Of a DNA stretch of 32,725 nt, positions 1 to 32,725 are shown one piece after another (within the stretch, counting starts at the first letter, position 1; every line of letters begins with the position of its first letter). The stretch is taken from contig CALVYN010000007.1 of the NCBI GenBank assembly GCA_944372245.1, forward strand, positions 1 through 32,725, given 5' to 3'. A program made the position numbers and the translations under genes. Source of the stretch: an uncultured Bacilli bacterium (GTDB lineage Bacteria; Bacillota_I; Bacilli_A; RFN20; CAG-288). A model generated the notes under the pieces. It was not told the DNA's origin, did no database searches, and saw only the letters and a list, made by a program, of their open reading frames with translations.

Positions 1-22
1 CTGATCGTCAGCGATCCTCTGA

Positions 23-48
23 GGCGCTCCTGAACAGGGGCGCCTTTT
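23..48 (+). terminator. Rho-independent terminator of an upstream, off-window gene
   Basis: The left arm at 23-31 (GGCGCTCCT) pairs with 36-44 (AGGGGCGCC) as a nine-pair stem with one T-G wobble and the loop GAAC. TTTT follows at 45-48. No gene in the window ends here, so it should close a plus-strand gene lying to the left. Confidence 0.8.
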
Positions 49-123
49 CTGCTGAGCGCAGACCGATCCAAGAGGGCATCGAAGGGCTTCTCCAGGGCTG
101 AAAAGCTCGCTTTCTTATCGGTG

Positions 124-212
124 TTAACCCTGTTTTAGGGGCGGGGGAATAGGGTATAATCCACCTAAGCTGCGGGAAGAATACCCATGTTTTTTCTGCC
201 GCTATTGGAGGG
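124..212 (+). promoter_or_regulatory. glgP promoter and leader with SD
   Basis: A perfect -10 box TATAAT lies at 155-160. No good -35 box is present at the usual distance; GTTTTA at 132-137 is the best placed. The spacer region is G-rich. A strong SD, GGAGGG at 207-212, sits eight bases before the TTG start at 221 and decides that start. Bases 49-123 hold nothing I can recognise. Confidence 0.55.
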
Positions 213-220
213 ATATTGCT

Positions 221-2644
221 TTGGCAAACCTGTTTGAAAACGAGAAGTCCTTCGCCCAGGAGTTCGAGAGGAGAGCTCTGGGTCAGTACGCGCGCGACGT
301 GAAGGACCTCACCGACTTCGACTGCTACCAGATCCTCGGCCAGATGGTCAAGGAGGAGGCCAACTTCGAGTGCAAGAGCTGCAAGGATGCCGTCAAGAGG
401 GATGGCAACCGCCAGCTCATCTACTTCAGCATGGAGTTCCTCATCGGCCGCCTGCTCAGGTGCAACCTGATCAACCTGGGCATCTACGACGTGGCCCAGA
501 AGGGTCTGGCCGCGGTCGGCCGCTCGCTGGACACCATCCTGGACCAGGAGCACGATGCGGGTCTGGGCAACGGCGGTCTCGGCCGTCTCGCCGCCTGCTT
601 CATGGACTCCATCGCCTCGCTGGGCCTGCCTGGACACGGCAACACCCTGCGCTACGACTACGGCTTCTTCCGCCAGGCCATCCGCAACGACCGGCAGGAG
701 GAGGTCCCCGACCTGTGGCTGACCAAGGGCTACGTCTGGGAGACCCTCAAGCCCACCCAGGCTGTCGATGTGAAGTTCTACGGCAACGCCGAGGCCTACA
801 CCGACCCCGACACCGGCTATATCCGCTACCGCACTTCCAACGCCCTGCACGTGACCGCGATGCCCTGCGACGTCGACATGATCGGCTATCGCAACGGCGT
901 GGTAAACACCCTGAGGCTCTGGTCCGCCGAGCCCTCCGATGCCTCGCTGCCCGCGGCTCAGGACTTCGGCGGCTACCTGCAGTTCGTCAAGGACATCACC
1001 CACTGCCTCTACCCCGATGACTCCACCGAGGCCGGCAAGCTGCTGCGCCTGCGCCAGGAGTACTTCCTCGCCTCGGCCGGCATCCAGTCCGCCGTCCGCA
1101 AGCACAAGCAGATGTTCGGCGACCTGCACACCATGCCCGAGCACTGGGTCTTCCACCTCAACGACTCCCACCCCATCATCGCCATCCCCGAGCTGATCAG
1201 GATCCTGATCGACGAGGAGGGCTTCTCCTGGGATGAGGCCTACGCCATCGCCCAGAAGTGCTTCGCCTTCACCAACCACACCGTCATGCAGGAGGCTCTG
1301 GAGAAGTGGCCGGTCAGCTACCTGGCCAACCTCTGCCCCCGCGTCTACATGGTGATTGAGGAGATCAACCGCCGGGCCATCATGGACATGCGCAACCGCC
1401 ATCTGCCCGACCAGGCCATCCGCAACATGTCGATCATCTCCGACGGCGTGGTCCGGATGTGCAACATGGCCGTCACCGTCTCCTACTCCGTCAACGGCGT
1501 GGCCTCGCTTCACACCGCCATCCTCGAGCGCGACACCTTCCGCGACTTCTACAACCTCTTCCCCGAGAAGTTCAACAACAAGACCAACGGCATCTCGCAC
1601 CGCCGCTTCCTGGTCGCGGCCAACGCGCGCCTGACCGCGTTCCTGCGCCGGACCATCGGCGACGAGTTCCTGACCGACCCCGTGAACGGCCTGAAGAAGC
1701 TGCTCGCCTACAAGGATGACGAGAAGGTCCTGGACGAGCTGTGGAACATCAAGCGCGAGAACAAGAAGGTCCTGGCCGCCTACGTCAAGGAGCACAACGG
1801 CATCGACCTGGACGTCGACTCGATCGTCGACACCCAGATCAAGCGTCTGCACGCCTACAAGAGGCAGATCCTGAACGTCTTGAGGATCATCCACCTCTAC
1901 AAGAAGATGCAGGCTGACCCCAGCTTCCGCATCACCCCCAGGACCTACGTCTTCGGCGCCAAGGCCGCGCCCAGCTATGCTCTGGCCAAGAACACCATCG
2001 AGCTGATCAACTGCCTGGCCCGCAAGGTCAACAGCGATCCCGAGATCTCCAAGTACATGAAGATCGTCTTCCTCGAGGACTACTCCGTCTCGATCGCTGA
2101 GTTCACCATCCCCGCCTCCGACGTGTCCGAGCAGATCTCCACCGCCGGCAAGGAGGCCAGCGGCACCTCCAACATGAAGTTCATGATGAACGGCGCCGTG
2201 ACCCTGGGCACCCTGGATGGCGCCAACGTCGAGATCTCCGAGCTGGTCGGCGATGACAACTGCGTCATCTTCGGCAAGCACGCCGACGAGCTGGACCGCA
2301 TCCGCTATCAGGGCAGCTACAACCCCTGGGATGTCTACAACTCCGATCCTCGCGTCAAGCAGGCGGTCGATGCCCTCATCGACGGCTCCATCGATCCCAA
2401 CACCAACCGCTTCCGCATGATCTACGACGACCTGATGTACCGCGGCGACGAGTTCTTCGTCCTGCTGGACTTCGCCGACTACCTCAAGGCCTCCAAGCAC
2501 ATCGAGGCGCTCTACGCCGACCACCGCAACTGGAGCCGCATGTGCCTTATCAACATCGCCAACTCCGGCTACTTCTCCTCCGACCGCACCATCCGCCAGT
2601 ACAACGAGGACATCTGGCACCTCGAGCCCATCAAGCTCAAGTAG
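221..2644 (+). CDS. glgP: glycogen/alpha-glucan phosphorylase
   Basis: This 807-residue cytoplasmic enzyme releases glucose-1-phosphate from glycogen or maltodextrin by phosphorolysis and depends on pyridoxal phosphate. The length is normal for the GT35 family. Visible signatures are GNGGLGRLAACFMDS, the substrate-site stretch HLNDSHP, QIKRLHAYKRQ, and the cofactor motif SGTSNMKF, whose lysine is near residue 653 (codon 2177-2179). The start is TTG at 221, supported by GGAGGG eight bases upstream. It has its own promoter and a strong terminator, so it looks monocistronic. No other glycogen genes are nearby. Third codon positions are almost all G or C, which suggests high expression. Family assignment is very secure; preference for glycogen over maltodextrin cannot be told. 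Confidence 0.97.
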   Translation: MANLFENEKSFAQEFERRALGQYARDVKDLTDFDCYQILGQMVKEEANFECKSCKDAVKRDGNRQLIYFSMEFLIGRLLRCNLINLGIYDVAQKGLAAVGRSLDTILDQEHDAGLGNGGLGRLAACFMDSIASLGLPGHGNTLRYDYGFFRQAIRNDRQEEVPDLWLTKGYVWETLKPTQAVDVKFYGNAEAYTDPDTGYIRYRTSNALHVTAMPCDVDMIGYRNGVVNTLRLWSAEPSDASLPAAQDFGGYLQFVKDITHCLYPDDSTEAGKLLRLRQEYFLASAGIQSAVRKHKQMFGDLHTMPEHWVFHLNDSHPIIAIPELIRILIDEEGFSWDEAYAIAQKCFAFTNHTVMQEALEKWPVSYLANLCPRVYMVIEEINRRAIMDMRNRHLPDQAIRNMSIISDGVVRMCNMAVTVSYSVNGVASLHTAILERDTFRDFYNLFPEKFNNKTNGISHRRFLVAANARLTAFLRRTIGDEFLTDPVNGLKKLLAYKDDEKVLDELWNIKRENKKVLAAYVKEHNGIDLDVDSIVDTQIKRLHAYKRQILNVLRIIHLYKKMQADPSFRITPRTYVFGAKAAPSYALAKNTIELINCLARKVNSDPEISKYMKIVFLEDYSVSIAEFTIPASDVSEQISTAGKEASGTSNMKFMMNGAVTLGTLDGANVEISELVGDDNCVIFGKHADELDRIRYQGSYNPWDVYNSDPRVKQAVDALIDGSIDPNTNRFRMIYDDLMYRGDEFFVLLDFADYLKASKHIEALYADHRNWSRMCLINIANSGYFSSDRTIRQYNEDIWHLEPIKLK

Positions 2645-2664
2645 TCTCACACCTGAATCTGAGA

Positions 2665-2689
2665 GGGGGTAGCGCTGCTACCCCCTTTT
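2665..2689 (+). terminator. Rho-independent terminator after glgP
   Basis: A perfect nine-pair stem, GGGGGTAGC at 2665-2673 with GCTACCCCC at 2677-2685 around the loop GCT, is followed by TTTT at 2686-2689. It begins about 20 bases after the glgP stop. Confidence 0.92.
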
Positions 2690-2697
2690 CGGTCTGC

Positions 2698-2717
2698 TAA
2701 AATCTCCCCGACTGGAG
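2698..2717 (+). promoter_or_regulatory. possible -10 box and SD for the HAD phosphatase gene
   Basis: TAAAAT at 2698-2703 fits a -10 box, and GGAG at 2714-2717 is an SD seven bases before the ATG at 2725. The -35 position falls inside the glgP terminator and has no clear match. This is a weak call based on one hexamer. Confidence 0.35.
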
Positions 2718-2724
2718 CTGGCCT

Positions 2725-3522
2725 ATGGAGATCTTTGCCTTCGATGTCGATGGAACCCTCTCGTATCGTGGTTCACCCCTGACGGATCTGGATATTCGCT
2801 GCCTGTGCGCAGCGGCCCAGAGGGGCGATGCTATCGTCCTGGCCTCGGGTCGGTCGGTGGGGACTCTGGTGGATAGGCTAAAGCCGATCCATCCGAAGGA
2901 TAACCTCTTCGCCATCGGGGCTAACGGAGCCAGAATCGCCGACTTTGAAGGAAATACCATCTTCGCTTCGGGTTTAGCGGGTGAGGCGTATGACCAGCTG
3001 TATCGGCGCTACGCTAGTCCCGGGGTGGAGGTCTATGCCTTCATCGGCGACCAGCTCGGCTATCTCGAGTACGGACCCGGAGTCGACTTTGAGACCCAGA
3101 CCGGCCGGATGCGGGCCAGAAACCTGAGGGAGGAGCCCCTGGATCCTCTGGAGCGGCTGGACAAGGTCATCGTCATGGCCGCACCCGACCGCTCGGCGCA
3201 GCTGGAGCGGGAGCTGGGAGACGACCTGAAGTCGCGATACGGCATCCTGCGCTCCTCCCCCTACTTCCTAGAGTTTGTCGACCCCCAGGTCGACAAAGCC
3301 TTCGCCCTGGACAGGTTAGCGAAGGCTCTCGGGGTTGAGAGAGAGAATGTACATACCTTTGGCGATTCCCTAAACGACCTCAGGATGATCGCGACCTTCG
3401 ATGGGACCGCGATGGGGAACGCCCTGGATGAGGTCAAGGCCGCCGCCAACCGCATCTGCCCTGACGTCTGGGAGGACGGGGTCGGCCAGACCCTCAGGGA
3501 CCACTTCAAGCTCTTGGATTAG
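2725..3522 (+). CDS. Cof-type HAD-IIB phosphatase
   Basis: A 265-residue haloacid-dehalogenase-fold hydrolase of the Cof/YidA type, which typically dephosphorylates sugar phosphates, flavin mononucleotide or related metabolites. Motif I is DVDGTL with the nucleophile Asp7 and Asp9. Motif IV is GDSLND at about residues 213-218. The cap lies between them, as in class IIB, and the length is typical. The substrate cannot be predicted; the glgP neighbour hints at sugar phosphates but is separated by a terminator. Its TAG stop at 3520-3522 overlaps the TAA stop of the opposing membrane-protein gene at 3519-3521, so the two convergent genes have no spacer and no terminator between them. Confidence 0.9.
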   Translation: MEIFAFDVDGTLSYRGSPLTDLDIRCLCAAAQRGDAIVLASGRSVGTLVDRLKPIHPKDNLFAIGANGARIADFEGNTIFASGLAGEAYDQLYRRYASPGVEVYAFIGDQLGYLEYGPGVDFETQTGRMRARNLREEPLDPLERLDKVIVMAAPDRSAQLERELGDDLKSRYGILRSSPYFLEFVDPQVDKAFALDRLAKALGVERENVHTFGDSLNDLRMIATFDGTAMGNALDEVKAAANRICPDVWEDGVGQTLRDHFKLLD

Positions 3523-5141
3523 GAGATGCGCTCCCAGGTGGTGTAGACCCCGGGGTGAGAGAGGTCCAGCCTCATCTGGAAGCCGGCCTCGAGGGCCTCG
3601 TAGAGGGCGGGCCGGCGATAGATCGGCGTGATCTCGCTGTGCTCGTACTCGCTGTCTCGGACGATGACCCAGGAGGCCTCATCCTCCACGTAGTCGACGA
3701 CCCGCTGCTCGATGTCGGGAACGAAGGTCTCGTTCCAGGACTGGAGGGCGGGGACGGGAAAGTCGGGCACGGTGTTTAGGATTCCATAGATGCCGGGGTT
3801 GATGTCGACCGCCAGGATCGTGCCAGCCTCGCGGTCCTCGCTGGGGATGGCCTGTCCGACCTGAGCCAGCTCCCTTTGGATGCGATAGCCGGTCGGGATG
3901 TCGGTCCTATAGAAGACCAGGCTGGAGGCGGTGTAGACCAGGGGGACGGCGAGGGCTGAGAGGGTCAGGAAGACCATCTGCAGGCGGTGTCTGTTGGGCT
4001 TAGCGAGATTCTGAGGCTTAGCCTCTATGGTGCGCGAACCCTTGGGGGTCTCCTCGATGAGCTTTTCAGCTTCGTTCGACATCCGCGCAGCCTGGCGCTG
4101 GTTCCAGGCGGTGAAGCAGACTGCGAGAGCGAGGGTGTAGACGGGGAAGGCACCGCGCAGGTGGCGGATGATCTGATAGGTCGAAGCCCCGGCGAGATAT
4201 TGCAGTATTAGAAGGACGAGCATGCCGATGAAGGTGTCGCGCTCCATGTTCTTTCTCAGGAGGATGACCGGCACGAGGGTCGCCACCAGGGCCAGGGTGA
4301 GCAGGACGATGATCCAGAGCTTCTCCGCGCGGACGATGTGGCCCGCCACGTAGGTGAAGGGGTAGACGAAGTTCCAGTCGCAGAAGGCCTCGAAGTGGCC
4401 CAGGCCCGCATAGATGGCCATCGGGATGACGCAGGCGATGGCGATGCCGGCCACGCCGGCGCCGACGATGGCTAGGGTCTGCTTCAGACGCTTACGCTCG
4501 GCCGGAATGGCCACCATCAGGCAGGCGCACACGCCCGGGATGATGGCGTTGCTGGCGCGGGTGAGAAACTCGATGCCCAGGCCGAGGCCGCAGAGGAGGG
4601 CCAGGATAGCCGAGCGGCCTGCACGATCGGTCCGACCGACCCTGATCAGGCACCAGAGGCAGAGGGCGATCAGAAAGAGGAAGCTGTCGTCGGCGTTGTT
4701 GCCCTCGATGGCGATGCAGGTGCCGAGGGTCATTAAGCCCATCGCCGTCCAGCGGTAGATGCCCCGGCAGCCGACCAGGTCCAGGGTCTCGTAGGTGAGA
4801 GCGAGCAGTAGGGCGGTGGAGAACATCTGCGTGACCAGGTAGCCGTATGTGGGATGGATGAGATAGCCGAGGTAGGAATAGCCGTACATGTACGGCCCCT
4901 TGATGTCGAGGATATCGACATAGGGAACCTTCCCCTCCGCCATCATCCGGGCGAAGACCGCATATATCGACCCGTCGGTCCAGAAGAGGTTGTCGGCGGA
5001 GAAGAGCGGGGAGAAGCTGAAGCACTGGGTCAGACAGAGGATCGCGCTGGCAGATAGCGCCACTAGGAGGATGAGGGCGATATGAGCGCAGCGACGGAGG
5101 GCGCGGTTTCGGGTCCACTGCGGCAGTTCCTTCAGGTCCAT
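3519..5141 (-). CDS. polytopic membrane protein, probable GT-C glycosyltransferase (ArnT/PMT-like)
   Basis: This 540-residue protein has an N-terminal membrane segment and about ten or more further hydrophobic helices, then a soluble C-terminal part from about residue 420. The first outer loop carries TDGSIYAVFARMM and, soon after, PYVDILDIKGP. This Asp-Gly...Tyr-x-Asp...Lys-Gly-Pro pattern is typical of GT39/ArnT/PMT-type enzymes, which take sugars from lipid-linked donors at the outer membrane face. Donor and acceptor are unknown. It stands alone on the minus strand, against the direction of its neighbours, with a good promoter at 5172-5200. A link to cell-wall or teichoic-acid glycosylation is inference. 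Classification as a GT-C protein is likely but not certain. Confidence 0.7.
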   Translation of the reverse strand: MDLKELPQWTRNRALRRCAHIALILLVALSASAILCLTQCFSFSPLFSADNLFWTDGSIYAVFARMMAEGKVPYVDILDIKGPYMYGYSYLGYLIHPTYGYLVTQMFSTALLLALTYETLDLVGCRGIYRWTAMGLMTLGTCIAIEGNNADDSFLFLIALCLWCLIRVGRTDRAGRSAILALLCGLGLGIEFLTRASNAIIPGVCACLMVAIPAERKRLKQTLAIVGAGVAGIAIACVIPMAIYAGLGHFEAFCDWNFVYPFTYVAGHIVRAEKLWIIVLLTLALVATLVPVILLRKNMERDTFIGMLVLLILQYLAGASTYQIIRHLRGAFPVYTLALAVCFTAWNQRQAARMSNEAEKLIEETPKGSRTIEAKPQNLAKPNRHRLQMVFLTLSALAVPLVYTASSLVFYRTDIPTGYRIQRELAQVGQAIPSEDREAGTILAVDINPGIYGILNTVPDFPVPALQSWNETFVPDIEQRVVDYVEDEASWVIVRDSEYEHSEITPIYRRPALYEALEAGFQMRLDLSHPGVYTTWERIS

Positions 5142-5171
5142 GGTCTATCCATCTCCCTTCACGATGGCCAT

Positions 5172-5200
5172 ATTGTAGTCTTCGACCCTTTTTGGGTCTA
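5172..5200 (-). promoter_or_regulatory. sigma-A-type promoter of the membrane glycosyltransferase gene
   Basis: Read on the minus strand, a -35 TAGACC (5200-5195) is separated by exactly 17 bases from a -10 TACAAT (5177-5172). The ATG is at 5141. The -35 overlaps that of the divergent tig promoter. Confidence 0.6.
5184..5198. repeat. inverted repeat shared by two divergent promoters
   Basis: GACCC at 5184-5188, loop TTTTT, and GGGTC at 5194-5198 form a perfect five-pair inverted repeat. Its right arm overlaps the -35 boxes of both divergent promoters. It could be a small operator or chance; no matching copy was seen elsewhere. Confidence 0.45.
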
Positions 5201-5220
5201 TCGTATGGCCTTTATATATT
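5192..5220 (+). promoter_or_regulatory. sigma-A-type promoter of tig
   Basis: TTGGGT at 5192-5197 and TATATT at 5215-5220 are separated by 17 bases. Transcription would begin near 5227, giving a leader of roughly 80 bases. Confidence 0.65.
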
Positions 5221-5260
5221 GAAAAGAAGAGGGTTTGAGAGTAACATTACCTAGCATTCC

Positions 5261-5286
5261 AAAGGGGTGTATTGTGCCCCTTTTTT
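5261..5286 (+). terminator. terminator-like hairpin in the tig leader (possible attenuator)
   Basis: AAAGGGG at 5261-5267 pairs with CCCCTTT at 5277-5283, and the T-run TTTTTT covers 5281-5286. The SD GGAGG follows at 5290-5294. The hairpin lies between the promoter and the gene, so it can only act on tig itself, by attenuation or by affecting ribosome access. Confidence 0.65.
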
Positions 5287-5306
5287 ATCGGAGGATATTC
5301 GCAATC

Positions 5307-6650
5307 ATGACTCATTCTATCGAGCGGAAGAACGGCGATCTGGTCATCACCGTCAACACCACCAAGGAGGAGAGCGACAAGCTCTACAGCGTCGTCGTCA
5401 AGGAGCTCGCGGCCGAGGTGACCGTGCCCGGCTTCCGCAAGGGCAAGGCGCCCCTGGAGCTGGCGAGCCGCCGTATCTCCGCTGACCAGGTCAACGACCG
5501 TCTGGGTCACCGTCTGCTGGATCGCGCCTTCCACTCCTTCCTCTACGATCCCGCTGTCATCCTCATCCTCGAGGCTGAGGTTCCCACCGGAGCGGTTCCC
5601 TCCGCCTCCTTCGGCGAGAACGGCTCGGTGATCTTCACCTATCCCCTCCTGCCCGTGGTCGAGACCCTGGGCACCTATCAGGGTCTGAAGACCGAGGTGA
5701 CCCGCAGGGAGGTCACCGACGAGGACGTCGAGAACGAGCTGAAGCGCCTGGCCAGCGAGGAGAGCGACCTGACTCCCACCGATGAGCCCATCGAGAACGG
5801 CTTCACCGCCAACTGCGACATCCACGGCTCCATCGCTGGCGTCGAGCGCCCCGAGGTCAGCGAGAAGGGCTTCGACATCAAGGTCGGCTCCGCTGGCAGC
5901 ATCCCCGGCCTGAGCGAGAAGCTTCTCGGCCACAAGGTCGGCGAGAACGTCTCCTGCGATATCGAGATGCCCAACAACTACCCCGATGAGGTGGCCGGCA
6001 AGACCGTCCACTTCGAGGTCCGCATCAACTCCGTCAAGAAGGTTGTCGAGCCCGCCATCGACGACGAGCTGGCCACCCTGCAGACCGAGTACGAGGGCGT
6101 GGACAACCTCGAGCAGCTCAAGGGCAAGATTCGCGAGCGCCTGAGCGCCCGCTTCGTCAGGGAGTACGAGAACGCCAAGCTCTCCAAGATCCTGACCGAG
6201 TGCAACAAGACCACCAAGTACGTTATGGATGAGCCCCGCCTGCGCGAGGCCCTGGTCAACCACCAGCGCCAGCAGGACGAGGAGATGCTCAAGGGCCAGG
6301 GCTTCGATCTGAACACCTACCTCAAGCTGGTCAACATGGATCTGAAGACCTACTCCGATAACGTCTACCGCAACCTGATCTCCGGCCTGCAGTCCGCCGC
6401 GCTTCAGCACGCCATCGCCCAGGCCGTCAACCTGCCCGCCCCCACCGAGGCCGAGGTGCGCGAGGCCTGCGAGAAGAACCGCATCGACTACGACCAGGTC
6501 CGCAAGAATATCGCCGAGAACTTCCGCAAGGAGTTCAAGACCGCTACCGACGAGCAGGCGGCCGCGATGGTCGACGTGCGCTTCGCGGGCATCATCGACA
6601 GCCTAGAGAGCGAAAAACTGCGCACTGTTCTGCTTGACAGTAACGATTAG
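5307..6650 (+). CDS. tig: trigger factor, ribosome-associated chaperone and peptidyl-prolyl isomerase
   Basis: Trigger factor binds ribosomal protein uL23 at the exit tunnel and shields nascent chains. The 447-residue length fits the family. The N-terminal ribosome-binding domain carries the signature GFRKGKAP. The FKBP-like isomerase domain follows at about residues 150-240, then the helical C-terminal arms. I chose the ATG at 5307 because the SD GGAGG lies at 5290-5294 and MTHSIERKNGDLVITV matches the usual N-terminus; the frame is open upstream to 5235, but that segment overlaps the leader hairpin. lon follows immediately, as in the Bacillus tig-clpX-lon-engB cluster, but clpX is absent. 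The stop codon lies inside the lon CIRCE element. Confidence 0.96.
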   Translation: MTHSIERKNGDLVITVNTTKEESDKLYSVVVKELAAEVTVPGFRKGKAPLELASRRISADQVNDRLGHRLLDRAFHSFLYDPAVILILEAEVPTGAVPSASFGENGSVIFTYPLLPVVETLGTYQGLKTEVTRREVTDEDVENELKRLASEESDLTPTDEPIENGFTANCDIHGSIAGVERPEVSEKGFDIKVGSAGSIPGLSEKLLGHKVGENVSCDIEMPNNYPDEVAGKTVHFEVRINSVKKVVEPAIDDELATLQTEYEGVDNLEQLKGKIRERLSARFVREYENAKLSKILTECNKTTKYVMDEPRLREALVNHQRQQDEEMLKGQGFDLNTYLKLVNMDLKTYSDNVYRNLISGLQSAALQHAIAQAVNLPAPTEAEVREACEKNRIDYDQVRKNIAENFRKEFKTATDEQAAAMVDVRFAGIIDSLESEKLRTVLLDSND

Positions 6651-6661
6651 CACTCTATTAT
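6634..6661 (+). promoter_or_regulatory. lon promoter
   Basis: A perfect -35 TTGACA at 6634-6639 lies within the last tig codons, and a -10 TATTAT at 6656-6661 follows after 16 bases. The -10 falls inside the spacer of the CIRCE element. Transcription would start near 6668. Confidence 0.75.
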
Positions 6662-6673
6662 ATTGACTGCTAA
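6647..6673. promoter_or_regulatory. CIRCE element, HrcA repressor operator
   Basis: TTAGCACTC at 6647-6655, nine spacer bases, and GACTGCTAA at 6665-6673 match the CIRCE consensus TTAGCACTC-N9-GAGTGCTAA with one mismatch in 18. The element covers the -10 box of lon and includes the tig stop codon. HrcA bound here would block lon transcription until heat shock. The sequence match is direct; HrcA control is inferred from the known role of CIRCE. Confidence 0.9.
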
Positions 6674-6702
6674 TGAGCCGCCCGTGCTCATCTGCAGTCG
6701 CG

Positions 6703-6727
6703 GGCGCGGGCTCTGCCTGCGCCTTTT
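6703..6727 (+). terminator. tig terminator or lon leader attenuator
   Basis: GGCGCGGGC at 6703-6711 and GCCTGCGCC at 6715-6723 form a nine-pair stem with one G-T wobble and the loop TCT. TTTT follows at 6724-6727. It lies downstream of the lon promoter but upstream of the lon SD (AGGAGG, 6735-6740), so lon transcripts from that promoter must read through it. Confidence 0.75.
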
Positions 6728-6747
6728 GTCATCTAGGAGGAAACTAC

Positions 6748-9213
6748 ATGAACGATCAAAGAGACAGCGTCTTCCGTATGTCTTCCTGCACCCCCATCGG
6801 CGGGAGCGATCCCGTCCCCGGCGTGCACTATTCGATCTTCCCCAACAGTCGGGACGTCGCTTTCCCCGGTCTGACCGGTACCATCCGCGTGGCCTCCGAG
6901 TATGGCAAGCGCCTCTTCGACAGCCTCGATAACAGCGGAGAGTTCATCTGGGCCAAGGCCTTCAAGGACGACGCCTTCGCCGACCTGACCGAGATCATCC
7001 TCCCCGGCGTCAAGACCATCGGCACCCTCTGCCGCGCCCAGAACATCGTCCGCAGCGAGACCGCCTACGTGGTTGAGGTCCAGGGTCTGGTCATCGTCAG
7101 CATGGACGGCGTCGATCTCGACGTCAAGCAGCGCCTGGTCACCTGCACCGCGACCAAGCGCAACGACATCCAGGTCGACCCTGCCACCACTCAGGCCTTC
7201 CTGTCTAACTTCATCAACTCCTACCGCAATCTCCAGCGGAAGTATCCGACCTTCCCCGAGTTCCCCGATATGTCGAATATTCCCGTCAATGTGCAGCCTT
7301 TCTATATTGCCAACTTTATTAACTCCTCTGCTACTGTCAAGCAGAGCATGCTGGAGTGCGTCTCCCCGGTCGACCGGATCAAGATGCTGGTCACCGACCT
7401 GAGCCGCTTCAACCTCGACCAGAAGATCGACTACCAGCTCGACCAGGCCGTCAACGAGGCGATGGACCGGAACCAGACCGAGTTCATCCTGCGCTCGAAG
7501 ATGCGCGAGCTGCACCGCATGCTCAAGGAGTTCGACGGCGACGACCCCGATGACCGCTACGAGAAGGCTCTGACCGAGCACAAGGACCTCTACCCCGAGT
7601 TCGTCCAGAAGCGCATCCGCGAGGAGCTCGACCGCATGAAGACCATGCCCGCCGGCTCCCAGGAGGCCAGCGTGGTCAAGAGCTACCTCGACCTGGTCAT
7701 CCGCCTGCCCTGGCTCAAGTCCTCAACCGATAACGAGGACCTCAAGCGGGTCCAGGAGGTCCTGGATGAGGACCACTACGGCCTGGTGCGCCAGAAGCAG
7801 CGCGTCATCGAGTATCTGGCCGTCAAGGGCATGACCCGCAACCTCAAGGCTCCCATCCTCTGCCTCTATGGCCCTCCCGGAGTCGGTAAGACCTCGCTGG
7901 CCATCTCCATCGCCCGCGCCCTGAACCGCAAGTTCCAAAAGATCGCGCTGGGCGGCATCTCCGACGAGGCCGAGATCCGCGGTCACCGCCGCACCTACGT
8001 CGGCTCGATGCCCGGCCGCATCATCAACGCCCTGCTGCGCTCCGAGGTGAATAACCCCGTCATCCTGCTGGACGAGATCGACAAGATCGACGGCGGCGGC
8101 TACCACGGCGACCCCGCCTCCGCCCTGCTGGAGGTCCTGGACCCCGAGCAGAACGCCTTCTTCGAGGACAACTATCTGGACATGCCCTTCGACCTGTCCA
8201 ACGTCCTCTTTATCTGCACCGCCAACGACCTCTCCCAGATCCCCACAGCCCTGGCTGACCGCCTCGAGCTGATCGAGCTCAACACCTACACCAAGTACGA
8301 GAAGATGCACATCGCCCGCGAGCACCTGGTCAAGCTGGAGGAGAAGGCCAACGGCCTCAAGCCCGGCATGGTCACCTTCACCGACGAGGCGCTGGACCTT
8401 CTAATCGAGGGCTACACCCGCGAGGCGGGCGTGCGCGAGCTGCGCCGCCGCATCGGCACCATCATGCGCAAGTTCGCGGTCCTCTACCTGGAGGATCCCG
8501 CGGCGCATCCCAGCCTCAATGTCACCCCCGAGGTGGTCCGGGAGATGCTCCTCAAGCCTCCCTTCACCCACATGGAGTCCTCGCGCCGCGACCAGGTGGG
8601 CATCATCAACGGCCTGGCCTACACCGAGTACGGCGGCGAGGTCCTCAAGATCGAGGTCAACACCTACGAGGGCCACGGCAACCTGCTCCTGACTGGCAAC
8701 CTCAAGGACGTCATGAAGGAGGCCTGCCGGGCCGCTCTGACCTTCATCCGGTCCAGCTGCCACGAGTTCAATATCGACCCCAAGTGGTTCAACAAGCACG
8801 ACATCCACATCCACTTCCCCGAGGGTGCGGTGCCCAAGGATGGCCCCTCGGCCGGTGTGGCGACCGCCTGCGCCATCCTCTCCGCCATCACCCAGATCCC
8901 GGCCAAGGCCGATGTGGCGATGACCGGTGAGACCGACCTGCGCGGCAACTCCATGCCCATCGGCGGCCTCAGGGAGAAGACTCTGGCGGCGGTGCGCGAG
9001 CACATCCGCCTGGTCCTGGTCCCCAAGGAGAACGACAAGGACGTCAGCGAGCTGCCCGAGGAGATCACCTCTCAGCTGGAGATCAAGGAGGTCTCCACCG
9101 TCATGGAGGTCCTCCCCTACGTCTTCACCGAGGATCCCACCTCCGCCGAGGCGCGCCAGCGCACCGGCGAGCTGACCAAGGTCGAGGAGACCGAGGAGGA
9201 GAAGAAGGCATGA
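6748..9213 (+). CDS. lon: ATP-dependent protease Lon (LonA type)
   Basis: Lon is a cytoplasmic AAA+ serine protease that degrades misfolded and regulatory proteins. The protein has 821 residues with the LonA order: N-terminal LAN domain, coiled linker, AAA+ module with Walker A GPPGVGKTS at about 375-383 and Walker B ILLDEIDK, then the protease domain. The catalytic serine is in PKDGPSAGV (about residue 701) and the lysine in GGLREK (about residue 744); the 43-residue spacing equals that of E. coli Ser679/Lys722. The ATG at 6748 follows AGGAGG at 6735-6740; the open frame upstream to 6673 is leader. The stop overlaps the engB start as ATGA. CIRCE at its promoter points to HrcA heat-shock control. 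Confidence 0.97.
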   Translation: MNDQRDSVFRMSSCTPIGGSDPVPGVHYSIFPNSRDVAFPGLTGTIRVASEYGKRLFDSLDNSGEFIWAKAFKDDAFADLTEIILPGVKTIGTLCRAQNIVRSETAYVVEVQGLVIVSMDGVDLDVKQRLVTCTATKRNDIQVDPATTQAFLSNFINSYRNLQRKYPTFPEFPDMSNIPVNVQPFYIANFINSSATVKQSMLECVSPVDRIKMLVTDLSRFNLDQKIDYQLDQAVNEAMDRNQTEFILRSKMRELHRMLKEFDGDDPDDRYEKALTEHKDLYPEFVQKRIREELDRMKTMPAGSQEASVVKSYLDLVIRLPWLKSSTDNEDLKRVQEVLDEDHYGLVRQKQRVIEYLAVKGMTRNLKAPILCLYGPPGVGKTSLAISIARALNRKFQKIALGGISDEAEIRGHRRTYVGSMPGRIINALLRSEVNNPVILLDEIDKIDGGGYHGDPASALLEVLDPEQNAFFEDNYLDMPFDLSNVLFICTANDLSQIPTALADRLELIELNTYTKYEKMHIAREHLVKLEEKANGLKPGMVTFTDEALDLLIEGYTREAGVRELRRRIGTIMRKFAVLYLEDPAAHPSLNVTPEVVREMLLKPPFTHMESSRRDQVGIINGLAYTEYGGEVLKIEVNTYEGHGNLLLTGNLKDVMKEACRAALTFIRSSCHEFNIDPKWFNKHDIHIHFPEGAVPKDGPSAGVATACAILSAITQIPAKADVAMTGETDLRGNSMPIGGLREKTLAAVREHIRLVLVPKENDKDVSELPEEITSQLEIKEVSTVMEVLPYVFTEDPTSAEARQRTGELTKVEETEEEKKA

Positions 9214-9785
9214 CGGCCGACTTTCGCCGCGCGGTCTTCGTCACCTCGGCGGCAGGGGCCAAGGACTTTCGCTCCGATAGACCTGCCGTCCTCTTCGTCG
9301 GCCGCTCCAACGCCGGCAAGTCGACCCTCATCAACCTGCTGACGGGCCAGAAGAGCCTGATGAAGACCTCGGCGACCCCGGGCAAGACCCGCCTGGTCAA
9401 CTACGCCCTCATCGACGAGCGCTTCTACCTCTGCGACTGCCCCGGCTACGGCTTCGAGTCTCAGCGGGACTACTTCGAGCGGCTGATGGACGACTTCTTC
9501 CAGGTCTCCGCCCGCACCCTCAAGGGTGTGGTGCTGGTGGTGGACGCCCGGCGGGGCATCCTCTCCTCGGACGCGGATATGATCGCCTTCGCCGCGGGCC
9601 ACAGCGTGCCCGTCCTGGCGGTTCTCACCAAGGTCGACAAGCTGAACCGCTCCCAGCTCTCGCAGCTGGTCCAGGCGGTGAAGAGGGACTATCCCACCAT
9701 CGGGATCGTCACCTCGTCGACCGCTAAGCCCGAGCTTATCGACACCGTCCGCAACGAGGTGTCCAAGCTAGCGCTGGGGAAGTAG
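9210..9785 (+). CDS. engB: ribosome-biogenesis GTPase EngB (YsxC/YihA)
   Basis: EngB is an essential TrmE-Era-family GTPase that helps assemble the 50S ribosomal subunit. In its 191 residues the G1 P-loop is GRSNAGKS (31-38), G2 lies around the threonine in TSATPGKT, G3 is DCPG (76-79) and G4 is TKVD (140-143), with TSST as the G5 region. The ATG at 9210 overlaps the lon TGA by four bases, implying translational coupling. The lon-engB order is conserved in Bacillus. The Nudix gene begins one base after its stop. Confidence 0.96.
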   Translation: MTADFRRAVFVTSAAGAKDFRSDRPAVLFVGRSNAGKSTLINLLTGQKSLMKTSATPGKTRLVNYALIDERFYLCDCPGYGFESQRDYFERLMDDFFQVSARTLKGVVLVVDARRGILSSDADMIAFAAGHSVPVLAVLTKVDKLNRSQLSQLVQAVKRDYPTIGIVTSSTAKPELIDTVRNEVSKLALGK

Positions 9786-9786
9786 G

Positions 9787-10251
9787 ATGAGCAAACACGC
9801 CCTGCAGGCCTGCGAGCTGACCAACATGTGCCTGATCCGCGACGAGGCGGGTCGGGTGCTATTGCAGCTGCGCACGAAGAAGGACTGGCCCGGTTGGACT
9901 CTGCCCGGGGGCCACATCGAACCCGGCGAGGACTTCCGCGAGGCGATTGTTCGCGAAGTTGAAGAGGAGACCGGACTTACCATCCTCAACCCCAAGCTGG
10001 CGGGTGTCATGGAGTTCTACCGGACCCGCCCCGACCAGGACCGCTATCTCGTCTTCATCTACGAGGCTGACCGCTTCAGGGGCTCCCTCTCCTCCGAGAG
10101 CGAGGGCAAGGTGGAGTTCAAGCGGGTCGAGGAGATCGACACTCAGGACTGGGCGACCGATATGGACGCCATCCTCGAGGTCTGCTATTACCACACCGCC
10201 ACCGGCATCACCTTCCCCAGGGGGGAACCCGAGGGCCGCTATACCTGGTAG
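9787..10251 (+). CDS. Nudix hydrolase (MutT/YtkD-like)
   Basis: A 154-residue hydrolase of nucleoside diphosphates linked to another moiety. The Nudix box is complete at residues 42-64: GHIEPGE, seven residues, then REVEEETGL, giving the metal-binding glutamates. The preceding WPGWTLPG resembles MutT-type 8-oxo-dGTP or nucleotide-sanitising enzymes, but substrate cannot be assigned from the box alone. It starts one base after the engB stop and is presumably the last gene of the lon-engB operon; a strong terminator begins five bases after its own stop. Confidence 0.9.
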   Translation: MSKHALQACELTNMCLIRDEAGRVLLQLRTKKDWPGWTLPGGHIEPGEDFREAIVREVEEETGLTILNPKLAGVMEFYRTRPDQDRYLVFIYEADRFRGSLSSESEGKVEFKRVEEIDTQDWATDMDAILEVCYYHTATGITFPRGEPEGRYTW

Positions 10252-10255
10252 CATC

Positions 10256-10280
10256 GACCGCCTGCGGGCGGTCATTTTTA
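10256..10280 (+). terminator. Rho-independent terminator of the lon-engB-Nudix operon
   Basis: GACCGCC at 10256-10262 pairs perfectly with GGCGGTC at 10267-10273 around the loop TGCG, followed by ATTTTTATAA. Confidence 0.9.
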
Positions 10281-10302
10281 TAATTAAGAAGATATCCTAC
10301 CC

Positions 10303-10338
10303 CTGAACCCCCTTTGAGCCGGGGTTAAGCGGTATAAT
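10303..10338 (+). promoter_or_regulatory. leuS promoter with overlapping inverted repeat
   Basis: A perfect -10 TATAAT lies at 10333-10338 without a convincing -35. In its place is an inverted repeat, CTGAACCCC at 10303-10311 and GGGGTTAAG at 10321-10329, pairing at eight of nine positions across nine bases. That would cover about -42 to -16, where an operator or activator site would sit. Confidence 0.5.
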
Positions 10339-10353
10339 TTCACGGATATTTTC

Positions 10354-10380
10354 CTGCGGTTTTTTCGTCCGCAGAAAGGA
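10354..10380 (+). promoter_or_regulatory. hairpin abutting the leuS SD
   Basis: CTGCGG at 10354-10359 pairs with CCGCAG at 10369-10374 around a T-rich nine-base loop. The SD AAAGGAG starts at the next base. Such a stem could influence ribosome loading. The leader, about 45 bases, is far too short for a T-box. Confidence 0.5.
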
Positions 10381-10389
10381 GCTGACGAC

Positions 10390-12807
10390 ATGGATTACAA
10401 CAGCGAAGAGGTCGAGGGGCGCTGGGAGCGCGTCTGGGAGGAGCAGGAGACCTACCGGACCGACGTGCGCGACTTCTCCAAGCCCAAATACTACATTCTG
10501 GACATGTTCCCCTACCCCTCGGGCGCGGGCCTGCACGTGGGCCACGTCGAGGGCTACTCGGCCACCGATGCCGAGGCGCGCTTCATGCGCGCGAGGGGTT
10601 ATAACGTCCTCCATCCCATCGGTTTCGACAGCTTCGGTCTGCCCGCTGAGCAGTACTCGATCAAGAACAACAAGCACCCCGGTCCCTTCACCGACGCCAA
10701 CATCGCCAACTTCATCCGCCAGCTGAAGCGGTGCGGTTTCTCCTACGACTGGAAGCGCGTCATCAAGACCTCCGACCCCTCCTACTACAAGTTCACCCAG
10801 GCCATCTTCCTGCGCCTGTTCAAGAACAACCTGGCCTACTACGCCGAGCGCCCCGTCAACTACTGCCCCGCCCTGGGCACCGTCCTGGCCAACGAGGAGG
10901 TCATCGATGGCAAGTCCGAGCGCGGCGGCTTCCCTGTCATCCGCATCCCGATGAAGCAGTGGCTCTTGAAGATCACCGCCTACGCCGACAAGCTCCTGGC
11001 CGGCCTGGACGAGGTCGACTGGCCCGCCTCGACCGTCCAGATGCAGCGCAACTGGATCGGCCGCTCCGAGGGTGTCGATGTCACCTTCAAGCTGGCCGAT
11101 GGCCAGGGTGAGTTCACCGTCTTCACCACCCGCGTGGACACCCTCTACGGCTGCACCTATGTCGTCCTGGCCCCTGAGCACCCTCTGATTTCCAAGATTG
11201 TGACCCCCGAGCAGAAGGCCGAGGTCGAGGCCTATGTCCAGGCGGCCGTCAACCGCTCCGACCTGGACCGCACCGGAACCGACCGGCCCAAGACCGGCGT
11301 CTTCACCGGCGCCTACGCCATCAATCCCGTCAACGGCAAGCAGGTGCCCGTCTATGTCGGCGACTACGTCCTGGGCTCCTACGGCTCCGGCGCCGTCATG
11401 GCCGTGCCGGCCCACGACGCGCGCGACTATCAGTTCGCCAAGGCGCACGACCTGCCCATCATCCGGGTGGTTGAGGGTGGCGACCTGAGTCAGGGAGCCT
11501 ATGAGGGCGACGGCGTCCACCTGGCCTCCGGCCCGGCGGACGGACTTAACAATGCCGAGGCCAAGGAGGCCATCACCCGCCAGCTGGAGGAGCTGAAGGC
11601 CGGTGCCAGGCGGGTCAACTACAAGCTGCGCGACTGGCTCTTCTCGCGCCAGCGCTACTGGGGTGAGCCCATCCCCGTGCTCCACGATGTGGCCACCGGC
11701 GAGGTCGTGCCCCTGAGCGAGGACGAGCTGCCGCTGACCCTGCCCGAGCTGGATGACTACACCCCCTCGGGCGAAGGCAAGCCCCCTCTGGCCAAGGCGA
11801 CCGACTGGGTTCACGTGACCCGGGATGGGCGCGAGTACGAGAGGGAGACCAACACCATGCCCCAGTGGGCCGGCTCCTGCTGGTACTACGCCCGCTTCAT
11901 CGACCCGGAGAACGAGAAGGAGATCGGTGACCCCGAGCTTCTGAAGCACTGGCTGCCCGTCGACCTTTATGTCGGCGGCGCCGAGCACGCGGTCCTGCAC
12001 CTGCTCTACGCCCGCTTCTGGCATCGCTTCCTCTACGACCAGGGCGTCTTCGCCTGCCCCGAGCCCTTCGCCAAGCTCCGCCACCAGGGTGTCATCCTCG
12101 GCCCCGACGGCTCCCGCATGTCCAAGTCCCGCGGCAACACCGTCTCCCCCGATGAGGTCATCGCCCAGTACGGCGCCGATGCTTTGAGGCTCTACGAGCT
12201 CTTCAAGGGTCCCGTCGACGTCGGCATGCCCTGGAATCCCCAGGGCCCCTCGGGCGCGCGCAAGTTCATCGAGCGCGTCTATCGCCTCTACGCCGACAGC
12301 AGCATGGCGAAGCTCCACACCCGGCAGGAGGTGCCCGCCCTCGACCAGGTCTACAACCAGACCGTAGCCAAGGTGACCGCCGACTACGCCGAGATGAAGT
12401 TCAACACCGGCATCGCCCAGCTGATGGTCCTGGTGAACGAGATGTACCGCGCCCCGGCGCTGCCCGTCGCCATGCTCGAGGGCCTGGCCCAGATGATCGC
12501 CCCCATCTGCCCCCACCTGGGCGAGGAGCTCTGGCACCTGCTGGGCCACGAGGAGCTCATCGACTTCGTGCCCTGGCCGGTGGCGGATATGACCAAGGCC
12601 CAGTCGGCCAAGGCCCTCTACATCATCCAGGTCAACGGCAAGCTCCGCGCCCGCCTCGAGTGGGAGAAGGACGCCTCCTCCGACAGCATCGAGAAGCTCA
12701 AGGCGGCGGCTCAGGATGAGGAGAACGTGGCGCGCTTCCTCGAGGGAAAGACGATCGTCAAGATCGTGGTTGTGCCCAATAGAATCGTCAACATCGTCGT
12801 TCGGTAG
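10390..12807 (+). CDS. leuS: leucyl-tRNA synthetase
   Basis: LeuRS charges tRNA-Leu in the cytoplasm. This 805-residue protein is a class I synthetase of the bacterial type. The HIGH-type motif is HVGH at residues 49-52 within YPSGAGLHVGH, and the KMSKS-type loop is RMSKS at 576-580. The CP1 editing domain occupies the middle, with RVDTLYGCTYVVLAPEHPL and PAHDARD as its conserved threonine-rich and specificity stretches. The anticodon-binding domain and C-terminal tail complete it. The ATG at 10390 follows AAAGGAG with normal spacing. It has its own promoter; tex follows after 29 bases and may be cotranscribed. Confidence 0.98.
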   Translation: MDYNSEEVEGRWERVWEEQETYRTDVRDFSKPKYYILDMFPYPSGAGLHVGHVEGYSATDAEARFMRARGYNVLHPIGFDSFGLPAEQYSIKNNKHPGPFTDANIANFIRQLKRCGFSYDWKRVIKTSDPSYYKFTQAIFLRLFKNNLAYYAERPVNYCPALGTVLANEEVIDGKSERGGFPVIRIPMKQWLLKITAYADKLLAGLDEVDWPASTVQMQRNWIGRSEGVDVTFKLADGQGEFTVFTTRVDTLYGCTYVVLAPEHPLISKIVTPEQKAEVEAYVQAAVNRSDLDRTGTDRPKTGVFTGAYAINPVNGKQVPVYVGDYVLGSYGSGAVMAVPAHDARDYQFAKAHDLPIIRVVEGGDLSQGAYEGDGVHLASGPADGLNNAEAKEAITRQLEELKAGARRVNYKLRDWLFSRQRYWGEPIPVLHDVATGEVVPLSEDELPLTLPELDDYTPSGEGKPPLAKATDWVHVTRDGREYERETNTMPQWAGSCWYYARFIDPENEKEIGDPELLKHWLPVDLYVGGAEHAVLHLLYARFWHRFLYDQGVFACPEPFAKLRHQGVILGPDGSRMSKSRGNTVSPDEVIAQYGADALRLYELFKGPVDVGMPWNPQGPSGARKFIERVYRLYADSSMAKLHTRQEVPALDQVYNQTVAKVTADYAEMKFNTGIAQLMVLVNEMYRAPALPVAMLEGLAQMIAPICPHLGEELWHLLGHEELIDFVPWPVADMTKAQSAKALYIIQVNGKLRARLEWEKDASSDSIEKLKAAAQDEENVARFLEGKTIVKIVVVPNRIVNIVVR

Positions 12808-12836
12808 ATTCAACACTCTCAAAGGAGACTTAAAAG

Positions 12837-14981
12837 ATGGACGAGTCAGAATACCTTTCAGCCAAACTTTCTCTCCCTCGTGACAAGGTGAGTGCCACCC
12901 TGGCTCTCTTCGCCGAGGGGGCGACCGTCCCCTTCGTGGCCCGCTACCGCCGCGAGGTCACCGGCGACATGTCCGATGAGACCCTGCGCAAGCTTTTGGA
13001 TGCCCAGGCGGCCTACCGCTCCCTGGAGGAGCGGCGCCAGACCGTTTTGGACTCCCTGGCCAAGCAGAACATCACCGACGCGGGCCTGATTGCTCAGGTC
13101 AAGGCCGCGGACACCCTCTCGGCCCTGGAGGATATCTACCGTCCCTACCGCCCCAAGCGCGAGACCCGCGGCTCCAAGGCGGTCAAAGCCGGTCTGGATA
13201 AGCTCCTGAACTTCATCTTCTCCGACCGAACCGGGAGCCTGAAGGAGGTGGCTGGGGGCTACGTGAGCGAGAAGTATCCCACCGCCGAGGACTGCATCCA
13301 GGGCGCCTTGGATATCTGGGCCGAGAACATCTCCGACCGGGCGGTCAACCGCCGCGCGGTCCGCGGCGTCCTCGCCAAGGATGGCAGCGTGGTCGCGACC
13401 CTGACCAAGGAGCCGCCCGAGCACACCTTCGACGGCTATGACAGTTCGCGCTTCCCCCTCTCGACCATCAAGCCCCACCAGGTTCTGGCCCTTTCGCGCG
13501 GCGAGCGCCTCAAGTGTCTAAAGCTTAGCTTCGACTTCCCCAAGGACACCCTGTTTACCGCCATCGCCCGCAGCGAGAAGCCGGCGGGTTTTGCCTACCC
13601 CAGCCTTCTGGAGCAGACGGTCGAGGACGCCTGCGAGCGCCTGATCTTCCCCTCGGTCGAGAACGAGGTCTGGAACGAGCTGGAGGAGGCGGCCAAGTCC
13701 TCCTCGATGGAGGTCTTCGCCCGCGGCGTGCAGGAGATCCTCCTCGCCCCGCCCCTCAAGCCCCAGGTGGTCATGGGCTTTGACCCGGGCTACCACCACG
13801 GCTGCAAGATTGCCGTCATCGACCGCACCGGCAAGGTCTTGGACACGGCGGTGGTCTATCCCACCATCGAGAGCCAGGCCCGGATCCAGGAGGCCGCCCG
13901 CATCGTGACCAACCTGGTCAGGAAGTACGGCGTGACCGCCATCGCCCTGGGCAACGGCACCGCCTCCCGGGAGAGCTACGACTTCCTGATCGACCTGTTC
14001 AAGGATGCTCAGCCTCCCGTCCAGGTCTGCATCGTCAGCGAGTCGGGTGCCTCGGTCTACTCCGTCACGCCCGAGGCTCAGCGCGAGTTCCCCCAGTACG
14101 ATGTGAACCTGCGCTCGGCCGTCAGCATCGCGCGCCGCCTGCTCGACCCTCTGGCCGAGCTGGTCAAGATTCCGCCCGAGAGCCTCGGTGTCGGCCAGTA
14201 TCAGCACGACCTCGACCAGAAGAAGCTCTCGGCCAAACTCTCCGATGTGGTCGAGGACTGCGTCTCCAGCGTCGGCGTCGACCTCAATACCGCCTCGCCC
14301 GCCCTTCTAGAGCACGTCTCCGGTCTGAACAAGCGCTCAGCCCAGAGCCTGGTCGACTACCGCAACGAGCACGGCCGCTTCGACTCGCGCAGCGAGCTCT
14401 TAGCGGTCAAAGGCTTCGGCCCCAAGGCCTTCACCAACGCCGCGGGCTTTCTGCGCATCAGCGGCCAGGAGCCTTTAGATGACACCTTCATCCACCCCGA
14501 GTCCTACGAGGTCGCCAGGAGGGCGATCACCCTCTTAAAGATCGACGGCCGGGAGACCGCCGCCAAGCTGGCTTCCAGCCTGACGGGGGAGCAGCTGGCC
14601 AGCTACGCCAAGCAGCTGGGGACCGACCAGTACACGCTCAAGCAGATCCTCGACGAACTGGCCGTGCCCCACCGCGATCCCCGCGGCGAGTTCCAGGCTC
14701 CCCACTTCGACACCTCCATCCGCTCCATCGCCGACCTGAAGGAGGGCATGGTGCTGGAGGGAACGGTCAGAAACGTCGTGGCCTACGGCGCCTATGTCGA
14801 TTTGGGCATCCACAAGGACGGCCTGCTCCACGTCTCCGAGATGTCGGACCGCAGCCGCCGCGTCGACCCCTCCAAGCTGGTCCATATCGGCCAGATCCTG
14901 AAGGTCAAGGTCATCGGTGTCGACCTGCAGCGCAACCGCATCTCCCTCTCGATCAAGGGTCTGGGAGGACAGGGAAAGTGA
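12837..14981 (+). CDS. tex: Tex-family S1 RNA-binding protein
   Basis: Tex is a conserved nucleic-acid-binding protein tied to transcription and RNA metabolism. Its 714 residues show the expected order: N-terminal Tex domain (VPFVARYRREVTG, DIYRPYRPKRETRG), a YqgF/RuvC-like domain beginning GFDPGYHHGCKIAV near residue 315, helix-hairpin-helix repeats (VGVDLNTASPALLEHVSGL, then VKGFGPKAF), and a C-terminal S1 domain from EGMVLEGTVRNVVAYGAYVDLG. AAAGGAG precedes the ATG. The TGA stop overlaps the next gene's GTG start. Confidence 0.96.
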   Translation: MDESEYLSAKLSLPRDKVSATLALFAEGATVPFVARYRREVTGDMSDETLRKLLDAQAAYRSLEERRQTVLDSLAKQNITDAGLIAQVKAADTLSALEDIYRPYRPKRETRGSKAVKAGLDKLLNFIFSDRTGSLKEVAGGYVSEKYPTAEDCIQGALDIWAENISDRAVNRRAVRGVLAKDGSVVATLTKEPPEHTFDGYDSSRFPLSTIKPHQVLALSRGERLKCLKLSFDFPKDTLFTAIARSEKPAGFAYPSLLEQTVEDACERLIFPSVENEVWNELEEAAKSSSMEVFARGVQEILLAPPLKPQVVMGFDPGYHHGCKIAVIDRTGKVLDTAVVYPTIESQARIQEAARIVTNLVRKYGVTAIALGNGTASRESYDFLIDLFKDAQPPVQVCIVSESGASVYSVTPEAQREFPQYDVNLRSAVSIARRLLDPLAELVKIPPESLGVGQYQHDLDQKKLSAKLSDVVEDCVSSVGVDLNTASPALLEHVSGLNKRSAQSLVDYRNEHGRFDSRSELLAVKGFGPKAFTNAAGFLRISGQEPLDDTFIHPESYEVARRAITLLKIDGRETAAKLASSLTGEQLASYAKQLGTDQYTLKQILDELAVPHRDPRGEFQAPHFDTSIRSIADLKEGMVLEGTVRNVVAYGAYVDLGIHKDGLLHVSEMSDRSRRVDPSKLVHIGQILKVKVIGVDLQRNRISLSIKGLGGQGK

Positions 14982-15316
14982 GCGAGAGGGAGGGCAGGAT
15001 CTCCATCTACGACAACGGCAGCCTGCGCGTCAGCGCCAGAATCGGTGCGGTGCGCGACATCGTCTTGGCCACCCTGCACAACCGCTCGGTGCAGGACCCC
15101 TACTCCGATGTCTTCTTCGACTTCTTCGAGGACGACATCTCTCTCGAGCAGAAGGAGGATGGAAAGATCTGCGTCCACGCGATTCTCCGCCTCTCTCCCT
15201 TCTCTGACCCCGAGAGGATCCGGGCGGATATCGAAGCGGACACCATAGAGGCGATCGCCCCGGTCTTCCCCGGGATCCGATACGTCCTCGAGCTGGATAT
15301 GCGGAGGGTAAACTGA
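14978..15316 (+). CDS. small Asp23/Gls24-like protein (tentative)
   Basis: A 112-residue soluble protein with no confident family match by eye. An N-terminal strand, GRISIYDNGSLRVSARIG, is followed by a variable middle. The second half, DISLEQKEDGKICVHAIL and then a helix ending in a final strand with VLELDMRRV, resembles the beta-beta-alpha-beta pattern of Asp23/Gls24 envelope-stress proteins such as YqhY. In many Bacillota yqhY lies just before nusB, and nusB is 1.1 kb downstream here, which supports the idea. The GTG start at 14978 overlaps the tex stop and has a GGAGG-type SD inside tex. The next gene starts on the last base of its stop. Identification is inference. Confidence 0.5.
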   Translation: MSEREGRISIYDNGSLRVSARIGAVRDIVLATLHNRSVQDPYSDVFFDFFEDDISLEQKEDGKICVHAILRLSPFSDPERIRADIEADTIEAIAPVFPGIRYVLELDMRRVN

Positions 15317-16395
15317 TGGTGATCGGTGTGAGCGCCAAGAGGCGCATCCGCGAGTTGGCGGTCCAACAGGACATCAATGTCGGGCTGTCCGAGGCCCTCA
15401 ACGCCTTCCTCGAGGAGGGTGTTCTGGGCTGCGATTGGGAGACGTTCAGAGATGACTGCACGAGCCTGGGGGTGACAGGTGGCGAGTACTACGCCAAGCG
15501 GATGCTCCTAGAGCTCGGGCTGAGCGAGAAGGAGGCTGATGACCTCCTCGGCCAGAATCTTCTCAAGGTCAAGGAGCTGGATCCGGCCTCCTATGTGGCT
15601 GACCCCTTTGTCAGCCGCCTCGGCAAGGCTCATCTCCAGCGGGGAACCTACAGCCTTTCCTCCCAGGTCTTTCAGCCGCTGGAGGGCTTTCTGCTGACCG
15701 ATGTCGAATCCGGTTCAGCCAAGGAGAACTACGCGACGCGGACGACGTTGGGATACTTCTCTAAGGGATACCACTTTCCGATCCTCACCAAGGGCAAGCG
15801 GATCTGGATGAGCGGCTCTCCCTATGAGATCGAGACGATGAGGGCTCCGCTGGGCAAGGCTCACGGAAGGGTTTTAACCCTCGGTTTGGGCCTGGGCTAC
15901 TTCGCCTGCTCGGCCCTCTTTAAGGATGGGGTCACCTCGGTGACCGCCGTCGAGAACGCCCCGGAGGTCATCGAGATCTTCAAGCAGGTCATCGAGCCTC
16001 ACATGGGCCTGACCAAGGAGCTGGAGATCGTCCAGAGCGATGCCTTCGACTATCTCGAGGCTCACGGAGCGGAGTACGACTACATCTTCGCCGACCTCTG
16101 GCACGATGAGATCGATGGCCTGCCGATGTATACCCACCTGCTTCAGATCGCTCGAAAGAATGGTCTGAGCCTGGACTTCTGGATCGAGCCGACCATTCTC
16201 ACCTACCTGCGCGAGTGCACCATCCAGACCCTGAGCCTGATGGCTGATGGGGAGAAGCCCCTGGCGGTGGACGGCCCTGTCGTCGCGGCTCTCTACAGGT
16301 ATCTCCAGGACTCAAAGATCGAGGACGGAAAGTCTGTCGACGACCTGCTGACGGACGAGGCGCTGCGCCGGATCGCCAGCGAGATTCGCCCCTAG
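15316..16395 (+). CDS. spermidine-synthase-like methyltransferase-fold protein
   Basis: A 359-residue protein. Residues 1-150 are not recognised. From about residue 180 a Rossmann-type methyltransferase fold appears: the glycine-rich loop RVLTLGLGLGYFACSAL, an acidic end of strand 2 (SVTAVENAP), then VQSDAFDYLE and YDYIFADLWHDEIDG, as in spermidine-synthase-like proteins. SAM or decarboxylated SAM binding is likely; the substrate is unknown, and a polyamine role is not shown because the N-terminal half does not look like SpeE. It overlaps the preceding small gene by one base (TGATG), so both are probably translationally coupled. It ends about 55 bases before nusB, which has its own promoter. 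Confidence 0.65.
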   Translation: MVIGVSAKRRIRELAVQQDINVGLSEALNAFLEEGVLGCDWETFRDDCTSLGVTGGEYYAKRMLLELGLSEKEADDLLGQNLLKVKELDPASYVADPFVSRLGKAHLQRGTYSLSSQVFQPLEGFLLTDVESGSAKENYATRTTLGYFSKGYHFPILTKGKRIWMSGSPYEIETMRAPLGKAHGRVLTLGLGLGYFACSALFKDGVTSVTAVENAPEVIEIFKQVIEPHMGLTKELEIVQSDAFDYLEAHGAEYDYIFADLWHDEIDGLPMYTHLLQIARKNGLSLDFWIEPTILTYLRECTIQTLSLMADGEKPLAVDGPVVAALYRYLQDSKIEDGKSVDDLLTDEALRRIASEIRP

Positions 16396-16400
16396 CGTTA

Positions 16401-16444
16401 TGCTAGAATTATTCGCTACGCAATATTGAAATAGACAAGGAGGA
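16401..16444 (+). promoter_or_regulatory. extended -10 promoter and SD of the nusB operon
   Basis: TGCTAGAAT at 16401-16409 is an extended -10 (TG-N-TAGAAT), which explains the lack of a clear -35. AAGGAGGAG at 16437-16445 is a strong SD before the ATG at 16451. Confidence 0.6.
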
Positions 16445-16450
16445 GCAACC

Positions 16451-17062
16451 ATGGGTAAGACGATCATCACCAGGCACATGATGAGGGTGAGGACGGTGCT
16501 CGCCCTCTATGCGGCCCTGCTGCTGGAGTCGGCTAAGATCGATTTCGATGCCAAGGAGCTCCTCGATGGCGCCTACGAGCTCGACGGCCGGACCGATGGT
16601 CTCAACTCGATTCCTCCCGTCACCTGGGAGGGGCTGGACCCCGAGTTCCGCGCCTGCGCGGTCAAGGCTCTGGTCAATCAGAATGAGATCGCCCAGGCCA
16701 TCAGCGAGTATCTCGACGGCTGGGCCTTCGACCGCCTGCCCCTGGTCACTCGGGCCATCATGCTGGTCGCCTACACCGAGAGCGTCCTGGTCAAGTCCGC
16801 GCCCAAGCAGGTCGCGATCAACGAGGCGCTGGTCATCCTCAAGCAGTTCGGCTCCGAGTCGGAGGTCCGCTACGTCAACGCGGTGCTGGAGCAGGCCATC
16901 TCCAAGGCCTTGAACGTGCCCAATGACTACAAGGGTCCGGGCAAGGTCCACGTCGACCTGAAGGACCTCGAGCCCGACCGCCAGTATATCCAGTCGATCC
17001 TCGATGGCGAGGCGGCCAAGGTCCAGTCCGAGGCTGAGGAAGAATCCGCCAAGAAAGAGTGA
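16451..17062 (+). CDS. nusB: transcription antitermination factor NusB, with C-terminal extension
   Basis: NusB pairs with NusE (S10) on boxA RNA to keep RNA polymerase processive on rRNA operons. In 203 residues the N-terminal helix has TRHMMRVRTVLALYAALL, and the conserved C-terminal core has RLPLVTRAIMLVAYTE, PKQVAINEALVILKQFGSE and YVNAVLEQ. Typical NusB has about 130-150 residues; here some 55 residues follow the core, ending in an acidic and lysine-rich tail. xseA overlaps its stop (GTGA), and nusB-xseA-xseB-recN forms a tight operon like that of other Bacillota. The function call is secure; the role of the extension is unknown. Confidence 0.88.
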   Translation: MGKTIITRHMMRVRTVLALYAALLLESAKIDFDAKELLDGAYELDGRTDGLNSIPPVTWEGLDPEFRACAVKALVNQNEIAQAISEYLDGWAFDRLPLVTRAIMLVAYTESVLVKSAPKQVAINEALVILKQFGSESEVRYVNAVLEQAISKALNVPNDYKGPGKVHVDLKDLEPDRQYIQSILDGEAAKVQSEAEEESAKKE

Positions 17063-18363
17063 CGATGGTCCAAGAAGGGTATACGGTCTTCACAGTCTCC
17101 GAGCTCTCAGACATCCTCTCTGAGATCATGAGGTCGCCGGAGCTGCAGGGGATCTTCGTCACCGGAGAGATCCTCCACATCAAGAGCAGCAACGGACACA
17201 TCTACATGGATCTGATCGACCCCGACCAGAAGGCCGGGACCATCCGCACTACCCTGCGCGCCATCATCTGGCGCTCCTCGGTGCCCACTTTGGGTTGCAG
17301 GTTCAAGGAGGGCGATGTCGTCACCTGCTACGGCGGCCTCAACTACTATGGCGGCAGCTCCTCGGTCAGCTTCATCGTCCGCCGAATGAGTGTCCAGCTG
17401 GCCGGCGAGGGCAAGGCGCTGATGGCCAAGAGAGCCCTATTGAAGAAGCTCGACGACCTCGGTTTACTGAACCCTGAACGCAAGCGGCCTCTGCCTCGCT
17501 ACGTCCAGCGCCTGGCGGTGGTCTCCTCCCCGGAAGCGGCGGGCTACCATGATATCCTCGACACCCTCTCCCGCCGCTTCCCCTGTGAGGAGGTCCGCCT
17601 CTTCCCAGCCACAGTGCAGGGTGCTTCGGCTCCCTCTTCTATCGCCTCGGCCCTGAATGAGGCCTACCGGTGGAAGCCCGATGCCATCATCATCGGCCGC
17701 GGCGGGGGCTCCAAGGGCGACCTGAGCTGCTTCGACGACGAGAAGGTGGCGATGGCCATGGTCAAATCTCCCTGCCCCATCATCACCGCAATCGGCCACC
17801 AGGTCGATGTCTCGGTGGCGGACCGGCTGGCCGACGTCTGCGCCATCACCCCCACCGACGCCGCCAACAAAATCAACCCCTCCCTGGAGGAGCTCAGTCA
17901 GGAGGTCGGCCAGTTTAGGGAGAGCCTGGCTCGCCTGCTCGACCATCATCTCACCGACTACATGGTCGAGGTCATGGAGATGCGCCGCCAGCTCAACCAG
18001 TCGCTCCCCCAGAATCGGCTGGAGGAGATGGGGCAGCGCCTCACGGTGCTCAGAGAGCGGCTCAACGCGGCCAAGACAAAGATGTTCTCGGATGCGGAAC
18101 AGAGGTTGGTAAATTATAAAAACCTGCTTGTTCTAAGGCTTCAATCAAGCCTTCAAAACGCTGAACAGCGTATCTCGTCGGCGCGGAGAACCCTCGAGTC
18201 GACCAGCGTGGAAGCCTCGCTCAAGCGGGGGTTCTCCCTGATTGTCGACGAGGGTGGACACCCCCTGAAGGAGGCGGACTTCACCCCGGGTAGGAAGGTC
18301 AGTATCCTCAATCGCAACATCAAGGCGGAAGCGACGATCGATGCGGTCGCAAAAAGGAGGTAG
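17059..18363 (+). CDS. xseA: exodeoxyribonuclease VII large subunit
   Basis: XseA with several XseB subunits degrades single-stranded DNA from both ends. The 434-residue protein has an N-terminal OB-fold (TVSELSDILSEI, GEILHIKSSNGHIYMDL), the catalytic core with VVSSPEAAGYHDIL, PATVQG, GRGGGSKGDLSCFDDE and GHQVDVSVADRLAD, a long coiled coil at about residues 270-385, and the C-terminal strand RGFSLIVDEGG. The family's GHE-x-D motif reads GHQVD here (CAG codon). I use GTG at 17059, overlapping the nusB stop; ATG at 17065 is an equally good alternative. xseB follows after two bases. Confidence 0.94.
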   Translation: MTMVQEGYTVFTVSELSDILSEIMRSPELQGIFVTGEILHIKSSNGHIYMDLIDPDQKAGTIRTTLRAIIWRSSVPTLGCRFKEGDVVTCYGGLNYYGGSSSVSFIVRRMSVQLAGEGKALMAKRALLKKLDDLGLLNPERKRPLPRYVQRLAVVSSPEAAGYHDILDTLSRRFPCEEVRLFPATVQGASAPSSIASALNEAYRWKPDAIIIGRGGGSKGDLSCFDDEKVAMAMVKSPCPIITAIGHQVDVSVADRLADVCAITPTDAANKINPSLEELSQEVGQFRESLARLLDHHLTDYMVEVMEMRRQLNQSLPQNRLEEMGQRLTVLRERLNAAKTKMFSDAEQRLVNYKNLLVLRLQSSLQNAEQRISSARRTLESTSVEASLKRGFSLIVDEGGHPLKEADFTPGRKVSILNRNIKAEATIDAVAKRR

Positions 18364-18365
18364 CT

Positions 18366-18611
18366 ATGGCAACCAAAAGCGAGAAGAAGACCACCAAGGT
18401 TCAGACGAAGGAGATGACCTTCGCCCAGATGGAGGATCGGGTCCGACAGATTCTCGATGAGCTCTCCGCCGCGGATACCAGCCTCGACGAGCAGGTCGCC
18501 CTGGGCGAGGAGGGCGCCAAGCTCCTCGACCAGATGACCCAGCAGCTCGAGACCCTGAAGAAGAGAGTCGAGGGCATCTCCAAGGCCGCGAGCGACCCCA
18601 GCGAGGAGTAG
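18366..18611 (+). CDS. xseB: exodeoxyribonuclease VII small subunit
   Basis: An 81-residue XseB, helical and charged, that wraps the XseA coiled coil. The core is FAQMEDRVRQILDEL, then LDEQVALGEEGAKLLDQMTQQLETLKKRVE, the usual two-helix pattern with the conserved Leu-Glu...Gly-x-x-Leu spacing. AAAGGAGGT at the end of xseA is an excellent SD. recN begins two bases after its stop. Confidence 0.93.
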   Translation: MATKSEKKTTKVQTKEMTFAQMEDRVRQILDELSAADTSLDEQVALGEEGAKLLDQMTQQLETLKKRVEGISKAASDPSEE

Positions 18612-18613
18612 CT

Positions 18614-20287
18614 ATGCTCTGCTCCCTGACTGTCCGCAACTTTCTGGTCATCCAGGATGCCACCCTCAATCTCGCCCCGGGACTGAACGCCCTCATCGGT
18701 GAGACCGGTGCGGGCAAATCCGTCCTGGTCGAGGCCCTAGCTCTGCTCTGCGGCCTCAAGAGCGGTGGCCTGACCCCGCGCGATGTCACGAAGAAGGCCT
18801 TCGCCGAGGCGGTCTTTGATGTCTCGTCGTGGACTGAGGCCCAGCGTCAGCGCGTGGCTGACTATCTGGATGGCGAGGAGGAGCTGATCCTCTCACTCTC
18901 GGCCACCGCTAAGGGTTCGATCGTGCGGCGCATCAACGGGGAGACGGTGACCCTGCAGACTCTCAGAGAGGCGATGCAGGGTGTGGTCGATATCCACAGC
19001 CAGAAAGATACGGCTGGTCTGTATGACCCTGCGGTTCAGCTGGCTGGTCTGGATGGCATGGGCGACAAGGACCACCAGAAGCTGATCTCAGACTACCGCC
19101 AGTCGTTGGCTGAGATGAATGAGGCCCAGAAGGCCATCGACGAGCTGCGCTCTGAATCCGCCAGCGAGGATCCCGACTTCCTCCGCTTCCGCATCGATGA
19201 GATCGTGCGTCTGCACATCCAGCCCGACGAGATTGAGGAGGCGGAGGCCAAGCTCTCCGAGCTCTCGGGCCAAGCCAAACTCAACGAGGCCCTCAAGAGC
19301 CTTTCACCCCTCCGCTCGCAGTTGGAGCAGATCCTGCCCGAGCTCTCCAGCAGTCTCGATTCGATCAGCTCCATACCCGGCGAGGCGTCAAGCTTGGCCC
19401 AGGAGGCCCTAGACTCCCTAAATAGCCTAGAGAACAATCTCGACTCGATCTCCTACCTCGAGGGCGAGGAGGAGACTGAACTGGTCGACCAGCTCAACGC
19501 GCGCCTCTTCGACCTAGAGAAGGTCCGCAGCCGCTACGGCCGCTCGACCAAGGAGATTCTCGATGCATTAGATAGCTTAAAGAGCAGGCTCGATAAGCTT
19601 TCCAACTTTGAAGATGAGTTGAAGAGACTACAGAATCGCCTCTCTCAGTGCACCGAGGAGGCGACCAGGATCGGGCGGGAGCTGTCCGCCTCGCGCAAGA
19701 GCTTGGCGAAGGATCTTGCCAAGCTTGTGAACGCGAACCTTAACGACCTCAAACTGCCTTCCTCCGGCTTCGACATCAAGGTCGAAACCGGCGACAAGCT
19801 CCTGTCCACGGGTCTGGACCACGTCGAATTCACGGTCGACCTCAATGGGCGGGGACGCTTTGAGCCCCTCAGGAAGGTAGCTTCGGGCGGTGAGTCCTCG
19901 CGCATCATGCTGGCGCTCAAGTGCGCTCTGGCTGGGGTCAATCCCGCTGACCTGATGGTCTTCGATGAGATCGATACGGGCATCTCGGGTGCAGTGGCCT
20001 TTCAGGCGGGACGCAAGCTGGCGGCCCTCTCTAGAAGCGTGCAGGTCTGCTGTATCACCCATCTTCCTCAGGTGGCCGCCTTCGCTGACCAGTCCTTCCT
20101 AGTCACGAAGAAATCTGTTGATGGCGGGGTCTCGATGACCGGGGTTGAGTCTCTCTCCGACAGCGAGGCGCTGGCTAGAGGTATCTCGGTTCTCCTGGAG
20201 GGAAGCGAGAGTTCCAGGGTCACGATCGATGCAGCCAAGGACCTCATCGACCAGGCCCACCGAGCCGAAGCCTCTAAGAAGTCATAG
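18614..20287 (+). CDS. recN: DNA double-strand-break repair protein RecN
   Basis: RecN is an SMC-like ATPase that gathers broken DNA ends for recombination. In 557 residues the Walker A is IGETGAGKS (about 28-36), the middle is a long coiled coil (about 150-370), and the C-terminal head has the ABC signature SGGESSR, Walker B DLMVFDEIDTG and the histidine switch ITHLPQVAAFAD. Length is normal. It ends the nusB-xseA-xseB-recN operon and is followed by a strong terminator. No SOS box was recognised in front of the operon. Confidence 0.96.
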   Translation: MLCSLTVRNFLVIQDATLNLAPGLNALIGETGAGKSVLVEALALLCGLKSGGLTPRDVTKKAFAEAVFDVSSWTEAQRQRVADYLDGEEELILSLSATAKGSIVRRINGETVTLQTLREAMQGVVDIHSQKDTAGLYDPAVQLAGLDGMGDKDHQKLISDYRQSLAEMNEAQKAIDELRSESASEDPDFLRFRIDEIVRLHIQPDEIEEAEAKLSELSGQAKLNEALKSLSPLRSQLEQILPELSSSLDSISSIPGEASSLAQEALDSLNSLENNLDSISYLEGEEETELVDQLNARLFDLEKVRSRYGRSTKEILDALDSLKSRLDKLSNFEDELKRLQNRLSQCTEEATRIGRELSASRKSLAKDLAKLVNANLNDLKLPSSGFDIKVETGDKLLSTGLDHVEFTVDLNGRGRFEPLRKVASGGESSRIMLALKCALAGVNPADLMVFDEIDTGISGAVAFQAGRKLAALSRSVQVCCITHLPQVAAFADQSFLVTKKSVDGGVSMTGVESLSDSEALARGISVLLEGSESSRVTIDAAKDLIDQAHRAEASKKS

Positions 20288-20315
20288 GTTTTAGACTTCT
20301 GCATCCTGATGGTTC

Positions 20316-20339
20316 AAAAGCGAGGAGACTCGCTTTTTT
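20316..20339 (+). terminator. Rho-independent terminator after recN
   Basis: AAAAGCGAG at 20316-20324 pairs with CTCGCTTTT at 20329-20337 around the tetraloop GAGA, within a T-run that reaches 20339. Confidence 0.9.
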
Positions 20340-20342
20340 CAC

Positions 20343-20367
20343 TATAATGAAATCATTCTGAGGGAGG
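20343..20367 (+). promoter_or_regulatory. -10 box and SD for dinB
   Basis: TATAAT at 20343-20348 follows the recN terminator directly; the -35 position is inside the terminator stem and has no match. AGGGAGG at 20361-20367 is an SD with a long 13-base spacing to the ATG at 20381. No LexA-type operator is evident. Confidence 0.5.
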
Positions 20368-20380
20368 CTTTTAGAAAAGC

Positions 20381-21496
20381 ATGAGACTCGTTCTTCACAT
20401 CGATCTAAACGCCTTCTTCGCCCAGGTGGAGATCAATCGAAATCCATCATTGAAAGGTAAACCCGTCGCGGTGGGCGGCGGCGTGCGAGGCGTGGTTTCA
20501 ACCTGCTCCTACGAGGCGCGCCACTTCGGCGTCCACTCGGGTATGCCCCTCTCTGATGCCTACAAGCACTGCCCTGACATCATCATGATCCCCGGTGACT
20601 ATCACGAGTACTCCAGGCAGTCGCACCTCTTCTTCGATGCGGTCAGAGAGATCTTTCCCCGGATTCAGAAGGCTTCGATCGACGAGTGCTACGCGGATGC
20701 GACCGAGTTCTTCCAGGATATTTCCGACGACGAGGAGGCGATGTACGAGCGTCTCTTCGACGTGCAGATGAAACTCCTGCGCCGAACTTCCCTGAAGTGT
20801 TCTATGGGCCTAGGACATACGAAATTCATGGCCAAGATGGGTTCCGACTACAAGAAGCCCTTGGGTATCACCTTCCTTCTGACCCCTCAGGAATGGCAGA
20901 CCAAAATCTGGCCTCTAGCGATCGGAAAGATGTATGGAATCGGCGAGATGACCGCTCCGAAGCTGGAGGCAGTGGGCATTACAACCATCGGAGAGTTAGC
21001 CACTACGGCATCTGAGGGAGCTAGGAAGGCCCTGGGATCCAATTTTGACTACCTGGTAGGTTGGGCCAACGGACTCGGCTCCGATGTCGTCTCGACGGAA
21101 TCCTCGCAGCGGAAATCCTGCTCCAACGATGTGACGCTCAACCAGGATACGACCGACTATGACGAGCTGAGGCAGTGGCTGGTTCAGTGTGCGGAAGACG
21201 TGGCTAGACAGATCAGACGTGAGGGTTTGGTTACTCGAACCGTCTGCATCAAGCTGCGCGACAATAACTTCTACACCGAGACGAAACGGGAGACCTTTGA
21301 GGAATATACCGATTCTGCTGAGACGATATCCTTCCATGCGCTGAAGATCTTTGATGCCTTCTACCGCGGGCAGCCCATCCGCCTCTGCGGAGTCTCGGTC
21401 GAAGATCTCGTGAAGCCCTCCGCCGTGAAGAAGAACATCCAGCTCACCTTGAACGAGGCGCTCGCCGATGGAGGTGACAGCGGTGAAACTAAGTGA
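20381..21496 (+). CDS. dinB: DNA polymerase IV (Y family)
   Basis: A 371-residue translesion polymerase. The first metal ligand is Asp8 in HIDLNAFFAQVE, with the aromatic steric gate in AFFA; the second pair is Asp101-Glu102 in SIDECYADAT. Also present are CSYEARHFGVHSGMPLSDA, the thumb with GIGEMTAPKLEAVGITTIGEL, and a C-terminal little-finger domain. DMDAFFA of typical DinB reads DLNAFFA, so the second acidic residue of the motif is Asn; the essential ligands remain. It overlaps xerD, so the repair polymerase and recombinase share a transcript. GC content and codon bias begin to fall from this gene rightward. Confidence 0.93.
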   Translation: MRLVLHIDLNAFFAQVEINRNPSLKGKPVAVGGGVRGVVSTCSYEARHFGVHSGMPLSDAYKHCPDIIMIPGDYHEYSRQSHLFFDAVREIFPRIQKASIDECYADATEFFQDISDDEEAMYERLFDVQMKLLRRTSLKCSMGLGHTKFMAKMGSDYKKPLGITFLLTPQEWQTKIWPLAIGKMYGIGEMTAPKLEAVGITTIGELATTASEGARKALGSNFDYLVGWANGLGSDVVSTESSQRKSCSNDVTLNQDTTDYDELRQWLVQCAEDVARQIRREGLVTRTVCIKLRDNNFYTETKRETFEEYTDSAETISFHALKIFDAFYRGQPIRLCGVSVEDLVKPSAVKKNIQLTLNEALADGGDSGETK

Positions 21497-22379
21497 ACAG
21501 GCCAGGGCCTTTTTGGCGGAGATCGTTGCTGAGAAGGGCGATTCAAGAAAGACAGTTCAAGCTTACTCTACTGATCTTTTGCAATTTATAAACTTTGTCG
21601 GTGATAAGGAAGATGTAGAAATTCTTCCCAACGATGTCGTCGCCTTTCTCTCCCATCTCACCCATGAGGGAGTCAAGGAGAGCACCCTTCAAAGGAAGGA
21701 AGTGGTCGTCAATTGTTTCTACCGCTACATTCAGGCCCAGGGGAAGGTCGATCGCCCTATCGGGCAGTTCAAGTTTCCTCGCCGCGAGCAGAGGATTCCG
21801 GATGTCCTCTCAATCGATGACATCAGCAGGATGCTTAGCGCCATCGATGAGAATGACCCCTATTCCATCCGTTTGAAAACGATGATCATCATCGCCTTCT
21901 CCTGCGGCCTACGCGTCTCCGAGTTGACCGGATTGAAGCTTAATGATGTAAACCTCGAGCAGGGCTTTGTCCGAGTCCTAGGCAAAGGTGGTAAAGAGAG
22001 ACTGGTTCCGTTTGGACATGATGGTGCCAAGGCCTTGACGGAATGGCTGATGATCAGACACAAGCTCAATCCTAAATCAGATGCCCTCTTCCTGGCTAAA
22101 GGTGGCCATAAGATGACGCGGCAATCGTTTAATCAGGAACTTACCAACCTTGCACAGACAGCGGGAATAACGAAGCGTGTAACACCCCATATGCTGCGCC
22201 ACTCTTTCGCTACAACCCTGCTCGAAAACGGAGCTCCGCTTCGCGAGGTGCAGGAGCTTTTGGGGCATTCAGATATCGAGACGACTCAGATCTATACCCA
22301 CGTGAGCTCTCGCAGCGCCCGCGACATCTATGACAGCATTGTCGGTGATGGGTTGGAAGAAGCGAAGAAGTATAATTAA
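21483..22379 (+). CDS. xerD: tyrosine recombinase XerD (XerC/XerD family)
   Basis: Xer recombinases resolve chromosome dimers at dif during division, activated by FtsK. All six catalytic residues are visible (numbered from the chosen start): Arg144 in CGLRVSEL, Lys168 in GKGGKER, His236 and Arg239 in HMLRHSFAT, His262 in LLGHSD, and Tyr271 in IYTH. I prefer GTG at 21483, because GGAGG lies at 21470-21474, eight bases upstream; this gives 298 residues, the length of E. coli XerD. ATG at 21468 would add five. The gene overlaps dinB. deoB follows, as in Bacillus. Its likely target, the dif site at 24729-24756, is only about 2.3 kb downstream. XerC cannot be excluded by eye, but the xerD-deoB synteny favours XerD. 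Confidence 0.9.
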   Translation: MKLSEQARAFLAEIVAEKGDSRKTVQAYSTDLLQFINFVGDKEDVEILPNDVVAFLSHLTHEGVKESTLQRKEVVVNCFYRYIQAQGKVDRPIGQFKFPRREQRIPDVLSIDDISRMLSAIDENDPYSIRLKTMIIIAFSCGLRVSELTGLKLNDVNLEQGFVRVLGKGGKERLVPFGHDGAKALTEWLMIRHKLNPKSDALFLAKGGHKMTRQSFNQELTNLAQTAGITKRVTPHMLRHSFATTLLENGAPLREVQELLGHSDIETTQIYTHVSSRSARDIYDSIVGDGLEEAKKYN

Positions 22380-22407
22380 TCAGATATTTTTGATGGAGGT
22401 CTCTCGG

Positions 22408-23619
22408 ATGCACTATGTGAAATTTCCCCGCGTCTTCGTGATCGTCTGCGATTCGCTCGGTATCGGCTGCGCCCCCGATGCTGCCACCTATGACGACGAG
22501 GGGACCGACACCCTCGGACACTGCGCTCAGGCCTGTGGCTCCCTCCGTATCCCGATGCTCAACAGCATGGGAATGGGAGATATCAACGCCTTCAATGGCT
22601 CGGCCATCTGCCCGCACCCTCACGCTTACAGCGCCCGCCTTCAGGAAGCTAGTAAGTCCAAAGATACCCTGACTGGTCACTGGGAGATGATGGGTATTGT
22701 TACTGAGGAACCTTTTAAACTTTTCACACATACCGGCTTCCCTCAGGAGCTGAAAGATGCTTTCGAGAAAGAGGTTGGTGTGCCCGTGAAGTGGCTCGCC
22801 ACCTACTCTGGCACACAGGCTATCCATGACTTCGGTGAGTGGTCTGTGGAGAACAAGGGTCTGATTGTCTATACCTCGGGTGACAGCGTCTTCCAGATTG
22901 CTGCCCACGAGGACATCTTCCCTACCGAGCGGCTCTATGAGATCTGCGCCATCGCTAGAAAGCTCTGTGACCTGCCTCAATACCATATCGGTCGCGTCAT
23001 CGCTCGTCCCTTCGTCGGAAAGAATGCTGATGACTTCCATCGTGTTATGGCCGATCGTCGCGATCTCTCTCACACTCCCACTAAGCACACCTACATGTCC
23101 CTTCTCAAGGATGCGGGATACACGACCTACTGCGTGGGAAAGACCTGCGATATCTTCAGCATGGTCGGAGTCACCGGTGGTGAGCACACCGAATCGAATG
23201 CGGATGGCATGCTCAAGACCATCGCACAGGTCAAGGACGGCGAGTGGGGTGGAATGTGCTTCACCAATCTCGTCGCCTTCGATTCCGAATACGGTCATCG
23301 CCGTGACCCTGTGGGTTATGGGAAGTGTCTCGAGGAGTTTGATTCCTACCTCTATCAGCTCGTTCTTGCCCTCCATCAGGACGACCTTCTCATCATCACT
23401 GGCGACCACGGAAATGACCCCACCTACAAGGGCACTGATCACACCCGCGAATACGTTCCCTTCCTGGCCTATTCTAAGTCGTTTAAGAGCGGTAGAAAGC
23501 TCGCCGATAGGGCCACTTTCGCTGATCTTGGCAAGACCATCGCCTTGAACTTCGGCCTCTCTGACATCGATGATCTTGCGGGAACTCCCATCGTCGAGCT
23601 TTTGGAAGTTGATGCATGA
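22408..23619 (+). CDS. deoB: phosphopentomutase
   Basis: DeoB interconverts (deoxy)ribose-1- and -5-phosphate in nucleoside salvage. From the ATG at 22408 it has 403 residues, normal for the family; the frame is open upstream but GGAGG at 22395-22399 supports this start. Alkaline-phosphatase-superfamily metal motifs are visible: VCDSLGIGCAPDA at the N-terminus, DTLTGHWEMMG carrying the phospho-acceptor threonine, and TGDHGNDPTYKGTDHTREYVP near the C-terminus. xerD-deoB is conserved in Bacillota; there a purine nucleoside phosphorylase often follows, whereas here a lipoprotein gene overlaps the stop (ATGA). Confidence 0.96.
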   Translation: MHYVKFPRVFVIVCDSLGIGCAPDAATYDDEGTDTLGHCAQACGSLRIPMLNSMGMGDINAFNGSAICPHPHAYSARLQEASKSKDTLTGHWEMMGIVTEEPFKLFTHTGFPQELKDAFEKEVGVPVKWLATYSGTQAIHDFGEWSVENKGLIVYTSGDSVFQIAAHEDIFPTERLYEICAIARKLCDLPQYHIGRVIARPFVGKNADDFHRVMADRRDLSHTPTKHTYMSLLKDAGYTTYCVGKTCDIFSMVGVTGGEHTESNADGMLKTIAQVKDGEWGGMCFTNLVAFDSEYGHRRDPVGYGKCLEEFDSYLYQLVLALHQDDLLIITGDHGNDPTYKGTDHTREYVPFLAYSKSFKSGRKLADRATFADLGKTIALNFGLSDIDDLAGTPIVELLEVDA

Positions 23620-24470
23620 GTCCCTCCTCCTGGTTTAAGAGATCTCTCCTTTCGGTTATCGCCTGCTCATCTCTAGCTTCTGGCCTGTCTTCCTGCTCGG
23701 TAACCTCCGATGTTCGGGTTACCGCATATCTTTCAAGCGCCCTGTGCGCGGCCACGATCGAATCGGATTATTTCTTCTCTTACCAGGGCTCTTTCGATAT
23801 CTTCAGCATCAACTCCGATGTTGTTATCTGCCCGATTCAGGAGGCACAAGCGGCCATCGATGAGGGCTGGAACTACCAATTTATTCGTCCCACGCAGAGC
23901 CTGAATCTCTACGCATGCACTGTTGGTGGCGCACCTGTGACTGAAGCCTCTGATGACGATATCTTTCTTGTCTCTTCTCTATTTGAGTCCGAAGTCAACG
24001 CAGTAAAAGACCTTCTTGGCTTAAATGATAATCAGATTATCGTGGCCTCCTCGGTTCGCGATGTTGAGGAATCAGCTACCTCTGGTACTTATCAGGAGCA
24101 AGAAATAACAGGTGTAATTCTTGCCGAACCCTATATGACCATCGCTATCGGTGCCAATCTTGCTAGGAGCCTAAAGCCTCTAACTTCACTGAAGGACTCC
24201 AACGAATATGACGAGTTCTATGGACTCTACTTTTCAGATAGTTTTATGGAAGATCCTTTAGCCAGCAATGTTGAAGAGGATGTAAATCAGACACTAGAAG
24301 ATCTGGCTGAGAGAGGCGGCAATCAGACCATCTCTACGCTCTTTCAAATGGAAGAAAATGATGTCATCTCCTGCTTTGGCGCAAACCCCTCAATCGTCCA
24401 ATCCTTACTTTTGTATCGGGATGAAGATGGGTGGTATCAGGCTCAAAATAGGCTGTGCTATCTCGCCTAG
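23616..24470 (+). CDS. lipoprotein, probable orphan solute-binding protein
   Basis: A 284-residue protein with an N-terminal lipoprotein signal: basic WFKRS, hydrophobic LLSVIACSSLASG, and a lipobox LSSC with Cys27 as the lipidated residue. The mature part resembles NMT1/SsuA-type periplasmic binding proteins: a strand-turn INSDVVICPIQEAQAAI early on and GVILAEPYMTIAIG midway, the usual VxxxP and EPW-like elements. No ABC permease or ATPase gene is adjacent, so the ligand and transporter are unknown. Translation is coupled to deoB by ATGA. The GC content is lower than in the left part of the window. It is the last gene before the dif island, and no terminator of the usual type follows. Confidence 0.7.
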   Translation: MSPSSWFKRSLLSVIACSSLASGLSSCSVTSDVRVTAYLSSALCAATIESDYFFSYQGSFDIFSINSDVVICPIQEAQAAIDEGWNYQFIRPTQSLNLYACTVGGAPVTEASDDDIFLVSSLFESEVNAVKDLLGLNDNQIIVASSVRDVEESATSGTYQEQEITGVILAEPYMTIAIGANLARSLKPLTSLKDSNEYDEFYGLYFSDSFMEDPLASNVEEDVNQTLEDLAERGGNQTISTLFQMEENDVISCFGANPSIVQSLLLYRDEDGWYQAQNRLCYLA

Positions 24471-24503
24471 TTTGATATTTAAAAAAAGTCAGAGATTGTA
24501 CAT

Positions 24504-24534
24504 TAGTAGTAATTTAGTACTAACATATTACTAA
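24504..24534. repeat. dif-flanking palindrome, copy 1
   Basis: Begins TAGTAGTAA, has the central TAGTACTA, and ends TTACTAA; the right arm is the most divergent of the six. The centre is about 224 bases left of the dif centre. A degenerate pair of half-sites overlaps its right end. Confidence 0.85.
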
Positions 24535-24572
24535 TTTAATACTATCAGTAGCAAAATAGTAATAAATTAGTA
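24529..24572. repeat. degenerate inverted half-sites
   Basis: TACTAATTTAATACTA at 24529-24544 and TAGTAATAAATTAGTA at 24557-24572 are near-exact reverse complements separated by 12 bases. They are the same half-site as in the 31-bp palindromes but in the opposite, spaced arrangement. Confidence 0.6.
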
Positions 24573-24582
24573 GATGTGCAGA

Positions 24583-24613
24583 TAGTAGTAATTTAGTACT
24601 AATTTCCTACTAA
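24583..24613. repeat. dif-flanking palindrome, copy 2
   Basis: TAGTAG pairs with the right-end CTACTA around the central TAGTACTA; this copy is identical to copy 4 except for its last base. It is preceded by AGA, as is copy 3. Confidence 0.9.
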
Positions 24614-24645
24614 TTTTAATGAAGCGTGGATCTCAGGTGTGTAGA

Positions 24646-24676
24646 TAGTATTAAATTAGTACTAATTTGCTACTAA
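24646..24676. repeat. dif-flanking palindrome, copy 3
   Basis: Begins TAGTATTAA, centre TAGTACTA, ends GCTACTAA. It starts 63 bases after copy 2 and its end is 52 bases from dif. Confidence 0.9.
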
Positions 24677-24728
24677 TAAGTTCTTAGCTAAATGCTCAGA
24701 TAGACTGCTTGTGTTAATTTTTGAGTTC

Positions 24729-24756
24729 GTTTAACATAATAAATATTATCCGAAGT
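24729..24756 (-). other. dif: dif site, XerC/XerD chromosome-dimer resolution site
   Basis: Read on the minus strand, the 28 bases are a left (XerC) arm ACTTCGGATAA, a 6-bp centre TATTTA and a right (XerD) arm TTATGTTAAAC. From memory of known sites, the left arm shares ACTTC with Bacillus dif and the right arm differs from the E. coli XerD arm TTATGTTAAAT only in its last base. The 11-6-11 layout is exact. A xer gene lies 2.3 kb away, gene polarity switches here, and the surrounding DNA is AT-rich, all as expected of a chromosome terminus. Confidence 0.92.
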
Positions 24757-24793
24757 AATAAATTAGCTTAACAACCAGTCAAATTTGACAAAT

Positions 24794-24824
24794 TAGTAGT
24801 AATTTAGTACTAATTTCCTACTAG
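24794..24824. repeat. dif-flanking palindrome, copy 4
   Basis: First copy right of dif, starting 37 bases after it. It matches copy 2 at 30 of 31 positions (last base G instead of A). Confidence 0.9.
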
Positions 24825-24856
24825 TATAATCTTGGATTAAAAGTGCGAATGGCAAT

Positions 24857-24887
24857 TAGTAGCAAATTAGTACTATTTTCCTACTAA
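24857..24887. repeat. dif-flanking palindrome, copy 5
   Basis: Begins TAGTAGCAAA, centre TAGTACTA, ends CCTACTAA. It starts 63 bases after copy 4, the same step as between copies 2 and 3. Confidence 0.9.
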
Positions 24888-24921
24888 TACTCAATCGCAT
24901 TTATTACTAATTAAATACTAT

Positions 24922-24952
24922 TAGTATTTGTTTAGTACTAAATTAGTACTTT
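24922..24952. repeat. degenerate dif-flanking palindrome
   Basis: The central TAGTACTA is intact and TAGTA starts the left arm, but the right arm is lost. It lies 65 bases after copy 5, so it keeps the spacing of the array. Confidence 0.55.
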
Positions 24953-24976
24953 TTAAATACTATTTTAGTGGTAAAT

Positions 24977-25007
24977 TAGTAGCATTTTAGTACTATCTTT
25001 CTACTAA
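24977..25007. repeat. dif-flanking palindrome, copy 6
   Basis: Begins TAGTAGCATTT, centre TAGTACTA, ends TCTACTAA. It ends 20 bases before the mtnN stop codon. Confidence 0.88.
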
Positions 25008-25027
25008 TGAATTAAATCAATCAATTT

Positions 25028-25738
25028 TTATTTCAGTGCGTTGAGCATCCAGAGGGTGACAGAGGAGGCGTGCTTGGCGGCTAGCTCCAAAAACTCCTCG
25101 TAATTGGTGACGTTATCACCCTTACGAGTGTCATCGGAAATCGATCTGATGATGGCGAAGGGAACATTCAGCTTGCGAGCACACATAGCCACGGCACCGC
25201 TCTCCATATCGATGGCGTAAGGGTGGTCGAACTCCTCAATGATCTTTTCAGAGATATTTGTTGCGGTAGCGAAGACATCGCCAGATATGATGGATCCAAA
25301 CTTGATCTGGAGTCCTCTCTGTAGAGTGATGTTGTGGGCCGCATCGAGGAAGATGGGAGAAGCCTGATACCAGAGGGGCTCACCATCCATCTGGCCCAGA
25401 GGATTGCCGAAGGCAGTCAGGTCGACATCGTGGAAGGCCACACGGTCAGCCACTACGACATCGAGGGGTAGAACCTCGGGGTTGATGCTGCCAGCGACAC
25501 CAGTATTGATGATGGCTTTGACATTGCAAGCCTCAGAGAGACGGCCGATTGTGAAGCCTGTAGCCACCTTTCCAATCGATCCGATAAAGGCAAAAGCCTC
25601 ACCGGAAGGGATAGGGAAGACAGTTCCCTCGATACCGGAAATGACAGCCTGACGTCCCTGCTGGACCTTGTTCGTGAGAGCCTCATATTCGCTCTTCATC
25701 GCGCAGATGACAAGAACATAAGAAGGTTTATCCATCAT
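25028..25738 (-). CDS. mtnN: 5'-methylthioadenosine/S-adenosylhomocysteine nucleosidase
   Basis: MTAN cleaves adenine from methylthioadenosine and S-adenosylhomocysteine, feeding methionine salvage and the activated methyl cycle, including the LuxS route. In 236 residues the family motifs are GSIGKV, NTGVAGS, VVVADRVAFHDVDLTAFG, the glutamate-bearing DMESGAVA, and RSISDD with the catalytic aspartate. Two ATGs stand together at 25738 and 25735; GGAGG lies just upstream of both. It starts about 125 bases after rsfS; that gap holds a possible -10 TAGAAT (25802-25797, minus) without a good -35, so it may be cotranscribed with rsfS. Confidence 0.94.
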   Translation of the reverse strand: MMDKPSYVLVICAMKSEYEALTNKVQQGRQAVISGIEGTVFPIPSGEAFAFIGSIGKVATGFTIGRLSEACNVKAIINTGVAGSINPEVLPLDVVVADRVAFHDVDLTAFGNPLGQMDGEPLWYQASPIFLDAAHNITLQRGLQIKFGSIISGDVFATATNISEKIIEEFDHPYAIDMESGAVAMCARKLNVPFAIIRSISDDTRKGDNVTNYEEFLELAAKHASSVTLWMLNALK

Positions 25739-25863
25739 ATCTCCTCCGTTCAGCCTTCGTTGGGAATAGAAAGGAAGGGCGGCTTCAGTTGCTAAAATTC
25801 TAATGTTTGGTTGGTCTTCAAAAGAGCTATCGCCTAGATATTGGAAGCCTTTCCAATGAGGTT

Positions 25864-26313
25864 TTAATCCTCAGACTCAGTATCAGTCTCAGCCTTGGCG
25901 GTCGCTCGGGTGACATAGGCTTTCACATCCTCATCGGTGATGACAGTGTGGGGGCATCCAGTATAGAGATCCTCGAGCTTGAACCGCTCGCGCTCCTCGC
26001 GGGTGAAGACGTTGACGAGGATGTGGCCGGCATCGACGAGAATCCAAGCGGAGCCCCGCTTGCCCTCGATGTGATCGACCCAGTATCCGCGCTCCTCCAG
26101 AGCTTCCCTAGCATAGTAGGCTAGGGATTGGGCCCTCTTATCGGAGGCGGCCGAGGTGATGATGGTATAGGTCACCAGAGGGCTCTTCTTCGAGATGTCG
26201 TAGGCGACGGTATCCTCACCGCGGTTGGCAGCCAGCTCCAGGGCCACTTCGAGAATATCTCTCTTTCTCACTCCGCCCTTGGGCAGAGGGGTCTTAACAT
26301 CCTTTTCAGACAT
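25864..26313 (-). CDS. rsfS: ribosomal silencing factor RsfS
   Basis: RsfS binds ribosomal protein L14 (uL14) and blocks 30S-50S joining when nutrients are scarce. The 149-residue protein shows the family core: ALELAANRGEDTVAYDIS, then YTIITSAASDKRAQSLA, EGKRGSAWILVDAGHILVNVF and RERFKLEDLY. The usual VVH near the end of the strand reads LVNVF. A charged 25-residue tail follows. AAGGAG lies eight bases before the ATG. The yqeH-yqeK-rsfS order is conserved in Bacillota. Confidence 0.93.
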   Translation of the reverse strand: MSEKDVKTPLPKGGVRKRDILEVALELAANRGEDTVAYDISKKSPLVTYTIITSAASDKRAQSLAYYAREALEERGYWVDHIEGKRGSAWILVDAGHILVNVFTREERERFKLEDLYTGCPHTVITDEDVKAYVTRATAKAETDTESED

Positions 26314-26357
26314 ATTTGAATCTCCTTAATCTTCAAGTCGCATGACGGGTTGTTATT

Positions 26358-27449
26358 CTATTCCTCCCGCAGGTATCTTTCCATACATGCCGCAGTCAGA
26401 GGATCCTTCGTCTCATCCGGATTCTTCTGGTCGATGTACTCCATGTTGTGTTTGAGCTCAGCTTTGAATCCCGCATCGATATCCTGCAGACACAGGTCGA
26501 TGAAGGGCTGGGAATCCCAACCCCTCTCTGGGTCGAGCTTATCGGCGCAGTAGATGATCTTGTCCAGGGCGTTCATCTCTCCAAAGCCGGTCGTGTGATA
26601 GAAGATGGCCTCTAGGACCTCCTCATCGCGAACGTGGAATCTCTCGTGTGCCACCAGGGCTCCAAGAAATTGGTGATAAGACCATGAAGGAAAGTTGGCA
26701 AATTGCGGAAAATGCTTCTGCATCAGCTCTTTTCCTTCATCGGTGTGAGCCAGTTCCTTAGCGCAATCGTGCAGTAGACCCGCGAGGAATGCCCGGCAGG
26801 AATCCTGGCCGTTCTCCTGAGCCATCTGCCACGCTAGGTGGGCCACGGAGACCGCATGCTCATATCTCTGCCTGGTGTACAGGTCTCTAAGGTCATCGAT
26901 TGCGTAGAGGTGCTTATCCAGGATGTAATCGATGACTGGTAGGGCCGTATCCAGGTGCGAGAGCTGCCGGATGCCGGCGGGGTCGTGGGTTTCCATGTCG
27001 GAGTTGTAGAGGATCTGTATCGGAAGACGTCCTAAATTAGGTATTTCAGGTTGTATCTTTGAAGAAACAACTATCAATCCTTTGAATTTCGCAAGGACAT
27101 CATCTGGGATTTTCTCCTCCAGAAGCCTAGGAATATCCAGCGGGTCAACCATGAGATAGACCGAGGAGGAATCAGTGGCCGCCCAGGCTTTTAAGAGGAG
27201 TTCGGACAGATTGTCGCAGCCTTTGATCTCCTCGCGCTCGAGGCTACTAAGATGCCGCATATCCTCGATGGCGGCTTCCACCATGCGGCAGCGGTCCTTG
27301 AGCTTGGTCTCCCCCTCTCGGCTGGGCAGGGGCACCAAGAGGGCTGAATCCATCTCCAGAGACATCAAAGCGAACCTGATGGCACTCAGGTTCGCAGCAT
27401 CGATAGGGTCGAAGGTCGAGAGGAATACTATCGCTGAACTATCGTCCAT
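26358..27449 (-). CDS. yqeK: degenerate NadD domain fused to a YqeK-type HD phosphohydrolase
   Basis: In 363 residues two domains can be seen. Residues 1-185 align by pattern with NadD, nicotinate-mononucleotide adenylyltransferase: STFDPIDAAN at 11-20 stands where NadD has GGTFDPIHxGH, and LPVIDYILDKHLY lies where NadD ends. The nucleotidyl-transfer HxGH has become DAAN, so this half should be inactive. Residues 190-363 form an HD domain like YqeK, a symmetrical Ap4A hydrolase, with metal ligands in HAV (His198), LLHDCAKE (His227-Asp228), YHTTG (His285) and CADKLDPERG (Asp303). In Bacillus, nadD and yqeK are separate neighbours; NadD-HD fusions are known in Mollicutes. The ATG overlaps the yqeH stop by one base. 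Confidence 0.85.
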   Translation of the reverse strand: MDDSSAIVFLSTFDPIDAANLSAIRFALMSLEMDSALLVPLPSREGETKLKDRCRMVEAAIEDMRHLSSLEREEIKGCDNLSELLLKAWAATDSSSVYLMVDPLDIPRLLEEKIPDDVLAKFKGLIVVSSKIQPEIPNLGRLPIQILYNSDMETHDPAGIRQLSHLDTALPVIDYILDKHLYAIDDLRDLYTRQRYEHAVSVAHLAWQMAQENGQDSCRAFLAGLLHDCAKELAHTDEGKELMQKHFPQFANFPSWSYHQFLGALVAHERFHVRDEEVLEAIFYHTTGFGEMNALDKIIYCADKLDPERGWDSQPFIDLCLQDIDAGFKAELKHNMEYIDQKNPDETKDPLTAACMERYLREE

Positions 27450-28594
27450 TAGCGGTGGAGCAGGACGCGCACACCCTTGGGCGCGTAGAAGGCGAAGGTC
27501 TGACCCGCACCCTTGAGGCGCAGGCGGCCGAAGCCGGTGATGGAGAGGATGTACTCCAGGCCGTCATCAGGGACCTCGAGGACGGTCTCAGCGAGGGCAT
27601 CGGTGTCGCGAATGGTGGGGGAGGCGGGATGGCCCTTGCCGTCCTGGCAGAGGCTGGTGAAGGTCTCCTGAGCCCGCTCCGCGCGGATGCGGTCAATCTG
27701 GACATCCGAGGAGAAGTAGGCCTCGACATCGGTCTTGGCCGCGCTGGTCAGAAGGCAGTAGGAGAGGGCGCCGAAGACCAGGCCCTCCCCGGGCTTGACG
27801 GTGAAGTTGCGAGCGACCACCCTGGTCCGGGGCAGGACGTACTTGAGCGTGCGGCGATCGATCTGGTTGACGATCGAGGTGGGCTCGAAGACGCCCGGAG
27901 TGTCGTAGAGCGTGGAGTCCTCATCCAGGGGGATGGCGGTCACCACGAGGTCATCCCCGGGTTCGCCCAGGCTCTCGCGTGTCACGGTCCGGTCAGTCGA
28001 GTTGTCGTAGTACTTCAGGAACTCGTTGACGATGGCGGACTTGCCCACGCGCTGGGTGCCGATCAGGTAGATATCCTTGCCGTCGCGGTGCGCATCGAGC
28101 TCGGAGCGCAGGGCCCGGATGGTCTGCTCGTCGTTGATCGAGGTCAGATAGATGGCCAGAGGCGAGATGCCCTGGGCGCTCAGGCGGCTCTTGACGCCCT
28201 CGAGCAGCTCCTCGTTGCTGATGTTGGCCGGCAGCAGGTCGACCTTGTTGACCAGGGCCAGCACCCTTCCGGTGCGGATCAGCTCGGAGAGGTTGGACAC
28301 CACCGAGGAATCCAGCGAGAAGGCGTCGATGACGTAGCAGAGCAGGGCCTGGCTCTCGATCGCCTTTCTGATCATCGCGGTGAAGGAGCGGGTGATGACC
28401 TGCGAGGTCTGCGCGCCGGGGTTGCGGAGCTTGTAGCAGCGGTCGCACAGGCCCTCGTCGTTCTCCTGGCGCTGGGCGCTGACGTAGCCGGGCTCGTAGC
28501 GGTCGGCGTTCTGAAGGGTGGATCCGCAGCCGTAGCAGCGGCGGACCTTGATCTCGGCGGTCATGCCGGAGACCTTCTTGTATGTGGAGCGCAT
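27449..28594 (-). CDS. yqeH: circularly permuted GTPase YqeH (30S assembly)
   Basis: YqeH helps mature the 30S subunit. In 381 residues an N-terminal zinc finger (Cys20, Cys23, Cys50, Cys53) precedes a permuted G domain: G4 NKVD at 116-119 comes first, then G1 GTQRVGKS at 179-186 and G3 DTPG at 231-234. A C-terminal domain of about 120 residues follows. GGAGG lies seven bases before the ATG at 28594; Met11 is a weaker alternative. It sits 22 bases after yqeG and overlaps yqeK. Confidence 0.95.
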   Translation of the reverse strand: MRSTYKKVSGMTAEIKVRRCYGCGSTLQNADRYEPGYVSAQRQENDEGLCDRCYKLRNPGAQTSQVITRSFTAMIRKAIESQALLCYVIDAFSLDSSVVSNLSELIRTGRVLALVNKVDLLPANISNEELLEGVKSRLSAQGISPLAIYLTSINDEQTIRALRSELDAHRDGKDIYLIGTQRVGKSAIVNEFLKYYDNSTDRTVTRESLGEPGDDLVVTAIPLDEDSTLYDTPGVFEPTSIVNQIDRRTLKYVLPRTRVVARNFTVKPGEGLVFGALSYCLLTSAAKTDVEAYFSSDVQIDRIRAERAQETFTSLCQDGKGHPASPTIRDTDALAETVLEVPDDGLEYILSITGFGRLRLKGAGQTFAFYAPKGVRVLLHR

Positions 28595-28616
28595 ATTCTA
28601 TCCTCCTTGGATCTTA

Positions 28617-29129
28617 CTAGATCCGGGTGCCGAGCAGCCCCTTCCTGGCCCACCTGCGCCGCTTGGGTGCCTCGATGAGGCGGTTCAAGCGGGTGATGAG
28701 CGCATCGGAGGGGCTGAGCGGCTCGACTAGTACAAAGTATATCTTAGCCCAACGGGCGCATCTGCGGTCGGTCTGCAGCTGGTCGCCCGCCAGCGCGCAC
28801 TCGCTCCGCTGATATCCCATCCTGCGAATCAGGCGGTTGAGCTTGAAGGGGAAGGGCTTGCCCGCCAGGTGGATGAAGACGTCGGTCCCCAGGGCTCTGG
28901 CGAAGTCTGCGGCCCGCTGGGCGGAGGCGGAGTTGGTCACCACCCCCAAGCTCAATCCCGCAGCGCGGGCGTGCTCGGCGATGATCCCGACCCGAGGCCC
29001 CGCCGGCTGGCCCGGCTCCGCCAGGGTGTTGTCGATGTCCAGGAGCAGGTGGCGGATGCCGGCTCGGGCCAGGACGGTCAGATCGGCCTTGGCCAGGTCA
29101 GCGGTGTGAAAGTCGACCTTCGGTCTCAC
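28617..29129 (-). CDS. yqeG: YqeG family HAD-IIIA phosphatase
   Basis: A 170-residue HAD-superfamily protein without a large cap. Motif I is LLLDIDNTLAEPG with Asp31 and Asp33, motif II VVTNSAS, motif III the lysine of GKPFPFK, and motif IV AGDQLQTD. YqeG is next to yqeH in nearly all Bacillota; its substrate is not established, though related proteins act on phosphatidylglycerophosphate. The GTG start at 29129 overlaps the parC TGA (GTGA), so translation is coupled to parC. Confidence 0.92.
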   Translation of the reverse strand: MRPKVDFHTADLAKADLTVLARAGIRHLLLDIDNTLAEPGQPAGPRVGIIAEHARAAGLSLGVVTNSASAQRAADFARALGTDVFIHLAGKPFPFKLNRLIRRMGYQRSECALAGDQLQTDRRCARWAKIYFVLVEPLSPSDALITRLNRLIEAPKRRRWARKGLLGTRI

Positions 29130-31772
29130 TTGGAGGAGTCCTTGAGGTCATTCTCGAGGATGTCGAAGAAGGTCATCTGCTTGGGGGAGCCATCCGAGGT
29201 GGCCTTGACGGGGGCCGGAGCGACCTTGGGCGCCTCGTGGACGGGGGTGGTCATATCGATCTGGACACCGGTCTGGTGCACGCCGACGATGGTGGCGTTG
29301 GCGGGCTGGGTCGCCACGTTCTCCTTGCGCAGAAGCACGCCGACGATCGAGGTGTCCATGCCGTTGATGTCCAGCTCCATCGAGCCGGAGTCCAGAGCTA
29401 GAAGGATCGAGGGATAGCGGCCCTTGGTCTTGCTCACGGGGATGATGTCGACCAGGCGCGGATGCGAGGCCTTGGGGATGGAGACGGCCTGGGTCTTGCG
29501 GCCGAGGCGCTTCTCCTCGGGGATGGGGTCGGAGGCGATGAGGGTGACGCGGCGGTTGTCGCAGACGACCAGGAGCCGGCTCTCCTCCCCGCCGGGGAGG
29601 ATGGTCAGACGGGCCATCTCGAAGGGCTCCTTGGTGTTGGCGGGGGCATTCATGGCCTTCACGCCGGCCGCCTTGAGGCCCACCATCGGGATATCGCTCT
29701 CGTCGAAGCGGTTGACGCAGCCGTCCTGAGCCCAGACGATGACCGAGGAGTCGCCGCTGGCCAGCTTGGCGTCGACGATCGAGTCGTCGCCGACCAGAGC
29801 CATGGCCCGGAGGGGACGGGTGGTCAGCTTGGAGAGGTTGATCTCATCGAGGCAGGCGCGCTTGATGCGGCCGCTGCGGCTGAGAAGGATGATGTTGAGC
29901 CCGTTGGGCTTGGCCTTGATGGCGAAGGCGGTGACGATCTTCTCCGAGGGGCCGAGGCTCACCAGGGTGGAGATGTGCTTGCCCTCCTCCTTCCAGCGGC
30001 CCTCGGGGATCTGCCAGACGGGCAGGACGAAGTAGTTGCCCGCAGAGGTGAAGCCCAGGATGTCGTCGTGGGTCGAGCAGGTGCGCTCCAGGACCAGGCG
30101 GTCGCCGACCTTGAGGGCGGGCAGGTTGAGCGCCGGGCTCTCGCCGGGGTTGGTGGAGGACTGGTATGAGCGCATGTTGGTGCGCTTGATGTAACCGTCA
30201 GCGGTGATGACCACGCGGACGTCCTCGGCGGCGATCAAGGACTTCTGGTCGACGGCCTTGACGGCCATCTGGGTATCCAGAATCTCGGTGCGGCGCGGGG
30301 AGTTGAGCAGCTCCTTGGCCTCCTTGAGCTCGGAGGCGATGACCTGGTTGAGTTTGGACTTCGAGCTCAGGATGTCGTTGAGGCGGGCGATGGTGGCCGC
30401 CAGCTCGTTGCCCTCGTCGGTCAGGGCTTTGATGTCCAACTTGGTCAGGGAGTAGAGGCGCATGTTGCCGATGGCGTCGGCCTGGACGGCGGTGAAGCCG
30501 AAGCGGGTCATCAGGCCGCTCTTGGCGGCGGCGCGGGAGTCGGCGTGGCGGATGATGGCGATGACCTCGTCGATGATCGAGGAGGCCTTGAGGAGACCCT
30601 GGACGATCTCCTGGCGGTTCTTGGCCCTGTTCAGCTCGAACTTGGAGCGGCGGGTCACCACCTCCTCGCGGTGGGCGAGGTAGGAGTCGATGATGGGGAG
30701 AAGGCCCAGGGTGCGGGGGTGGCCCTTGTCCAAAACCAGCATGTTGGCGGCGAAGGTGGTCCTAAGCAGGCCCTTGGAGGTCAGATAGTCCAAGACCTCC
30801 TGGGGGTCGGCGCCGCGGCGGATGTCCAGCACGATGCGGATGTCCTCGCCGGACTCATCGCGGACCTCGGTGATGTTGTCCAGCTTGTACTTGATGCGCT
30901 TCTCGTCCAGATCCGCCACCAGCTGCGATTTGACCACGCCGTAGGGAATCTGGGTGATGACGACGCAGGAGTTCTCTTTATCGGCATACGCTTTCGAGTG
31001 GATGTAGAAGGATGCTTTACCAGTCGCATACAGCTTGCGGATGGCTTCCTTGTCATCGATCAGACCGCCAGTGGGAAAGTCGGGGCCCTGGACGATGCCC
31101 ATGAGGTCCTCGAGGGTGCACTCGGGGTTGGACAGGCGGAGCAGGCAGGCGTCGATGATCTCGGAGGGGTTGTGGGTCGGGATGTTGGTGGCGTTTCCGA
31201 CGGCGATGCCCTGGGCGCCGTTGATCAGCAGGTTGGGGAAGCCAGCCGGCAGGACCACGGGCTCGGTCTTCTGGTCGTCGAAGGTCAGCATCATGTCGAC
31301 CGTCTCCTCGTCCAGGTCTCTGGTCATCAGATCGGAGGCCTGAGCCAGCTTAGCTTCGGTGTAACGGTAGGCTGCGGCCGGGTCGTTATCGATCGAGCCG
31401 TTGTTGCCCTGGAAGGTCAGAAGGGGGACCTCCATCTTCCAGTCCTGGGAGAGGCGGACCATGGCGTCGTAGACGGAGGAGTCGCCGTGGGGGTGGTAGT
31501 TGCCGAGGACGTCGCCGACGGTCTTGGCGCACTTGACGGTCTTGCGGTCGAAGGTGATACCCTGCTTCCACATGTCGAAGATGATGCGGCGCTGGCCGGG
31601 CTTGAGACCGTCGCGAACGTCGGGGATGGCGCGGTCGGTGAGGACCATCTTGGCGTAGCGGGCGAAGCAGTCGGCCAGGACCTGGGAGAAGTTCTCCGTC
31701 TCCAGGGTGTCAGCCTTCAGGCCCTCGGTGATGCGGCCCGAGCCGGTGGTCACCTGCTTGGGGGCGCTCTTC

Positions 31773-31792
<20 letters not shown>
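29126..31792 (-). CDS. parC: DNA topoisomerase IV subunit A
   Basis: ParC cleaves and reseals DNA while topoisomerase IV decatenates sister chromosomes. I use the ATG at 31792 (888 residues), which overlaps the parE stop by 20 bases; the frame is open further upstream. The catalytic tyrosine is Tyr144 in AAYRYTEAKL. The quinolone region reads HPHGDSSVYDAM, with the sensitive-type Ser and Asp. The C-terminal beta-pinwheel has GYIKRTNMRSYQSS but lacks the gyrase-specific QRRGGKG box, so ParC is preferred over GyrA. It is somewhat longer than usual, partly through a C-terminal tail. Confidence 0.92.

Positions 31793-32725
<933 letters not shown>

Follow-up and report, generated by a model that had tools for sequence, protein, structure and literature searches.

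The window, by which we mean the whole 32,725-nt stretch of DNA analysed here, contains a dif site, ACTTCGGATAATATTTATTATGTTAAAC, on the minus strand at positions 24729–24756 (XerC arm ACTTCGGATAA, XerD arm TTATGTTAAAC). Among 70 relatives, 67 yielded a dif-like site, and where long contigs allowed the distance to dnaA to be read, in three of them, it came to 0.47–0.49 genome lengths. The genes of the window converge on it. To the left lie the open reading frames of an XerC/D-type tyrosine recombinase (21468–22379, plus strand; family F1 in the conserved gene order) and of a lipoprotein-like protein (23616–24470, plus strand), the latter ending at the array described below and, by gene-order comparison, not conserved. 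To the right, an MTA/SAH nucleosidase-like gene (25028–25738, minus strand; conserved family F3) converges on the same array. The GC skew switches sign at dif; across positions 1–32725 it is negative to the left and positive to the right despite the gene convergence, whereas a terminus normally shows the opposite signs. Between positions 20000 and 26000, GC content drops from roughly 62–65% to 34% around dif, along a gradient that begins several kilobases off.

A palindromic array on both sides of dif

Six good 30-bp near-palindromes of the form TAGTA-N6-TAGTACTA-N6-TACTA surround dif, three per side, and match the consensus TAGTAG-N4-TTAGTACTA-N5-CTACTA (0–1 mismatch). The XerD side (left) carries palindromes 1 (24504–24533; one mismatch to the consensus, both strands), 2 (24583–24612; no mismatch, both strands) and 3 (24646–24675; one mismatch); the XerC side (right) carries palindromes 4 (24794–24823; no mismatch, both strands), 5 (24857–24886; 0–1 mismatch) and 6 (24977–25006; 0–1 mismatch). 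Degenerate copies matching the consensus occur at 24515–24544 (minus strand), one 11-bp register from palindrome 1, and at 24922–24951, where the minus strand of the copy shows TACTA repeated directly as three 11-bp units; others start at 24933 and 24966. Two flank boxes, both on the minus strand, adjoin palindromes 2 and 3: TCTGCACATCT at 24572–24582 and TCTACACACCT at 24635–24645. The window holds 16 palindrome matches, counting both strands, versus none in 100 shuffles, so that the array described in an earlier, sequence-only reading of this DNA, with three copies either side of dif plus degenerate ones, is real. That reading had also proposed a genome scan, in which scattered copies would have spoken for a dispersed element; a pattern search of the window's own genome (1.12 Mb, 61 contigs, about 90% complete) found the palindrome nowhere but at dif. 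A scan of named genomes for XerD gave only distant matches; the gene content, with a yqeG/yqeH/yqeK/rsfS cluster, may indicate a Bacillota lineage of small genome size.

The same array is kept by relatives. In 14 genomes of the window's genus (g1) and its sister genus (g3), we counted 60 palindromes, all within 400 bp of dif and split between the XerC side (left in the dif frame, 29) and the XerD side (right, 31), with the consensus TAGT(A)-N6-TTAGTACTAA-N6-(T)ACTA. No palindrome lies more than 1.5 kb from dif in the 207 kb of flank at these loci, and none was found in 108 kb of oriC DNA around nine dnaA genes of the sister genus. The earlier proposal of a conserved, terminus-specific array and candidate protein-binding system is borne out by these counts, as is its expectation that close relatives would keep the array at their own dif. 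One of the genomes (G020; L054, positions 8708 and 8854) has two inverted dif-like sites about 150 bp apart with palindromes between them. A dispersed repeat of the REP or MITE type, or an assembly artefact, might be suspected from the repetition itself and from a related tandem repeat of about 190 bp near dnaN and rpmB in the window's own genome; we consider it barely credible, because the palindromes occur only at dif, the DNA between copies is not conserved and palindromes were seen independently in 13 relatives.

Conservation does not extend to every regularity visible in the window. The steps of 63, 63 and 65 bp noted in the sequence-only reading are present there, yet palindrome-to-palindrome steps range from 37 to 143 bp in 13 relatives (31 to 143 bp over the 14 genomes) and show no helical phase (R 0.04–0.17); nor are the palindromes of the two genera helically phased relative to dif. 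The 63-bp rule is therefore local to the window's genome, and the idea that steps of six helical turns generally pack the bound proteins on one face finds no support. Complementary arm positions show no convincing covariation (two weak P values of 0.03–0.05 in ten tests), and they are symmetric because both arms are fixed.

The array lies between convergent genes and can be folded into hairpins of −5 to −8 kcal/mol, as an operator or a bidirectional terminator might. These hairpins barely exceed those of shuffled sequences (z −0.7 to −2.0), and neither a terminator-like site nor an excess of promoters was found in the array region. Furthermore, the array persists whichever gene lies to the left of dif (a lipoprotein gene in some genomes, an ABC permease gene or another in others), which argues against an operator. 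A transcription element, including the bidirectional transcript termination first considered, is highly improbable on this evidence.

An 11-bp unit and a DnaA box beside dif

Each palindrome resolves into TACTA units spaced 11 bp apart on each strand, with TAGTACTA as their meeting point. Elsewhere in the order, other genera carry this unit on the XerD side of dif as direct repeats, CTACTARWWWW, with a period of 11 bp. The pattern TACTA-N6-TACTA-N6-TACTA has roughly 250 matches in 75 of 147 genomes of the order versus about 7 for the reversed control pattern, and it occurs in only 5 of some 253 genomes elsewhere in the class; in spacing spectra of TACTA, 11 bp stands out sharply. Only three families, all of one order, have the system. 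The sequence-only reading was right that a terminus palindrome system exists and overlooked the 11-bp unit, the usual coupling of its direct-repeat form to a DnaA box and sites reaching out to about 20 kb. In one genus (g27; G095, G143, G108 and G135), TACTA arrays reach 25 matches per genome and are spread across many contigs, an abundance that suggests a recent expansion.

The direct-repeat array is usually preceded by a DnaA box, TTWTCCACA. Among 64 genomes (g2, f3 and f5), a perfect TTWTNCACA lies between dif and the array in 47, at +91 to +127 bp; the other 17 have no perfect box there. All 48 same-strand boxes within 260 bp to the right of dif fall at +90 to +129 from the dif start, and 163 of 172 TACTA units in the same interval fall at +100 to +199, with only 8 boxes to the left of dif. 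The gap from the box to the first TACTA is 17–21 or 31–32 bp in 42 of 46 cases. A composite search for a dif arm followed after 72–102 bp by a DnaA box matched 28 of 62 genomes of the order; among 332 genomes from outside the order, about 15 matched, compared with 7 for the control, and 25 of the 28 matches in the order coincide with an independently located dif. To the right of dif in several f5 genera (G026, G038, G052, G072, G086 and G135), a gene of about 180–195 amino acids, which by eye looks like the PemK/MazF type, ends beside the DnaA box and TACTA module.

The distance from dif to the box clusters near 103, 114 and 124 bp. Its periodicity is significant at 10.5–11 bp (R = 0.60–0.62, P ~ 1e-4 to 7e-4, for 24 values collapsed by genus only, with no tree), the best-fitting period is broad (10.75–12.5 bp), and shifts of the box within genera come close to whole turns (20, 13, 11, 11 and 10 bp). 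Because the DNA between dif and the box is, by eye, not otherwise conserved, the spacing and the rotational setting seem to be what is selected, a pattern that contact between proteins bound at dif and at the box would explain. We infer that proteins bind at the TACTA sites and at the box, which occupies a defined, helically stepped position beside the XerCD core site, as a candidate Xer accessory sequence would.

The box itself raises the question of whether the site serves DnaA: a terminus sink, or a complex of DnaA with a nucleoid protein, such as Rok in Bacillus subtilis, that would link the end of replication to the control of initiation. The box is precisely placed and has the same sequence as the oriC boxes, and in B. 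subtilis TACTA is a top 5-mer for Rok, with DnaA and Rok sharing 36 regions (PMC6212790). Against this, the box is usually single rather than part of a cluster, and it is lost in both the window's genus and the sister genus, so that DnaA cannot be essential to the array everywhere. Rok as the binder was rejected, as its winged helix (PF23159) was absent in all of 36 genomes, with a positive B. subtilis control. We regard a site for DnaA regulation as quite unlikely.

Distant sites and their orientation

In genomes with dif located, 137 of 198 distinct triple-repeat sites lie on the dif contig. Most of the assemblies seem to be drafts, and the positions given relative to dif cover the sites on that contig. 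Further arrays, up to about 20 kb from dif, occupy syntenic positions in gaps between genes that are themselves conserved. Nearly all of these distant sites are intergenic (one lies downstream of parC, another separates a yneF-like from a plsY-like gene), and their neighbours are housekeeping genes (lepA, rluD, dxs, parC, plsY and an ftsA-like gene; all names assigned by eye). The array at −8.5 to −10 kb, in the yneF-like/plsY-like gap (G135, G086 and G072), carries a DnaA box almost abutting its first TACTA. In the neighbour-gene comparison, no regulator gene recurs beside distant sites, and an autoregulated gene for the binder at these positions was rejected, since no gene of that kind recurs.

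In the dif frame, the positions of these sites are remarkably constant. The sites at about +0.14 kb all share one orientation (18 of 18); those at −2.6 to −5.4 kb (18 of 18) and at +3.6 to +8.8 kb (27 of 27) point away from dif; and at −8.5 to −10.4 kb, 22 sites point towards dif (22 of 25 at −6 to −12 kb), as do the +11 kb sites. Direct repeats are polar, and 10 of 12 site classes, as we grouped them, point away from dif (P ~ 0.02), a bias that a replication fork trap, in the role of Tus-Ter or RTP-Ter, might produce. However, several genomes (for example, G111, G100, G114 and G135) combine a ‘+’ site at −8.5 kb with a ‘−’ site at −3 kb, both of them conserved, and strict polar arrest of either polarity would therefore leave DNA unreplicated. 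The symmetric sites on both sides of dif in the window would stop both forks, and the RTP protein (PF02334) was found in none of 46 genomes, with a positive B. subtilis control. A strict polar trap was rejected on site orientation and the absence of RTP; in that form, the fork arrest suggested earlier finds no support, and we judge a fork trap very unlikely.

Another reading is a MatP-matS-like organizer of a terminus macrodomain, which would not act on dif itself and for which proximity to dif would mark only the centre of the domain. Many terminus-specific sites in intergenic gaps over at least ±20 kb favour it. It would not lead one to expect the nearest array to lie at a fixed, helically stepped distance from dif and to be linked to a DnaA box, nor the palindromes of two genera to keep within 1.5 kb of dif. 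On balance, an organizer of this kind seems unlikely.

The sites are confined to the terminus, the exceptions being genus g27 and repeats in the window's own genome (G000). In the latter, tandem repeats of about 190 bp combine TACTA arrays with TCTRCACACCT boxes after dnaN (C1:78800–79174, L105; C10:1–200, L107) and near rpmB (C3:~47650–48130, L106). The dnaN repeat runs from the end of C1 onto the start of C10, and the two contigs overlap; boxes of this type also adjoin palindromes 2 and 3 of the window. An oriC element, at first suggested by the copies of TACTA beside dnaN, was rejected: 20 oriC regions from other genomes (about 12 kb around dnaA) contain DnaA boxes and no TACTA pair at 11 bp, and the DnaA-trio rule of the oriC basal unwinding system (box, spacer of at most 16 bp, at least three contiguous trios; PMC8287927) fails, holding in 2 of 47 cases.

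A candidate complex at dif and its known counterparts

Taken together, the observations suggest that the terminus of the chromosome is marked by a protein complex not described before. In the reading that we favour, with a probability of roughly 0.55, TACTA units are recognized by a dedicated DNA-binding protein (here X), which, with DnaA where the box is present, would form a nucleoprotein complex at dif that organizes the terminus or helps to resolve dimers. Across most of the order, the binding sites of the putative X would be two to four head-to-tail CTACTARWWWW units, usually with a DnaA box about 20 or 31 bp before them, and this module would sit at a fixed rotational setting, some 75–100 bp past the XerD arm. 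Through additional X sites in conserved gaps between genes, the marked region would reach at least about 20 kb to each side of dif. We infer from its wider distribution that the direct-repeat form with a DnaA box is the older state; in the window's genus and its sister genus, the box would have been lost, and the X sites would have turned symmetric and multiplied on both sides of dif. The complex would most probably act on the recombination machinery or on terminus positioning in the manner of plasmid accessory sequences and of MatP-matS.

Several observations weigh against a complex built by X. No regulator gene recurs beside the sites and X was not found among the neighbours; the window's genus has no DnaA box, and 17 of the 64 genomes lack a perfect one; the palindromes of the two genera are not helically phased to dif; g27 genomes carry many arrays on other contigs; and in Escherichia coli FtsK alone activates dif, the known accessory sequences being plasmid-borne and on the XerC side (PMC11724359). 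A response-regulator operator of the OmpR/PhoB type was rejected, as the OmpR-type winged helix (PF00486) is absent in eight well-complete site-bearing genomes (for example, G038, G081 and G111). A more specific form of the reading, which we put forward tentatively and at less than even odds, is that the chromosomal dif comes with an accessory module of its own: DnaA and the putative TACTA-binder, held at a fixed helical setting, might directly control XerCD recombination or sister-terminus pairing and so couple the initiator to dimer resolution, the module having evolved in the window's genus into a DnaA-free, two-sided palindromic array.

To our knowledge, few site-specific terminus systems are known: Tus-Ter, RTP-Ter and MatP-matS, and in a wider sense KOPS and XerD sites. 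A terminus site system conserved through three families of one order adds to these, one in which a DnaA box and dif are kept a set helical distance apart. Our literature search, partial in coverage, found no account of a DnaA box or a TACTA array beside dif. The precise sequence signature is now available for finding the binding protein, and both terminus marking in this lineage and the coupling of initiation to dimer resolution become directly testable questions.

As first proposed, the array matches neither RTP-Ter nor matS. RTP-Ter sites resemble those described here in being AT-rich, about 30 bp long and imperfectly symmetric, with a dimer-binding logic; in contrast, the genomes here have no RTP, and their site orientations form no trap. 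The matS sequence differs from TAGTA-N6-TAGTACTA-N6-TACTA and from the 11-bp TACTA units. The oriC basal unwinding system also places same-strand CTACTA units after a DnaA box, whereas the period here is 11 bp rather than 3, and the array is missing from the oriC regions sampled in other genomes. For the site itself, the DnaA-Rok partnership of B. subtilis comes closest, in which TACTA is a top Rok 5-mer and DnaA co-binding is reported (PMC6212790); Rok regions lie in foreign DNA, whereas the sites here are phased and terminus-specific. In role, the nearest analogues would be MatP-matS and the plasmid accessory sequences. matS, a 13-bp site repeated 23 times over 800 kb of the E. coli terminus macrodomain (PMC3330122), shares with this system terminus-restricted, repeated and presumably protein-bound sites around dif; here, by contrast, the sites crowd at dif, as TACTA repeats of 11 bp or as palindromes of 30 bp, and most of the order adds a DnaA box. 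In the plasmid sites cer and psi, the accessory sequences take up about 200 bp next to the XerC arm, and the proteins used are PepA and either ArgR or ArcA (PMC11724359). Like them, the array described here offers candidate sites for host proteins at defined positions beside an XerCD site; unlike them, it is chromosomal, and its direct-repeat module lies on the XerD side.
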